Assembly: GCA_902596325.1 (NCBI GenBank)
Contig: CACJTN010000002.1
Span: forward strand, 1-64,000
Direction: 5' to 3'
DNA from: an uncultured Pelagibacteraceae bacterium
GTDB taxonomy: Bacteria; Pseudomonadota; Alphaproteobacteria; Pelagibacterales; Pelagibacteraceae
DNA: 64,000 bases
Shown: one piece after another, positions 1 to 64,000 of the stretch
Position numbering within the stretch: position 1 is the first letter of the stretch
Layout of the letters: every line of letters begins with the position of its first letter
Notes under the pieces: generated by a model
What the model was told of the DNA's origin: nothing
Seen by the model: the letters and a program-made list of their open reading frames with translations, nothing else
The model's database searches: none
Made by a program: the position numbers and the translations under genes

Positions 1-10
1 TCGAGAAAAA

Positions 11-301
11 ATGATTGCAATATTTTACTTAACACTTCAAATAATTAAACTTTATAGCTACGTAGTAATTGCAAATGTTGTTATAAGTTGGTTAGTTGCT
101 TTTAATATTTTGAATACTTCAAATAGATTTGTATATTCAATTTTGGAATTTACTTATCGTTTAACAGATCCTATTTTAAATAAAATTCGAAGTTTTTTAC
201 CAAACCTGGGTGCATTTGACATCTCTCCAATTATACTTCTATTGTTGCTATGGTTTATAGAAATGTGTATGAAGATCTACGTTGCACCAATGATTTTTTA
301 A
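11..301 (+). CDS. YggT family membrane protein
   Basis: 96-aa hydrophobic ORF; YggT-like pattern (VVISWLVAFNILN ... RLTDPILNKIRSFLPNLGAFDISPIILLLLLWF). Confidence 0.85.
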   Translation: MIAIFYLTLQIIKLYSYVVIANVVISWLVAFNILNTSNRFVYSILEFTYRLTDPILNKIRSFLPNLGAFDISPIILLLLLWFIEMCMKIYVAPMIF

Positions 302-307
302 ATACCT

Positions 308-1153
308 ATGATTTTAATTGATGGAAAAAAAGCTGCTGCCGAACTAAGAAATGAACTCAAAAAAGAGGTAGCCGAACTTAAATCTAAATATAATAAAGTT
401 CCTGGACTAACTGTAATATTAATTGGCGATCTAACACCTAGTCAAATTTATGTTCGTAATAAAGAAAAATCTGCAGTTGAAGTTGGTTTAAAATCAGATG
501 TAATTAAATATCCAGATACAGTTGATGAAAAAACAGTTCTGGAAAAAATTACTGAGCTTAATAAAGACGATACTGTATCAGGAATTTTAGTTCAACTACC
601 TCTTCCTAAACATATAGATAAACAAAAAGTTATAGAAACAATTCATCCTAGTAAAGATGTGGATGGTTTTCACCCCATGAATGTAGGAAATTTATCATCT
701 GGTTATGATAGTTCAGTTCCTTGTACACCGCTAGGGTGTTATTTGCTTATAAAAAAAATTGAGCCAAACCTAAATGGTAAGAAGGCCGTCATTGTTGGTC
801 GATCTAATTTAAATGGAAAACCAATGACGCAACTACTACTAAAAGAAAATTGCACAGTAACTATCACTCATTCAAAAACAAGAGATTTAAAAGCTGAATG
901 TCTTGAAGCAGATATAATTGTTGCTGCTGTGGGTATACCAGAGTTAGTCAAAGGAGATTGGGTAAAAAAAGGAGCAATTGTAATTGATGTTGGAATTAAT
1001 AAAACAGATAAGGGTATAGTTGGTGATGTAGACTTTGATCAAGTTTCAAAAGTTGCAAGCGCTTTAACTCCTGTACCTGGCGGTGTTGGTCCAATGACAA
1101 TTGCATGTTTATTAAAAAATACTGTTGAGTGCTTTAAAAGATCACAAAAATAA
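308..1153 (+). CDS. folD: Bifunctional methylenetetrahydrofolate dehydrogenase/cyclohydrolase FolD
   Basis: Motifs VQLPLPKHID, KDVDGFHPMNVG, VIVGRSNLNGKPM, TPVPGGVGPMTIACLLKNT. Confidence 0.97.
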   Translation: MILIDGKKAAAELRNELKKEVAELKSKYNKVPGLTVILIGDLTPSQIYVRNKEKSAVEVGLKSDVIKYPDTVDEKTVLEKITELNKDDTVSGILVQLPLPKHIDKQKVIETIHPSKDVDGFHPMNVGNLSSGYDSSVPCTPLGCYLLIKKIEPNLNGKKAVIVGRSNLNGKPMTQLLLKENCTVTITHSKTRDLKAECLEADIIVAAVGIPELVKGDWVKKGAIVIDVGINKTDKGIVGDVDFDQVSKVASALTPVPGGVGPMTIACLLKNTVECFKRSQK

Positions 1154-1161
1154 AATAATAT

Positions 1162-3699
1162 TTATTGATTTCTTATAAGTGGATAAACCTTAGGACTTAA
1201 ATATTTATAATTTGTGAACATTATTAAAATTAAAGTAATTGCCCCAATGCCTAAACCAATATTTATAATCAATTTTAAATTTAGTCCCCATGTTAGATTA
1301 AAAATATCTTCTATTACATAATAAGACCCAATAATTGCAAATATAATTGCTATTAAAATTATTGAGGAGAAGACTAATAAAAATTCAATAATAACAGAAA
1401 TTATCACTTCTTTTCTTGAAAAACCTAATATTTTAAAAATTAAATTTTGAAACTCTTTAGTTTTTCCTTGAACAATTACAGCACTAGAAATTACAATTAA
1501 ACCAATAATTATTGTGATTGAAGAAATTAATATTATTGCAACAAATACTTTATTTAATACATTTGTTACTTTTGATAAGTAATCTTTTATTTTAATTATC
1601 GATAAACTTGGTAATGCTTTTAATAATTTTGTCTCTTCAAATTTATTTTGATTTGAAAACTTAGCAGTAGCCAAATATTCATGAGGTATATTGCTTGCAA
1701 ATTGTGGATTAAATAACATTGCAAAGTTTATTGACAGGTCACGGTAGTCAACATCTCTAAAATTTTTGACTTCACCCTCTATCTTTTTTCCGTAAATGTT
1801 AAGAGTAAAAATATCTCCCAATTTTACATTAAAATCTCTGGCTACTTGAGCATCTAAAGATATTTGCAATTTATCTGGCTGAGTCAAATCCCACCAAACA
1901 CCCTCAGTTAGAGGATTATCCACTGGAATTTCTTCAGCCCATGACGATCTTCTCTCACTTTCAATGACCCAATAGCTGTTATTTTGAGGTGGTATATAAG
2001 TTTTCGGATCAATACCATTAATTTTCTCTAATGCATGAGAGACGATTGGAACGACCTCAACATTAGCGTTATTATCCATTTGGTTAATTTTTCTTAAAAA
2101 AGTTTCACGTTCATTATTTTGTATACCAATGAAGAAAAAATCTGGGGCAATTTCGGGTATAGACTTAGAAACTTCTCGTTTAAAATTTTCTCCCACCAAG
2201 GCTAAAGTAAATAGTAATGTTACACCTAACCCTAATGACATAATTGTTATTGGGGTAATACCTTTAGATTGAGTAATATTTTTTATACTGACTTTAAAAG
2301 AAATGTTAGGATGATTTTTAAATTTATTTAAAAATAATATTATTACTTTAGATAATAAAAAAAATATAGACAAACAAATAAAAAAAGCACCAAAATATGC
2401 CAGACTAATAATAGGTTTGTCAGAGCCAAATATAAATATCGAAATTAATATTGATAAAAATATTAAGCTTATAGCAGATGACTTTTTTGTATATTTAAAT
2501 TTTAAACTTTGGAATACATTTCTAAATAAACTTGATGCTTTTACTTGTTCTATAGCATTTATTGTTGGTATAGAAAAAATGGCAAGCACTAGTAGTCCTA
2601 CCAAAAAAATTTTTGTAAAATTTAAAAATGAAAAGATAGGTTCGATATTTAGACCAAGATTTTCACTTAAATAAAAACCGACAATAGGAACTAAAAAAAA
2701 ACTAGATACATATGCACATATGCAAACAACAATAAGTAAAATAAATAATTGAACATAATAAATATATTTAATAATACTCGAACTAAATCCTAATGCTTTT
2801 TTGACAGCTATCGACATATTATTCTTGTTTACAAATGACAGCAAAGTATTTGAAATCCCAATACCTGCTATTAGCATTGCGCTAATCGATACTAGAGACA
2901 AGAATTGGGAAAAGTTATTTATAACCCTTTTTAGCCCACTCGCTGAGTTTTCTGGGTATCTGATTTGAACTTTATCATCTTTTTTAAAAATTTTAATTAT
3001 ATTGTCTCTTGTTGTTTTTATATTATCGTTTTGTTTAAATTTAACTTTATATTCGTAATTTAAAAAACTGCCTAGATTATTTAATTTTAAAAGATTTAGA
3101 GTTTGTTTTCCTGCAATAGCAAAATCTCCAAATGCCACAAAGCCACTAACATCTGGTACAGATTTTATAATTCCAATTACAGTGAATATTTGATCCTGAA
3201 TTTTTATTTTTTCATTTAAGTTTAAATTTAAACTATTAAAAATATTTTCATTTACTAATATTGTATTTTTTTCTTTGTGGATCCTAGATAAAGCTCCCTT
3301 CGGCTCATGACTAACATTTCCATATAATGGGTATTTGATATCAACAGTTTTAACTCTTACAAATAAAGTTTTATTTTTTTCATTTCTCGTGGTCGAAATC
3401 ATTGTGCTAAATTCAACCATTTCAGAAACAATTGCGAAGTCCTTAACTTTATTTATTAAATTTAAATCACCTTGAAATCTGTTGTAATCTAACTCAAGAT
3501 CTCCTCCTAGCAACTCCCTTGCATTATCTCTTAATTCCTTTTTCAAACTATCTTCGATAGTTAAAATTACACTAAGAATAAAAAGACTAATAAATAATGT
3601 TAGGACAATGCTTTTAATTTTAAAATAATTTCTACTTAAATCTTTTATTGAATATTTAAATATTAATTTTAAGTCTGAACTTTTAGGAAATTTTACCAT
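1162..3699 (-). CDS. ABC transporter permease, FtsX/YbbP-like, 845 aa
   Basis: Multiple TM segments in two FtsX-type halves; overlaps the adjacent ATPase gene. Confidence 0.88.
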   Translation of the reverse strand: MVKFPKSSDLKLIFKYSIKDLSRNYFKIKSIVLTLFISLFILSVILTIEDSLKKELRDNARELLGGDLELDYNRFQGDLNLINKVKDFAIVSEMVEFSTMISTTRNEKNKTLFVRVKTVDIKYPLYGNVSHEPKGALSRIHKEKNTILVNENIFNSLNLNLNEKIKIQDQIFTVIGIIKSVPDVSGFVAFGDFAIAGKQTLNLLKLNNLGSFLNYEYKVKFKQNDNIKTTRDNIIKIFKKDDKVQIRYPENSASGLKRVINNFSQFLSLVSISAMLIAGIGISNTLLSFVNKNNMSIAVKKALGFSSSIIKYIYYVQLFILLIVVCICAYVSSFFLVPIVGFYLSENLGLNIEPIFSFLNFTKIFLVGLLVLAIFSIPTINAIEQVKASSLFRNVFQSLKFKYTKKSSAISLIFLSILISIFIFGSDKPIISLAYFGAFFICLSIFFLLSKVIILFLNKFKNHPNISFKVSIKNITQSKGITPITIMSLGLGVTLLFTLALVGENFKREVSKSIPEIAPDFFFIGIQNNERETFLRKINQMDNNANVEVVPIVSHALEKINGIDPKTYIPPQNNSYWVIESERRSSWAEEIPVDNPLTEGVWWDLTQPDKLQISLDAQVARDFNVKLGDIFTLNIYGKKIEGEVKNFRDVDYRDLSINFAMLFNPQFASNIPHEYLATAKFSNQNKFEETKLLKALPSLSIIKIKDYLSKVTNVLNKVFVAIILISSITIIIGLIVISSAVIVQGKTKEFQNLIFKILGFSRKEVIISVIIEFLLVFSSIILIAIIFAIIGSYYVIEDIFNLTWGLNLKLIINIGLGIGAITLILIMFTNYKYLSPKVYPLIRNQ

Positions 3700-4348
3700 C
3701 TATAATTTTGATTTTTCTTTTTGATTTATTTGCAAGTTTATGATCGTGTGTTACCATAATTAAAGATGATCCTTCCTCTGCTACATAATTAAATAGTATT
3801 TTTGATATCATCAGAGAATTTTCACTATCTAAGTTGCCAGTAGGCTCGTCAGCTAAAATTAATTCTGGTTTCATAGCTATTGCCCTGGCAATGGCAACTC
3901 TTTGCTGTTCCCCCCCTGACAATTGACTTGGCAGGTTGTTAAATCTATTTTTTAATCCAAATCTGTATAATAATTCTTTAGCTTGACTGTTAGGGTTTCT
4001 GAACTTATTTAATTCTAAAGTTAATGCTACGTTTTCTAAAGCAGAATAATTAGGTATCAAATAAAAAGATTGAAATACTATTCCTATATTTTTTCTTCTA
4101 ATTTCTGAGATTTTATCCTCTGATAAATTCGTTAAATCATTATTATTAAAATATATTTTCCCAGAAGTGGCTTTTTCTAATCCACCTATAAGCATTATCA
4201 AACTTGTCTTTCCTGATCCGCTCTCCCCTACAATTGATATAGTTTCTTTTTTTTTAACAGTTAGGTTAATATTGTTTAAAACTTTTAAATTCTTTTTATC
4301 ATTTTGATATTTAAGGTTAACATTTTGTAATTTAAGAAGTGTAGTCAT
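3683..4348 (-). CDS. ABC transporter ATP-binding protein, YbbA/LolD-like
   Basis: Walker [10 protein letters not shown], signature [15 protein letters not shown], Walker [13 protein letters not shown]. Start placed at internal ATG (MTTLLKLQN) at 4348; the ORF track extends to 4405. Confidence 0.9.
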
Positions 4349-4955
4349 GAATAAAATATTTTTTATTAAAATAATATTGCTCTGTCTAGTAAGCATAAAA
4401 GTCAATGCAAAAGAAAAAATCTTACTTTTTGGGGATAGTATAATGGCTGGATATGGCCTACCAGCCGAATATCATTTATCAACCGTTTTAGAAAATGATT
4501 TAACTTCTGAAGGTTATAATTTTGAAGTTATTAATGGCAGTGTATCTGGTAGTACTTCAGCAAATGGATTGAACCGTGCAGAATGGAGTTTATCTGATTC
4601 TGATATAAGTTTAATAATACTATGCCTTGGAGCAAATGATATGCTTAGAGGAATAAATCCAGATGAGACAAGAACAAACTTAGAAAAAATAATACAAATT
4701 GCCAATAAAAAAAAAATTAAAATCATTTTAGCAGGAATGTTAGCTCCAAATTCACATGGTAAAATCTATAAAAAAAAATTTGACAATGTTTATCCTCATT
4801 TATCAAAAAAATATGATTTACCATTAATACCTTTCTTATTAAAAGACGTAGCATTGAAACCTGATTTAAATTTAAATGATGGGATTCATCCAAATAAAAA
4901 AGGTACAATAATTATAAGCAACACAATAAAAAATAAAATTTTAGAAAACATATAA
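4347..4955 (+). CDS. tesA: Arylesterase / thioesterase I (SGNH hydrolase, TesA-like)
   Basis: Signal peptide; ILLFGDSIMAGYGL (GDS block), LGANDMLRG, DGIHPNKKG (DxxH block). Confidence 0.92.
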   Translation: MNKIFFIKIILLCLVSIKVNAKEKILLFGDSIMAGYGLPAEYHLSTVLENDLTSEGYNFEVINGSVSGSTSANGLNRAEWSLSDSDISLIILCLGANDMLRGINPDETRTNLEKIIQIANKKKIKIILAGMLAPNSHGKIYKKKFDNVYPHLSKKYDLPLIPFLLKDVALKPDLNLNDGIHPNKKGTIIISNTIKNKILENI

Positions 4956-4971
4956 ATTTTAATTTAAAAAT

Positions 4972-5964
4972 ATGATAAAAAAATATCACCATTTAAAAGA
5001 CGGAAGCTTCAGAAATCCAGAGGGATCTCCAGTAAGAGATATGAAGTTCAATTGGAGTTATAGAATATTTAATCAAGAAAAAAAAAAATTAGATATGAAC
5101 ATTCCTAATGAACACGTAATTTCCAAGGATACGGTGATTAAATCACTTAAAGAAAATGAAAACAGTGATTACATTTTTTGGATTGGCCATGCTACTTTTT
5201 TAATCAAATTGGGAAATACAACCATTATAACTGATCCAGTTTTTGAGAAAAATATGGGACCTTTAATTTTTGGTCCTAAAAGATACGTAGATCCAGCTAT
5301 TGAATTAGATGAATTACCTAAAATTGATTTATTTCTTTTGACACACAACCATTATGATCATCTTAGTACTAGAACTATACAAAGATTCCCTTACAAGAAA
5401 GCTAAAGTTGCTACTGCTTTACAGCTCGGAAAATATTTTACTAAAAATGGATTTAACGATGTGACTGAATTGGATTGGTATGACCAAATAAAAGTTAATG
5501 ATTTAAAAATAACATTTGTGCCTGCAGTTCATTGGTCAAAAAGAAGTCTTTGGGACACTAATAAAACTTTATGGGGTAGTTTTTTAATTGAGTATAATGG
5601 AAAAAAATTTTTCTTCGCATGTGATACTGGTTATGGTGGAATTTATAAAGATCTAGGTAAAAAATACGGTCCTATTGATCTAACCTTTATCAATATCGGA
5701 GCTTATAATTTTTATCCAATGGCGCCAAAAAAAGATAAATCTATTTATCATACAAATCCAGAAGAAGCTCTTAATATTGGACAAGATTTAAAAAGTAAAA
5801 AAGTTTTAGGAATGCACTGGGGTACAGTAGTACTCTCGTTAGAGCCTATTATGGAGCCAGGTGTGAGATTTAAAAATTCTTCTAATCAATATGGATATCA
5901 TCCTGATGATGCGATAACATTTAAGATTGGTCAGTTAGAGACTTTAGATAATATCTTAAGCTAA
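4972..5964 (+). CDS. MBL-fold metallohydrolase (UlaG/NAPE-PLD-like)
   Basis: WIGHATFLIK, LLTHNHYDHLS (HxHxDH-like), FACDTGYGG, GMHWGT. Confidence 0.85.
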   Translation: MIKKYHHLKDGSFRNPEGSPVRDMKFNWSYRIFNQEKKKLDMNIPNEHVISKDTVIKSLKENENSDYIFWIGHATFLIKLGNTTIITDPVFEKNMGPLIFGPKRYVDPAIELDELPKIDLFLLTHNHYDHLSTRTIQRFPYKKAKVATALQLGKYFTKNGFNDVTELDWYDQIKVNDLKITFVPAVHWSKRSLWDTNKTLWGSFLIEYNGKKFFFACDTGYGGIYKDLGKKYGPIDLTFINIGAYNFYPMAPKKDKSIYHTNPEEALNIGQDLKSKKVLGMHWGTVVLSLEPIMEPGVRFKNSSNQYGYHPDDAITFKIGQLETLDNILS

Positions 5965-6666
5965 TCTTGATCGGCCACCATCTACTGCAATTACTTGACC
6001 AGTAATCCATGAACTATCTTCAGAAATTAAGAATTTAGCAAGTGAAGCAGAGTCTTGCCCTTCACCAATCCTTTTTAAAGGATGTGCTTTTGCTATTCCA
6101 TCTGCGATTGCAGAATTTTTTAACATCGGTTGAGCAATTTTAGATTTTGTTAAACTTGGAGCAATACAATTTACCCTTATATTTGGAGCAAACTCTGCTG
6201 CTAGACTAATTGCAAGCCCTTCAACAGCTGCTTTTGCTGATGCTATAATAGAATGGTTTGTAAAACCTCGATGAACAGCCGCAGTGGAAAAAAGAACTAT
6301 TGATCCTTTATTCTTTCTAAGACTATCTTGAAAACCTTTTATAGCCTCAACTGCAGAATAAAGATTTAGTTTCATGCATTTATTGAAGTCTTCTTCTTTT
6401 GTCATTCTAACAGGTTTTAAATCTATAGATCCTATGCAATAAGCAATTCCTTTTGCCTCTGGTACATCGGACTTAACCTTCTCCATAAATCCATCCTGTA
6501 GAACATCAGCTACAGTAAAAGTACAAGCCAATTTTTCTGCGATCGGTTTAACCTCATCTTCATTTCTGGCAACTAAATGCATTTCAGCTTTATCATTTGC
6601 AAGCTTCTCTGCAAGACTAGAGCCGATAGAACCTGTCGCACCAAAAATAATATATTTTCCTGACAT
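5956..6666 (-). CDS. SDR family NAD(P)-dependent oxidoreductase
   Basis: N-terminal GATGSIGSSLA, SIVLFSTAAVHRGFTNHSIIASAKAAVEGL, C-terminal GQVIAVDGGRS. Confidence 0.9.
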   Translation of the reverse strand: MSGKYIIFGATGSIGSSLAEKLANDKAEMHLVARNEDEVKPIAEKLACTFTVADVLQDGFMEKVKSDVPEAKGIAYCIGSIDLKPVRMTKEEDFNKCMKLNLYSAVEAIKGFQDSLRKNKGSIVLFSTAAVHRGFTNHSIIASAKAAVEGLAISLAAEFAPNIRVNCIAPSLTKSKIAQPMLKNSAIADGIAKAHPLKRIGEGQDSASLAKFLISEDSSWITGQVIAVDGGRSRLA

Positions 6667-6693
6667 AAATTTTTTTTTAGTTATATTAACATT

Positions 6694-8190
6694 ATGAAGT
6701 TATTTTTTATACTTGGAAATCAATTATTTCCACCAAAATACCTAGATCGCTACAAAAATGATCACCTATTTTTCATGGCAGAGGATCTAGAGCTTTGCAC
6801 GTACGAGAAGCACCATAAGCTTAAAATATTACTATTTTTATCCTCTATGAGATCCCATTCAGATGAATTAAAAAAAAATAAACTTAAAATAGAATATTCA
6901 GATATCGAGAATAAAGAGTTCGGTAAAAGTTATACAGAAAAATTAAAAAAAATTATTAAATCAAAAAAAATAAACGAGGTAACAAGTTTTGAAGTTGAGG
7001 ATAAATTTTTTGAAATCAAACTAACTAAATTTTTTAACAGTATAAACGTTAAATGGAATGTTATTAAAACACCAATGTTTCTTAATTCTCGTCAAGAGTT
7101 TGATGCATATTTAAATAAAAATAAAAAACCATTTATGGCAACATTTTATAAAGAAACTAGAAAAAAAATGAATATTCTAATGGCAAAAGATGGAACACCA
7201 GTGGGTGGTAAATGGAGTTTCGATGAGGACAACAGAAATAAATTACCCAAAAATATTTCTATACCTAAATTTCCAAAAATTAATGAGACCAAACATACTG
7301 TAGCTTTAAAAAAAATAGTTGAAAAAAAATTTCCAAAACATCCAGGTAGTGTAGATAATTTTTGGTTAGCTACGACTCATAAAGATGTTGTTAAGCTATT
7401 AGATTTTTTTATTAAGGAAAAGTCAAATTTGTTTGGAGATTATGAGGATGCGGTTGATCAAAAAGATAATATATTATTTCATAGCGCACTAAGTCCATAT
7501 ATTAATCTTGGTTTAATTACTCCGGAATTTGTTATTGATAGAATTTTAACCCATCACAAGAAAAATAAAATAAGACTAAACTCATTAGAAGGATACATAA
7601 GACAAGTAATTGGTTGGAGAGAATTCATGAGGGGAATTTATAGGGGTTATAATAAAGAGATGGAAACACGAAATTTCTTTAAACAAAATAGAAAAATGAA
7701 AAGTTCGTGGTATGAAGGTAATACGGGTTTACCACCATTAGACTATGCAATTAAAAATGCTCTAACACACGGATGGTCACACCACATTGAGAGATTAATG
7801 ATATTAGCTAACATTATGAACCTTTGTGAAATCAAACCTATCTATGTTTATAAATGGTTTATGGAAATGTTTGTAGATTCATCTGACTGGGTAATGGTTC
7901 CCAATGTTTATGGTATGGGATTATTTAGTGATGGTGGAATTTTTGCAACTAAACCCTATATATGTGGATCAAGTTATTTTATGAAAATGATGGATTTTAA
8001 AAAAGGTGAGTGGTGTAATATTATGGATGGTCTTTATTGGAGGTTTATAAATAGAAACAGATCCTTCTTCTTGAAAAATCCTAGATTATCAATGATGGTT
8101 CGTATCTTAGATAAAATGAAACAAGACAGAAAAAAACTAATTTTTTCTGCAGCTGACAAATTTATTAAGGAGAATACTAATGTCAGTTAA
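6694..8190 (+). CDS. Cryptochrome/photolyase-related protein (PhrB/FeS-BCP-like superfamily)
   Basis: FILGNQLFPP N-terminus; EGYIRQVIGWREFMRGIY, HGWSHHIERLMILANIMNLCEI, WVMVPNVYGMGLFSDGG, GLYWRFINRNR. Confidence 0.9.
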   Translation: MKLFFILGNQLFPPKYLDRYKNDHLFFMAEDLELCTYEKHHKLKILLFLSSMRSHSDELKKNKLKIEYSDIENKEFGKSYTEKLKKIIKSKKINEVTSFEVEDKFFEIKLTKFFNSINVKWNVIKTPMFLNSRQEFDAYLNKNKKPFMATFYKETRKKMNILMAKDGTPVGGKWSFDEDNRNKLPKNISIPKFPKINETKHTVALKKIVEKKFPKHPGSVDNFWLATTHKDVVKLLDFFIKEKSNLFGDYEDAVDQKDNILFHSALSPYINLGLITPEFVIDRILTHHKKNKIRLNSLEGYIRQVIGWREFMRGIYRGYNKEMETRNFFKQNRKMKSSWYEGNTGLPPLDYAIKNALTHGWSHHIERLMILANIMNLCEIKPIYVYKWFMEMFVDSSDWVMVPNVYGMGLFSDGGIFATKPYICGSSYFMKMMDFKKGEWCNIMDGLYWRFINRNRSFFLKNPRLSMMVRILDKMKQDRKKLIFSAADKFIKENTNVS

Positions 8191-8530
8191 AGTTTTTTTT
8201 AATAACTCATGTAAGATTTGTAAAATGGAGATTGATCACTACAAAAAATATTCAGATAATTCATTAGATTGGGTAGACATAACAAATAATGATGAGGCGA
8301 TTTCATTGACATCAAAAACTCAAGCTGAGCTTTTAAGAAGACTTCATGTTATCCATGATGGAAAAGTAATTGGTGGGGCAAAAGCATTTTTAATTATTTG
8401 GTCGAGTATTCCGAAATACAATTTTTTATATAAAATCTTAAGTAAAAAACCACTATTTATATTATTTCATTACGCATATGAGATTGCTGCCTATTTTTTA
8501 TTTTTAAAAAATAAACATCAGTTAAAATGA
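8180..8530 (+). CDS. DCC family (DUF393) thiol-disulfide oxidoreductase-like protein
   Basis: VFFNNSCKICKMEIDHYKK with CxxC, then GKVIGGAKAFLIIW; overlaps the upstream gene by 11 bp. Confidence 0.82.
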   Translation: MSVKVFFNNSCKICKMEIDHYKKYSDNSLDWVDITNNDEAISLTSKTQAELLRRLHVIHDGKVIGGAKAFLIIWSSIPKYNFLYKILSKKPLFILFHYAYEIAAYFLFLKNKHQLK

Positions 8531-8658
8531 AAAAATCTAACTTACCTTCTAAATTATGCGTCGTTTGTAAAAGACCTTTTAATTGGAGAAAAAAATGGAA
8601 ACTTAACTGGGATAAAGTCAAATATTGTTCAAAAAGATGCTCTAGTAAAAGAATATGA
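8527..8658 (+). CDS. DUF2256-like small zinc-ribbon-type protein, 43 aa
   Basis: Read by hand: MKKSNLPSKLCVVCKRPFNWRKKWKLNWDKVKYCSKRCSSKRI*. CxxC...CxxxC pattern, ATGA overlap with both neighbours. Below the ORF-track size cutoff. Confidence 0.85.
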   Translation: MKKSNLPSKLCVVCKRPFNWRKKWKLNWDKVKYCSKRCSSKRI

Positions 8659-9188
8659 ATTTAGAAAAATACAAATGGAAAAGTAGAATATTGTTTGTTT
8701 CGACACCGAATTATAAGGAAAAAAAATATCTAAATTTAAAAAAAATCTATCAAGATAGGATTAAAGAATTTCACAAGAGACATATAAAATTAATTTGTAA
8801 AACAAATAAAAAAAGTAACTTTTCAATTAATCTTATAGGTTTTGATGGAAAATCAAAAAAAAAATTAGATAAACTAGATTATAAATTAGTCTTTAAGACT
8901 GTAGACAAAATGCCATTAAGTAGGAAAATTAAACCTTTAAATTTATCTTTATTTTCAGATTATAATCCCAAAACAACTACTCAAGGCCTAGGTTTTAAAA
9001 ATAAAGAAAAAGCCTTATACACAATCGATACTATAAAAAATAGATCAACAAAATATCAGGTAAACGTTATTGCAACTATGCTAGGAAGGGCAAAAAATCA
9101 CCCAAATAAAACTAGGGATATGAATGATGCTATAAAATTATTTAGTGAGTGGATGAAACAATATAAAAGAAAAAAAAATGCAATTTAA
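8655..9188 (+). CDS. Two-part protein: DUF4174-like N-terminus plus a C-terminal DUF3175-like module
   Basis: YKWKSRILFVSTPNY ... INLIGFDGKSKKKL ... VDKMPLSRK (DUF4174-like), then GLGFKNKEKALYTIDTIKNRSTKYQVNVIATMLGRAKNHPNKTRDMNDAIKLFSEWM. Confidence 0.6.
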   Translation: MNLEKYKWKSRILFVSTPNYKEKKYLNLKKIYQDRIKEFHKRHIKLICKTNKKSNFSINLIGFDGKSKKKLDKLDYKLVFKTVDKMPLSRKIKPLNLSLFSDYNPKTTTQGLGFKNKEKALYTIDTIKNRSTKYQVNVIATMLGRAKNHPNKTRDMNDAIKLFSEWMKQYKRKKNAI

Positions 9189-10620
9189 GGTAATTAAAAA
9201 TTTAAAAAAAATTATATTCTTATTCTTATTAATATTTCCAAATAAACTTAATGCTAGTTTTTTTGAAGATTTAACAAGTCAAATTGTCGAAAACCCAAAA
9301 AGACTTAGTTATGGAGTTTCTGTGACAGATGTAAATAAAGATGGAAACTTTGATTTTGTGGTCACTGGGTTTGGTTATCTTAACTTGGCATTATCTTATA
9401 AAGATGGAAAATTAATAAATATTGTTAATGAAAATATTTTTTCTGATGAATTTAGAAGAACTATTGGTGTTGCTGCATGTGATATTGATAAAGATGGATA
9501 CGAAGAAATTTATTTCCTTAACACAGACACCTACAGTGGTACGAAAAAATACTCAGATAGACTAATAGACTTTGATGGAAACAAATTTTTAGATTTATTT
9601 GAAGTTGAAAAAAATAAAAAGGATTTAAATTTGACAGCTGGAAGGTCAGTTGCTTGTGTAGATAGAAAAGGTGATGGAACATACGGCGTTTATGTTGCTA
9701 ACTATGGGGGACCAACTAGATTTTATGAATATAGTGACAACGTAATAGTTGATAAGTCAGTTCAATTAAATTTAGCAAAAGTAACAGGAGGTCGAGCAGT
9801 TGTAGCAGGTCATATTATTTCAAATAAAATGGATATTTTTGCTGCCAATGAGAGAGGTGCTAATTTTCTTTATAAAAATAATAATGGTAAATTTTTAGAC
9901 GTTGCATACGAGTATAGAGTAGAGGATGTTCTTCAAAATGGTAGAGGTACAGCTTTATCAGACATATATTATAGAGGGAGATTAGATATTTTGAACGGTA
10001 ACTGGGGAGGATTTCATAGAGCGTATGTATTAAAAGATAAAATTTTTGAGGATATTGCAAAACCAACATTTGATGTGCCAACAAGAATTAGAACGATTAT
10101 TTCAGCTGATTTAGATAATGATGGATATGATGAAGTTTTTATGAATAACATAGGTGAACCAAATAAACTTTTCAAAATATTGGATAATGGAGTTTTAGAA
10201 CAATTACCATTAGATATTGGTTTAGAACCAGATGGTTACGGAACTGGAGCCGCTGTAGCAGACATAGACAATGACGGTATATTGGAATTATTGGTTTCTC
10301 ATGGTGAAAGCAGAGATCAACCATTATCCCTTTATAAAGCAAAAGTGGACCCTAACCATAAATATCTTAGAGTAAAACCTTTGAATAAATATGGAGCACC
10401 AGCAAGGGGCGCAACTGTAACTCTTATTTCGAATTTAAGAAAACATTCCAAAACGATTGATGCTGGATCTGGATATTTGTGTCAGATGGAACCAGTTGCT
10501 CATTATGGAATTAGAAAAAATGAAAAAAATATTAGAATTCAAATTAAATGGACAAACGGAAAAACTAAAACAATTTCAGTTAAAGATTTAAACCAAACAA
10601 TTACTTTAAGACAAAAGTAA
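9178..10620 (+). CDS. Secreted VCBS/FG-GAP repeat protein with ASPIC/UnbV-like C-terminus (CRTAC1-like)
   Basis: Signal peptide; Ca-binding-like repeats DVNKDGNFDF, DIDKDGYEEI, DLDNDGYDEV, DIDNDGILEL; C-terminal GAPARGATVTL...IQIKWTNGKTKT. Confidence 0.87.
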   Translation: MQFKVIKNLKKIIFLFLLIFPNKLNASFFEDLTSQIVENPKRLSYGVSVTDVNKDGNFDFVVTGFGYLNLALSYKDGKLINIVNENIFSDEFRRTIGVAACDIDKDGYEEIYFLNTDTYSGTKKYSDRLIDFDGNKFLDLFEVEKNKKDLNLTAGRSVACVDRKGDGTYGVYVANYGGPTRFYEYSDNVIVDKSVQLNLAKVTGGRAVVAGHIISNKMDIFAANERGANFLYKNNNGKFLDVAYEYRVEDVLQNGRGTALSDIYYRGRLDILNGNWGGFHRAYVLKDKIFEDIAKPTFDVPTRIRTIISADLDNDGYDEVFMNNIGEPNKLFKILDNGVLEQLPLDIGLEPDGYGTGAAVADIDNDGILELLVSHGESRDQPLSLYKAKVDPNHKYLRVKPLNKYGAPARGATVTLISNLRKHSKTIDAGSGYLCQMEPVAHYGIRKNEKNIRIQIKWTNGKTKTISVKDLNQTITLRQK

Positions 10621-11094
10621 TTATTTTAAAGGTTGAAGAACTCTATTTATATAATGTATTACACCGTTTGAAACTTCGACATCAGCTGTTACAACTTCTG
10701 CCTCATTAATATAAACTATACCATTTACTTTTTTAATCGTAATTTCTTCACCGTTAATAGCCTTAAGTTTAACTTCACCATCTATTTCGGAGGAAGTAAT
10801 TTTTTTTGAAAAAACGTGTCGACCTAATATATTTACTAACTTATCTTTATTTTCTTCTCTTAATAGACCGTAATATGTTTTCGCACTTATCGCAGCAAAC
10901 GCATCATCTAATGGTGCAAACACAGTGAAAGGTCCAGCCCCTTTTAGATTTTCATTTAAACCAGATTTAGCAAGAGTTTCATTTAATTTATTAAACTTAC
11001 CTGCTTCATTAAGCTTTTCAATTACATTTCCAAATGTAATAGATGGGACAAACGTCATAATTATTACGCTTAAGATTAGATTGAATTTATTCAT
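10621..11094 (-). CDS. Secreted fasciclin (FAS1) domain protein
   Basis: GPFTVFAPLDDAFAAI, LVNILGRHVFSKKIT, ADVEVSNGVIHYINRVLQP. Confidence 0.93.
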   Translation of the reverse strand: MNKFNLILSVIIMTFVPSITFGNVIEKLNEAGKFNKLNETLAKSGLNENLKGAGPFTVFAPLDDAFAAISAKTYYGLLREENKDKLVNILGRHVFSKKITSSEIDGEVKLKAINGEEITIKKVNGIVYINEAEVVTADVEVSNGVIHYINRVLQPLK

Positions 11095-11198
11095 GGACTT
11101 TAAATAACAATAAATTAATAATTTAAAAGCCTATTTAACTGCGACAAAAGTTAGAATAAAATTACTACAAAATATCAATATTTCATGTATTAGACCTT

Positions 11199-11342
11199 AT
11201 GACTTTTTGTTCTGTATCACTTATTGCATTATTTATCGCTGCACTAGGTATTTTTATTTTTAGAAAACCCTCAAAAGCAGAGTTAAATAAGTTCGAAAAA
11301 GAGGACCAAGAAAGATTTAACTGGTCAAAAATGGGTTTTTAA
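11199..11342 (+). CDS. Small single-TM protein, 47 aa
   Basis: Read by hand: MTFCSVSLIALFIAALGIFIFRKPSKAELNKFEKEDQERFNWSKMGF*; hydrophobic N-terminus and charged tail; below the ORF-track cutoff. Confidence 0.5.
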   Translation: MTFCSVSLIALFIAALGIFIFRKPSKAELNKFEKEDQERFNWSKMGF

Positions 11343-11360
11343 AAACCCATATTATATCAA

Positions 11361-12062
11361 ATGAAACTCTTGTTAAATTTTTTAAAATTGATTCCAATTT
11401 TTTTATTAACTTTAACTTTTTCAAACATTTCTATATCTGCTGAAAAAAATTATTATAAAGATTTAGTTACAGATTGGTCTAGGATCTTTCCAGACAATAA
11501 TAGAAACGCTGCAGGTCCAAAATTTTTTAAGTATATAATTGATAAAGATATTACTTATAATGATTTTGTTGAATACAACAAACTATACTGTGCTGTATCT
11601 GGATCACTAATTGATCCTAATAGCACCGCTGAGTTTGTAAATATAAGTGAGGAAAAAACCGGAAAACAAATTTGTGGAAATTATTATAGATGTTGTGTTC
11701 CCTGTTCATGTGATTTGATGAAATATACGACGGTTCAAAAAATGAAGCATAAGTTTAAAGATGGATTAAAAGAATTTTATGTTCTTACAATTAATAATCC
11801 TTGTACAAAAAAAGATTTTCCTGAAAGGGTAACAAAAAAATATTTCTGTGATGGTAGTAATATTTCAAAAGATCAAGTTTATAATCTAGATGGACGAATG
11901 GTCATTGGTTTGTTTCATAATACAAAACCATGTAATGATAATGACATAAAAATTGTGAAAGCTCATCCTGTCACTGGAGAATACTGTGATATCAGAAACA
12001 ATACTCCTTTAGAAAAATTACAAGCTGGAATGGGAGATATATTTATAAAACTTGCTAGGTAA
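11361..12062 (+). CDS. Cysteine-rich secreted protein of unknown function
   Basis: Signal peptide (LIPIFLLTLTFSNISISA) and cluster ICGNYYRCCVPCSCDLMKY plus further Cys. Confidence 0.65.
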   Translation: MKLLLNFLKLIPIFLLTLTFSNISISAEKNYYKDLVTDWSRIFPDNNRNAAGPKFFKYIIDKDITYNDFVEYNKLYCAVSGSLIDPNSTAEFVNISEEKTGKQICGNYYRCCVPCSCDLMKYTTVQKMKHKFKDGLKEFYVLTINNPCTKKDFPERVTKKYFCDGSNISKDQVYNLDGRMVIGLFHNTKPCNDNDIKIVKAHPVTGEYCDIRNNTPLEKLQAGMGDIFIKLAR

Positions 12063-13197
12063 ACTTAGCAATTATCTTAGGTATATAAGTTTTAAAATTA
12101 AAAAAACCTTTATTACAAAATTGCCAAGAAAATTGATCTAATTTTCTATAAATAAATTTATAATTACTTAAGTTAGACATAACAAAATCCAAATTTTCTC
12201 CAACACATGGATAAAGAATATAAAAATCGCTTTTAATTTCTTTTAATTTATCAACTGAAACAATTTCGCAATTAATTGACAAACTCTCAATTCTTTCAAG
12301 TTGGTCATTAATTAATTCAGATTTAAATTTTATAACATTATCACTTAGTTTGACTTGTCTAAATTCATTTGAGTTAACTACTAAAATTATTTTATTAAAT
12401 TTAAATTCTTTTAAATTTGAAATTTCAAATGACAAACTATTTTCAAAAATAATAAGAGTTTTATCTTCATTTATTGTTGGATTAATAAAATCATTCTTAA
12501 TAATTGAATAAGTTTTATCGGCCATTTTGGGAGGTGCATTTTCATTTAATTTTATATTTTGAAACCTATTATTAGTAAATTTTTTTATGTTCCATTCTGA
12601 TGCTAAGTAATGTTTACCTTGTGTTTGAATACCAGCAACCCATCTCCAACCCAATGTGTTTGAAGCTGCATCTCCATCATAAAGATGCTTTAAAAAAAAT
12701 TCTGCTCCTAATTGCCAAGGTAAATCAAGTGTGAAAATCCATATACTAGCAAACCACATTCTCGTATGATTGTGTAAGTAATTGTGTGTTTTCAATTCTT
12801 TAACCCACTCATCAAAACATTCAATATTAGTTTTTCCTTCTATAGCTCTTAGGTAATTGATATTCTCTTTATATTTTTCTCTTATGCTGTTTAAGCTAAT
12901 TATATAATCACTCCAAACGGAGGGTCTCAACTCTAACCATCCTTTCCAATAAGTTCTCCAAAGTACTTCTTGAATAAATTTTTCATTTTTATTAAAGGAA
13001 TATTTTGCTAGTGATTTTTTAATAATTTCAACTTCGTTTAGAACCCCATGAGTTATATATGGGGACAGACAAGAAACATTACTACGTTTATCAGGTCCAA
13101 AATCAAAATTCCTCAATTTTGAATAGTCTGATAAGTTTCTTTCAACAAATCTATCTAAATTTTCAATGGCTTTCGCCCTAGTTGTCTCAAAATTCAT
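12055..13197 (-). CDS. Photolyase-type FAD-binding domain protein with FAD domain at the N-terminus
   Basis: FQEVLWRTYWKGWLEL-type region (FIQEVLWRTYWKGWLELRPSVW), HNYLHNHTRMWFASIWIFTLDLPWQLGAEFFLKHLYDGDAASNTLGWRWVAGIQTQGKHY within residues ~1-240; different ~140-aa C-terminus. Confidence 0.8.
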   Translation of the reverse strand: MNFETTRAKAIENLDRFVERNLSDYSKLRNFDFGPDKRSNVSCLSPYITHGVLNEVEIIKKSLAKYSFNKNEKFIQEVLWRTYWKGWLELRPSVWSDYIISLNSIREKYKENINYLRAIEGKTNIECFDEWVKELKTHNYLHNHTRMWFASIWIFTLDLPWQLGAEFFLKHLYDGDAASNTLGWRWVAGIQTQGKHYLASEWNIKKFTNNRFQNIKLNENAPPKMADKTYSIIKNDFINPTINEDKTLIIFENSLSFEISNLKEFKFNKIILVVNSNEFRQVKLSDNVIKFKSELINDQLERIESLSINCEIVSVDKLKEIKSDFYILYPCVGENLDFVMSNLSNYKFIYRKLDQFSWQFCNKGFFNFKTYIPKIIAKFT

Positions 13198-13203
13198 AAT
13201 TAT

Positions 13204-14388
13204 TTATTTTAGCTTTTTTTTGTTAAAATTAATAAATCTCTCAACGTTTGATTTATTAAATGTTTTATTTTCCTCAAACGAAACTTTTTTCATCGAATAA
13301 GCTTTGCTTTTGGTTTGTCTTGAGTGAATTGTTATATTTCCTTTATAGAGTTTTAATTTTACTGAACCGTTCACTTTATTTCTTTTATCATCAATAACTC
13401 TTTGTAACTTAAATCTTTCTTTTGAAAACCAATATCCATTATAAATTAATTCTGCATATCTTGGCATAACCTCATCTTTTTTATGCATAGTCTTTTTATC
13501 AAGAGTGACGGTCTCTATTGCTCTATGAGCATGAAGTAATAATGTTCCTCCAGGAGTTTCATAAACGCCTCTAGACTTTATTCCTATAAATCTATTTTCA
13601 ACTAGATCAACTCTTCCAATTCCATTTTTACCAGCTAACTGATTAAGTTTTTCTAAAAGTTTAGCAGGAGAAGTTTTTTTTCCATTAATTCCATAAGGAT
13701 CTCCATTTTTAAAATTGATGGTCACAAAACTTGGCTTATTTGGAGCTTTCTCTGGAGATATTGTTCTTTGATATATAAACTCTGGGGCAAAGCTTTTTGG
13801 ATTTTCTAATGCCTTTCCCTCTGTAGAGGTATGAAATAAATTATCGTCAACAGAAAAGGGTGGTGCACCTTTCTTATCTTTAGGGATAGGTATTTTGTTT
13901 TTTTTTGCGTACTTAATCAAATCAGATCTTGAATTCATTGTCCAAATACGCCAAGGGGCAATCACCTTCATTTTTGGCGCAAAATAATAATAACCTAGCT
14001 CAAATCTTACCTGATCATTTCCTTTTCCCGTTGAGCCATGTGATACGGCAAATGCTTTAAATTTCTTTGCAATTCTGACTTGATCTTTAGCAATTAAAGG
14101 TCTTGCAATAGATGTGCCAAGTAAATATGTGCCTTCATACAAAGCATGACCTCTGATCATTGGATAAACGTAGTCCTTTACAAAAACATCCTTTAAATCA
14201 TTAATTATAATATTTTTTACACCAAGTTTTTTTGCATTATTGATAATTTTTTTTTTATCCATTTCCTGACCCACATCAGCTGTGTATGCTATGACTTCTG
14301 CATCGTAATTTTCCTGAAGCCATTTAAGTATAATGGAGGTATCTAGTCCACCAGAGTAGGCTAAAACAATTTTTTTTTTTGATTTCAT
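13204..14388 (-). CDS. argG: Argininosuccinate synthase
   Basis: VLAYSGGLDTSIILKWL, HGSTGKGNDQVRFELGYY, GRVDLVENRFIGIKSRGVYETPGGTLL. Confidence 0.98.
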   Translation of the reverse strand: MKSKKKIVLAYSGGLDTSIILKWLQENYDAEVIAYTADVGQEMDKKKIINNAKKLGVKNIIINDLKDVFVKDYVYPMIRGHALYEGTYLLGTSIARPLIAKDQVRIAKKFKAFAVSHGSTGKGNDQVRFELGYYYFAPKMKVIAPWRIWTMNSRSDLIKYAKKNKIPIPKDKKGAPPFSVDDNLFHTSTEGKALENPKSFAPEFIYQRTISPEKAPNKPSFVTINFKNGDPYGINGKKTSPAKLLEKLNQLAGKNGIGRVDLVENRFIGIKSRGVYETPGGTLLLHAHRAIETVTLDKKTMHKKDEVMPRYAELIYNGYWFSKERFKLQRVIDDKRNKVNGSVKLKLYKGNITIHSRQTKSKAYSMKKVSFEENKTFNKSNVERFINFNKKKLK

Positions 14389-14395
14389 TCAAAAA

Positions 14396-14908
14396 TTATG
14401 TGCAACTTTTTTTTGCAGCACCATAAGCTTTTGTAAAACCCATTAAAGAATAATGGTCAATAGTTTGCGATCCTTCTTTATTATAACCCGTAACCATAAT
14501 TCTTGATGCTTTTTTCATAGTTTTAATAATTTTTCTCTCGATTTTATTATCAGCAATCCAAGCAAAACCCTCCTGTTTGATATCAAATTTATAGTTAGTC
14601 TTTCCTGATTTTGCAGAAACTGTATTTTGATTGTTATAATTGTAGCCAGATGTTGTGCTTACTTCGTCAACTATTTTTTCATTAGGTCTAAAACTTACAA
14701 AAAGTCTTGCTTCTCTCTCAACTTTTTTTGGAGATTGCAAGACAGGCTTAGATTGTGCAAAACAAACTTTTTCAACCCCATTCAGGTATACAACTGCCTC
14801 CCAATCTTTATATTTACCGACCTTCTTAATTTCTTCTGCATTAACTAAACTAGAGCATATAAAGAAAGATAAAAATAATTTTATTATAAGTTTTTTAATT
14901 AAGGACAT
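14396..14908 (-). CDS. Invasion-associated locus B (IalB)-like secreted protein
   Basis: Signal peptide; KDWEAVVY...KVCFAQSKP, ARLFVSFRP, MVTGYNKEGSQTIDHYSLMGFTKA. Confidence 0.75.
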   Translation of the reverse strand: MSLIKKLIIKLFLSFFICSSLVNAEEIKKVGKYKDWEAVVYLNGVEKVCFAQSKPVLQSPKKVEREARLFVSFRPNEKIVDEVSTTSGYNYNNQNTVSAKSGKTNYKFDIKQEGFAWIADNKIERKIIKTMKKASRIMVTGYNKEGSQTIDHYSLMGFTKAYGAAKKSCT

Positions 14909-15933
14909 GGATTGGGATATTTTCTTTGAATTGAGTTAATTTCATTTATTACATCTTTATGTAAATTTACTTTTACACTTTCTATATTTGTTTTCAACTG
15001 ATCCATAGTAGTTGCACCAATTATTACACTTGTCATAAAGTCTTGAATCTCGCAAAATTTAATAGACATTTGACTCATATCTAAATTATATTTTTTACTA
15101 ATTTGATAATATTCCTCTACTGCGTTCTCAGATTGTGGTTTTCTATATCTTCCCCAAAATTCATAGTCCCTCTCAATTCTTGAACCTTTAGGCATCGCAC
15201 CATTTCTATACTTACCACTTAAATAACCACTTGCTAAAGGAGAATAAGATAAACAACCAATTTGTTCTCTAATCGATACCTCAGCAAGCCCGACCTCATA
15301 GGATCTATTAAGTAAACTATAAGGATTTTGAATAGACATCATTCGTGGTAAATTTTTATCCTTTGATAAGTGAATATAATTCATCACTCCCCAAGGTGTC
15401 TCATTAGATAAACCGACATATCTAATTTTTCCCTCATCAATATATTTTTGCAAATGATTTAGCACATCTTCAAATTGACTCCATTCACTTTCTTTATGTA
15501 TGTACCCAAGTTTTCCAAAATTATTCACGTTCCTTTCAGGCCAATGTAATTGATATAAATCTATATATTCTGTTTTTAATCTTTTAAGACTATTATTAAG
15601 AGCACTTTCAAGATTTTTTCCAACAAAACTATTTTCGCCATTTCTTAGATAATCTCTCGAAGGTCCAGCAACTTTTGTTGCAAGCACAACTTCATTTCTT
15701 TTTTTTGATTTAGAAAACCAACTACCTATAATTTCCTCTGTTAATCCATAGGTATTTTTTTTTGGTGGTACGGAATAAAGCTCTGCAGTATCCCAAAAAT
15801 TAACACCTTTTTCTAAGGCATAATTCATTTGTTGAAAAGCATCTTCTTGGCTATTTTGCTCTCCCCAGGTCATTGTACCGAGACAAATTGTGCTAACATT
15901 TAGTTCAGTATTTCCTAATTTTTTGTAATTCAT
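14899..15933 (-). CDS. Aldo/keto reductase (Tas-like)
   Basis: LGNTELNVSTICLGTMTWGEQNSQEDAF, WDTAELYSVPP, YIDLYQLHWPERN. Confidence 0.93.
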   Translation of the reverse strand: MNYKKLGNTELNVSTICLGTMTWGEQNSQEDAFQQMNYALEKGVNFWDTAELYSVPPKKNTYGLTEEIIGSWFSKSKKRNEVVLATKVAGPSRDYLRNGENSFVGKNLESALNNSLKRLKTEYIDLYQLHWPERNVNNFGKLGYIHKESEWSQFEDVLNHLQKYIDEGKIRYVGLSNETPWGVMNYIHLSKDKNLPRMMSIQNPYSLLNRSYEVGLAEVSIREQIGCLSYSPLASGYLSGKYRNGAMPKGSRIERDYEFWGRYRKPQSENAVEEYYQISKKYNLDMSQMSIKFCEIQDFMTSVIIGATTMDQLKTNIESVKVNLHKDVINEINSIQRKYPNPCP

Positions 15934-16003
15934 AATTTTTTAATTAGCATTTGTTAGTGTTTGTCTGCTTGAAAATATATTAAAATATTACTATATATAT
16001 TTC

Positions 16004-16762
16004 ATGGAATTTAACAGAGATAATATTTTAAATAAAACAACAACTGCAAAAAAAGCCGTTGTGATGGACGAAGGCTTAAGAGCCTACATGCTTAAGGTCT
16101 ATAATTATATGTCGACAGGAGTTTTGTTAACAGGAATAGTTGCGCTATTAACATTTAAAATGTCAGTAGTGACTAGTACTGATGGTTCAATAGTTGGTCT
16201 TACAGAAATAGGTAACGCTATATACCTATCGGGTCTTAAATGGATTATAATGTTGGCGCCATTAGGTATTGTACTTTATATGAGCTTTGGGATGAATAAA
16301 ATGAGTGCATCAAAAGCTCAAACAACTTTCTGGGTGTTTGCCGGCTTAATGGGTTTATCTCTTTCCTCGATATTACTTGTTTACACAGGATTAAGTGTAA
16401 CTAGAGTATTCTTTATCACTTCCGCAACTTTTGGAGCAATGAGTATTTATGGTTATACAACTAAAAGAGATTTAACAAAATTTGGATCTTTCTTAATGAT
16501 GGGTTTGATAGGGATTATAATTGCATCATTAGTGAATATTTTTCTAAAATCCTCAATGATGTATTTTGTTATCTCAATTTTAGGTGTTTTAATTTTTGTT
16601 GGCTTAACTGCTTATGATACACAAAAAATCAAAAACATGTATGCAGCATCAGATAGTGGTGAGTTGATGGGTAAGAAAGCAATAATGGGTGCTTTAACAT
16701 TATACTTGGATTTTATAAACCTCTTTATAATGTTACTAAGATTGTTCGGTCAAAGAAGATAA
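16004..16762 (+). CDS. Bax inhibitor-1/YccA family membrane protein
   Basis: Seven-TM profile, FVGLTAYDTQKIKNMY, ALTLYLDFINLFIMLLRLFGQRR. Confidence 0.95.
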   Translation: MEFNRDNILNKTTTAKKAVVMDEGLRAYMLKVYNYMSTGVLLTGIVALLTFKMSVVTSTDGSIVGLTEIGNAIYLSGLKWIIMLAPLGIVLYMSFGMNKMSASKAQTTFWVFAGLMGLSLSSILLVYTGLSVTRVFFITSATFGAMSIYGYTTKRDLTKFGSFLMMGLIGIIIASLVNIFLKSSMMYFVISILGVLIFVGLTAYDTQKIKNMYAASDSGELMGKKAIMGALTLYLDFINLFIMLLRLFGQRR

Positions 16763-17110
16763 TTATCTCTGAAGTTTTTTCCAATTAGTATTATTTAATA
16801 AATTCTCAAGATTGTCTGAATTTCGATAAATAACACCTTTTGAATCTGTTATTAAGTATTTAAAATTTTTATTATTTGGTTTAAAATTTTTGCAAATTTT
16901 GTACATAGCATTTTCTGCTGTATTTTTAAAAACACTAAATCCAACTTGCTTAGCAGAAATTGTTAATCCATAGTCTTTCCAAGATCCTTCCGAGACCATT
17001 TTAGCATAAAGATTTAATATGATTTTTAGCTCTTTTTTTTCAAAAAAATTTTTTTTTCTATTTAAATCAAAATTATTATTGACTATAAGTTTTAAGTTAG
17101 TTTTCATCAA
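16763..17110 (-). CDS. DUF2794-like protein
   Basis: FEKKELKIILNLYAKMVSEGSWKDYGL...AVFKNTAENAMYKI-type pattern (VFKNTAENAMYKICKN). Confidence 0.7.
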   Translation of the reverse strand: MMKTNLKLIVNNNFDLNRKKNFFEKKELKIILNLYAKMVSEGSWKDYGLTISAKQVGFSVFKNTAENAMYKICKNFKPNNKNFKYLITDSKGVIYRNSDNLENLLNNTNWKKLQR

Positions 17111-17651
17111 TCTTATACTTGTTTATTAAACCTATTTGAAAAGCTGTAAATACAAAAGTTATAGGTAACAATCCCCAGACTTTAAAATTAACCCAAAATT
17201 CCTCTGATTGAGTTCGCCATACGGCTTCGTTTAGAATAGCTAATCCAAAAAAGAAGTAAATCCATCTATTTGTTAAAATCTTCCAACCTTCATCTTTAAG
17301 CGGTAAAGATTTACCTAAAAATTTTTTTAAAAGTGGTTCAGATGAAAAATATTTTCCAAATATTAATACAAATCCAAATAAAATATTAACTACCGTGGGT
17401 TTAATATAAATAAATATAGGATTGTCAAAATAAATTGTTAATGCTCCAAAAAAAGTAATTAATATTCCTCCGATAAGGGGAATCATTGGAATTTTTTTTT
17501 CTAAGAACCAAATAATTACAACCGCTATCAATGTTGCAACTATAAATGGTGGTATGGCGACTTTAAGATCTTTACCGCTATTATAATAAATACTAAAGAA
17601 AACCAATAACGGACCAAAGTCTGTGACAAATTTGATTAAAGATTTATTCAC
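17097..17651 (-). CDS. Septation protein A / IspZ-YciB family
   Basis: Multi-TM; FVTDFGPLLVFFSIYY, WRTQSEEFWVNFKVWGLLPITFVFTAFQ. Confidence 0.92.
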   Translation of the reverse strand: MNKSLIKFVTDFGPLLVFFSIYYNSGKDLKVAIPPFIVATLIAVVIIWFLEKKIPMIPLIGGILITFFGALTIYFDNPIFIYIKPTVVNILFGFVLIFGKYFSSEPLLKKFLGKSLPLKDEGWKILTNRWIYFFFGLAILNEAVWRTQSEEFWVNFKVWGLLPITFVFTAFQIGLINKYKIDEN

Positions 17652-17727
17652 ACTTCATATTAACAGATTAAAAAAACAATCATATTTTTTTTATTGATTT
17701 TTTTTAACAAATCCCCATACTAATATT

Positions 17728-18048
17728 GTGACTATTCAAAAAGCAAAATTCTCTATAGGTGATGTGGTAAAACACAGACATTTTGATTTCAGAGGCGTCA
17801 TATATGATGTTGATTTTGAGTTTAATAATTCTGAGGAGTGGTATCAATCTATACCTAAAAATGTAAGACCAAGAAAGGATCAACCATTTTATCATTTGCT
17901 AGCAGAAAACGATGAAATCACATACGAGGCTTATGTCTCAGAACAAAATCTGTTAGTAGATAACTCAGGTGAGCCTATAAAGCATCCTTTAATTAATGAA
18001 ATATTCTCAGGAAAAAGAGGATCGAGTTATTTTAAACCCTCCAATTAA
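17728..18048 (+). CDS. hspQ: Heat shock protein HspQ
   Basis: FSIGDVVKHRHFDFRGVIYDVDFEF, QPFYHLLAENDEITYEAYVSEQNLL; GTG start. Confidence 0.92.
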   Translation: MTIQKAKFSIGDVVKHRHFDFRGVIYDVDFEFNNSEEWYQSIPKNVRPRKDQPFYHLLAENDEITYEAYVSEQNLLVDNSGEPIKHPLINEIFSGKRGSSYFKPSN

Positions 18049-18101
18049 AATAGGTCAATTTTTCAACACATTTAACTCAAAACTTAGACATATCTAACTA
18101 T

Positions 18102-18107
18102 TATAAT
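18102..18107 (+). promoter_or_regulatory. Candidate -10 box (TATAAT) upstream of the ccmC leader hairpin
   Basis: Exact TATAAT 7 nt before the hairpin at 18114; no clear -35 found. Confidence 0.4.
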
Positions 18108-18113
18108 CTAATC

Positions 18114-18175
18114 ATTCTGGCCAAGGATACAAACTTTCTTCCTTATTTATCTCCCTCTGTGTTCTTGGTCAGAAT
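18114..18175 (+). ncRNA. Candidate structured leader or small RNA, 18-bp stem with 26-nt pyrimidine-rich loop
   Basis: ATTCTGGCCAAGGATACA (18114-18131) pairs with TGTGTTCTTGGTCAGAAT (18158-18175) allowing G-U; loop AACTTTCTTCCTTATTTATCTCCCTC. Confidence 0.5.
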
Positions 18176-18217
18176 TATATATAGAAAATATTTTCATAAT
18201 GATTATGTATCTTTTAA

Positions 18218-18913
18218 ATGAATATTTTTTATAAAATCAATAATCTAAGCTTTAAGGCTCAAAAATACGTTTTTTTTCTTTTTATAATAGTTTTTTCTAT
18301 AGGTATTGTTGAAGCCCTAGTGCTATCACCTGCAGATTATAAACAAAGTGATAGCGTTAGAATAATGTATGTTCACGTACCATCTGCATGGACATCAGTT
18401 GGTATATTTTCAGTGATAGCAATTTTATCTCTAGGTAACTTAATTTTTAAAAATAAATATTTCTTAACAATTGCAAAAAGTTTAGCCCCGTCTGGTTTAA
18501 TATTTAATATAATTGCTTTAGTTACAGGATCAATATGGGGCAGACCTACTTGGGGCACCTGGTGGGTGTGGGACGCAAGAATAACTTCTATGTTAGTACT
18601 TTGCATTTTTTATATTCTATACATTTTAAGTTGGAGGGTTTTTCAGAATAAAGAAAGTTTAAATAAAATTACTTCTGCAATATCAATCTTGGGCTTGATA
18701 AATTTACCTATTATTAAATTTTCTGTAGAGTGGTGGACAACGCTTCATCAACCCGCTTCAATTACTTTATCAGGATCTTCGATACATTCCTCAATGTTAT
18801 TGCCATTATTTATAATGACTGCGGCATTTGTACTTTTTTCCGTTCTAATATTTTTGATGAAATATAATACAGAACTGATAAAAATAAAAAATAAAGGCTT
18901 AGATAGAATATGA
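18218..18913 (+). CDS. ccmC: Heme exporter permease CcmC
   Basis: RIMYVHVPSAWTSVG, TGSIWGRPTWGTWWVWDARITSMLVL, WWTTLHQPASI. Confidence 0.97.
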   Translation: MNIFYKINNLSFKAQKYVFFLFIIVFSIGIVEALVLSPADYKQSDSVRIMYVHVPSAWTSVGIFSVIAILSLGNLIFKNKYFLTIAKSLAPSGLIFNIIALVTGSIWGRPTWGTWWVWDARITSMLVLCIFYILYILSWRVFQNKESLNKITSAISILGLINLPIIKFSVEWWTTLHQPASITLSGSSIHSSMLLPLFIMTAAFVLFSVLIFLMKYNTELIKIKNKGLDRI

Positions 18914-19143
18914 CATTTGAAATTATAACAATGAATGGATACGGTTTATACGTATGGTCATCTTTTATTTTTACTTTAATAAGCTTTTTTGCTCTATATC
19001 ATGTAATAAAAATTCAATTAAAAAAAGAACAGGAAAAATTTAAATCTAAATACTTTGATTTAACTGAAGAAAAAACTGAGAGCGTTAAAAAACAGAAGAC
19101 CTATAAAGAAATATTGGCTTTTACAAATATATCAAAAATTTAA
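18910..19143 (+). CDS. ccmD: Heme exporter protein CcmD-like
   Basis: Small single-TM ORF (GYGLYVWSSFIFTL) between ccmC and ccmE. Confidence 0.85.
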   Translation: MTFEIITMNGYGLYVWSSFIFTLISFFALYHVIKIQLKKEQEKFKSKYFDLTEEKTESVKKQKTYKEILAFTNISKI

Positions 19144-19155
19144 TTTTAAAAATAT

Positions 19156-19575
19156 ATGTTTGGTAAAAAAGTAAAACTGAGAATTACTTTTTTATCTTTT
19201 GCTTTTGTTTCATTAATATTAATTGTATTTTTAATATTAAAATCATTAGAGGAGAATGTAGTCTACTTTAAGTCTCCAACAGAAATTAAAAATTTATCTG
19301 AATTAACAAATAAAAAAGTTCGAGTTGGAGGTATGGTTAAAAAAAACTCATTAGAGGTAAATGCTAAAGAAATCAGTTTCGTAATAACCGATTTCAAAAA
19401 TGAGATAAAAGTAACTTATTCTGGGATAGTTCCCAATCTTTTTGAGGAGGAGAAAGGTGTAGTAGCTGAAGGTTTTATTCAAGATAGAAAGTTTTTTGTT
19501 GCAAAAAAAATTTTAGCTAAGCATGACGAAAATTATATGCCTCCCGAAGTTAAAAAGGCATTAGAAAATAACTAA
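19156..19575 (+). CDS. ccmE: Cytochrome c maturation protein CcmE
   Basis: [46 protein letters not shown] (heme-binding H..Y). Confidence 0.97.
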
Positions 19576-21443
19576 TGATTAACCAACTAGGTTATTATTC
19601 TTTGGTATTTTGTGTTTTATTTTCTTTATTTATAATTACAAAGTCAACAAGAGCAATCATTTCTAAAAATTCAAAATTTGATGGCATTTATTATAATTTA
19701 GTCTTTTTACAACTTTTTCTAGTTTTATTTAGTTTTTTTTGTCTAGTTTTTAATTTTATAGTTTCAGACTTTAGCAATGTAACCGTTTATAATAATTCTC
19801 ATACTTCTAAACCATTATTTTATAAAATATCTGGTGTATGGGGAAATCACGAAGGAAGCTTGTTACTTTGGTTGCTTGTATTAATATTATTTTTATTTTT
19901 ATTTATTCTAAATTCTAAAAAATCTGAAAATGGTTACAAATTATTAACAATAGTGTTTCAAGAAGTAATCATATTAGGATTTTTGCTTTTTATAATCTTT
20001 ACCTCAAATCCTTTTGAGTATTTATTTCCAACCCCAACAGAGGGTCTTGGACTTAACCCAATTTTACAAGATCCTGCGTTAGCCATTCATCCTCCTATTT
20101 TATATTTAGGATACGTTGGTACTTCATTAGTATTTTCTTCATCTTTAGCTGCCACTGTGAACAAAAGTATTAATTCTTATTGGGCAAAACATATAAAGAA
20201 ATGGATATTTGCATCGTGGATATTTCTAACACTCGGCATAATGCTAGGTTCAATATGGGCTTATTACGAACTTGGTTGGGGAGGATTTTGGTTTTGGGAC
20301 CCTGTAGAAAATGTCTCTCTAATGCCTTGGTTATGTTTAACAGCGTTATTACACTCGGTTTTAGTTTTAGAAAAAAGGAATTCATTGAAAAACTGGACAG
20401 TCATACTTTCTATCGCAACTTTTGCATTAAGTATGAGCGGAACCTTTCTAGTGAGATCGGGGATTTTAAACTCTATACACACATTCGCTAATGATCCCTC
20501 TAGAGGACTATTCATACTAATTTTTTTATTTATATTAATTTTATTAGCAATAATTATTTACTTTTCATTTGAAATTAAAAATCCAAATCCATCTAATAAT
20601 TTTTTTTGGCTCAGTAAAGAAACTGCAGTTTTAATTAATAATTGGTTTATGATGTATTTTTTATCTGTGGTGTTAATTGGAACATTGTATCCAATTTTTT
20701 TAGAGGTAATTAGTAATGAAAAAATTTCAGTAGGCGCTCCATTTTATCATAAATTAATGGTTCCTTTTTTGATACCTTTTTTTATTTTCATGTCTATTGG
20801 TCCTAGATTAAAATGGATTAAGGATAAGTTTACAAAAATAAATTACTATCAAATTTTAATACTTATTTTATCATTAGTCATATCTTACCTAATAGTTGAA
20901 TATTCTGGTGTTAAATATCTTTTTTCAACTATATTAATTTCAACTTCAATTTTTTTATTTTATAGCAGTGCGAGTGATCTTGTTAAAAAAAATATTCAGT
21001 TCCCTCAAAAAATTTCTCATTTTGCATTTAGCTTACTTATAATAAGTATTTTGGTTAATGGAATTTATTCAAAAGAGATTAATTCAAATATGAAAGTAGG
21101 TGATAATCTTACTTTCATGAATAAAAAAATTGAATTTAAAAGTATAAATTTTGAAAAACAGGATAACTATAATTTGTTGAGAGGATATTTTGAGATTACT
21201 GAAGAGGGAAAGATACCGATAAATTTTCAGCCAGAAATAAGAATATACGACCAACCCGTAATATCTACTAGTGAAGCAGATATTAAGACAAATTTATTGA
21301 ATGATAACTTTATTGTATTTAGTTTGCTTAAGGAGGGAGAGGTGTTTAACGTAAGATATCAACAAAAACCCTTCATGATCTGGATTTGGATATCGCTTAT
21401 CATGTTAGCATTCGGAGGTAGTTTAGCTTTAATAAAAAAATGA
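19575..21443 (+). CDS. ccmF: Cytochrome c maturation protein CcmF
   Basis: VWGNHEGSLLLW, GLGLNPILQDPALAIHPPILYLGYVG, ELGWGGFWFWDPVENVSLMPWL. Confidence 0.98.
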   Translation: MINQLGYYSLVFCVLFSLFIITKSTRAIISKNSKFDGIYYNLVFLQLFLVLFSFFCLVFNFIVSDFSNVTVYNNSHTSKPLFYKISGVWGNHEGSLLLWLLVLILFLFLFILNSKKSENGYKLLTIVFQEVIILGFLLFIIFTSNPFEYLFPTPTEGLGLNPILQDPALAIHPPILYLGYVGTSLVFSSSLAATVNKSINSYWAKHIKKWIFASWIFLTLGIMLGSIWAYYELGWGGFWFWDPVENVSLMPWLCLTALLHSVLVLEKRNSLKNWTVILSIATFALSMSGTFLVRSGILNSIHTFANDPSRGLFILIFLFILILLAIIIYFSFEIKNPNPSNNFFWLSKETAVLINNWFMMYFLSVVLIGTLYPIFLEVISNEKISVGAPFYHKLMVPFLIPFFIFMSIGPRLKWIKDKFTKINYYQILILILSLVISYLIVEYSGVKYLFSTILISTSIFLFYSSASDLVKKNIQFPQKISHFAFSLLIISILVNGIYSKEINSNMKVGDNLTFMNKKIEFKSINFEKQDNYNLLRGYFEITEEGKIPINFQPEIRIYDQPVISTSEADIKTNLLNDNFIVFSLLKEGEVFNVRYQQKPFMIWIWISLIMLAFGGSLALIKK

Positions 21444-21970
21444 AATTTAAAAAATTAAATTTAGTTTTAATATTATTAATAACAATTTTAGTTTTTTTTG
21501 CTTTGTATTTAGGTATGAAAAAACAAAACTTGTATACCACTGATCATATCGTAAATAAGAAAATGCCTAACTTAATAAGTACGGAACTTTTTACTGGAGA
21601 GGAAAAGAATTTAAGTAAATTAGTTGCAAAAGAAAAATTTACAATTTTAAACATATGGGCATCTTGGTGTGCACCTTGTAGGTCAGAACATAAACATCTA
21701 ATTACTCTTTCCTCTAATAACAACTCAAAAATAGTTGGTTTAAATTATAAGGATAAGATTGAAAATGCTAAATCTTTCATATCAGAATTAGGTAATCCAT
21801 ATGATCATATATTGTTAGATAAAAAAGGTTTTATCTCAATAGATATAGGTGCATATGGTGTTCCAGAGACATATGTAATTGATAACACAAATAATAAAAT
21901 TATAAAAAAATATCTTGGACCTATTGATGAGTTTATTTTAGAAGAAATTATAAATATATTAAATTCATGA
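21440..21970 (+). CDS. ccmG: Thiol:disulfide interchange protein CcmG/DsbE
   Basis: NIWASWCAPCRSEH thioredoxin motif, YGVPETYVID. Confidence 0.95.
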   Translation: MKFKKLNLVLILLITILVFFALYLGMKKQNLYTTDHIVNKKMPNLISTELFTGEEKNLSKLVAKEKFTILNIWASWCAPCRSEHKHLITLSSNNNSKIVGLNYKDKIENAKSFISELGNPYDHILLDKKGFISIDIGAYGVPETYVIDNTNNKIIKKYLGPIDEFILEEIINILNS

Positions 21971-22353
21971 AAAAAATTTTTACATTAATAACCTTTTCTT
22001 TTTTACTTTTAATACTAATTAATAATTCAGTTTTAGCTGATAATAAAATTAGTAAAGTTGATTCAATTTCAAAAAACTTAAGATGTTTAATCTGCCAAGG
22101 TCAATCTGTGTATGACTCGCAATCTGAATTTGCGATAAGTGTTAAAGATCTAATTAAAAAAAAAATTGAAGAGGGTAATTCAGACAATGATATTTATGAA
22201 TATTTGAAAAATAAATATGGTAACTGGATAATGTATGAACCTGAATTAGACAAAAAAACACTTCTTCTTTGGATATTACCGTTGATTTTGTTTGTTTTTG
22301 GAGGTCTATTAATATTCAAAAAAGCATTTATAAATTATAATAAAAATGTTTAA
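21967..22353 (+). CDS. ccmH: Cytochrome c maturation protein CcmH/CcmL
   Basis: LRCLICQGQSVYDSQSEFA, YGNWIMYEPEL. Confidence 0.95.
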   Translation: MKKIFTLITFSFLLLILINNSVLADNKISKVDSISKNLRCLICQGQSVYDSQSEFAISVKDLIKKKIEEGNSDNDIYEYLKNKYGNWIMYEPELDKKTLLLWILPLILFVFGGLLIFKKAFINYNKNV

Positions 22354-22855
22354 ATTTTTAAAAATATTTGTACTTTATTTTTTTCTTTCCTTGCCTGTAT
22401 ATGGTGAAGAGCAGAATAAATTTAAAAGTGAACATCAGTGGAATTTTTATTCCGGAATGTTTGATTTCAGTGATGATGGTGCAAAATCTACTTTATTTGG
22501 AATTCAACATCAAAATGAAAATCTTCTACGAGATAGTTTTCTAGGAACTCTCTCTCCTGTTACAGGTTTTATGCTAACAGCTGATAATGCAACTTATTTC
22601 TATACTGGTATACAAGCTGAATATAAACTTGGTTTTGTCAACTTTGTGCCGAGTTTTACCCCTGGTTTATATGGCGAAGGTGATGGAAAAGATTTGGGAC
22701 ACCTGATCGAATTTAAGAGCGAAGTACAATTATCCTTAGATTTATTTAAAAATTCTCAACTGGGCCTATCTTATAACCATATATCTAATGCAAGTCTTGG
22801 AGATAAAAATCCTGGGGCAAATAGTTATATGTTCAATTTTCTTCAAAAGTTCTAA
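22346..22855 (+). CDS. PagL-like acyloxyacyl hydrolase (lipid A deacylase family)
   Basis: Signal peptide; C-terminal LSYNHISNASLGDKNPGANSYMFNFLQKF. Confidence 0.75.
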   Translation: MFKFLKIFVLYFFLSLPVYGEEQNKFKSEHQWNFYSGMFDFSDDGAKSTLFGIQHQNENLLRDSFLGTLSPVTGFMLTADNATYFYTGIQAEYKLGFVNFVPSFTPGLYGEGDGKDLGHLIEFKSEVQLSLDLFKNSQLGLSYNHISNASLGDKNPGANSYMFNFLQKF

Positions 22856-22864
22856 AGAAACGTT

Positions 22865-24013
22865 ATGAGTTTAAAAAATTGTCATAACTTTCAAGATTTT
22901 AGGAGTCTTGCAAAAAGAAAATTACCATCACCAATATTTCACTATATTGATGGAGCAGCGGATGATGAAATAACATATAACAGAAATACTTCTGCTTTTA
23001 ATGATGTAGATTTAGTGCCAAATGTTTTGAGAGGAGTTGAAAGTGTTGACTTGTCGACAACTATATTTGGCAAAAAATTAGATTTACCTTTTTACTGTTC
23101 ACCAACTGCATTACAGAGACTTTTTCATTTTGATGGAGAAAGGGCAGTTGGTAAAGCCGCTCAAAAATTTAATACAATGTTTGGTGTATCTGCACTAGCA
23201 ACAGTCAGCGTTGAGGAAATATCCTCACTAATTGATACTCCTAAAATGTTTCAGTTTTATTTCCACAAAGATAGAGGTTTAAACGACTCGTGTTTAGAGA
23301 GAGCTAAAGCAGCTAAATTTGATGTAATGGCACTTACAGTTGATACTATAACAGGAGGCAATAGAGAAAGAGATTTAAGAACAGGTTTTACATCTCCACC
23401 AAAACTGACGTTAGCTAGCTTATTTAGTTTCGCAACAAAACCAATGTGGGGAATTAATTACTTAACAAAAGGTAAATTTGAGTTACCGCACTTGCAAGAT
23501 TACGTTGAGGAAGGAACAAGCACAAATACCTCAATAGGAAATTATTTTTCAACAATGTTAGATCAATCTATGAATTGGAATGATGCTGAAAAATTATGTT
23601 CTCAGTGGGGAGGTCATTTTGCTTTAAAGGGAATTATGAGTGTAGAAGATGCTAAAAGAGCAGTAGATATTGGTTGTACAGGTATTATGGTATCAAATCA
23701 TGGTGGAAGACAACTTGATGGATCTAGATCTCCGTTTGATCAATTAGCAGAAATTGTAGATGCTGTTGGTGATAAGCTAGACGTTATTTGTGAAGGTGGG
23801 TTTCAAAGAGGGACTCATATGCTCAAAGCATTATCGCTGGGTGCGAAAGCCTGTGCTGGAGGAAGATTATATCTTTATGCTCTAGCTGCTGCTGGTCAAG
23901 CAGGTGTTGAAAGAGCATTGGGTCAATATAAATCTGAATTAGAAAGAGATATGAAATTAATGGGTTGTACTAAAATTAGCGACCTAAGTAGAAAAAATCT
24001 TAGATTTAGATAG
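22865..24013 (+). CDS. FMN-dependent alpha-hydroxyacid oxidase/dehydrogenase, paralogue 1
   Basis: PSPIFHYIDGAADDE, ALTVDTITGGNRERD, VSNHGGRQLDGSRSPFDQL. Confidence 0.92.
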   Translation: MSLKNCHNFQDFRSLAKRKLPSPIFHYIDGAADDEITYNRNTSAFNDVDLVPNVLRGVESVDLSTTIFGKKLDLPFYCSPTALQRLFHFDGERAVGKAAQKFNTMFGVSALATVSVEEISSLIDTPKMFQFYFHKDRGLNDSCLERAKAAKFDVMALTVDTITGGNRERDLRTGFTSPPKLTLASLFSFATKPMWGINYLTKGKFELPHLQDYVEEGTSTNTSIGNYFSTMLDQSMNWNDAEKLCSQWGGHFALKGIMSVEDAKRAVDIGCTGIMVSNHGGRQLDGSRSPFDQLAEIVDAVGDKLDVICEGGFQRGTHMLKALSLGAKACAGGRLYLYALAAAGQAGVERALGQYKSELERDMKLMGCTKISDLSRKNLRFR

Positions 24014-24015
24014 TA

Positions 24016-25167
24016 ATGAACCTAAATGACTGTCTAAATTTTAATGATTTTAGGAAATTAGCTAAAAAAAAATTACCTGCACCAATTTTTCATTACATAG
24101 ACGGTGGCTCAGACGATGAGAGAACTTTAAACAGAAATACAGAAGCATTTGATGATTGTGATTTAGTTCCAAAAATTTTAGCAAATGTTGGTAAGCCAGA
24201 TTTATCAACTACTGTTTTTGGTAGAAAAATAAGTATGCCAATTTTTTTATCCCCTGCTGCTATGCAGAGATTATATCATCCAGAGGGCGACAAGGCATCA
24301 GCAAGAGCAGCGGAAAAGTTTAATACATTTTATAGCATGTCAACCATGTCTAATAATTCCATTGAGCAAATTGCGAATTTGTCTAGTGGTCCTAAGTTAT
24401 TTCAATTGTACATACATAAAGATCAATCGATAACAGATGATTTGATAGACAGATGTAAAAGAGCAAATTTTGATGGACTTTGTCTTACTGTAGATACTAT
24501 TGTTGCAGGGAACCGAGAAAGAGACCATAGGACAGGATTTACCACTCCTCCAAAGTTAACTTTAAGAAGTTTATTTAGTTTTGCAATTAAACCAAAGTGG
24601 GTTTTTGATTATCTTACTAACGAAAAATTTGAGCTATCTAATGTAAAAAATAAAACTGATAAAGGTACAAACATAACTAAGTCTGTTATTGAATATATAA
24701 ATGAACAATATGATCCTGGAATGAATTGGAGTGACGCTGAATATGTTGTTAAAAGATGGGACAAGCCTTTTGCAATAAAAGGAGTGATGAGTGTTGAAGA
24801 TGCTAAAAGAGCGGTTGATATTGGATGTACTGCAATAATGATTTCTAATCATGGCGGAAGACAGTTAGATGGTTCAAGATCACCGTTTGATCAAATAAAA
24901 TTAATTTCAGATGCAGTTGGCGATAAAGTTGATATAATTTTAGATGGTGGCGTAAGAAGAGGCACTCATGTATTAAAAGCAATTGCTGCAGGAGCAAAAG
25001 CTTGTAGTTTTGGTAAGGCATTTTTGTTTAGTTTAAGTGCTGGCGGTCAAAAAGGAGTTGAAAAGCTGCTACAAAATATGCATGATGAAATCCAGAGAAA
25101 TATGATATTGATGGGTTGTAAAAATTTAAAAGATCTAAACTATTCAAGATTAATTTTTAGGAGGTAA
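24016..25167 (+). CDS. FMN-dependent alpha-hydroxyacid oxidase/dehydrogenase (LldD-like), paralogue 2
   Basis: PAPIFHYIDGGSDDE, CLTVDTIVAGNRERDHRTGF, ISNHGGRQLDGSRSPFDQI, ILDGGVRRGTHVLKA. Confidence 0.94.
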   Translation: MNLNDCLNFNDFRKLAKKKLPAPIFHYIDGGSDDERTLNRNTEAFDDCDLVPKILANVGKPDLSTTVFGRKISMPIFLSPAAMQRLYHPEGDKASARAAEKFNTFYSMSTMSNNSIEQIANLSSGPKLFQLYIHKDQSITDDLIDRCKRANFDGLCLTVDTIVAGNRERDHRTGFTTPPKLTLRSLFSFAIKPKWVFDYLTNEKFELSNVKNKTDKGTNITKSVIEYINEQYDPGMNWSDAEYVVKRWDKPFAIKGVMSVEDAKRAVDIGCTAIMISNHGGRQLDGSRSPFDQIKLISDAVGDKVDIILDGGVRRGTHVLKAIAAGAKACSFGKAFLFSLSAGGQKGVEKLLQNMHDEIQRNMILMGCKNLKDLNYSRLIFRR

Positions 25168-25170
25168 AAA

Positions 25171-26340
25171 GTGAGTATAGAATTAGCAAGCGCATTAAAC
25201 AGATTAGGTACCGAAAGTGCATTTACAGTACTAGCCGAAGCAAAGAAATTGGAGGCACAAGGCAAACCAATGATCCACTTAGGATTGGGTCAACCAGATT
25301 TTAAAACTCCTAAACATGTTGTAGATGCTGCTAAGAAAGCTCTCGATGATGGTCATCATGGATATGTTATGTCAAACGGAATTCCAGAGTGTCGTGAAGC
25401 AGTTTCAAGAAAGTTAAAACAACTTTATAATGCAGATGTTGATGCTAATAGAATACTTATTATGCCAGGCGGAAAACCTACAATGTATTACGCGATAATG
25501 TGTTTTGGTGAACCTGGTGCAGAAATAATTCATCCTACACCAGCATTTCCAATTTATGAGTCAATGATAAATTATTCAGGAGCAAAAGCAGTTTCGTATG
25601 ATCTTACAGAAGATAAAGATTTGAAATTCAGTGCAGATAAAATCTTATCTCTGATTACTGATAAAACTAGATTGTTGATTTTAATAAATCCAAATAATCC
25701 AACAGGCAGTTTTGTAGAAAAACCTGAAATTGATAAGCTTGCTGAAGGACTAAAAAAACATCCAAACGTTACAATTCTTAGTGATGAAATTTATAGTAGA
25801 CAAATCTTTGATAATAAAGAAATGCCTACATTTTTTAATTACCCAGAGTTAAGAGATAGACTAATAGTGCTTGAAGGCTGGAGTAAGGCCTACTCAATGA
25901 CTGGATGGAGGCTTGGATGGAGTTTTTGGCCAGAACATTTAGTTGAGCATGTAAACAAATTACTCATTAATAGTGTTTCCTGTGTTAATGCTGCAGCTCA
26001 ATATGCTGGTATTGCAGCCCTTGATGGCCCAGATGACTCAATTCATGAAATGATGGAAAAATTTACACAGAGAAGAAAGTTAATTCATGAGGGTTTAAAT
26101 AGTTTGCCGGGTGTTGAGTGTAGTTTGCCAGGTGGAGCTTTTTATGCATTTCCAAAAGTTATTGATACTGGAATGAACGGTTCTGAGTTTTGCAAAAGAG
26201 CAATGCACGAAGCTGGAGTTGCAATTGTTCCCGGTACAGCATTCGGAAAAACTTGCAATGATTACGTCAGATTTAGCTTTGCGGCCTCAAGAGATGATAT
26301 ATCTAAAGCTTTAGATAATATCAAAAAAATGTTGGGTTAG
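25171..26340 (+). CDS. Class I/II PLP-dependent aminotransferase
   Basis: GLGQPDFKTPKHV, INPNNPTGSF, SDEIYSRQIF, GWSKAYSMTGWRLGW; GTG start after GGAGG. Confidence 0.95.
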   Translation: MSIELASALNRLGTESAFTVLAEAKKLEAQGKPMIHLGLGQPDFKTPKHVVDAAKKALDDGHHGYVMSNGIPECREAVSRKLKQLYNADVDANRILIMPGGKPTMYYAIMCFGEPGAEIIHPTPAFPIYESMINYSGAKAVSYDLTEDKDLKFSADKILSLITDKTRLLILINPNNPTGSFVEKPEIDKLAEGLKKHPNVTILSDEIYSRQIFDNKEMPTFFNYPELRDRLIVLEGWSKAYSMTGWRLGWSFWPEHLVEHVNKLLINSVSCVNAAAQYAGIAALDGPDDSIHEMMEKFTQRRKLIHEGLNSLPGVECSLPGGAFYAFPKVIDTGMNGSEFCKRAMHEAGVAIVPGTAFGKTCNDYVRFSFAASRDDISKALDNIKKMLG

Positions 26341-26375
26341 TTAAATTTTTCTTATAAGTTAAGTTTTTTAAATTT

Positions 26376-27752
26376 ATGAGTATTGCATCTATAGAAACAG
26401 AACTTAAAAGTATATTTAAAGATAGATTTTCTACTTCGACTTCAACAAGGTTTAATTATTCTCGCGGTGAAGATACTTATGATCCAGTTCCATCTCAAGC
26501 AGTCATTTTTCCAGAGACCAATGAAGAAGTTTCAACCATTTTAAAATTGTGTAACGAAAGAAAGATTCCTTTAGTGCCTTTTGGAACAGGAACATCATTA
26601 GAAGGCAACGTTGTTGGAATTGAGGAAGGAATAACCATATCCTTAGAAAAAATGAACAAAATATTAAGTGTGAATGTCGAAGATTTTGATTGCAGAGTAC
26701 AGGCCAATGTTACTAGAGAACAATTAAATGAACATTTAAGAGAGGATGGAGTATTTTTTCCAATAGATCCAGGTGCTAATGCAGCAATTGGTGGTATGGC
26801 TGCAACTTCTGCATCGGGAACTATGGCAGTTAAATATGGTACAATGCGAACGGTAATTACTGGTCTAACTGTTGTTTTACCTAACGGTGATATTATAAAT
26901 ACCGGTGGCAGAACAAAGAAAACATCGGCAGGTTATAATTTAACAAATTTATTTATAGGATCAGAGGGAACTTTAGGAGTTATAACAGAAGTTCAATTAA
27001 GATTATCACCAATACCAGAGAGTATAATGAGTGCTGTTTGTCATTTTCCAACATTAGAAGATGCAGTCAAAACTGCACAAGAAACTATCCAATACGGTAT
27101 TCCAATTGCAAGAATAGAAATGCTGAACAAAGATCAAATGGATATAAGTATTAATTATTCAAAATTGCAAGATGTAAATGTAGAACCAACATTATTTTTT
27201 GAGTTTCATGGCTCAGAAATTTCTAATAAAGAATCTATAAAAGTTGTAGAGGAGCTTTCAAATAATAATAAAGGAAGTAAATTTAAATGGGCTGCTGATT
27301 TAGAGGAGAGAAATAAATTATGGCAAGCTAGATGGGATGTGTATTATTCTGTTAAAGCTTTAGTAAATAATGGCAGAGTATATTCTACTGATGTATGTGT
27401 TCCAATTTCAAGGATAACAGAATGTGTAAAATTTGCCGAAGTGGAAGTAAATAAAATTGGTTTAAGAGCACCTATGGTTGGCCACTTGGGAGATGGGAAC
27501 TTTCATGTATTATTTCCATATGACCCTAATGACAAAGAAATTTATAAAAAAATCAGAGAATTTAGTAATAAACTAATAGATAAAACTTTAGAATTAAAAG
27601 GAACGATAACTGGTGAACATGGAGTTGGTTTGCACAAAAAAAGCTATCTTTTGAAAGAGCATCCAGATAACATACCATTGATGAAAACGATCAAAAGAAG
27701 TATCGATCCTAACAATATAATGAATCCTGGTAAAATTTTTGATCTAAATTAA
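26376..27752 (+). CDS. FAD-binding oxidase (GlcD / D-lactate dehydrogenase family)
   Basis: VPFGTGTSLEGNVVG, DPGANAAIGGMAATSASGTMAVKYGTMR, GHLGDGNFHVLF, GTITGEHGVGLHKK. Confidence 0.95.
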   Translation: MSIASIETELKSIFKDRFSTSTSTRFNYSRGEDTYDPVPSQAVIFPETNEEVSTILKLCNERKIPLVPFGTGTSLEGNVVGIEEGITISLEKMNKILSVNVEDFDCRVQANVTREQLNEHLREDGVFFPIDPGANAAIGGMAATSASGTMAVKYGTMRTVITGLTVVLPNGDIINTGGRTKKTSAGYNLTNLFIGSEGTLGVITEVQLRLSPIPESIMSAVCHFPTLEDAVKTAQETIQYGIPIARIEMLNKDQMDISINYSKLQDVNVEPTLFFEFHGSEISNKESIKVVEELSNNNKGSKFKWAADLEERNKLWQARWDVYYSVKALVNNGRVYSTDVCVPISRITECVKFAEVEVNKIGLRAPMVGHLGDGNFHVLFPYDPNDKEIYKKIREFSNKLIDKTLELKGTITGEHGVGLHKKSYLLKEHPDNIPLMKTIKRSIDPNNIMNPGKIFDLN

Positions 27753-27754
27753 TT

Positions 27755-28708
27755 ATGAAAAAAATACTTGTCACTAGAAGGTTGTTAAGATCAAATGAGG
27801 ATAAGCTTAAAAATTTATATGACGTGAATCTTAATTTAAATGACGAATTATATTCCCAAGATAAACTAATAGAGCTTAGCCAAGGATGTGATGGAATTTT
27901 ATCTGCATTAACAGACAAATTAGATGAGGAAACAATAAATAAATTACCAGATAGCGTAAAAATTTTGTCTAACTTTGCAGTTGGTTTTGGAAATATTGAT
28001 CTCGAAGCAGCAAAAAAAAGAAATATTGCAGTAACTAATACGCCAGAAGTCTTAACAGATGCTACTGCAGAAATTGGTATCTTATTAATTTTGGGTGCGT
28101 GCAGGAGAGCTTCTGAAGGTATTGAGGGTGCAAGAGAGTCGAACTGGAAATGGTCTGCTGATTATCTTATTGGCAAACAATTAACTGGAGCACGACTAGG
28201 AATTTTGGGCATGGGTAGAATAGGTCAAAAAATTGCTCACGTAGCTAGATCATTAGGTATGATTATCCACTACCACAACAGATCCAAGCTTAGTGGTGAT
28301 AAAGAGCAAGGAGCAACTTATCACGAAACCTTAGAAAGTTTATTGTCTGTATCGGATGTATTATCTGTGTGTTGTCCAGCCTCTAAAGAGACTGTTAATT
28401 TAATAAATAAAGATGCATTAGAAAAATTGCCCAAAGGAGCAGTAGTAACCAACGTAGCTAGAGGAGACATCGTTGATGACGAAGCTTTGATAGATGCACT
28501 AGATAGAAGAAAAGTATATGCAGTTGGTCTTGACGTATATAAAGGAGAGCCAAACTTAAATCCCGGGTACATGAAGCACAAAAGTGCATTTATATTACCG
28601 CATCTTGGTAGTGCCACAAAAGAAACTAGGACTGCAATGGCTAATCTAGCCATTGATAATCTTACAGAATTTTTTGATACAGGTGGCTGTAAGAATAAAG
28701 TTAACTAA
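27755..28708 (+). CDS. D-2-hydroxyacid dehydrogenase (glyoxylate/hydroxypyruvate reductase-like)
   Basis: LGILGMGRIGQKIA, TNVARGDIVDDEALIDAL, GLDVYKGEP, LPHLGSATKETR. Confidence 0.94.
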   Translation: MKKILVTRRLLRSNEDKLKNLYDVNLNLNDELYSQDKLIELSQGCDGILSALTDKLDEETINKLPDSVKILSNFAVGFGNIDLEAAKKRNIAVTNTPEVLTDATAEIGILLILGACRRASEGIEGARESNWKWSADYLIGKQLTGARLGILGMGRIGQKIAHVARSLGMIIHYHNRSKLSGDKEQGATYHETLESLLSVSDVLSVCCPASKETVNLINKDALEKLPKGAVVTNVARGDIVDDEALIDALDRRKVYAVGLDVYKGEPNLNPGYMKHKSAFILPHLGSATKETRTAMANLAIDNLTEFFDTGGCKNKVN

Positions 28709-28827
28709 TAGATGTTAATAATTACCACTCAAGGTTGTAAATAATTTGTAATAAGTCTATTTAGCATAGGACTCTTCAATCCTTTTATGCTTTAATTGCA
28801 TAGTTAATTAACTAAGAGGAGAGAAGA

Positions 28828-29973
28828 ATGATTAAATCTAAAAAATCTTTGAGGGGAAAAACACCTTCAAGACGAAAATTCTTCAAGACAGCAGCAGCAG
28901 CCGGTGTAGCAGCAGTTGCAATGCCTTACGTAAATTTAGGTGCAGCTCAAACCTTGAAAATGCAAGCAGCATGGCCAAGTGGAGCTAACATATTTTTCGA
29001 AATGGCAGGCGACTATTGCAAAATGGTTAGCGACATGTCTGGAGGATCTTTAAAAATTGATCTACAACCTGTTGGAGCAGTTGTAAAGACCAGTGAAATT
29101 GGTCAAGCTGTTAGCTCGGGTGCTGTTGATATGGGTCACTGGGTAACTGCATACTGGTATGGTAAAAATCCAGCTGCATCTTTATTCGGAACTGGTCCGT
29201 CATACGGAATGTCATCTCAAGAGGTAATGGGATGGATGGAATATGGTGGAGGAAGAGCATTGTATGAAGAGACTATTAAAAAAGTAGGCTTTGATTACAC
29301 TGGTGTATTCCATATGCCGATGCCAGCACAACCATTTGGTTGGTTTAAGAAAAATGTAACTAAAGTATCTGATGTTAAAGGTATGAAGTACAGAACAGTT
29401 GGTCTTGCTACTAACGTTCTTACAGCAATGGGAATGGTCGTAAGACAGTTACCAGGTGGTGAAATTCAACCAGCAATGAAAACTGGATTGATTGAAGCAG
29501 CTGAGTTTAACAACCCAACTTCAGACTCTCAGTTTGGTATGCAAGATGTTTCTAAGCATTATCACTTAGGAAGCTTCCACCAATCACAAGAGATGTTTGA
29601 AATACCGATTAACAACAAATCTTTCAACAGTCTGTCACCAGCAAATCAAGCAATATTAAAAAATGCTGCTTATGCTGCAAACACAGATAACTATTTCAAA
29701 GCATTAGTTAGATATTCAGCTGATTTATCTAAATTAATGAATGAACATAAAGTTAACGTTTACCAAACGTCTGATGAGATTTTAGCTCAACAATTAAAAG
29801 GTTGGGATAAAGTTATCGGCGATTTCACGAAGAAAGATGCTTTCTTCAAAAAAGTCGTAGATTCTCAAAAAGCATACGCTAAGAGAGTAATGAAATACTT
29901 GCTGATGAATCAGCCAAATTACAGATTAGCTTATGAAAATGAGTTCGGACCGTTAGGGAAAGTTAAAATATAA
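28828..29973 (+). CDS. TRAP transporter substrate-binding protein, DctP family, TakP-like
   Basis: Tat-type signal PSRRKFFKTAAAAGVAAVAM; QLPGGEIQPAMKTGLIEAAEFNNPTSD...; followed by dctQM-like genes. Confidence 0.93.
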   Translation: MIKSKKSLRGKTPSRRKFFKTAAAAGVAAVAMPYVNLGAAQTLKMQAAWPSGANIFFEMAGDYCKMVSDMSGGSLKIDLQPVGAVVKTSEIGQAVSSGAVDMGHWVTAYWYGKNPAASLFGTGPSYGMSSQEVMGWMEYGGGRALYEETIKKVGFDYTGVFHMPMPAQPFGWFKKNVTKVSDVKGMKYRTVGLATNVLTAMGMVVRQLPGGEIQPAMKTGLIEAAEFNNPTSDSQFGMQDVSKHYHLGSFHQSQEMFEIPINNKSFNSLSPANQAILKNAAYAANTDNYFKALVRYSADLSKLMNEHKVNVYQTSDEILAQQLKGWDKVIGDFTKKDAFFKKVVDSQKAYAKRVMKYLLMNQPNYRLAYENEFGPLGKVKI

Positions 29974-29995
29974 AGTTAAATCTTAATTAAATTGA

Positions 29996-30020
29996 GGGGG
30001 CCAAAGGCCCCCTTTTTTTT
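29996..30020 (+). terminator. Rho-independent-type terminator between the TRAP SBP and permease genes
   Basis: GGGGGCC-AAA-GGCCCCC perfect 7-bp stem (29996-30012) followed by eight T. Confidence 0.93.
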
Positions 30021-30058
30021 GTTTGCTAAACTAACTGTATTTATCATAGAGTAAAACA

Positions 30059-30646
30059 ATGAGATCTTTCATAAAATTTGCAGATACCCTTAGTGCTTCA
30101 ATGGGAAAAGCTTTCTCTTGGTGCATTGTAATTTTAATGGGAGGCACGTGTTATGAAGTAATTATGGCATATGCTTTTAATAGTCCCACATTATGGAACT
30201 TTGATTTTAGTTTACAGATGTATGGAGCTATTTTTATGATGGCAGGAGCATATACCTTATCTACAGAAGCACATGTAAGAGGGGATGTCATCTACAGACT
30301 ATTCCCAACAAGAGTTCAAGGTTGGATTGATTTAGTTTTATATTTTATTTTTTTCTTTCCAGGTATTTTAGCTTTAGTATTTTATGGATATGAATACGCA
30401 GCACTCGCTTGGAAAATAAAAGAAACTAGCTGGAATAGTCCGGCACAAATACAAATTTATATGGCAAAGTCTATAATACCCTTATCTGGACTCTTATTAG
30501 CAATTCAGGGTATTAGTGAAGTGTTTAGAGCAATTATATGTATTAAAACAGGTCACTGGCCAGAAAGACTATCAGCAGACGCTGAAGAAACAGAAAAGGT
30601 ATTAATGAGAACCTCACAAAAGGATGACAAAGCCGATGTTATTTGA
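30059..30646 (+). CDS. TRAP transporter small permease (DctQ-like)
   Basis: Four-TM profile, MYGAIFMMAGAYTLSTEAHVRGDVIYR. Confidence 0.93.
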   Translation: MRSFIKFADTLSASMGKAFSWCIVILMGGTCYEVIMAYAFNSPTLWNFDFSLQMYGAIFMMAGAYTLSTEAHVRGDVIYRLFPTRVQGWIDLVLYFIFFFPGILALVFYGYEYAALAWKIKETSWNSPAQIQIYMAKSIIPLSGLLLAIQGISEVFRAIICIKTGHWPERLSADAEETEKVLMRTSQKDDKADVI

Positions 30647-31997
30647 ACTTTCAAATCCTGAGATAGCAATTTTAATGATGAGTTTATTTCTTTTTGCTGT
30701 TTTATTAGGTTTCCCAATCGCATTCACTTTATTAGCGATGGGAGTTGGATTTGGTTATTATGCTTACTTTGATCCAAGTAGAATGGATCATTTACTCGAT
30801 AATCGGATATTTTCTTTATTAGTTCAAAATACCTATACGATAATGGATAATACCGTTTTAACTGCAGTCCCCTTATTTCTTTTTATGGGCTATCTAGTAG
30901 AAAGAGCAGGAATTGTAGCAAAATTATTCTTTGCGATTAGATTAGCATCTCATCGACTACCAGCATCAATGGCTGTTGCAGCACTTGTAACTTGTGCACT
31001 ATTTTCAACAGCAACAGGAATTATCGGTGCTGTTGTAACTTTAATGGGACTTCTAGCTTGGCCGGCAATGATAAGAGCTGGATATGATAAAAAATTTGCA
31101 TCAGGTGTAATTTGCTCTGGAGGTTGCTTAGGAATACTAATCCCACCGAGTATTATGTTAATTGTTTATGCTGTTATAGCTCAGCTTTCGCCCTTAAGAC
31201 TTTTTGCAGCTGCGATATTTCCAGGTTTAATGTTGGCTGGATTGTATATTCTCTATGTAATAATAAGAGCGTATTTTAATCCATCTTTAGCACCTAAACC
31301 AGCAGCAGAGGAAATACCACCGAGATCAGAGATATTGAAAGAGGTATTAGTATCTTTTGTTCCATTATTTTCTTTAATAATTTTAGTACTTGGTACAATT
31401 TTAGCAGGACTTGCAACTCCAGCCGAGGCTGCAGCAGTCGGTGCTTTTGGAGCTTTAGTGCTTTCATATTTCTATAAATCTTTAAAATGGAAAAACTTTA
31501 AAGAGTCTGTATTTCTTACAGCAAAAACAAGTGCAATGATTATGTGGTTATTTGTGGGTTCATGGACCTTCGCATCAGTATTTTCATACCTTGGAGGACA
31601 TGAAGTTTTTGAAACGTTCTTCAAATCAATGGATATTCAACCATGGCAATTTCTAGTAATTACGCAAATAATAATATTTTTACTGGGTTGGCCCCTTGAG
31701 TGGACTGAAATTTTAATTATTTTTGTTCCAATATTCTTACCTCTTGTTGAGTTTTTTGGAGTAAACCCTTATTTTTTTGCAATGCTAATTGCTTTAAATT
31801 TACAAACTTCTTTTTTAACTCCACCTATGGCAATGTCAGCCTATTATTTGAAAGGAGTCCAAAGTAGGAATGTTGAACTAATGCAAATATTTAGAGGTAT
31901 CATGCCTTTTTTAGGCATTGTAATTTTAGCTATGGTCTTAATGTATATATTCCCAGGTATTGCACTATGGTTACCAGATACTTTATTTGCTGATTAA
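30624..31997 (+). CDS. TRAP transporter large permease (DctM-like)
   Basis: FPIAFTLLAMGVGFG, TAVPLFLFMGYLVERAG, GGCLGILIPPSIMLIVYAV, LQTSFLTPPMAMSAYYLKG; alternative ATG at 30636. Confidence 0.95.
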   Translation: MTKPMLFELSNPEIAILMMSLFLFAVLLGFPIAFTLLAMGVGFGYYAYFDPSRMDHLLDNRIFSLLVQNTYTIMDNTVLTAVPLFLFMGYLVERAGIVAKLFFAIRLASHRLPASMAVAALVTCALFSTATGIIGAVVTLMGLLAWPAMIRAGYDKKFASGVICSGGCLGILIPPSIMLIVYAVIAQLSPLRLFAAAIFPGLMLAGLYILYVIIRAYFNPSLAPKPAAEEIPPRSEILKEVLVSFVPLFSLIILVLGTILAGLATPAEAAAVGAFGALVLSYFYKSLKWKNFKESVFLTAKTSAMIMWLFVGSWTFASVFSYLGGHEVFETFFKSMDIQPWQFLVITQIIIFLLGWPLEWTEILIIFVPIFLPLVEFFGVNPYFFAMLIALNLQTSFLTPPMAMSAYYLKGVQSRNVELMQIFRGIMPFLGIVILAMVLMYIFPGIALWLPDTLFAD

Positions 31998-32005
31998 AAT
32001 TTTAA

Positions 32006-33343
32006 ATGTCAAATCTTTTTTCATTACCTGTTCATCAGTTAGCTGAAAAAATAAGAAAGTCTGAATTAACATCTACAGAACTTTGTACAAATTATATTGA
32101 TCAAATTAAAAAATTTGAAAAAGATGTTAAAGCCTGGGTTCACTTTGATAAAAAACTTCTTTTAGAAAAAGCGGATGAAGCTGACAAACATCGTAAATCT
32201 GGTAAGCCTATGGGTCCATTACATGGAATTCCAGTAGCATTAAAGGATATTATAGGTACTTATGATATGCCTACTGAATGTGGAACTGTTTTACGAAAAG
32301 GTAAAACACAATCTCAGAATGCTGAAATTGTTGATATATTAAAATCAGCTGGAGCTATTATAATGGGGAAAACTGCTACATCTGAATTGGCATTTCTTGC
32401 TCCACCTGCAACTAGAAATCCCCACGATTATTCTAGAACTCCAGGTGGGTCATCTAGTGGATCTGCAGCAGTTATAGCAACGCATATGGCACCGTTGTCG
32501 ATTGGATCTCAAACTGGAGGTTCAGTAATAAGGCCAGCCTCTTATTGTGGTGTAGTTGGATACAAACCAAGTTATGGATTAATTTCTAGAAATGGAGTTT
32601 TGAGAACCTCATATAATTTAGATCATATTGGAGTTTTTGGCAAAACAGTAGAAGATGTTGCTCTACTTGCAAAAATTCTAATAAAAAAAGATCAATATGA
32701 TGAAGCTACAATACATTATTCATCTGAATTTATGTTAGAGGAATGTTTAAAAGGACCGCTTTTTGAACCAAAATTTATTTTTTATAAAACAGATAGTTGG
32801 AAAAAAATTGATAAAAAATCAAGAGAGTCATTTGAATATTTTATAAAATCTTTTAAAAAGAACATAGAAGTGTTTGATACTCCATCCTATTTTAAAGATA
32901 TTGATAAATACCATAGAGTTATTCACGAATCCGATTTAGCAAACAATTTTCAAATGTATTATAAAAAATCAAAAAACAAACTGTCTAAAGAAATGCAAAC
33001 AGCAATATCTAAAGGTATGAAACATACAGCAAAAGAATATTTAGATGCAGTAGATTTTATGAAAAGAAGCTATGAATCTTACAAAGAGGTTTTCGAAGAT
33101 TATCATGGTGTAATAAGTCCTTGCAGTACTGGGGTAGCGGATAAGGGATTAAAAAGTACAGGTAGTGCAGATTTCAATCGAGTATGGTCCTATATGCACA
33201 CACCAGCTATATCTCTACCTTTACTTCAAGGAGAAAATAATTTACCTTTAGGAGTTCAATTAATCGGTGACAAGTATGATGATCATAGGTTTCTTGGAGT
33301 TGCTAGGTGGTTGGAACAAAAAAGTAAGGAGCACAATGAATAA
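32006..33343 (+). CDS. Amidase (amidase signature family)
   Basis: GPLHGIPVALKDI, GGSSSGSAAVIATHMAPLSIGSQTGGSVIRPASYCGVVGYKPSYG. Confidence 0.95.
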   Translation: MSNLFSLPVHQLAEKIRKSELTSTELCTNYIDQIKKFEKDVKAWVHFDKKLLLEKADEADKHRKSGKPMGPLHGIPVALKDIIGTYDMPTECGTVLRKGKTQSQNAEIVDILKSAGAIIMGKTATSELAFLAPPATRNPHDYSRTPGGSSSGSAAVIATHMAPLSIGSQTGGSVIRPASYCGVVGYKPSYGLISRNGVLRTSYNLDHIGVFGKTVEDVALLAKILIKKDQYDEATIHYSSEFMLEECLKGPLFEPKFIFYKTDSWKKIDKKSRESFEYFIKSFKKNIEVFDTPSYFKDIDKYHRVIHESDLANNFQMYYKKSKNKLSKEMQTAISKGMKHTAKEYLDAVDFMKRSYESYKEVFEDYHGVISPCSTGVADKGLKSTGSADFNRVWSYMHTPAISLPLLQGENNLPLGVQLIGDKYDDHRFLGVARWLEQKSKEHNE

Positions 33344-33512
33344 GATTACAACACTCGTAGGTCTATCTTTTGCATTATTTTTTCTAATAGGATTAGCTAC
33401 AACTCTGACTAGGTCAATGATGATATCTTTTCTCGATGTTTTACCGGTGTATATTTTAATGGGTATAGCCATTATTATGATGGTTTACGAAGCTTTCTTT
33501 GATAAAAAATAA
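33336..33512 (+). CDS. Small two-TM membrane protein, 58 aa
   Basis: MNKITTLVGLSFALFFLIGLATTLTRSMMISFLDVLPVYILMGIAIIMMVYEAFFDKK; ATG at 33336 chosen over the ORF-track start at 33267. Confidence 0.6.
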   Translation: MNKITTLVGLSFALFFLIGLATTLTRSMMISFLDVLPVYILMGIAIIMMVYEAFFDKK

Positions 33513-33524
33513 ATCAGACATAAA

Positions 33525-34433
33525 TTGAAAAACAATAGTTCAATTTTAATACCTTACTTATTATTATTTATTCAACCTGTATTCATGGCTAGTAATTTAA
33601 TTGTGGCTAGGGGTGGAGTGGAATTTGTACCACCTATTTCTCTTGCATTTTGGAGATGGACAATAGTTTTTATAATTTTATTTCTTTTTAATTACGAAAA
33701 ATTAATTAAAAAAAAAAAAATTGTTAAAAAAGAATTTAAAAAACTTTTCTTTTTAGGAGCCATGGGTTGTGGTGTATGTGGAGCATTTCCTTTTCTTGCT
33801 GGTCAAACAACAACTATTATAAATATGGGAATAATATATACCTCATCACCAATATTTATAATTCTAATTTCTTATTTTCTTTTTAAAGAAAAGTTTACTA
33901 TTCTAAAATTTATTGGTTTAGTTTTATGTTTAATTGGAGTTTTATTAATAATAATTAAAGCAGATATAAATTTGCTTTTATCACTAAAATTTACCAAAGG
34001 TGATTTATGGATGTTAGGAGCTGCGATAGGTTGGGCCTTGTATTCGGTTTATCTTTTTTATTGGAAATCAAATTTATCTGTTTTTGAACGTTTTACAGTT
34101 ATATCTTTATGCGGAGCATTAAGCTTGCTACCTTTTTACATTTCTGAGCAGATTCTAATACAACCAACAATTTTTAATAATTATTTTTATATGTGGACTT
34201 TCTTTGCTGCAATCTCTCCAGGGATAATCGCTTTTAGTCTTTATACATATACACAAAAATATCTTGGTGCCACTACAACTGGATTTACACTATATTTATT
34301 TACAGTTTATGGTGCTTTCTACGGTATTATTTTATTTAATGAAAAATTAGAGGCTTATCATTATTTATCAACCTTAATGGTATTTTTGGGAATATATTTA
34401 GTTAAAAAAAAAATAAAAAATGAAAAAATATAA
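33525..34433 (+). CDS. EamA/DMT-family transporter
   Basis: Ten-TM profile with two EamA halves; TTG start at 33525. Confidence 0.88.
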   Translation: MKNNSSILIPYLLLFIQPVFMASNLIVARGGVEFVPPISLAFWRWTIVFIILFLFNYEKLIKKKKIVKKEFKKLFFLGAMGCGVCGAFPFLAGQTTTIINMGIIYTSSPIFIILISYFLFKEKFTILKFIGLVLCLIGVLLIIIKADINLLLSLKFTKGDLWMLGAAIGWALYSVYLFYWKSNLSVFERFTVISLCGALSLLPFYISEQILIQPTIFNNYFYMWTFFAAISPGIIAFSLYTYTQKYLGATTTGFTLYLFTVYGAFYGIILFNEKLEAYHYLSTLMVFLGIYLVKKKIKNEKI

Positions 34434-35229
34434 AATGAACTTACCAAACGTATTAATCGTTATATTTATAGCATATTTGATTGTAGTCATGTTTATATAT
34501 TTTTACCAAAGAAAGTTGTTATACCATCCTTCAGAGAATAATTATTTAGATGAAACAAATTTAAATCACAAGATTGAAAAAATCTACGTACAATCAGATA
34601 CTGAATTAATTTCCTGGTATTATAATAACAACAAAAGTAACAAAACTATTTTGTTTTTTCATGGCAATGCTGGAAGATTAGATAATAGAGTTTATAAACT
34701 TAATGAATTAGCAAAATTAAATATAAATTACCTCATAGTTGCTTATCGCGGTTTTAGTGGTAATGAAGGCAAACCAAGTGAAGAAGGAATATATAAGGAT
34801 TCTGAAGCTGCAAAAAAATGGTTAAATGAGAACGGGGTAGATGATAAAAACATTATTCTATATGGAGAGTCGCTCGGCACTGCAGTAGCGGTAGATTTAG
34901 CATCAAAAAATAATTTTGCTGGTATAATTCTGGAATCTCCCTTTACTTCAATGACAAAACTTGCAAAAAAATATTATCCATATTTACCAGTTAAAATTCT
35001 TTTAAAGGACAAATATGATTCAGAAAATAAACTACACAAGATTAATATACCAATTCTTATTATGCATGGATATAAAGATACGATTGTACCTTTTGAAATG
35101 GGAAAGGAAATATTCAATAAATCTAACGACCCAAAATTTAAATATTTTAATGAAACAGATGACCATATGATGGATTACAACTCTGATCTAATTTCCAGTT
35201 TAAAAAATTTTGTTGAAGGTTTAAATTAG
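34420..35229 (+). CDS. Membrane-anchored alpha/beta hydrolase (BEM46/ABHD13-like)
   Basis: FFHGNAGRLDNR, YRGFSGNEGKPSEEGIY, LYGESLGTAVAVDLA, LIMHGYKDTIVPFEMG. Confidence 0.92.
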   Translation: MKKYKMNLPNVLIVIFIAYLIVVMFIYFYQRKLLYHPSENNYLDETNLNHKIEKIYVQSDTELISWYYNNNKSNKTILFFHGNAGRLDNRVYKLNELAKLNINYLIVAYRGFSGNEGKPSEEGIYKDSEAAKKWLNENGVDDKNIILYGESLGTAVAVDLASKNNFAGIILESPFTSMTKLAKKYYPYLPVKILLKDKYDSENKLHKINIPILIMHGYKDTIVPFEMGKEIFNKSNDPKFKYFNETDDHMMDYNSDLISSLKNFVEGLN

Positions 35230-35279
35230 GCCACATTCTAGTCAAATAAGAAACTAATTTTTTTTAAATATTTTAAAAA

Positions 35280-35840
35280 ATGAAATATTTATTAACAACT
35301 ATTTTTTCTTTTTTTATAAATATTAGTTTATCAGCAGAGATATCTCATGAAAATTTCGATAAATTGTTTAATGTAGGAACGATGAAATCTTATGATAATG
35401 AATTTACGTTATATTTTAAGTCGAGAAAAAAATCTATTTTAGCCAGGGGTGAAAGAGAAAACTACATAAAAGATTATCCACAAGATCTTTACATTTACTT
35501 TCATGAGACAAAAAGAGATTTACCACTCATTTCTTATGAATGGTTTCCCAAAGAAGCAAAAAAAATAACCAATTTTAATACATATCCTGTATTCCCTGAA
35601 GATTTTGCATATTACTTATTACAAGACAATAATACACTTGTAATGATAAATGCAAAAAAGCAACTTAAGAAAAACTTTGAGTTTAACATTAGAGAAAGAA
35701 AATTAACTCTTCGTGAGGATAAAAATAAAATAGATTTTATAATTTCAACTTTTGCAAAAAATTGTGGGTATAAGAATATTAAAGAAAATTATAATTGTTA
35801 TTTTTATAAACCATTGGTATCAAGTTATTTGTTTAATTAG
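35280..35840 (+). CDS. Secreted protein of unknown function
   Basis: 186-aa ORF with signal peptide (LLTTIFSFFINISLSA). Confidence 0.55.
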   Translation: MKYLLTTIFSFFINISLSAEISHENFDKLFNVGTMKSYDNEFTLYFKSRKKSILARGERENYIKDYPQDLYIYFHETKRDLPLISYEWFPKEAKKITNFNTYPVFPEDFAYYLLQDNNTLVMINAKKQLKKNFEFNIRERKLTLREDKNKIDFIISTFAKNCGYKNIKENYNCYFYKPLVSSYLFN

Positions 35841-36753
35841 TTTCCAAAAAAGCATCGGCAAATTTACTTGAGTCAAAAATTTGCAAATCATCTATTTTTT
35901 CTCCTAGTCCAAGTGCGATTATTGGTAACCTAAATTTTTGGGCTATTGCTATTAATATTCCACCTTTTGCAGTTCCATCTAGTTTTGTCATTATTATTCC
36001 CGTTATTGGGATGATTTTGTTAAACTCATCGACTTGATTAATTATATTCTGACCTGAAGTCGCGTCTAACACTAATATTACCTCATGAGGAGAGTCTGAA
36101 ATAATTTTTTTTGTTACATTTGCTATTTTTTTATATTCTTCCATTAAGTTTTTTTTATTTTGAAGTCGTCCAGCTGTATCTAATAGTGTTTTATTAACAT
36201 TTTTTGATTTAGCATGTTCAGCAGCTTTGTAAGCAACAGATGCAGGATCGGAGCCAGGAGAGGATTTAATAATTTCTACACCAATTCTTTTTGACCATTC
36301 CTCAAGCTGCTCTATAGCAGCAGCCCTGAATGTATCACATGCAGCAAAAGCTACTTTATTGTCATTATCCTTTAAAATTTTACCAATTTTCCCAATAGTT
36401 GTTGTTTTTCCTGCACCATTCACCCCTGATATTAAAATTATATCATTTAAATTCGATCTATTAAAAAAATTCTTCTTCTCTAAAGGAAGCATCAAATTTA
36501 TTATAAACTCTTTTAATATTTTATTTATCTCATTTATCGGATCTAAATTGGGATCAATTTTTCTATCTGATATTATTGTTTTAATTTTAGCAGATGCTTC
36601 AACTCCAACATCTGAACTAATTAAAAATTCTTCTATTTCATCAAGTTTTTTATCGTCTATTTCCTTTTTAACAACAATCTCTCTAAACCCTTCGGAGATT
36701 TTATTAGCACTTTTTTTAAAACCTAATTTAAACTTTTCAAATATTCCCATCAT
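35833..36753 (-). CDS. ftsY: Signal recognition particle receptor FtsY (NG domain)
   Basis: SGVNGAGKTTTIGKI, AACDTFRAAAIEQLEEW, LLDTAGRLQNK, MTKLDGTAKGG. Confidence 0.97.
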   Translation of the reverse strand: MMGIFEKFKLGFKKSANKISEGFREIVVKKEIDDKKLDEIEEFLISSDVGVEASAKIKTIISDRKIDPNLDPINEINKILKEFIINLMLPLEKKNFFNRSNLNDIILISGVNGAGKTTTIGKIGKILKDNDNKVAFAACDTFRAAAIEQLEEWSKRIGVEIIKSSPGSDPASVAYKAAEHAKSKNVNKTLLDTAGRLQNKKNLMEEYKKIANVTKKIISDSPHEVILVLDATSGQNIINQVDEFNKIIPITGIIMTKLDGTAKGGILIAIAQKFRLPIIALGLGEKIDDLQIFDSSKFADAFLETN

Positions 36754-37574
36754 AAATTTATTTCAATTGATTTAATATTAGATACCGCACCTTTCATTTT
36801 TATAGAATTATTCTTATTTATAGAAATAGATAAATTCCCCAATTCAAATTCTATATCTACCTCATTTCCAGTCAGACCGTTTATTTTACTAGCAAAAGCA
36901 GTAGCACATGCAGCCGATCCACAAGCCTTAGTTAATCCTGCACCCCTTTCCCAGACCTTAACAAATATTTTTTTGCTATCCTTAATTTCAGCAAGTGTAA
37001 TGTTACATCTATCTGGAAATAATTTATTTATTTCTAAATTTGGTCCAATATCTTTTAAATTAAAATTTTCTAATTTATCAACAAAGAAAATAACATGAGG
37101 ATTACCCACATTTACAGCCGTACCACCAAAATATTCATTTTTATTATTATCTGTTATTTTTAAATTTAAATTTTTTGTATCCATTTTCTGACTGATAGGT
37201 ATTTCTTTCCATTCAGTTTTTGGTATTCCAATAACAGTTTCAACTAAATTTTTGTCCAAAATTTTGGAATTTAAAACCCCTGATTTTGTTCTTAAAATTA
37301 TTTCTTTTTTATTGTTTTCTTCAGATATTAAATAAGCAACACACCTTGTGCCATTTCCACAAGCTCCAGACTCACTTCCATCTGAATTATAAAATATTAA
37401 ATCAGCATCGGACTCATCTGAGTGGTTCATGATAATAAGTTGATCGCATCCTATAAATGACCGATTACAAATTTTAATTATTTGGTCACTAGAAAGCTTA
37501 ATTTTATCAGTTCTGTTGTCGATAATCACAAAATCATTACCTAATCCGTCCATTTTAAAAGCTTTAAAATTCAT
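36750..37574 (-). CDS. dapF: Diaminopimelate epimerase
   Basis: MDGLGNDFVIIDNR, SESGACGNGTRCVA, VNVGNPHVIFFV, GAGLTKACGSAACA. Confidence 0.97.
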   Translation of the reverse strand: MNFKAFKMDGLGNDFVIIDNRTDKIKLSSDQIIKICNRSFIGCDQLIIMNHSDESDADLIFYNSDGSESGACGNGTRCVAYLISEENNKKEIILRTKSGVLNSKILDKNLVETVIGIPKTEWKEIPISQKMDTKNLNLKITDNNKNEYFGGTAVNVGNPHVIFFVDKLENFNLKDIGPNLEINKLFPDRCNITLAEIKDSKKIFVKVWERGAGLTKACGSAACATAFASKINGLTGNEVDIEFELGNLSISINKNNSIKMKGAVSNIKSIEINL

Positions 37575-37634
37575 ATATTTATACTTAACTTATTTATTGA
37601 CTTTTTGAACCTCTATTATACTTTACCGACGTTT

Positions 37635-37710
37635 CCGCAAAAAACAGCTATTTGCGGTGTCTTTGTTTACAAAGAGATCGACATCAGTCAGCGATATTCG
37701 CCCACTGATG
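37635..37710 (+). ncRNA. Candidate structured leader RNA (three consecutive hairpins) upstream of ffh
   Basis: CCGCAAA/TTTGCGG (37635-37657); TCTTTG-TTTA-CAAAGA (37660-37675); CATCAGT/ACTGATG (37682-37710) enclosing GCGA-TAT-TCGC. Confidence 0.65.
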
Positions 37711-37731
37711 CGTTAACTGCTGGAGTAAAAT

Positions 37732-39090
37732 ATGTTTGAAAATTTAACAAATAAATTTGATGAAGTTTTTTCATCTTTAAAAAAAGCTCCATCTCTTGAT
37801 GAAAATCAAGTAGATGAGGGGTTAAAAGGCATACGGCTAGCATTGCTTGAGGCGGATGTTTCATTAGAGGTTGTCAAAGATTTTATAGAAAAAGTAAAAC
37901 CTAAAGCAATAGGTCAAGAAATTATAAGATCTACTTCTCCAGGGGATATGGTTGTGAAGGTTGTCTATGACGAGCTTGTAAATTTATTAGGAACAAAAAA
38001 TACTGAAATTAATCTAAATTCAGTCCCACCTGTCCCAATAATGATGGTTGGATTACAGGGTTCAGGAAAAACAACTACTACTGCGAAAATAGCTAAATAT
38101 ATTGAGAAGAATAATAAAAAAAAAGTTATGATGGTAAGCTTGGACGTTTATCGTCCTGCTGCACAAGAGCAATTAAAACTATTAGGTGATCAAAATAATA
38201 TTATAACTTTACCAATTATAGAGGGCCAATTACCTGCAGATATTTGTAGACGAGCACTAAGTGCAGCTAGCTTAAACGGATCTGAGGTCTTATTGTTTGA
38301 TACTGCTGGTAGAACTCAAATTGATCTTCAAATGATGAGTGAGATTAAAGAAATAGAAAATATTATTAAACCAAATGAGGTAATGCTTGTTGCAGACTCA
38401 CTCACGGGTCAAGTTGCTGCAAATGTTGCAAAAGAATTTAAAAATACAGTAGATGTTTCAGGGATAGTCCTTACAAGATCAGATGGTGACGGTCGTGGAG
38501 GTGCTGCTTTAAGCATGAAACACGTAGCAAATGTACCAGTAAAATTCTTGGGTGTAGGAGAAAAAATCGATAATCTAGAAGTTTTTCATCCTGATAGAGT
38601 TGCAAATAGAATATTAGGTATGGGAGATATTGTATCTCTTGTAGAAAAAGCTGCTGAAGATCTAGACGAGGAAAAATTAAAAAAAGCTGAGGAAAAATTA
38701 AAAAAGGGACAATTTTCTCTTGATGACTACCTAAGTCAACTAAGACAAATGAAAAAAATGGGTGGTATTGAAGGCGTAATGTCTTTTTTACCGGGGGTCT
38801 CTAAAATTAAATCTCAAATGGATCAAGCTGGTGTAGATGAAAAAATTATTACCCAAAATGAAGCTGTTATTTTATCGATGACCAAAACAGAAAGAGAAAA
38901 TCCTAAAATAATTGATGGCTCAAGAAAAAAAAGAATTGCTAATGGTTCTGGAACCGACATTGCCACTATCAATAAATTGTTAAAACAATTTAAAATGATG
39001 TCTGAAATGATGAAAAAGATGTCAAAAGGAAATATGAAGGGAATGGCGGACAAGGGATTGCCACCAGAACTTTTTAATCAACTTAAATAA
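37732..39090 (+). CDS. ffh: Signal recognition particle protein Ffh
   Basis: [44 protein letters not shown]-domain [16 protein letters not shown]. Confidence 0.98.
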
Positions 39091-39101
39091 AAAGGAGAAA
39101 A

Positions 39102-39611
39102 ATGTTAAAACTTAGATTATCAATGGGAGGTACAAAAAAACGTCCCGTATATAAAATAGTTGTTGCAGATAGTAGATTTTCTAGAGACGGAAGATTTATT
39201 GAGAAGCTAGGATTCTTTAATCCTCTAATACCAAAGGATAAAAAGGAACGCGTTGGTCTAGAGGCAGAGAGAATCAAATACTGGCTAGGACAAGGTGCTC
39301 AACCAACAACAAGAGTAGCTAGGATCTTAGGTGAAAATCAAATAATGCCAATGCCGCAAAAAGGAAACAATCCTCAAAAAGCTGTACCAAAGAAAGATAG
39401 AAAAAAAGAAGATAAATCGGAGACATCAAAAGACGGGGGCAAAACATCAGAAGCTCCTAAAGAAGAAAAGAAAGCAGAAGCTCCTAAGGAAGAGAAAAAG
39501 GAAGAAGCTCCTAAAGAAGAAAAGAAAGCAGAAGCTCCTAAGGAAGAGAAAAAGGAAGAAGCTCCTAAAGAAGAAAAGAAAGCAGAAGTTCCTAAGGAAG
39601 AGAAAAAATAA
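39102..39611 (+). CDS. rpsP: 30S ribosomal protein S16 with a long charged repeat tail
   Basis: [42 protein letters not shown]-terminal EAPKEEKK repeats. Confidence 0.96.
39451..39609 (+). repeat. In-frame tandem repeat in the rpsP tail, 27-bp unit (54-bp paired unit)
   Basis: GAAGCTCCTAAAGAAGAAAAGAAAGCA alternating with GAAGCTCCTAAGGAAGAGAAAAAGGAA; about six units. Confidence 0.93.
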
Positions 39612-39613
39612 AA

Positions 39614-40303
39614 ATGTTTACTGCAAGAATATTTACTTTGTATCCAGACATGTTCCCGGGCCCCCTAAACGAAGGATTATTTCGTAAGGCCATGGAAAAG
39701 AATATTTGGAATTTAGAAAAAGTAGATATTAGAAAATATGCTACTGATAAACATACTACAGTTGATGATACTCCATATGGTGGAGGCTCTGGAATGCTAA
39801 TGAAGCCAGATGTAGTAGCTAGTGCGATAGATAAAAATGTTAAAAAGGGTGAAAAGGTAATTTTTTTAACACCTAGGGGAAAAATTTTTAATCAAAATAT
39901 TGCTAAAGAACTTTCGTCTGAGAAAACAATAAATATAATTTGTGGTCGCTTCGAAGGCATAGACCAGAGAGTTGTTGAAACTAGAAATATTCAAGAATAT
40001 AGCTTAGGTGATTTCATTTTATCAGGTGGGGAGGCAGCAGCATTTGTCTTTATCGATGCAATAATAAGATTGTTACCTGGAATTCTTGGCAATGAAAATT
40101 CAATAAAAGATGAAAGTTTTGAAAATGGTCTTTTAGAGTATCCTCAGTATACAAAACCTCAAATTTGGGAGGAAAAAGAAGTCCCAAATGTACTTTTATC
40201 AGGAGATCATGCTAAAATTAAACACTGGCGTTTGTCTCAATCTGAGGCTATAACTCGCGACCGAAGACCAGATTTATGGCAAAAATATAATAAAAAAAAC
40301 TAA
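39614..40303 (+). CDS. trmD: tRNA (guanine-N1)-methyltransferase TrmD
   Basis: [56 protein letters not shown]. Confidence 0.98.
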
Positions 40304-40304
40304 T

Positions 40305-40853
40305 TTGAAAAACTTAATAATGAAATCAATTGATGAAATAAACAGAGTTAATGTTGCTAAAATATCTGCTGAAAAAAAATTGCCTAATTTTTTTCCAGGA
40401 GACATTATCAAAGTTGGTGTAAAAATAACAGAAGGTAAAAGAGATAGAATTCAGTACTTTGAAGGCGTTTGTATAGCGAAAAAAAATAGAGACATTAACT
40501 CATCATTTACAGTCAGAAAAATATCTTTTGGTGAAGGCGTTGAAAGAACATTTGCTCTTTATAGTCCAATTATTGACTCTATTAAAGTCATTAGATCTGG
40601 ACAGGTAAGAAGAGCCAAACTTTATTATTTAAGAGATAGAACTGGAAAGTCAGCTCGTATCGCTGAAAAGATAAGAAAAAATATTGGAATTGAAGTAGAA
40701 ACAAAGTTAGAAAATACTAAAGAACCTATTCAAACTGAAAGCCAAGTCACAGAAGATAGTAAAGAAGATCCAACAAAAAAACCTGAAAATAAAGAAGATC
40801 CAAAAAAAGAGGAGGTTGTTAATACAGAAGAAGGATCTTCAGAAAAAAAATAA
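40305..40853 (+). CDS. rplS: 50S ribosomal protein L19 with charged C-terminal extension
   Basis: [53 protein letters not shown] start, alternative ATG at 40320. Confidence 0.96.
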
Positions 40854-40862
40854 TTTTTTCTA

Positions 40863-42266
40863 ATGCCTCAAACTTTATACGATAAAATTTGGAATCAGCA
40901 CTTAGTTCATCAACAAGATGATGGTACATCTTTGCTTTTTGTTGATAGACATTTAGTTCATGAGGTAACAAGTCCTCAAGCTTTTGAAGGCTTAAGAACA
41001 TCAAATAGAAAAGTTAGACAACCGAGTTTAACCTTAGCAGTTGCTGATCATAATGTTCCTACTACTGATAGATCAAAAGGGATTGAGGATGAAGATTCAA
41101 AAATTCAAGTCGAAACATTAGAAAAAAATTGTAAAGAATTTGGAATAAAGTTATTTGGAATGAACGATAAAAGACAAGGGATTGTTCATATTATAGGTCC
41201 TGAGCAAGGTTTCACTCAACCTGGAACCGTTATAGTTTGCGGCGATAGTCATACTGCTACACACGGTGCATTTGGAGCCTTAGCCTTTGGAATTGGAACT
41301 TCTGAGGTTGAGCATGTGTTAGCAACTCAAACTTTAGTTCAAAAAAAGTCAAAAAACTTAAGAATAAATGTAAATGGTAAGTTACCAATTGGGGTAACAT
41401 CAAAAGATGTAATTTTGCAAATAATTGGAAAAATTGGAACCGCAGGCGGCACAGGTTATGTTATTGAATATGCTGGGGATTTAGTCTCCTCTTTAAGTAT
41501 CGAACAAAGAATGACAATTTGTAATATGACTATTGAAGGTGGGGCAAGAGCTGGATTAATTAAACCAGATGAAAAAACATTTAAATATTTAAAAGGCAGA
41601 CCATTATCTCCTAAAAATGAAAAATGGGATAAAGCATTAGACCACTGGAGCAAACTTCACTCAGATAACGATGCTATTTTTGACAAAGAAGTGAACCTTG
41701 ATGGAAAAGATATAAAACCAATGGTTACTTGGGGTACATCTCCTCAAGATGTGGTTCCAATAGATGGTAAAGTTCCAAACCCTGAAAATATATCCGATCC
41801 AGATAAGAAAAGTTCAATTGAGAGATCTTTAAAATATATGGGGTTAAAACCAGATATCAACGTTAAAGATATTAAAATAGATAAAGTATTTATAGGTAGT
41901 TGCACAAATGGGCGCATTGAGGACTTAAGAGAGGCTGCAAAGATTTTAAAAGATAAAAAAATAGCAGGCCATGTAAATGCGATGGTGGTACCAGGTTCAG
42001 GGTTAGTAAAAGAACAAGCGGAACAGGAGGGATTAGATAAAATATTTATTAAATCAGGCTTTGAATGGAGAGAGCCCGGTTGTTCGATGTGTTTAGCAAT
42101 GAACGCAGATAAATTAAAACCAGAGGAAAGATGTGCATCCACATCAAATAGAAATTTTGAGGGTCGTCAAGGTAGAGGTGGCAGAACTCATCTTGTAAGT
42201 CCTGCAATGGCAGCTGCAGCAGCTGTGTCCGGTAATTTGGACGATGTAAGAAAATATACAAATTAA
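40863..42266 (+). CDS. leuC: 3-isopropylmalate dehydratase large subunit
   Basis: [56 protein letters not shown]. Confidence 0.98.
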
Positions 42267-42871
42267 TGAAAAAATTTAAAAATCTTAAAAGCATTCCCGC
42301 TTATCTTCCAATAGTAAATATTGATACAGATATGATTATTCCAAAACAGTTTTTAAAAACTATAAAAAGAACTGGTTTAGGAAAAAGCTTATTTTTTGAA
42401 ATGCGATACGACCATGACGGAAAAGAAATAAAAGACTTTATATTGAATAACGAACCTTACAATAATTCAAAAATTTTAATTGCAGGAAAAAATTTTGGTT
42501 GTGGGTCATCTAGGGAGCACGCCCCCTGGGCGCTGCTAGATTTTGGAATAACTTGTGTAATAAGCTCTAGTTATGCAGATATTTTTTATAATAATTGCTT
42601 TAAAAATGGAATATTGCCAATCACAATATCAGAGGAAAAAATTAAAGAATTGGCAGAATATTCTAATCGTAAAGAGGAAATTTCAATTGATTTAATTGAA
42701 CAAAAAATAACGTTTGGAAATAACGAAATCAAATTTGAAATAGATGATTTTAAAAAAGAATGTCTTATAGAAGGCTATGACGATATCGCTTTATCTTTAA
42801 ATCATAAATCTAAAATTGAGTCTTTTGAAAATAAGATTAAATCTGAAAGACCTTGGATTTTTAATGATTAA
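42266..42871 (+). CDS. leuD: 3-isopropylmalate dehydratase small subunit
   Basis: [32 protein letters not shown]. Confidence 0.97.
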
Positions 42872-43973
42872 AGTAAAAAAAAGAAAAATTCTTTTATTAC
42901 CAGGAGATGGTATCGGACCAGAGGTAATCGCAGAGGTTAGAAAAATAATAGAATGGCTAAATCATAATAGATCACTTGATTTTGAAATTGATGAAGATTT
43001 AGTTGGTGGAGCTGCTTATGATAAACATGGAACACCAATTACTGACGATGTATTTTATAAAGCATTAGAAAGCCAGGCAGTAGTTTTAGGAGCAGTGGGT
43101 GGTCCTAAATGGGATAATTTAGAATTTTCAAAAAAACCAGAAAGAGCACTTTTAAAACTTCGAAAAGAATTAAAGTTATTTGCAAATTTAAGACCTGCGA
43201 TATGCTTTGAGCAACTTGTTGACGCATCCAGTCTTAAGCCTGAAATAGTCTCAGGATTAGATATAATGATTGTTAGAGAATTAACAGGTGGGATTTATTT
43301 TGGTGAGCCCAGAGGTATCAAGCCAATTAATAATGGAGAAAGGAAAGGAATTAACACACATACCTATACATCAAAAGAAATAGAAAGGGTTGGTAGGATT
43401 GCTTTTGAATTAGCAAAGAAAAGAAATAATAAAGTTACCTCATGTGAAAAATCTAATGTTATGGAAGCAGGACAACTCTGGAAAGAGGAAATACAAACAT
43501 TACATGATAAAGATTTTAAAGATGTACAACTGGAGCACATGCTTGCAGATAATTGTGCAATGCAGCTTTTAAGAAATCCTAAGCAATTTGATGTCATAGT
43601 TACTGATAATCTTTTTGGAGATATCCTTTCTGATGAAGCAGCTATGTTAACAGGTTCATTAGGATTGCTGCCTTCAGCATCACTAGGAGCAAAGGACAAG
43701 GACGGAAATATGAGATCAATGTATGAACCTGTCCATGGTTCAGCCCCTGATATCGCTGGTAAAGGTTTAGCTAATCCTATTGCAACAATTTTAAGTTTTG
43801 CAATGGCTTTGAAATACTCATTAAATTTAGATAAAGAGGCTAAAGAGCTAGAAAATGCGGTTCAAAAAGTCTTAAATGACGGACTAAGAACAAAAGACAT
43901 TTTGTCTAAGGGTAATAAGGAAGTTTCTACAAAAGTGATGGGTGATGCGGTTATTGCATATTTGCAAAAGTAG
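42864..43973 (+). CDS. leuB: 3-isopropylmalate dehydrogenase
   Basis: [58 protein letters not shown] at 42864 preferred over the ORF-track 42816. Confidence 0.96.
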
Positions 43974-44000
43974 TATTTTTAAATTATTTTAACATAATAT

Positions 44001-45767
44001 ATGACAACATATACAGCACCAGTAGATGACATGATGTTTCTCTATGAGAAACTTAGAAACAATAAATTCTATAACGAGTTAGATAAATATAAAGACGTAA
44101 CTCCAGATCTTGTAAAAAATATTTTAGAGGAGGCTGCAAAAATTAATCAAAATCTCATTTTGCCTTTAGCAAAGGCTGGTGATGAGCAACCAGCAGTTTT
44201 AGAAAATGGTGTGGTAAGAACACCACCAGGATATAAAGAGGCATATAAAAAATATATAGAAGATGGATGGACTTCATTATCCTGTGATCCTAAATATGGC
44301 GGCCAAGGGATGCCAAAAACTGTAAGCGCATTTTTTGATGAAATGCTTTCTTCGGCGTCATTATCATTTAAATTATATAGCGAGTTAAGTATTGGCGCAT
44401 ACAATTGTATAAATCATCATGCAACAGATGATGTTAAAAATAAGTTTTTACCAAAGATGGTTGAAGGCAAATGGAGTGGTACAATGTGTTTAACAGAGCC
44501 AGTTTGCGGTACAGATTTAGGTTTACTAAAAACAAAAGCTGTAGAACAAAGTGATGGAACTTATAAACTAACTGGCCAAAAAATTTTTATCACTTCTGGC
44601 GATCATGATTTAACAGAAAATATTATTCACCTAGTTATTGCTAGGTCATCCGACTCACCATCAGGAACAAGAGGTATAAGCCTTTTTCTAGTACCTAAAT
44701 TTGTAGTCAACGAGGATGGATCTTTAGGTCCAAGAAATGGAATTAGTACAGGATCTATAGAAAGTAAAATGGGTATAAAAGGGTCAGCTACATGTGTATT
44801 AAATTTTGATGAGGCTACAGGTTATATGATAGGTCCAAAAAATAAGGGATTAAATTCTATGTTTACAATGATGAACTTGGAGAGAATTGTTGTTGGAATT
44901 CAGGGACTTGGTATATCTGAAATCGCTTATCAAAACTCATTAATTTATTCTAAAGAAAGAAAACAAGGTAAAAGTAACAAAAATAATTCATCTAATGGTT
45001 CTGCAGATTATATAATTGAGCATGCAGACATAAGAAGATCTCTTTTAAATATGAAGTCAATAATAGAGGGTGAGAGAGCATTATGTTTTTGGTTATCACA
45101 GCAAACAGAAGTTAGTTTGAACCATAATATCGAGGAAGTGAAGCAAGAGGCTGCAGATTATGTTTCTTTGATGACACCTGTCGTCAAAGCTTTGTTTACA
45201 GATATGGGGTCCGAAATTACAAGTGAGGCAATGCAAATATTTGGTGGGTATGGTTATACTAAAGACCAAGGTATAGAACAATTATACAGAGACAATAGAA
45301 TCACACCAATTTATGAGGGCACTAACTCTGTCCAAGCAATTGATTTGGTCTTTAGAAAATTAGTTAACAAAAATGGAGATATTATCGATAGATATATAAA
45401 AATGATTAAAAAAGACTTAGAAAATAATAACGTAAAGCTGTCACCATTTATTAAAGACTTAAATATATACTTAGATAAATTAATTTCATTTACCGCATGG
45501 ATAAAAGATAAAGTTGAAAACTCTAAGGATGATGCAAATGCAGCATGTAATGACTATTTAAAAGTATTAGGTCTTATTGCGGTAGGTCACTCTTGGATTA
45601 AAGTCCTTGAGGTAAGTTTCAATGATTATGACAATAATAAAGAATTTTATGAGGATAAAATACAAACCGCTCGCTTTTTTTTTCAAAGGGTATTACCAAG
45701 AATTGACACACATTGCATATCTGCCATGAGTGGAAGCGGATATATAATGGATTTTAAATTCAATTAA
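44001..45767 (+). CDS. dmdC: Acyl-CoA dehydrogenase, DmdC-like (3-methylmercaptopropionyl-CoA dehydrogenase)
   Basis: MCLTEPVCGTDLG, KIFITSGDHDL, MNLERIVVGIQGLGISE, QIFGGYGYTKDQGIEQLYRD; next to dmdB/dmdA-like genes. Confidence 0.8.
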   Translation: MTTYTAPVDDMMFLYEKLRNNKFYNELDKYKDVTPDLVKNILEEAAKINQNLILPLAKAGDEQPAVLENGVVRTPPGYKEAYKKYIEDGWTSLSCDPKYGGQGMPKTVSAFFDEMLSSASLSFKLYSELSIGAYNCINHHATDDVKNKFLPKMVEGKWSGTMCLTEPVCGTDLGLLKTKAVEQSDGTYKLTGQKIFITSGDHDLTENIIHLVIARSSDSPSGTRGISLFLVPKFVVNEDGSLGPRNGISTGSIESKMGIKGSATCVLNFDEATGYMIGPKNKGLNSMFTMMNLERIVVGIQGLGISEIAYQNSLIYSKERKQGKSNKNNSSNGSADYIIEHADIRRSLLNMKSIIEGERALCFWLSQQTEVSLNHNIEEVKQEAADYVSLMTPVVKALFTDMGSEITSEAMQIFGGYGYTKDQGIEQLYRDNRITPIYEGTNSVQAIDLVFRKLVNKNGDIIDRYIKMIKKDLENNNVKLSPFIKDLNIYLDKLISFTAWIKDKVENSKDDANAACNDYLKVLGLIAVGHSWIKVLEVSFNDYDNNKEFYEDKIQTARFFFQRVLPRIDTHCISAMSGSGYIMDFKFN

Positions 45768-45768
45768 A

Positions 45769-47397
45769 ATGAGTAGTTTTGAAAAAAATTTGGACAAAAA
45801 TCCTGCAAATTTTGTTCCTTTGACACCTTTAACATTTCTAGAGAGAGCAAAAGACATTTATCCAAATTATGAGGCACTAGTTTACGAAGATAGAAAATAC
45901 ACTTGGCTTGATATTTACAAAAGATGTACTCAATTTGCGAGCGCTCTTGAAAAAATTGGAATTACTAAAGGAGATACAGTATCCGTCATGGCATGTAATA
46001 CTCCAGAAATATTTGAAGCACATTATTCGGTTCCTATGACAGGTGCTGTTCTTAATACAATTAATATTAGATTAGATTCTAAAACAGTAAGTTATATTTT
46101 GGAACATAGTGATGCTAAGGTATTAATTGTAGATAGACAGTTTCATGAAGTTGTAAAAAAAGCTTTATCTAATATTAAAAAAGAGATCAAAATAATTGAT
46201 ATTTTTGACAAGTATGCTGATCAATCAAAGCTAGGTAAAATTGGAGATTTAGAATACGAGGAATTCCTAAAAACTGGTGACACAGACTATGTATGGAAGG
46301 GACCAGATGATGAATGGCAGGCAATTTCATTAAGTTACACTTCAGGAACAACGGGTAATCCAAAAGGTGTAGTTTATCATCATAGAGGTTCATATTTAAT
46401 GGCAACAGGAAGTGCTGTAGCATGGAATATGCCAAATAGATTAGTATTTCTTTGTGTTGTCCCTATGTTTCATTGCAATGGGTGGTGTTACCCTTGGACT
46501 GTTCCAATGTTGAATGGAAAAACGATTTGTCTAAGAAATATAGATATAAAAAAAATTTTTGAATTAATTGAGACTTATAAAGTAACTCACTTTGGAGGGG
46601 CTCCAATCGTACTTAATATGATTACGGGTGCTTCTGAAAGTGACAGAAAAGAGTTAAAACATAAAGTATATGTTCTTACTGCAGGCGCTCCTCCACCGAG
46701 TATAATTTTTAAAAAAATGAAAAGTCTAGGTTTTGAAGTTATGCATGTATATGGCTTGACGGAAACATATGGTCATATTACCCAATGTGCCTGGAATGAC
46801 GATTGGAATTCACTGGAAGAAGATAAAGTTAATGAGATTAAAGCTAGACAAGGTGTTAGATACCCTAATACCGAGGGGGTCTCGGTGATAAATCCAGAGT
46901 CAATGAAGCCAGTTCCAAGAGATGGAAAAACCATGGGTGAGATAATGATCAAAGGAAATGTAGTCATGAAAGGGTATTACAAGGACAAAGATGCAACTGA
47001 TAAAGCTATGAAAGATGGATGGTTTCACTCAGGAGATTTGGCGGTAATGCATCCTGATGGCTATATAAAAATTCAAGACAGATCAAAAGATATTATTATA
47101 TCTGGCGGTGAAAATATTTCTTCAATCGAAATAGAAAATACTTTAGCAAAACACCCTTCAGTATCAATTGCAGCTGTAGTCGCTAAACCTGATGAAAAAT
47201 GGGGTGAAGTACCGTGTGCATTTATTGAGGCTGTAAAAGATAAATCTACCACAGAAAAAGAATTAATAGATTTCTGTAAGGAAACACTAGCTAACTTTAA
47301 AGTACCAAAAAAAATTGAATTTTGTGAATTACCAAAAACCTCAACAGGAAAAATCCAAAAGTTTGAATTAAGAAAAAAGGCTAAGGAGTTAAGCTGA
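45769..47397 (+). CDS. dmdB: Acyl-CoA synthetase, DmdB-like (3-methylmercaptopropionyl-CoA ligase)
   Basis: LSYTSGTTGNPKGVVYHHRG, GLTETYGH, GWFHSGDLAVMHPDGYIKIQDRSKDIIISGGENISSIEIE. Confidence 0.82.
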   Translation: MSSFEKNLDKNPANFVPLTPLTFLERAKDIYPNYEALVYEDRKYTWLDIYKRCTQFASALEKIGITKGDTVSVMACNTPEIFEAHYSVPMTGAVLNTINIRLDSKTVSYILEHSDAKVLIVDRQFHEVVKKALSNIKKEIKIIDIFDKYADQSKLGKIGDLEYEEFLKTGDTDYVWKGPDDEWQAISLSYTSGTTGNPKGVVYHHRGSYLMATGSAVAWNMPNRLVFLCVVPMFHCNGWCYPWTVPMLNGKTICLRNIDIKKIFELIETYKVTHFGGAPIVLNMITGASESDRKELKHKVYVLTAGAPPPSIIFKKMKSLGFEVMHVYGLTETYGHITQCAWNDDWNSLEEDKVNEIKARQGVRYPNTEGVSVINPESMKPVPRDGKTMGEIMIKGNVVMKGYYKDKDATDKAMKDGWFHSGDLAVMHPDGYIKIQDRSKDIIISGGENISSIEIENTLAKHPSVSIAAVVAKPDEKWGEVPCAFIEAVKDKSTTEKELIDFCKETLANFKVPKKIEFCELPKTSTGKIQKFELRKKAKELS

Positions 47398-48170
47398 ATA
47401 TAAACATCAATGATAAAGATGTTTTCATCTCAACTGGTGGCAGAGATATAGATCCTACCAAATCATCAATATTACTTATGCACGGCAGTGGACTTAGTCA
47501 CATCGTTTGGTCTTTGCATGAGCAATTTTATATTACAAATGGATATAATGTTTTATCTGTAGATTTGCCAGGACATGGAAATTCAGATGGACCTGCCATT
47601 GAGTCTATCGAAAAAATATCAGATTGGGTAAGTGATTTAATAAAAAATTTAAAATTAAATAAAATTAACTTTGTAGGTCATTCCCAAGGTTGTCTTGTAG
47701 GAATTGATTTTGCGTCGCGCTATCCAGATTTAACAGAAAAGCTCATTTTAATTGCTGGTTCATATAAATTACCAGTAAACCAAGATCTTTTAGACCTAGC
47801 TTACGCAGGAGATGAAAAAGCAATTTTATTAATGATGAAGTGGGGTTATGAGGGTTCAAAGGCGTTTATAGGAGGCAACCCTGTAAAAAAAATAATTAAT
47901 TCCACTAGAGAAATTAGAGAAATTTTGTATGTGGACTTAAATGCTTGTAACAATTATAAAACCGGTAAAGAATCTTTAGAAAAAATTATTTGTCCTACTT
48001 TATGTATTTTTGGAGACTTGGACAAAATGGTTCCTCTAAAAATTGGAAACAAAATGGCTGAGACAATAAAAAATTCTGAAGTAAAAATTATAAATAATTG
48101 TGGTCATATGATTATATTTGAAAAGGCTTTTGAAATGAGAAAATCTGTTTTGGAGTTTATAAATAGATGA
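47394..48170 (+). CDS. Alpha/beta hydrolase inside the dmd cluster; probable CTG start
   Basis: [49 protein letters not shown]. Upstream frame is open to CTG 47394 ([23 protein letters not shown]) with AAGGAG at 47383-47388; ORF track starts at 47478. Confidence 0.78.
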
Positions 48171-49279
48171 AAAATTATTTTGTATCAAAATCAAGGAGAT
48201 TAAGAGGAACACCTTATACCTCAAGAATTGAGAAGCAAGGTGTTACTGCATACACAGTTTACAACCACATGCTTTTACCTACAAAATTTGAAGACTCTTT
48301 AGAGGATGCATATCATCATTTAAAAAATCACGTTCAGGTTTGGGATGTCTCAGTGCAGAGACAAACCGAAATTAATGGAAAAGATTCAGCTAAACTAGTT
48401 CAACTTATTACTTGTAGAGACCTTTCAAAAGCTAAAGTAGGAAGGTGTTATTATGCTCCTATAATTGATAATAATGCAAAATTAATAAGCGATCCAGTAA
48501 TTCTTAAATTAGCAGAGGATAGATGGTGGATTTCTTTATCGGACTCTGATTTAGAATTGTTTGCAAAAGGTTTAGCAATAGGAAAAGGTTATGATGTTAA
48601 CGTATTTGAGGCAAAGGTTGATATTTTTTCTGTTCAAGGACCAAAATCTTTTGACTTAATGAAAAAAGTATTAGGACCAAAGATTGGAGAATTAAAATTT
48701 TTTGGTTTTGATTACTTTGAATTTGGTGGTGCAAAACACTTAATTGCAAGATCTGGATGGTCTAAACAAGGTGGTTTTGAGGTATATATGGAACATGAAA
48801 AGGCAGGACTAGAATTATATGATAAATTATTTGAACAGGGAGATGAATTTAATTTGAAACCCGGTTGTCCAAATTTAATAGAGAGAATTGAAAGTTCTTT
48901 ATTATCATATGGTAACGATATAGATATCGGTGATAATCCTTTAGAGTGTGGGTTTGATAAATATGTAAATCTAGATACCAATGTTGAGTTTCTAGGGAAA
49001 GAGGAATTAAAAAGAGTTAAGGCCGATGGAATTAAAAGAAAATTAATGGGAGTAAAAATTGATGCTGATCAAATCGCAGTTAATAGTTCGATAAACATGT
49101 ATGATAAAACAAAAAATCTGATTGGTGAATTAAGATCCGGAACGTATAATCCATCTTTTAAGAAAGTTATCGGTATAGCAATGATTAATGAACCATATTT
49201 TAATAACTCTCAAGAAATCGTAATTAACATAAATGGAAAAGATTGCACGGGAAAACTCTGTGATTTACCTTTCATCTAG
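48167..49279 (+). CDS. dmdA: Dimethylsulfoniopropionate demethylase DmdA (GcvT-like)
   Basis: [79 protein letters not shown]; 370 aa; adjacent dmdB/dmdC. Confidence 0.88.
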
Positions 49280-49297
49280 TATAAATTTTAAATTATC

Positions 49298-50308
49298 ATG
49301 AATATAGCAATAGTTGGGGCAACCGGTAACGTTGGAAGAAAACTAATAGAGGTACTTGAAAAAAAAAATTTTTCTGTAACTGAGGCTTTCTTAGTAGCCT
49401 CGTCAAAAAGCTCAGGAAAAAAAATAAATTTTTTAGGTAGAGAACATACAGTCGAAGATTTGGAAAAATTTGATTTTTCAAAAGTAAAGATAGCTTTTTT
49501 TGCAGCTGGAAGTGCTGTTGCAGAGAAATGGGCACCAATAGCAGCAAATAAAACAATAGTGATAGATAACTCAAAATTCTTTAGAAAAGATTCAGATATT
49601 CCTTTAATTGTGCCAGAGGTTAATTCAAAAGAGTTATCAAAATTTAAAAATAAAAACATTATTGCTAACGCAAATTGCTCAGTTATACCTATTGTTGTAG
49701 CGCTAAAACCTTTACATGATTTGTACAATGTAAAAAGAATAGTTGCATCTACTTACCAATCTGTATCTGGAGCAGGAAAAGCTGGAATGGATGAGCTTTT
49801 ATCTCAAACTAAAGAAATCTTAGAAAATAAAAATGTTCAATCAAAAAATTTCACAAAACAAATTGCATTCAATGCAATTCCACACATCGATAGCTTTCTA
49901 GAAAATGGTAGCACTAAAGAGGAGCAAAAAAATCATGATGAGATAAAAAAAATTTTAGATAAAAAAATTAATGTCACCTCTACATGTGTAAGAATTCCTG
50001 TTTTAGTATCACATTCTATAAGCATAAATATAGAATTTCATAAAAAACCTAAAATTGAAGAAATTAAAAAAGTTTTGTCATCATCACCAGGATGTATAGT
50101 CGTCGATGAGCACAAAGATGGAGGATATATAACTCCTGTTGAAGCTGAAAATAAATTTGAGACTTTTATATCTAGAATACGTCAGGACTTTTCTCAAGAG
50201 AACTCTATAAATATGTGGATAGTATCAGATAATTTATTAAAAGGTGCAGCCTTAAATGCTGTTGAAATAGCAGAAACTTTAATAGAAAATAATTTTTATG
50301 GAAAATAA
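49298..50308 (+). CDS. asd: Aspartate-semialdehyde dehydrogenase
   Basis: IVGATGNVGRKLIEVLE, NANCSVIPIVVALKPL, ASTYQSVSGAGKAGMDEL. Confidence 0.97.
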   Translation: MNIAIVGATGNVGRKLIEVLEKKNFSVTEAFLVASSKSSGKKINFLGREHTVEDLEKFDFSKVKIAFFAAGSAVAEKWAPIAANKTIVIDNSKFFRKDSDIPLIVPEVNSKELSKFKNKNIIANANCSVIPIVVALKPLHDLYNVKRIVASTYQSVSGAGKAGMDELLSQTKEILENKNVQSKNFTKQIAFNAIPHIDSFLENGSTKEEQKNHDEIKKILDKKINVTSTCVRIPVLVSHSISINIEFHKKPKIEEIKKVLSSSPGCIVVDEHKDGGYITPVEAENKFETFISRIRQDFSQENSINMWIVSDNLLKGAALNAVEIAETLIENNFYGK

Positions 50309-50681
50309 AAATCCTCTATCTCCTCATATTCAAATTTACAGCTGGCATATCTCATCACTTGTTTCAATTGGACATAGAATTACTGGAGTAATTAATATTT
50401 TTATCCTTACTTTAATTTTTCTTTGGCTTGGATCTTTGTTATTAGGTGAGGAGAATTATGAAATAATTTTCAATTTCTTTAATTCATTTTTAGGTAAATT
50501 TTTTATTATTGCAACAATCTGGTCTTTTACATTTCACTCTCTTAGTGAGTTAAGGCATCTTTTTTGGGACATGGGTTACGGTTTTGATTTAAAAACGGCT
50601 AATTTAACAGGTTCTTTAGTTATAATTTTTTCAGTAATATTTACTGTATTATTTTACTTGATAGGAAGGATTGTAATTTAA
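50298..50681 (+). CDS. sdhC: Succinate dehydrogenase cytochrome b556 subunit
   Basis: PLSPHIQIYSWHISSLVSIGHRITGV, HSLSELRHLFWDMGYGF. Confidence 0.95.
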   Translation: MENKNPLSPHIQIYSWHISSLVSIGHRITGVINIFILTLIFLWLGSLLLGEENYEIIFNFFNSFLGKFFIIATIWSFTFHSLSELRHLFWDMGYGFDLKTANLTGSLVIIFSVIFTVLFYLIGRIVI

Positions 50682-51011
50682 ATGGTTAGTTCAACAAAGA
50701 AATGGCTTTTTATTAAAGTTTCATCAGTAATTTTAATTCCATTAATGATTTGGTTTACCTTTATATTAGCAGGAATTTATGACAAGACATTTGCTGAAGT
50801 TGTTGATTTTTTTACAAGTCAGCCAACTAAAATCCTAATATCACTGCTATTTGTTGTCTCTTATTTCTTTTCAGCTCTAACTATAAGTGAAATTTTCGAG
50901 GATTATATGGGAAACCAGAAAATTAAAAATGTCGCAAACAAAATATTGTATTTATTTGCTATACTAATTCCTTTATTAACACTTATTATTATTTATAATT
51001 TAAATTTATGA
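50682..51011 (+). CDS. sdhD: Succinate dehydrogenase membrane anchor subunit
   Basis: Three-TM ORF between sdhC and sdhA. Confidence 0.9.
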
Positions 51012-52783
51012 GTTCATACAAAATTATTGATCATGAATATGATGTAGTTGTTCTTGGAGCAGGTGGTTCGGGTTTAAGAGCCGCTGTTGGACTAAGCGAG
51101 GCTGGATTAAAAACAGCATGTGTATCAAAAGTCTTTCCAACAAGAAGTCATACATCTGCTGCGCAAGGAGGTATATCTGCCGCGTTAGGAAATATGGGTG
51201 AAGATGATTGGAGATGGCACATGTATGATACGGTTAAGGGAGCAGATTGGTTAGGAGATCAAGATTGCATAGAATATCTGTGTAAAGAAGCCCCTAGAGC
51301 TGTTCTAGAATTAGAGAAATATGGTGTTCCATTTAGCAGAACAGAGGATGGAAAAATTTATCAAAGGCCATTTGGTGGAATGACGAAAAATTATGGAAAT
51401 GGAACTGTACAAAGAACTTGTGCGGCAGCCGACAGAACAGGACATGCAATTTTACACACACTTTATGGTCAGGCATTAAAACACAATACCGAATTTTTTA
51501 TTGAATATTTTGCTCTTGATCTGTTAATGAAAAACGGGGAATGTAAAGGTTTAATAGCTTGGAATTTAAATGATGGAACAATACATAGGTTCAGGTCACA
51601 CATAACAATTATAGCGACTGGCGGTTATGGAAAAGTTTATTATTCAGCAACATCTGCTCATACTTGCACAGGAGATGGAAACGCTATGGTTTTAAGAGCA
51701 GGTCTTCCATTACAAGATATGGAATTTGTTCAGTTTCATCCAACAGGTATATATGGACATGGTACGTTAATATCTGAAGGTGTAAGAGGTGAAGGGGGAT
51801 ATTTAGTAAATTCAAAGGGAGAAAGATTTATGGAGAGATATGCTCCAAAAGCCAAAGATTTAGCCTCAAGAGATGTTGTTAGCCGATCTATTGCAGTAGA
51901 AATTAATGAAGGTAGAGGTGTAGGAAAAGAAAAAGATCATGTTCATTTACACTTGGATCATTTGGATCAAAATGTAATTGAAGAAAGACTACCAGGTATC
52001 TCAGAATCATCTAGGCTGTTTGCAAATGTAGATGTAACAAAGGAACCAATTCCAGTAGTTCCAACAGTTCATTATAATATGGGAGGAATTCCTACCAATT
52101 ATAAAGCTGAAGTCTTAACACTTAATGGTTCAGAAAAAACGGTTCCAGGTCTGATGGCAATAGGAGAAGCAGCATGTGTATCAGTTCACGGAGCAAATAG
52201 ACTTGGATCAAATTCATTGATTGATCTTGTAGTTTTTGGAAGGGCTGCAGCAAAAAGGGCAGCCGAGCTTATTAAACCAGGATTACCTCACGAAGAAATT
52301 CCTCAATCAGAGACTGATAAATGTTTAGAAAGATTTGATAAACTTAGAAACTCCAGTGGTTCAAATAGTACAGCAGAATTAAGATTGTCTATGCAAAAAA
52401 CCATGCAATCAAAATGTGCAGTATTTAGAACAGAAAAAACACTTAAGGAAGGTATCAACGAAATTAGAAAACCTTATGAAGGAATGGATGATTTATCTGT
52501 TAAAGATAAATCATTAATATTTAACACAGATTTAGTTGAGACTTTAGAATTTGACAACTTGATAAGACAAGCAATTACAACGATGGACTCCGCATATCAT
52601 AGGAAAGAGAGCAGAGGTGCACATGCTAGAGAAGATTATCCTAAAAGAGACGATAGCAAATATATGCAGCATACATTATCTTGGTGTGATGGAACTAAAA
52701 CTAAAATAGATTATAGACCAGTTCATAGGTCAACATTAACAAACGACGTACAGTATTTTCCACCTCAAGAAAGAGTATATTAA
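51008..52783 (+). CDS. sdhA: Succinate dehydrogenase flavoprotein subunit
   Basis: [79 protein letters not shown]. Confidence 0.99.
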
Positions 52784-53556
52784 TGGTCCAAATAAGTTTG
52801 CCTCAAAATTCCAAAATACAAAAAGGCAAATATTATAAGGATAAAACAGGCTCAAAAAATTTACGCAAAGTTAATATTTATAGGTGGGATCCATCTACAG
52901 GAGAAAATCCTAGAATAGATACCTATGAAGTTGATATGGATAATTGCCCTTCAAAAGTATTAGATCTATTAAATAAAATTAAGAACGAAATAGATCCTTC
53001 TATAGCTTACAGGAGATCATGCGCTCATGGCGTTTGCGGATCTTGTGCAATGAACATGGATGGAAAAAATGGCTTAGCATGCACCAAGCCACATGCTGAA
53101 ATAAAAGGAGATATAAATATTTATCCTTTACCACATCTTAAAGTTTTAAAAGATCTAATTGGGGATTTAAGCACTTTATACAAGCAATATGAATCTGTTG
53201 AACCTTGGTTAAAAAATACAAGTAATAAATCCGATAAAGAAAATATACAATCTAAAGAGGATAGAGCGAAATTGGATGGACTATACGAATGTATTATGTG
53301 TGCGTGTTGTTCTACTTCATGTCCAAGCTACTGGTGGAATGGTGATAAATATTTAGGACCTGCAGTATTGCTACAAGCTTATAGATGGATAATAGATTCA
53401 AGGGATGAGGATAGAAAAGAGAGATTAAAAAAAGTAGCAGATGAACTAAAGCTTTATAGATGTCACACCATAATGAATTGTACAAATGCTTGTCCAAAAG
53501 GATTAAATCCAGCAAAAGCTATAGCATCTATAAAAAAAATGCTTGCAACAAGCTAA
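52783..53556 (+). CDS. sdhB: Succinate dehydrogenase iron-sulfur subunit
   Basis: [57 protein letters not shown]. Confidence 0.99.
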
Positions 53557-53579
53557 TTACTTAATTAAATAATTTCATC

Positions 53580-55073
53580 ATGAGCTTAATACAGCACTTT
53601 GTAAATGGTAAGTCATACAAGGGTAATTCAAATAGAAAAGGAAAAGTTTTTAATCCAGCTACTGGCGAGCAAGAATCTGAAGTTATATTAGGTTCAAAAG
53701 AAGATCTTAATAATACTGTTAATATAGCAAGAAAAGCTTTCGAAAGTTGGTCATTAAAACCACCCTTACAAAGAGCTAGGGTAATGTTTAAATTTAAAGA
53801 ATTAATAGAAAGAAATTCTGAAGAGATTGCAAAATTAATTGTTTCTGAACACGGTAAAGTTTATGAAGATGCAAAGGGATCGCTAACTAGAGGTCTTGAA
53901 GTTGTCGAATTTGCTTGTGGAATACCTCAAATGTTAAAAGGTGAATTTACAGAAAATGTTGGATCTGAAGTTGACAGTTGGTCTATACGACAGCCATTAG
54001 GTGTTTGTGCAGGAATAACTCCATTTAATTTTCCTGCTATGGTTCCTATGTGGATGTTTCCTATGGCAATTGCTTGTGGAAATTCATTTATACTTAAACC
54101 TTCTGAAAAGGATCCATCATGTTCATTTAAGTTAGCTGAATTATTATCAGAAGCAGGATTACCTGATGGGGTGCTTAATGTTGTAAATGGAGATAAAGAA
54201 GTCGTTGATGCGATTTTAGAAAATAAAGATATTCAAGCTGTTAGCTTTGTCGGCTCAACACCAATAGCTAAATATATTTACGAAAATGCAGCTCGTAATG
54301 AAAAAAGAGTACAAGCATTGGGAGGAGCTAAAAATCACTGTGTAGTAATGCCAGATTGTGACTTAGATCAAGCTGTGAACGGTCTAATGGGAGCAGCTTA
54401 CGGATCTGCGGGGGAAAGATGTATGGCACAGTCTGTTGCAGTAGCTGTTGGAGATATTGGTGATAGATTAGTGGATAAACTCTCAAAAAAAGTTGAAGTT
54501 TTAAAAGTTGGGCCTGGTATGGATAAAAATTCAGAAATGGGACCTTTGATTACAAAAGAACATTTACAAAAAGTAAGAGGGTATGTTGATATTGGAGTTA
54601 AAGAGGGAGCAAAACTTGTAGTGGATGGAAGAAATTTAAAACTTCAAGGCTATGAAAATGGTTTTTTTATAGGTGGCTGCTTATTTGATAATGTAAAAAA
54701 AGATATGAGAATTTATAAAGAAGAAATTTTCGGACCCGTGCTATCAGTTGTAAGGGCTAAAGATTTTGAAGAGGCCTCAAAACTAGTAAATGACCACGAA
54801 TATGGAAATGGTGTGAGTATTTTTACAAGAGATGGCGATGCTGCTAGGACTTTTTCAAGCAAAATAAAAGTTGGGATGGTAGGTATTAATATTCCAATAC
54901 CTGTGCCTATGGCATTCCATAGCTTTGGTGGATGGAAAAGGTCACTGTTTGGTGATCAGCACATGCACGGACCTGAGGGTGTTAGATTTTATACTAAACT
55001 TAAAACTATAACTTCTAGGTGGCCTTCTGGAATAAGATCAAATCCTGAATTTGTAATGCCAACAATGAAATAA
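53580..55073 (+). CDS. mmsA: CoA-acylating methylmalonate/malonate-semialdehyde dehydrogenase
   Basis: GVCAGITPFNFPAMVPMWMFPMAIACGN, ALGGAKNHCVVMPDCD, AYGSAGERCMAQSVAV, FGGWKRSLFGDQHMHGPEGVRFYTK. Confidence 0.95.
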   Translation: MSLIQHFVNGKSYKGNSNRKGKVFNPATGEQESEVILGSKEDLNNTVNIARKAFESWSLKPPLQRARVMFKFKELIERNSEEIAKLIVSEHGKVYEDAKGSLTRGLEVVEFACGIPQMLKGEFTENVGSEVDSWSIRQPLGVCAGITPFNFPAMVPMWMFPMAIACGNSFILKPSEKDPSCSFKLAELLSEAGLPDGVLNVVNGDKEVVDAILENKDIQAVSFVGSTPIAKYIYENAARNEKRVQALGGAKNHCVVMPDCDLDQAVNGLMGAAYGSAGERCMAQSVAVAVGDIGDRLVDKLSKKVEVLKVGPGMDKNSEMGPLITKEHLQKVRGYVDIGVKEGAKLVVDGRNLKLQGYENGFFIGGCLFDNVKKDMRIYKEEIFGPVLSVVRAKDFEEASKLVNDHEYGNGVSIFTRDGDAARTFSSKIKVGMVGINIPIPVPMAFHSFGGWKRSLFGDQHMHGPEGVRFYTKLKTITSRWPSGIRSNPEFVMPTMK

Positions 55074-55076
55074 GCT

Positions 55077-56042
55077 ATGGGAAAAAAAATTTCATTAATT
55101 GGAGCAGGTCAAATAGGAGGAACGCTTGCTCATTTAATTGGGTTAAAAGAAATTGTATCAGAAGTAGTTCTGTTTGATGTTGCGTCTGGAGTAGCTAAAG
55201 GCAAAGCCTTAGATATTGCCCAATCTTCTGCAGTGGATGGTTTCAATGTAAAACTTTATGGAACAGATAGTTATCAAGATATTAAGGACTCAGATGTAAT
55301 TATTATTACTGCTGGAGTTCCAAGAAAACCCGGTATGAGTAGGGATGATCTTTTAGGTATAAATTTAAAAATTATGAAACAAGTGTCTGATGGAATTAAA
55401 TTAAACTGCCCAAATGCATTTGTAATTTGTATTACTAATCCTTTAGATGTTATGGTTATGGCCCTGCAAAAGTACTCTCAATTTCCTAAAAATAAGGTTG
55501 TGGGTATGGCGGGTATACTTGATACATCTAGGTACAAATTATTTCTATCTGAGGAATTTAATGTTCCAATTAAAAAAATTGATGCAATGGTAATGGGTGG
55601 ACACGGTGATACTATGGTTCCATTACCAGGTTTTACAAAAATTGATGGAAAAAAACTTTTAGATTTAATGTCAGAAGGTAAAATCACAAAAGAAAAAATA
55701 GAGAGTATAAATCAAAGAACTAGAGATGGAGGAGCTGAAATTGTTAAATATCTTGAAAAAGGTTCTGCATATTACGCTCCTGCTGCTTCAGGAGTTGAGA
55801 TGGCTATAAGCTATCTAAATGACGAAAAAAAACTACTTCCATGTGCGGCTTATTTGAAAGGAGAATATGGCGTAAAAGATATTTATGCTGGAGTTCCAGT
55901 CATCATTGGAAAAGATGGTGTTGAAAAAATTCAAGAAATTAAATTAGAGGACAATGAGATTAATGAATTTAAAAAATCTGTAGATTCGGTCCGGAGGCTG
56001 TGGGAAGCTGCAATAAAGATTGATACTGATTTAGAAAGATAA
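55077..56042 (+). CDS. mdh: Malate dehydrogenase (lactate dehydrogenase-like type)
   Basis: [57 protein letters not shown]. Confidence 0.98.
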
Positions 56043-57202
56043 TGAATATTCATGAACATCAAGCAAAACAACTCTTAAAGGAATTTGGAGTTCCTGTTCC
56101 AAATGGTATCTATGGTTTTAGTGTTAGTGAGATAATTAAAAAATCAAAAATTCTTAATACAGAAAAATACGTTTTAAAAGCTCAAATACATGCAGGCGGC
56201 AGAGGTAAAGCTGGAGGGATCACAATTGCAAGCAACATAGATGAATTAGAACAAGCTGCAAATCAGCTTTTAGGTAAAATCTTGATTACACATCAAACTG
56301 GACCTAAAGGAAAAAAAGTACAGAGACTTTACGTTGAGGAGGCTTCCAATATAGCAAAAGAATTTTATTTATCTTGTTTAGTAGATAGAAAAAGCTCCAA
56401 AATAGCTTTTATTTCTAGTGTTCAAGGTGGAATGGATATTGAGGAAACTGCATTAAAAAATCCAGAAAAAATTATCACTACCAAAGTAGATTTTAAACAG
56501 GATATATCTGAAACTGATTGCGAAAAAATTATTAAAGTTTTTAATCTTGAGTATGACGCTAAGGATCAAGGAATTGAATTAATAAAATCTCTTTATAAAA
56601 TGTTTAGAGAGAAAGATGCTAGCTTAATCGAAATTAATCCTTTAATTTTAACGAAGGAAAATAATATAGTGTGTCTTGATGCTAAAGTTATCTTAGATGA
56701 CAATGCAATTTTTAAACATCCTGAACATTTAGAGCTTAGAGATTTACAAGAAGAAGATCCAACAGAGATAGAGGCTAGTAGGCACGGATTGTCTTACATA
56801 AAATTAAATGGAAATATCGGCTGTATGGTAAATGGTGCTGGTTTAGCAATGGCAACAATGGATATAATTAAATTATTTGGAGAAACTCCAGCAAATTTTT
56901 TGGATGTAGGCGGTGGAGCCTCAAAAGAAAAAGTATCCTTAGCGTTGAAAATTATTTTATCTGATAAAAATGTAAAAGGAATATTAATAAATATATTTGG
57001 TGGAATAATGAGATGCGATGTGCTCGCCGCAGGGGTCGTTGATGCTGCCAAAGAAATAAAAATTAATGTTCCTTTGGTTGTTAGACTTGCTGGGACTAAT
57101 GTAGAGGAAGGTAATAAAATTTTAAAAGAATCTAAACTTAAAATAATTCCAGCCTCTGATTTGTCAGATGCTGCTAAAAAAATTGTGAAAGAAATAAATT
57201 AA
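56042..57202 (+). CDS. sucC: Succinyl-CoA synthetase beta subunit
   Basis: [65 protein letters not shown]. Confidence 0.99.
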
Positions 57203-58077
57203 TGTCCATTTTAGTCAATAAAAATACGAAACTTCTTTGCCAAGGTTTTACTGGTTCACATGGAACTTTCCATTCAGAACAAGCAATAAAATATGGAACA
57301 AATTTAGTAGGAGGCGTAACGCCTAGAAAAGGTGGCCAAATTCATTTGGGTAAACCTGTTTTTAACACTGTGAAGGAGGCTGTTGAAGCAACAGGTGCCA
57401 ATGCAACGATGATATATGTACCAGCAAAATTTGCATCTGAGGCAATTATCGAAGCTATTGAAGCATCTATTGATCTCGTAGTATGTATAACAGAAGGTAT
57501 TCCAGTTTTAGATATGCTTAAAGTCAAAAAATATCTATCAAACTCAAATACGAAATTAATTGGTCCGAACTGTCCTGGTATAATAACCCCTGATGAGTGT
57601 AAAATAGGAATAATGCCCGGAAGTATACATAGGAAAGGTTCAGTTGGAATAGTTTCACGTTCAGGAACATTAACTTACGAGGCTGTAGATCAAACTTCAA
57701 AAATTGGTCTCGGCCAATCAACTTGTGTCGGAATAGGTGGTGACCCAATAAATGGTACAAATTTCATAGACTGTTTAGAGTTATTTTTAGAAGATGAAAA
57801 TACCGAGTCCATTGTAATGATTGGAGAAATTGGGGGATCTGCAGAGGAAGAAGCAGCTGATTTTATTAAGAATCATAGGATAAAAAAACCCATGGTCGGG
57901 TTCATTGCTGGTTTGACAGCACCACCTGGAAGAAGAATGGGTCACGCTGGAGCTATTATTTCTGGAGGTAAAGGTGGCGCTGAAGAAAAAATTAAAACTA
58001 TGGAAGAAGCAGGAATTTCAATGGCAAAATCCCCTGCAGATATTGGCAAAACATTGCTTAACAAATTGTCACTTTAA
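57202..58077 (+). CDS. sucD: Succinyl-CoA synthetase alpha subunit
   Basis: [59 protein letters not shown]. Confidence 0.99.
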
Positions 58078-58111
58078 AATTTCTTATCAGACACTATAAT
58101 AATTTTTATTA

Positions 58112-60958
58112 ATGAGCGCTGAAAAAAATTTAAATTTAAAAAAAACATCATTTTTATCTCAAAATAATAGTGCTTTCATTGAACATATGTACATAAAGTA
58201 TGTGAACAATGATCCTTCTTTGCCAGAAAGTTGGAAAAAATATTTTCAAGAGTTAAACGAAGATGTATCAGCAATAATAAAAGATATAAATGGTCCGTCT
58301 TGGTCAAAAAAAATAGATAATGGCAACAAAGATAATTCAAAATTGGAGGATATTGAAAAACAAAAAGTTGACTCAGTCAAAGCAATCGCTTTGATAAGAG
58401 CTTATAGGATAAGAGGCCACTTAATTGCAAATTTAGATCCATTGGGGATGATGAAAAGAGACTACTTACACGAATTGCATCCTGCAGATCATGGTTTTGA
58501 AAAAGAAGATTATAATAGAAAGATTTATTTAAGTTCATACCTCGATAAAGAATATGCATCAGTTAACGAAATTATGTTGAAGTTGAGAAAAGTTTATTGT
58601 TCAACGATTGGGGCTGAGTTCATGCATATTTCAGATCCAAAAGAGAAAATTTGGTTTAGAGAGAGAATGGAGCGAAAAGAAAATCAAATTAATTTTACAA
58701 ATAATGGAAAAAAAGCAATTTTAAATACAATAATAAAAGCTGAAGGTTTCGAGAAATTTTTAGCAAAAAAATTTATTGGTACTAAAAGATTTGGACTTGA
58801 TGGAGGTGAATCTTTAGTACCTGCATTAGAACAAATTATTAAACGTGGAGGTCAATTAGGGGTTAAAGAAATAAAAATTGGCATGCCTCACAGAGGAAGA
58901 TTAAATGTATTAGCAAATGTACTGCAAAAGTCTTACAAGAGGATCTTTAATGAGTTCGCAGGTGAACTAGACTCAAAAAGTGAAGAGTCTGCAGGAGATG
59001 TAAAATATCATTTAGGTGCATCATCAAATAGAGAATTTGATGGAAACTCAGTGCATGTTAGCCTAACAGACAACCCATCTCATCTTGAGGCAGTGAATCC
59101 AGTTGTTCTAGGCCAAGTAAGAGCAAAACAGTTTTTTCATGGTGATAAAGAAAGAAAACAAGTAATACCAATTTTAATACATGGAGATGCAGCATTTGCA
59201 GGCCAAGGTGTTGTTGCAGAGTGTTTTGCAATGTCAGGTCTTAAAGGACATAATACAGGCGGCACTATACATATAATCGTAAATAATCAAATCGGTTTTA
59301 CTACAAGTCCTAGATTTGCAAGATCCAGTCCATATCCCTCAGATTTAGGAAAAGTTGTTGAGGCACCAATTCTACATTGCAATGGCGATGATCCAGAAGC
59401 AGTTGTGCATTGTGCAAAAATCGCAATCGAATTTAGGCAAAAATTTAATAGAGACGTAGTTATTGATATAATTTGCTATCGAAGATTTGGTCATAATGAA
59501 GGTGACGAACCATCTTTCACTCAACCATTAATGTACAAAAAAATTAAAGAACATCCGACAACTTTGAATATTTATGCAAATAAACTTATTGAAGAAAATT
59601 CAATTTCTAATGACGAATTCGAAAAAAATAAAACAGATTTCAATTTGCTACTAGACAATCAATTTAAATCAGCAAAAGATGATAAGCCAAAATTAGATTG
59701 GTTTGAGGGAACTTGGTCTAGATATAGGCCACAAAAAGGGAAAGATAAGAGAGGCAAGACAGGTGTTAATGAAAATACATTGATATCAATTTCCAATAAA
59801 ATCAATAGTTTAGAAGATCAATTAAAAGTTCACAAAACCATAAAAAAAATATTTTCCAAAAGACATGAAAGTATATTAGCAAAAAAAAATATAGATTGGT
59901 CAACGTCAGAGGCGCTTGCTTTTGGATCACTTTTAAATGAGGGATTTCCTGTAAGATTAGTTGGGCAAGACTCTGGTAGAGGAACTTTTAGCCAGAGGCA
60001 TTCCGTTTTGAGGAACCAAGAAGATAATTCAAGATATATACCTTTAAATAATATTTCGAAAAATCAAAAAAATTTTGAAATTGTCGACAGTTTTCTTTCT
60101 GAATTAGCAGTTTTAGGTTTTGAGTATGGTTATAGCCTGGTTGAACCTGAAACTTTAACTATTTGGGAAGCTCAGTTTGGTGACTTCGCAAACGGGGCTC
60201 AAGTAGTAATTGATCAATTTATTGCCTCAGGTGAAAGAAAATGGAATCGTGCATCAGGTTTAGTATTGTTGCTTCCGCACGGTTATGAAGGTCAAGGGCC
60301 GGAACATTCTTCAGCTAGATTAGAAAGATTTTTACAATTATGTGGTCAAGAAAATCTACAAGTGGTGAACTGTACTACACCTGCGAACTATTTTCATGTG
60401 TTAAGAAGACAAATACACAGAGATTTTAGAAAACCATTAATTATCATGACACCAAAATCATTACTTAGGAATAAATTTTGCGTTTCCAAATTAGAGGATT
60501 TTGACAAATCAAACTCATTTCATAGAGTTTTAAGTGATCATTCATATTTAGATGATACGAATTTTATTAAGCTAAAGCCTGATGCCGATATAAAGAAGGT
60601 AATTATTTGCTCAGGCAAAGTTTACTTTGATTTAATCAAAGCTAGAGAAAATTTAAAAAGAGACGACGTAGTTTTTGTAAGGATAGAACAATTATATCCT
60701 TTCCCAGTAAAACCATTAGTTAGAGAAATTAAAAAATACTCCAAAAATGCCCATTTTTACTGGTGTCAAGAGGAGCCAAAAAATATGGGAGCTTGGAACT
60801 CTGTTAGAGATTATATACAATGGACTTTGGATTATATTGGGGCTAATAATAATAAAATTTCTTATATTGGAAGGAATGCAGCTGCATCACCTGCAACTGG
60901 TTATGCTAAAAGACATTCAGCTCAACAGGAAGAAATAATTTATGAAGTATTTAAATAA
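58112..60958 (+). CDS. sucA: 2-oxoglutarate dehydrogenase E1 component
   Basis: IGMPHRGRLNVLANVLQK, IHGDAAFAGQGVVAECFAMSGLKGHNTGGTIHIIVNNQIGFTT, RFGHNEGDEPSFTQPLMY. Confidence 0.99.
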   Translation: MSAEKNLNLKKTSFLSQNNSAFIEHMYIKYVNNDPSLPESWKKYFQELNEDVSAIIKDINGPSWSKKIDNGNKDNSKLEDIEKQKVDSVKAIALIRAYRIRGHLIANLDPLGMMKRDYLHELHPADHGFEKEDYNRKIYLSSYLDKEYASVNEIMLKLRKVYCSTIGAEFMHISDPKEKIWFRERMERKENQINFTNNGKKAILNTIIKAEGFEKFLAKKFIGTKRFGLDGGESLVPALEQIIKRGGQLGVKEIKIGMPHRGRLNVLANVLQKSYKRIFNEFAGELDSKSEESAGDVKYHLGASSNREFDGNSVHVSLTDNPSHLEAVNPVVLGQVRAKQFFHGDKERKQVIPILIHGDAAFAGQGVVAECFAMSGLKGHNTGGTIHIIVNNQIGFTTSPRFARSSPYPSDLGKVVEAPILHCNGDDPEAVVHCAKIAIEFRQKFNRDVVIDIICYRRFGHNEGDEPSFTQPLMYKKIKEHPTTLNIYANKLIEENSISNDEFEKNKTDFNLLLDNQFKSAKDDKPKLDWFEGTWSRYRPQKGKDKRGKTGVNENTLISISNKINSLEDQLKVHKTIKKIFSKRHESILAKKNIDWSTSEALAFGSLLNEGFPVRLVGQDSGRGTFSQRHSVLRNQEDNSRYIPLNNISKNQKNFEIVDSFLSELAVLGFEYGYSLVEPETLTIWEAQFGDFANGAQVVIDQFIASGERKWNRASGLVLLLPHGYEGQGPEHSSARLERFLQLCGQENLQVVNCTTPANYFHVLRRQIHRDFRKPLIIMTPKSLLRNKFCVSKLEDFDKSNSFHRVLSDHSYLDDTNFIKLKPDADIKKVIICSGKVYFDLIKARENLKRDDVVFVRIEQLYPFPVKPLVREIKKYSKNAHFYWCQEEPKNMGAWNSVRDYIQWTLDYIGANNNKISYIGRNAAASPATGYAKRHSAQQEEIIYEVFK

Positions 60959-62269
60959 ATGAGTGAAAATATATTAGTACCAGTTCTAGGAGAAAGTGTA
61001 ACAGAAGCAACAGTCGCAAAGTGGTTAAAAAAAGAAGGCGAGCATGTTGCAGTAGATGAACCTGTCGTAGAATTAGAAACTGACAAAGTAAATCTAGAAG
61101 TTCCATCTCCAGTAAGTGGTGTAATAGAAAAAATAAATTCTAAAGATGGTGAGAATGTTGAGGTTGGATCTGTATTAGGAACTGTATCAAACGAAACAAA
61201 AAAAAAAGAAAAAAACGAAAATGTAAGCGAAAAAATTCCTCCGATAACCGAAAAAATTATTAAAGAGGCGGAAACAGCAAAGTCAAAAGAACCTACTAAA
61301 GAAACTGAAAAAGAAGCTCAAAATGAAACTTCAATGTTTGAAAATGAATCTGAGGAAGAAGCACCTTTAATTTTAACTGATGAAGTTAAAAATGGAAAAT
61401 CGACAATAATTAATAAACATTTATCACCAGCTGTTAGAAAAATTGTAAACGAACAAAATATTAAACTTGAGGGCATTAAAGGTTCTGGAAAGAATGGAAC
61501 TATTTTAAAAGGTGATTTATTAAAACTTATGAGTAAAAAGCCTGAGCCTAATCAGAGAAAAGTTAAATATGGGCCTGAGGAAAGAATTAAAATGACACGA
61601 CTAAGACAAACCATAGCGAAAAGATTAAAATCGGCTCAGGAAAATGCAGCAATGTTGACGACCTTCAACGAGGTAGATATGTCTGAAATTATTTCATTCA
61701 GAAAAAATAACCAAGATGAATTTCAAAAAAAATTTGGAGTTAAATTAGGATTTATGTCTTTTTTTGTAAAAGCATCTGTAAAAAGTTTAAAATCTTATCC
61801 AGCTATAAACGCAGAAATAGAAAATGATGATATAATTTATAAAAATTATTTTAATATTAGTTTTGCTGTTGGAACAGACAAAGGTTTGGTTGTTCCAGTT
61901 CTTAAAAATGCAGATGAGATGTCTTTTTCCGATATTGAGTCAGAGATAAAAACTCTATCCGAAAAGGCAAATAATGGAAATCTTTCAATTGAAGATCTTC
62001 AGGGTGGAACTTTTACTATAAGTAACGGAGGTGTATATGGATCTATGCTGTCAACACCAATACTAAATCCACCTCAGTCAGGAGTATTAGGAATGCATAA
62101 TATTGTAGAAAGACCAGTGGTAGTAAACAATGAAATAAAGATAAGACCAATAATGTATCTTGCATTGTCTTACGATCACAGAATGATTGATGGAAAAGAA
62201 GCAGTTTCATTTTTAAAAGAGATAAAACAATATTTAGAGGATCCTGAAAAGTTATTTTTAGAAAATTAA
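60959..62269 (+). CDS. sucB: 2-oxoglutarate dehydrogenase E2 (dihydrolipoyl succinyltransferase)
   Basis: Lipoyl motif [17 protein letters not shown]3-binding segment [15 protein letters not shown]; catalytic [20 protein letters not shown]. Confidence 0.98.
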
Positions 62270-63667
62270 ATGTCTGAAAAATTTGATGTTGTCGTTATTG
62301 GTGGTGGTCCAGCAGGATATGTCTGTGCTATAAGATCCTCTCAACTTGGCTTAAAAACCGCTTGTATTGAATCAAGAGGTTCATTAGGAGGTACATGCCT
62401 AAATATTGGATGTATACCATCTAAAAGTTTATTAAATTTATCTGAAGCATTTCATGAAGCCCAAAGTTTCTCTAAAATTGGTATTGAAACAGGAGATATT
62501 AAATTGAATTTAGGTAAAATGATGCAAAATAAAGACAAAGCAGTAACAATTCTAACTAAAGGCGTAGAGTTTTTATTTAAAAAAAATAAAGTTACTTATC
62601 TTAAAGGTAAGGGAAGTCTTTTGGATAAAAATAAAATATTAGTAGAAGACAAAAATAATAAACAAACAATTGAAAGTAAGAATATTGTCTTAAGCACCGG
62701 ATCTGAAGCAGCTTCGCTACCTGGGTTGAGTTTTGATGAGGAAAAAATTTTGTCATCTACAGGTGCTTTGAGTATGAGCAAAGTCCCACAAAAAATGTTT
62801 ATAATTGGTGGTGGTTATATTGGACTAGAAATGGGATCTGTATGGTCCAGATTGGGTTCAGAAGTTTATGTAATTGAAACTCTTGACCATATTACCCCAG
62901 GATTAGATAAAGAAATATCAAGTGAATTTTTAAAAATTTTAAAGAAACAAGGTTTAAAATTCCATTTAAGTACAAAAGTCGAAAAAGTTTACAAAACAGA
63001 AAAAGGAATAAATATAGAGGTAATAGATGTAAATCAAAAAAAAGTGTTGCACGAGTGTGATGTAGTGCTAGTTTCAGTTGGTAGAAAACCTTACACCAAA
63101 AATTTAAATTTAGAAAAAATTGGTATTAATACAGATAGTAAAGGAAGAATAAAAGTAAACAAAAATTTTCAAACAAATGTAAATAACATTTATGCTATCG
63201 GAGACGTAATTGAGGGACCGATGTTAGCACATAAAGCTGAAGAAGAAGGTATAGCAGTAGCAGAACTAATATCTGGTCAAGCAGGGCACGTGAATTACGA
63301 TTTAATACCAGGGGTTATCTACACTACGCCGGAGGTGGCTTATGTTGGAAAATCTGAGGAGGAACTAAAAAAAATAAATCAAGGATATAAAGTTGGTAAA
63401 TTTCCATTTATGGCTAATTCCAGGGCAAAAGCGATTAATAAACCAGAAGGTTTTGTAAAAATATTAGCAGATAATAAGACAGACAAGGTTTTAGGTGTTC
63501 ATATTATAGGACCTCATGCAGGTGAAATGATTGCTGAGATGTCGGTTGCAATGGAATTTGGCGCAAGTTCAGAAGATATTGCAAGAACTTGTCACGCACA
63601 CCCAACCTTTTCAGAGGCAATAAAGGAAGCAGCTTTATCAGTAGATAAAAGACAAATACATTCGTAA
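62270..63667 (+). CDS. lpd: Dihydrolipoyl dehydrogenase (E3)
   Basis: VVIGGGPAGYVCAIRSSQLGL, GGTCLNIGCIPSKSLL, IYAIGDVIEGPMLAHKAEEEG, HAHPTFSEAIKEAAL. Confidence 0.98.
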   Translation: MSEKFDVVVIGGGPAGYVCAIRSSQLGLKTACIESRGSLGGTCLNIGCIPSKSLLNLSEAFHEAQSFSKIGIETGDIKLNLGKMMQNKDKAVTILTKGVEFLFKKNKVTYLKGKGSLLDKNKILVEDKNNKQTIESKNIVLSTGSEAASLPGLSFDEEKILSSTGALSMSKVPQKMFIIGGGYIGLEMGSVWSRLGSEVYVIETLDHITPGLDKEISSEFLKILKKQGLKFHLSTKVEKVYKTEKGINIEVIDVNQKKVLHECDVVLVSVGRKPYTKNLNLEKIGINTDSKGRIKVNKNFQTNVNNIYAIGDVIEGPMLAHKAEEEGIAVAELISGQAGHVNYDLIPGVIYTTPEVAYVGKSEEELKKINQGYKVGKFPFMANSRAKAINKPEGFVKILADNKTDKVLGVHIIGPHAGEMIAEMSVAMEFGASSEDIARTCHAHPTFSEAIKEAALSVDKRQIHS

Positions 63668-63685
63668 TATACAAATTAAATAATT

Positions 63686-64000
63686 ATGAAGTATCCTGTG
63701 CTTTTACCAAACATATTCGATCATCCATTTACGTATGAAAGTGATATAAAACTTAACATTGGCCAGTATGTTGAGGTTCCTTTTGGTAAAAATACTTTAA
63801 ATGGTGTCGTTTGGGATAAATTTGAAGAAAAAAAGAACAAAGTATTTAAAATAAAAAAAATTATAAAAAAACTTGATATTCCGAAATTAAGTTTAAATAC
63901 AATAAATTTTTTTAATTGGTTTTCAGAATATAATCTAATTCCTAAAGGTATGTCGCTTAAACTACATCTTTTAAATAAAAAGGCTGTTGAAAATAATTTA
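63686..64000 (+). CDS. priA: PriA-like primosomal helicase N-terminus, truncated by window end
   Basis: Open frame to the window end: MKYPVLLPNIFDHPFTYESDIKLNIGQYVEVPFGKNTLNGVVWDK... matching PriA 3'BD style; not in the ORF track (no stop). Confidence 0.78.
   Translation, partial: MKYPVLLPNIFDHPFTYESDIKLNIGQYVEVPFGKNTLNGVVWDKFEEKKNKVFKIKKIIKKLDIPKLSLNTINFFNWFSEYNLIPKGMSLKLHLLNKKAVENNL

Follow-up and report, generated by a model that had tools for sequence, protein, structure and literature searches.

Within the window (the whole 64,000-nucleotide stretch of uncultured Pelagibacteraceae DNA analysed here), we found a gene that very likely encodes a photolyase of the NewPHL class, predicted to split CPDs via FADH-, to shield the FAD cavity with its C-terminal Z-domain and probably to prefer single-stranded DNA. 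The gene occupies positions 12055..13197 on the (-) strand, has an ATG start and encodes a protein of 380 aa. It was noted that the FAD-first architecture is not novel and that the protein is an ordinary member of a published class. As described in papers that cite the original report, the FAD-first NewPHL class has been known since 2020 (Emmerich et al. 2020 NAR 48:12845), and the title of Xu et al. 2021, as cited in PMC13274461, points to a novel class of photolyases as possible ancestors. An earlier, sequence-only reading of this gene as a circularly permuted or secondarily assembled photolyase was partly supported and proved half right; the FAD-first order that it described already defines NewPHL.

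Domain architecture and class assignment

The reading frame and all of the motifs previously quoted from it were recovered exactly. In the Pfam scan, the protein matched FAD_binding_7 alone (residues 74-198, E=8.8e-17, profile positions 1-127 of 203), with no match to PF00875, the N-terminal antenna domain of class I photolyases, or to PF04244, the N-terminal domain of FeS-BCP (6-4) photolyases. Residues 5-197 align with residues 202-395 of E. coli photolyase (1dnp), which make up its FAD domain. No part of the window protein matched anything before the FAD domain in this alignment, and approximately 160-180 residues stand after the matched region. The N-terminal FAD (catalytic) domain comprises residues 1-215 (12553..13197, (-) strand) and is without the last third of the canonical FAD_binding_7 model. 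It is followed by a linker in which no secondary structure is predicted (residues 216-239; 12481..12552, (-) strand) and by the C-terminal alpha/beta Z-domain (residues 240-380; 12058..12480, (-) strand), to which a shortened antenna-type fold was assigned from the model, Foldseek and profile comparison. The motif DxxxWxxxxKGFFxFKxxIPxI, with positions near-invariant in the family alignments, lies within this domain at residues 354-375 (12073..12138, (-) strand).

These features were compared with those of the described photolyase classes. NewPHL/Phr7 proteins have an N-terminal FAD domain and a C-terminal Z-domain (Prochlorococcus Phr7, PMC9426592), the D. shibae NewPHL possesses a "mere Trp dyad" (PMC8948257), and NewPHLs keep the N5 asparagine (PMC12083526). 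The window protein carries the same combination, with the FAD domain first, a small alpha/beta Z-domain last, no Fe-S cysteines, a Trp dyad replacing the triad and a conserved N5 asparagine. It differs from other NewPHL/SPL photolyases in its low-GC, streamlined, SAR11-like host genome, in its divergent Z-domain and in its length of 380 aa compared to approximately 390-420 aa in most full-length relatives. Class I CPD photolyases (E. coli PhrB, Thermus Phr) have the FAD pocket and the CPD-repair residues in common with the window protein but differ in their full-size N-terminal antenna, Trp triad and longer FAD domain. The (6-4) photolyases/FeS-BCP (Agrobacterium PhrB) show a distant kinship in the FAD domain, and their antenna fold is the solved structure nearest to the Z-domain; however, they have the antenna-FAD order, other active-site residues and an antenna domain without sequence similarity to the Z-domain. 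No full-length relative of the window protein was found in the PDB copy searched.

Fold and probable origin of the C-terminal domain

AlphaFold2 modelling of the full-length protein on the family alignment (pLDDT 92.9, pTM 0.91) placed helices up to residue ~207, followed by a linker and a five-stranded domain in which beta strands and alpha helices alternate; this supports the FAD-first order. In the Foldseek search with this model, photolyases and cryptochromes were matched solely by way of the FAD domain, and the C-terminal domain was therefore given a model and a search of its own. It was confidently predicted as an ordered alpha/beta domain (pLDDT 93.6), which supports the Rossmann-like C-terminal part of ~140 aa suggested earlier and speaks against disorder of this region. 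In the proposed comparison with photolyase alpha/beta domains, the first Foldseek match was the antenna domain of a Caulobacter (6-4) photolyase (probability 1.00), and (6-4) photolyases of Caulobacter, Synechococcus and Agrobacterium were encountered at ranks 1, 4, 5, 13, 14 and 20 (probability 0.98-1.00; query-normalised TM-score 0.52-0.59). The E-values were modest, the best being 1.8e-3, with methyltransferases and universal stress proteins close behind. The modelled fold of the C-terminal domain is antenna-like, and a fold by itself is no proof of homology.

The origin of the domain was examined by profile-profile comparison on cleaned alignments, with unrelated alpha/beta domains as controls. 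The small stand-alone antenna-like domains gave 95-96% probability against canonical antenna domains (E 7e-9 to 2e-8). Against the C-terminal domain of the window family they gave 92-93% (E 3-5e-7), and both alignments extended almost from end to end. In the profile alignment, the "KRFFRYW" that closes the small domains is equivalent to the canonical "VFTPFW" and to "KGFFNFK" of the window protein. Compared directly with the canonical antenna, the window domain scored weakly (29-43%), no better than the alpha/beta controls, in which the universal stress protein reached 15-69% depending on its partner and the response regulator matched the universal stress protein at 63%. By this transitive route, the C-terminal domain is probably a shortened antenna domain that was relocated in one piece to follow the FAD domain. 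Because the domain is colinear with the stand-alone proteins, and these with the canonical antenna from the first strand to "VFTPFW", the rearrangement corresponds to a whole-domain swap, and the term "circularly permuted" was wrong in its strict sense.

It is also conceivable, if unlikely, that an unrelated Rossmann-like domain was recruited to the FAD domain, with the architecture otherwise as described. Such recruitment would fit the weak direct comparison, in which a universal-stress-protein control reached 24%, and the Foldseek E-values of ~2e-3 at best with methyltransferases ranking close behind, but it is opposed by both steps of the profile bridge and by the several (6-4) photolyase antenna domains that accompany the top match within the first 20 ranks.

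The shortened-antenna origin can be set beside relatives in which the two domains are encoded by separate genes, which provide a route for testing how photolyase domain order changed. In this two-gene form, a FAD-only gene of ~245-295 aa is followed at once by a gene of ~130-175 aa. It was found in alphaproteobacteria (loci L073-L077, including L076:1270-2570 and L077:1273-2615) and in Deinococcus (L083:2357-3648). The small Deinococcus partner matched PF00875 weakly (E=2.3e-4), falling short of the Pfam cut-off. In the literature searched, the only two-gene FAD/antenna arrangement found was phr4/phr5 of marine Synechococcus/Cyanobium. Deinococcus plasmids also carry FAD-first fusions of 472 aa (L283:2393-3811) and 457 aa (L284:2315-3688) with a recognisable antenna-type domain last. 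We lean slightly towards the view that the NewPHL Z-domain is a shrunken antenna, and that intermediates of the domain-order swap survive today in the split operons of alphaproteobacteria and Deinococcus and in the FAD-first fusion proteins of Deinococcus. If true, a rooted test could address the direction of the swap in the photolyase superfamily. The modest new element of this analysis is the link from the Z-domain to the stand-alone antenna-like proteins.

Several further features of these loci were observed. C-terminal cysteines were present in L076, L077 and L083 and seemingly missing from L073-L075, and the fused Deinococcus proteins of L283 and L284 are annotated merely as FAD-binding domain-containing protein. 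A Persicobacter plasmid (L084:2438-5858) carries three consecutive photolyase-family genes, the first FAD-first and fused, the second with a canonical antenna-like start and the third (6-4)-type-like. On a Halorubrum plasmid (L281:1868-3466), a 390-bp "photo-lyase" gene precedes a FAD-binding domain gene, and this pair is either a canonical-order photolyase in two pieces or a broken gene.

Active-site residues and proposed mechanism

The roles of the E. coli photolyase residues used for mapping are well established. R226, E274, W277, N341 and M345 of the E. coli enzyme map to R29, E77, W80, N143 and M147 of the window protein, R344 and D372 to R146 and D174, and D374, N378, W382 and W359 to D176, N180, W184 and W161. 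All of these window residues, together with S42 and S45, were conserved in essentially all 42 family rows. N180 is the N5 asparagine. W184, the proximal electron-transfer tryptophan (codon at 12646..12648, (-) strand), forms the Trp dyad with W161, while the third triad tryptophan (E. coli W306) is not conserved in the family and is replaced by K108 in the window protein. The FAD part has just two cysteines, C43 and C127, and the cysteine quartet for a [4Fe-4S] cluster was absent. Because the position of E. coli R342 is occupied by His across the whole window family, details of substrate binding may differ from those of the E. coli enzyme.

From this retention of the FAD and CPD residues, we predict that the flavin drives CPD splitting and is photoreduced via the Trp dyad. 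The N-terminal domain would bind FAD in the usual pocket, into which the CPD would be flipped; light-excited FADH- would give an electron to the CPD, which would be split before the electron returned to the flavin. Photoreduction of the flavin would proceed via two tryptophans (W184, W161) and not three. The C-terminal domain of NewPHLs reportedly seals the FAD site, and the alpha/beta domain of the window protein, of a shortened and relocated antenna type, most likely shields the FAD cavity in a role that would not require an antenna pigment. By analogy with characterised NewPHLs, the enzyme probably prefers CPDs in single-stranded DNA.

The loss of repair in favor of a cryptochrome-like light sensor appears improbable. 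Canonical and (6-4)-type photolyases in the same genome may render repair by the window protein dispensable, yet the CPD-binding acid, the stacking Trp, the Asn, the Met and the N5 Asn are conserved in essentially all family rows, and characterised NewPHLs are reported to be active CPD photolyases (PMC9426592, PMC13274461).

Distribution and relationships of the family

The survey of the FAD-first order called for by the sequence-only reading recovered matches without internal stops in 37 of the 40 near-complete genomes of the family. Across 398 genomes of the phylum, 37 contained a match at E<=1e-40; 35 of these were full length, and all 35 belonged to the same class. Full-length members aligned with the window protein at 42-72% identity, and conserved motifs were seen throughout an alignment of 29 of them, including the C-terminal DxxxWxxxxKGFFxFKxxIP motif. 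Relatives were also encountered on plasmids of Ruegeria, Novosphingobium, Peteryoungia, Niveispirillum and Asticcacaulis. Those from Ruegeria, Novosphingobium and Niveispirillum are full length, as are the relatives at 80 further genome loci, which include Rhodobacteraceae, Sphingomonadales, Acetobacteraceae, Microbacteriaceae and some gammaproteobacteria. Matches in phages were confined to parts of the FAD domain and never reached 80% query coverage.

The window protein fell into a clade of 42 full-length relatives (support 100/100) in a maximum-likelihood tree of the FAD domain (75 rows); class I, the (6-4) type and the split/Fe-S forms lay outside it. This clade takes in Rhodobacteraceae, sphingomonads, Actinobacteria and others, and full-length relatives from Roseobacteraceae, Methylobacterium, sphingomonads and Azospirillaceae, the groups to which the named NewPHL sequences belong, share it with the window protein. 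The tree is unrooted and was built without the published NewPHLs A8LJA9 (D. shibae), M7YZC8 (M. mesophilicum), Q2N8F4 and B6IPR5, to which kinship is suggested by architecture, residues and taxonomic neighbours.

Phr4 and Phr5 (split) and Phr6 (fused) of marine Synechococcus/Cyanobium also place the FAD domain first with a small antenna-type domain behind, but they differ from the window protein in having four Fe-S cysteines and a photolyase domain that can be recognised as such (PMC9426592). It is highly improbable that the window protein is an inverted photolyase of this type. The two groups have the FAD-first order, a related FAD domain and His at the R342 position in common; against such an assignment, the window protein lacks the Cys quartet, has a C-terminal domain that PF00875 fails to detect, and stands on the NewPHL side of the 100/100 branch, with the split forms resembling Phr4 and Phr5 on a separate branch of the tree.

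Between close relatives, dN/dS was 0.07-0.13 in the FAD part and 0.09-0.22 in the C-terminal part, and from these low values both halves of the NewPHL-type protein are maintained by purifying selection. The gene starts 6 bp past the argG stop, with no broken-frame antenna domain upstream. The sole PF00875 domain in the source genome lies in a separate canonical 475-aa photolyase on contig C9, so that no antenna domain was split off from the NewPHL-type gene. The source genome is 64.5% complete, which is of no concern for this point because the upstream neighbour lies inside the window. A frameshifted, mis-assembled or truncated canonical photolyase, a possibility raised in the sequence-only reading, would explain the unrecognisable N-terminal antenna but is ruled out, with a negligible chance of being correct, by the intact orthologues, the selection on both halves and the presence of argG directly upstream with no stray antenna domain nearby.

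Genomic neighbourhood and photorepair context

The immediate upstream neighbour, argG (13204..14388, (-) strand), lies on the same strand across a 6-bp gap, and the two genes are probably cotranscribed. A (6-4)-type bacterial photolyase gene (PF04244 + PF03441 by domain matches) was identified at 6694..8190 on the (+) strand; it is overlapped by a small thiol-disulfide oxidoreductase-like gene at 8180-8530 (+), the product of which begins MSVKVFFNNSCKICKMEI. Within a few kb of the NewPHL gene, a (6-4)-type gene was present at 11 of 30 loci of the family; among 80 named loci, 7 clearly showed this proximity. The pattern suggests a loose clustering of photorepair genes. The co-occurrence with aarF/UbiB or DUF3429 genes that plasmids had shown was not upheld in the 80 named loci. 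PADLOC gave no match for a defence-system role of the window gene.

The source genome encodes the FAD-first photolyase alongside canonical and (6-4)-type photolyases, and almost all members of this streamlined marine lineage, judged to be SAR11-like by its low GC, small genome size and gene content, have the FAD-first enzyme. This near-universality, together with the three photolyase types in one genome, suggests that the repair of CPDs in single-stranded DNA matters for bacteria of the sunlit ocean.

Follow-up and report, generated by a model that had tools for sequence, protein, structure and literature searches.

The ffh RNA motif as a candidate ribosomal-protein leader of the ffh-rpsP-trmD-rplS operon in Alphaproteobacteria

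Introduction

As a rule, the leader of a ribosomal-protein mRNA is bound by a product encoded in that same operon (PMC7247131). Among the described examples, L19 leaders are found in Firmicutes and Flavobacteria, and an S16 leader upstream of rpsP-rimM has been proposed in Flavobacteria (PMC7247131). The trmD operon of Escherichia coli has no known regulation, which places the rpsP/trmD operon among the few ribosomal-protein operons of this kind (PMC10931766).

An RNA motif upstream of ffh, the gene for the protein of the signal recognition particle (SRP), was described in 2009 by Meyer et al. (BMC Genomics 10:268; PMC2704228), with 'Candidatus Pelagibacter ubique' as its source, and is catalogued as Rfam RF01793, 'ffh'. 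It was presented as one bulged hairpin in which two cytosines are conserved, and regulation of ffh was left as a possibility. The bacterial small SRP RNA (RF00169), which is tied functionally to Ffh, is encoded by a separate gene in Pelagibacterales. SRP itself is described as universal, for example in PMC8230904.

Here, the leader of ffh was analyzed in a window of 64,000 nucleotides from an uncultured Pelagibacteraceae bacterium (contig CACJTN010000002.1, positions 1 to 64,000) and compared with its relatives. The element itself is known: the hairpin with its conserved C-C mismatch (P3), located ahead of ffh in Pelagibacter and in other Alphaproteobacteria, is that of Meyer et al. What is new is a fuller structure (a class-wide helix P2, a hairpin P1 and a 3' YUUGG-like element are added, and the bulge is redefined), the rejection of a pseudoknot, and a shift of the functional link away from SRP and toward the rpsP portion of the operon, drawn from gene loss across a whole order.

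Results

The leader lies between dapF and ffh and contains a catalogued motif

The leader is placed between the divergent genes dapF and ffh, with ftsY next after dapF on the minus strand, and the operon runs in the order ffh-rpsP-trmD-rplS (Table 1). When positions 37560-37800 were searched with Rfam models, RF01793 alone reached E ≤ 1, above its gathering threshold and with this one match in the genome, confirming the suspicion of the initial annotation that the structure may already be catalogued. Neither RF00169 nor an L19 leader matched, in agreement with the earlier remark that the SRP RNA core is lacking. The RF01793 model starts inside P2 and leaves out P1, covering only P3 and half of P2.

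Table 1. Features of the dapF-rplS region, in window coordinates.
Feature	Position	Strand	Basis or remark
dapF	36750-37574	-	divergent from ffh
Putative promoter	TTGACT 37597-37602 and TATACT 37617-37622 (37597..37622)	+	recurring boxes in Pelagibacterales leaders
P1 hairpin	CCGCAAA 37635-37641 / TTTGCGG 37651-37657	+	outside RF01793
P2 helix	CGGU 37655-37658 / AUCG 37677-37680 and UCUUUG 37660-37665 / CAAAGA 37670-37675 (37655..37680)	+	covariation
RF01793 'ffh' match	37667-37719	+	51.2 bits, gathering threshold 35, full model length
P3 hairpin	CATCAGT 37682-37688 / ACTGATG 37704-37710; inner GCGA 37691-37694 / TCGC 37698-37701 (37682..37710)	+	RF01793 core
YUUGG-like element (GCUGG in the window)	37719-37723	+	9 nt past P3, two-base overlap with Shine-Dalgarno sequence
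Shine-Dalgarno GGAG of ffh	37722-37725	+	sequence; start codon 37732
ffh	37732-39090	+	Pfam SRP54, SRP_SPB, SRP54_N
rpsP (S16)	39102-39611	+	Pfam PF00886
trmD	39614-40303	+	Pfam PF01746; no rimM between rpsP and trmD
rplS (L19)	40320-40853	+	Pfam PF01245

Many of the unique Pelagibacterales leaders, though not all, have a TTGAC(A/T) box and a TATAGT/TAGTTT-like box at a similar distance from P1. We infer a transcription start at about 37628-37634, just 5' of P1 and not downstream of 37710, where the initial annotation held that a start would count against the leader; the mRNA would then contain all of P1 to P3. A scan of the region for promoter and terminator consensus sequences returned nothing useful; the TTGACT/TATACT pair is missing from it because of its spacing.

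The same scan found no terminator-like site, which speaks against a trans-acting sRNA that arises by cleavage of, or termination in, the leader, as the Rfam type 'sRNA' implies. Array probes did detect sm5, a transcript predicted at about 120 nt, in the dapF-ffh gap of Sinorhizobium meliloti (PMC2573895), and metatranscriptomic detection is cited in PMC2704228. Since each of the 160 sampled copies is closely followed by ffh or rpsP, with one copy found per genome, a trans-acting role is very unlikely and the type 'sRNA' looks misleading.

The motif was present in 131 of the 147 Pelagibacterales sampled and, at E 0.001, in 112 of 387 genomes of a class sample under strict filters. All 98 matches in a phylum-wide sample, for which the number of genomes from other classes is not given, fell in Alphaproteobacteria. 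Of the 80 S16 loci of named Alphaproteobacteria with enough upstream sequence (L190-L265), nearly all had the motif ahead of ffh-rpsP when searched with models built here, which also found Sphingomonadales copies that the first model had missed. A search of the phage collection gave no match.

Three helices are maintained by compensatory changes

All arms of the three stems that the initial annotation had named upstream of ffh were found in their places, and the covariation on which it had staked the leader was strong. In 28 Pelagibacterales leaders, 96.9% of the cells in P1, P2 and P3 taken together were paired, with 11 pairs showing two-sided changes; none of 500 shuffles matched these values, and slid controls were 37-45% paired. 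The 161-nt stretch of the window had a minimum free energy of -37.6 kcal/mol (z = -2.98), and none of 200 shuffles was as low.

For P1, 92.9% of cells were paired and three pairs had two-sided changes in the 28 leaders, and the 61-nt region of P1 and P2 folded better than its shuffles. Its sequence and position vary outside Pelagibacterales and Rhizobiales-type genomes.

The second hairpin stood as a stem, TCTTTG/CAAAGA, but not at the length first given; with CGGU/AUCG added it becomes a helix of 11 bp containing one mismatch. Its cells were paired in 97.7% of cases, and seven of its ten pairs had two-sided changes. Because MAFFT left the variable-length P2 arms of distant genomes unaligned, the class-wide comparison was carried out by permutation on 78 non-redundant leaders. 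The P2 3' arm scored 13.21 with its own upstream sequence versus 9.70 (sd 0.29) with those of other genomes (0 of 2,000 permutations). Judged by these comparisons, P2 is a helix of about 11 bp found across Alphaproteobacteria, taking the forms CGGUC/GAUCG, GCCCC/GGGGC, CACUC/GAGUG and GCGCC/GGCGU, among many.

P3 consists of 7 bp, a C-C mismatch (37689/37703), an A-C opposition (37690/37702), 4 bp and a 3-nt loop. Across the class, 10 of its 12 pairs had two-sided changes (0 of 500 shuffles). The C-C mismatch was retained in 82 of 84 unique motifs, and the position beside it was A-C in 57, C-G in nine, G-U in five and U-A in three. The supposed 2x2 internal loop is thus one invariant C-C and one variable position, indicating that the C-C mismatch is the real signature of P3.

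These features bear on whether P1-P3 serve only to protect the mRNA, or to insulate its ribosome binding site, as an unliganded structured 5' UTR. The position right after the inferred transcription start is a common one for stabilizing hairpins, and the variability of P1 outside the two groups named above fits such a role. Plain stabilizers would need neither an almost invariant C-C mismatch nor an element at fixed spacing downstream (see below), and we regard this explanation as unlikely.

A 3' element accounts for the conserved GCUG of the proposed pseudoknot

The YUUGG-like element keeps a constant distance from P3 in Pelagibacterales, in other Alphaproteobacteria and in the order without SRP described below, while the approximate distance from the end of the motif to the start codon ranges from 9 to more than 100 nt.

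It had been proposed that CAGC in the P1 loop pairs with GCTG (37719-37722) at the Shine-Dalgarno sequence. This complementarity exists in the window and is not conserved in relatives: CAGC occurs in the P1 loop of 18 of the 84 unique leaders, and 39 have GCUG without CAGC. In permutation tests across leaders at three redundancy levels, the pairing was no better than permuted once relatives were collapsed (73 of 300, 21 non-redundant leaders), and the pseudoknot was rejected. GCUG is conserved because it is part of the YUUGG-like element.

A long-range stem between the P1 5' flank and the Shine-Dalgarno region was also discarded, its apparent excess disappearing after relatives were collapsed; most of this flank is promoter and therefore probably untranscribed. 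Whether P1 or P2 hides the Shine-Dalgarno sequence in the window varies, in computed folds, with the transcript end chosen.

P1 and P2 share nucleotides in Pelagibacterales

The P1 3' arm and the base of P2 have CGG (37655-37657) in common. In 6 of the 28 leaders, G-C-G changed jointly to A-U-A in the P1 5' base, the shared base and the P2 3' base (alignment columns 20/40/65), so that both helices were kept. In the window, the two folds as drawn had energies of -25.3 and -24.7 kcal/mol, 0.6 kcal/mol apart, and the energy difference between the folds ranged from -9 to +8.6 among relatives. In the order without SRP, P1 and P2 do not overlap. Given the shared nucleotides, P1 and P2 may be alternative folds in Pelagibacterales, which we treat as no more than a lead.

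The motif stays with rpsP in an order that appears to lack SRP

At all 160 sampled loci the next gene was ffh, or rpsP in three loci of one family; the ffh count includes nine loci whose top match was FtsY-like (a paralogue) and which have Ffh at the same place. The motif and rpsP were on one contig in 65 of 68 genomes, at a median of 1.75 kb apart, and in the other three S16 was unmatched or on another contig. rpsP, trmD and rplS were always downstream of the motif.

One order as a whole appears, from its gene content, to be without SRP. The Ffh M domain was found in none of its 18 genomes (G185, G290, G370, G437, G498 and G528-G540; loci L168-L185 and L186-L189) versus 14 of 14 named controls, the search with PF00448 and PF02978 giving matches to both in all 14 control genomes; completeness is 90% or more and contamination 5% or less in six of the 18 genomes. 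In five genomes of one family of the order, no SRP54-type GTPase was detected, control genome G003 having two, and SRP RNA was found in none of the five versus three of three Pelagibacterales controls. A literature search found no paper on the absence of SRP from this order, and such a loss is notable in itself given the described universality of SRP. These are marine Alphaproteobacteria with small genomes of about 1-1.4 Mb.

The motif scored above threshold in 14 of the 18 genomes, and in every one of these rpsP is the next gene, 33-40 nt downstream of the motif. dapF is divergent upstream of the motif in 13 of them, and in the 14th the contig stops first. This arrangement indicates that the ffh gene once separating leader and rpsP was lost, with the leader retained. 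Compensatory changes were observed within the order, CGGU/AUCG to CAGU/AUUG and CGUUC/GAACG to CGUCC/GGACG (P2 and P3), indicating that the structure is under selection without SRP.

These genomes speak against SRP autoregulation, in which Ffh, alone or free of 4.5S RNA, would bind the leader and repress its own translation. ffh is the first gene in most genomes, and this was the discoverers' own guess (PMC2704228). The RNA is nevertheless kept at rpsP, with compensatory changes, in 14 genomes without detectable Ffh, FtsY-type GTPase or SRP RNA, and P3 is without the 4.5S domain IV core. Within the SRP-less order this explanation is already refuted, and as a general account we consider it improbable; outside that order, where ffh comes first, an additional link to SRP may exist.

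RimM was absent from all eight sampled Pelagibacteraceae genomes that keep the motif (G001, G003, G005, G007, G009, G011, G013 and G020), which excludes it as a universal ligand. It was also absent from one of two SRP-less genomes tested and found in three of three genomes of a second Pelagibacterales family. Retention upstream of rpsP without SRP, together with retention without rimM, indicates that the RNA serves the rpsP-trmD-rplS part of the operon. The initial annotation had inferred a leader for SRP or for the following ribosomal-protein genes; the evidence favors the latter, through the 14 SRP-less genomes that keep the RNA at rpsP.

Discussion

The RNA has the structure, conservation and operon linkage of a cis-acting leader. 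We favor, with some reserve, a ribosomal-protein leader of the ffh-rpsP-trmD-rplS mRNA. Since leaders of this kind follow the rule of binding an own-operon product and rpsP and rplS are always downstream, S16 and L19 are the candidate ligands; S16 would be the likeliest, because rpsP remains adjacent to the leader, followed by L19. On this evidence from comparative genomics, what the leader senses is probably the assembly of ribosomes and not protein targeting.

The proposed leader would consist of P1, P2 and P3 and end in the YUUGG-like element by the start of the first gene. S16 (otherwise L19) in excess over rRNA would bind the P2-P3 core, and the bound protein would lower expression of the operon, ffh being carried along in the ribosomal-protein feedback. 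As a weakly supported further step, binding could favor one of the two folds in Pelagibacterales through the nucleotides that P1 and P2 share. A more specific proposal casts the 'ffh' RNA as the feedback switch that the trmD (rpsP) operon has been missing: S16 on P2-P3 would shift a P1/P2 strand exchange close to the mRNA start, tying the supply of SRP and S16/TrmD/L19 to ribosome assembly, and in the SRP-less order the RNA would control rpsP directly. In this complete form the idea is tentative and we would rather doubt it than adopt it.

Searches with a P2-P3 model gave no rRNA-like counterpart, the best scores being 8.9 bits (E 0.24) in E. coli rrnB and 8.8 bits (E 0.34) in an Ensifer rRNA operon. 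Many ribosomal-protein leaders are without sequence mimicry of rRNA. A complementarity of P3 to 16S h15 noticed by eye was dropped, as P3 variants alter it freely.

The remaining alternative is that TrmD or a small molecule is the ligand, in the manner of a riboswitch, with no ribosomal protein involved. The trmD gene, too, is always found downstream; we know of no precedent for TrmD autoregulation through RNA, and no metabolic gene carried the motif among the loci examined. We hold this to be the least probable of the explanations considered.

Compared with described leaders, the ribosomal-protein leader favored here resembles the S16 candidate of Flavobacteria, which likewise lies upstream of rpsP(-rimM) and for which S16 autoregulation has been proposed (PMC7247131); that candidate belongs to another phylum and is likened here by gene position alone, with no homology claimed. 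The L19 leaders of Firmicutes and Flavobacteria (PMC7247131) concern the product of rplS, which belongs to this gene set too, but differ in position, and had no Rfam match in the window. Through the gene loss in the SRP-less order, a motif that has been an orphan 'ffh sRNA' for more than 15 years is turned into a testable hypothesis of autoregulation by S16 or L19. If it is true, the level of SRP would be set by ribosome assembly across much of Alphaproteobacteria.

As a separate observation on the protein, S16 of the window carries a long low-complexity C-terminal tail with APKEEKK-type repeats (39360-39611), and an analogous tail, of Ala/Pro/Glu, is present on the S16 protein of the SRP-less order (L169:522-1037).
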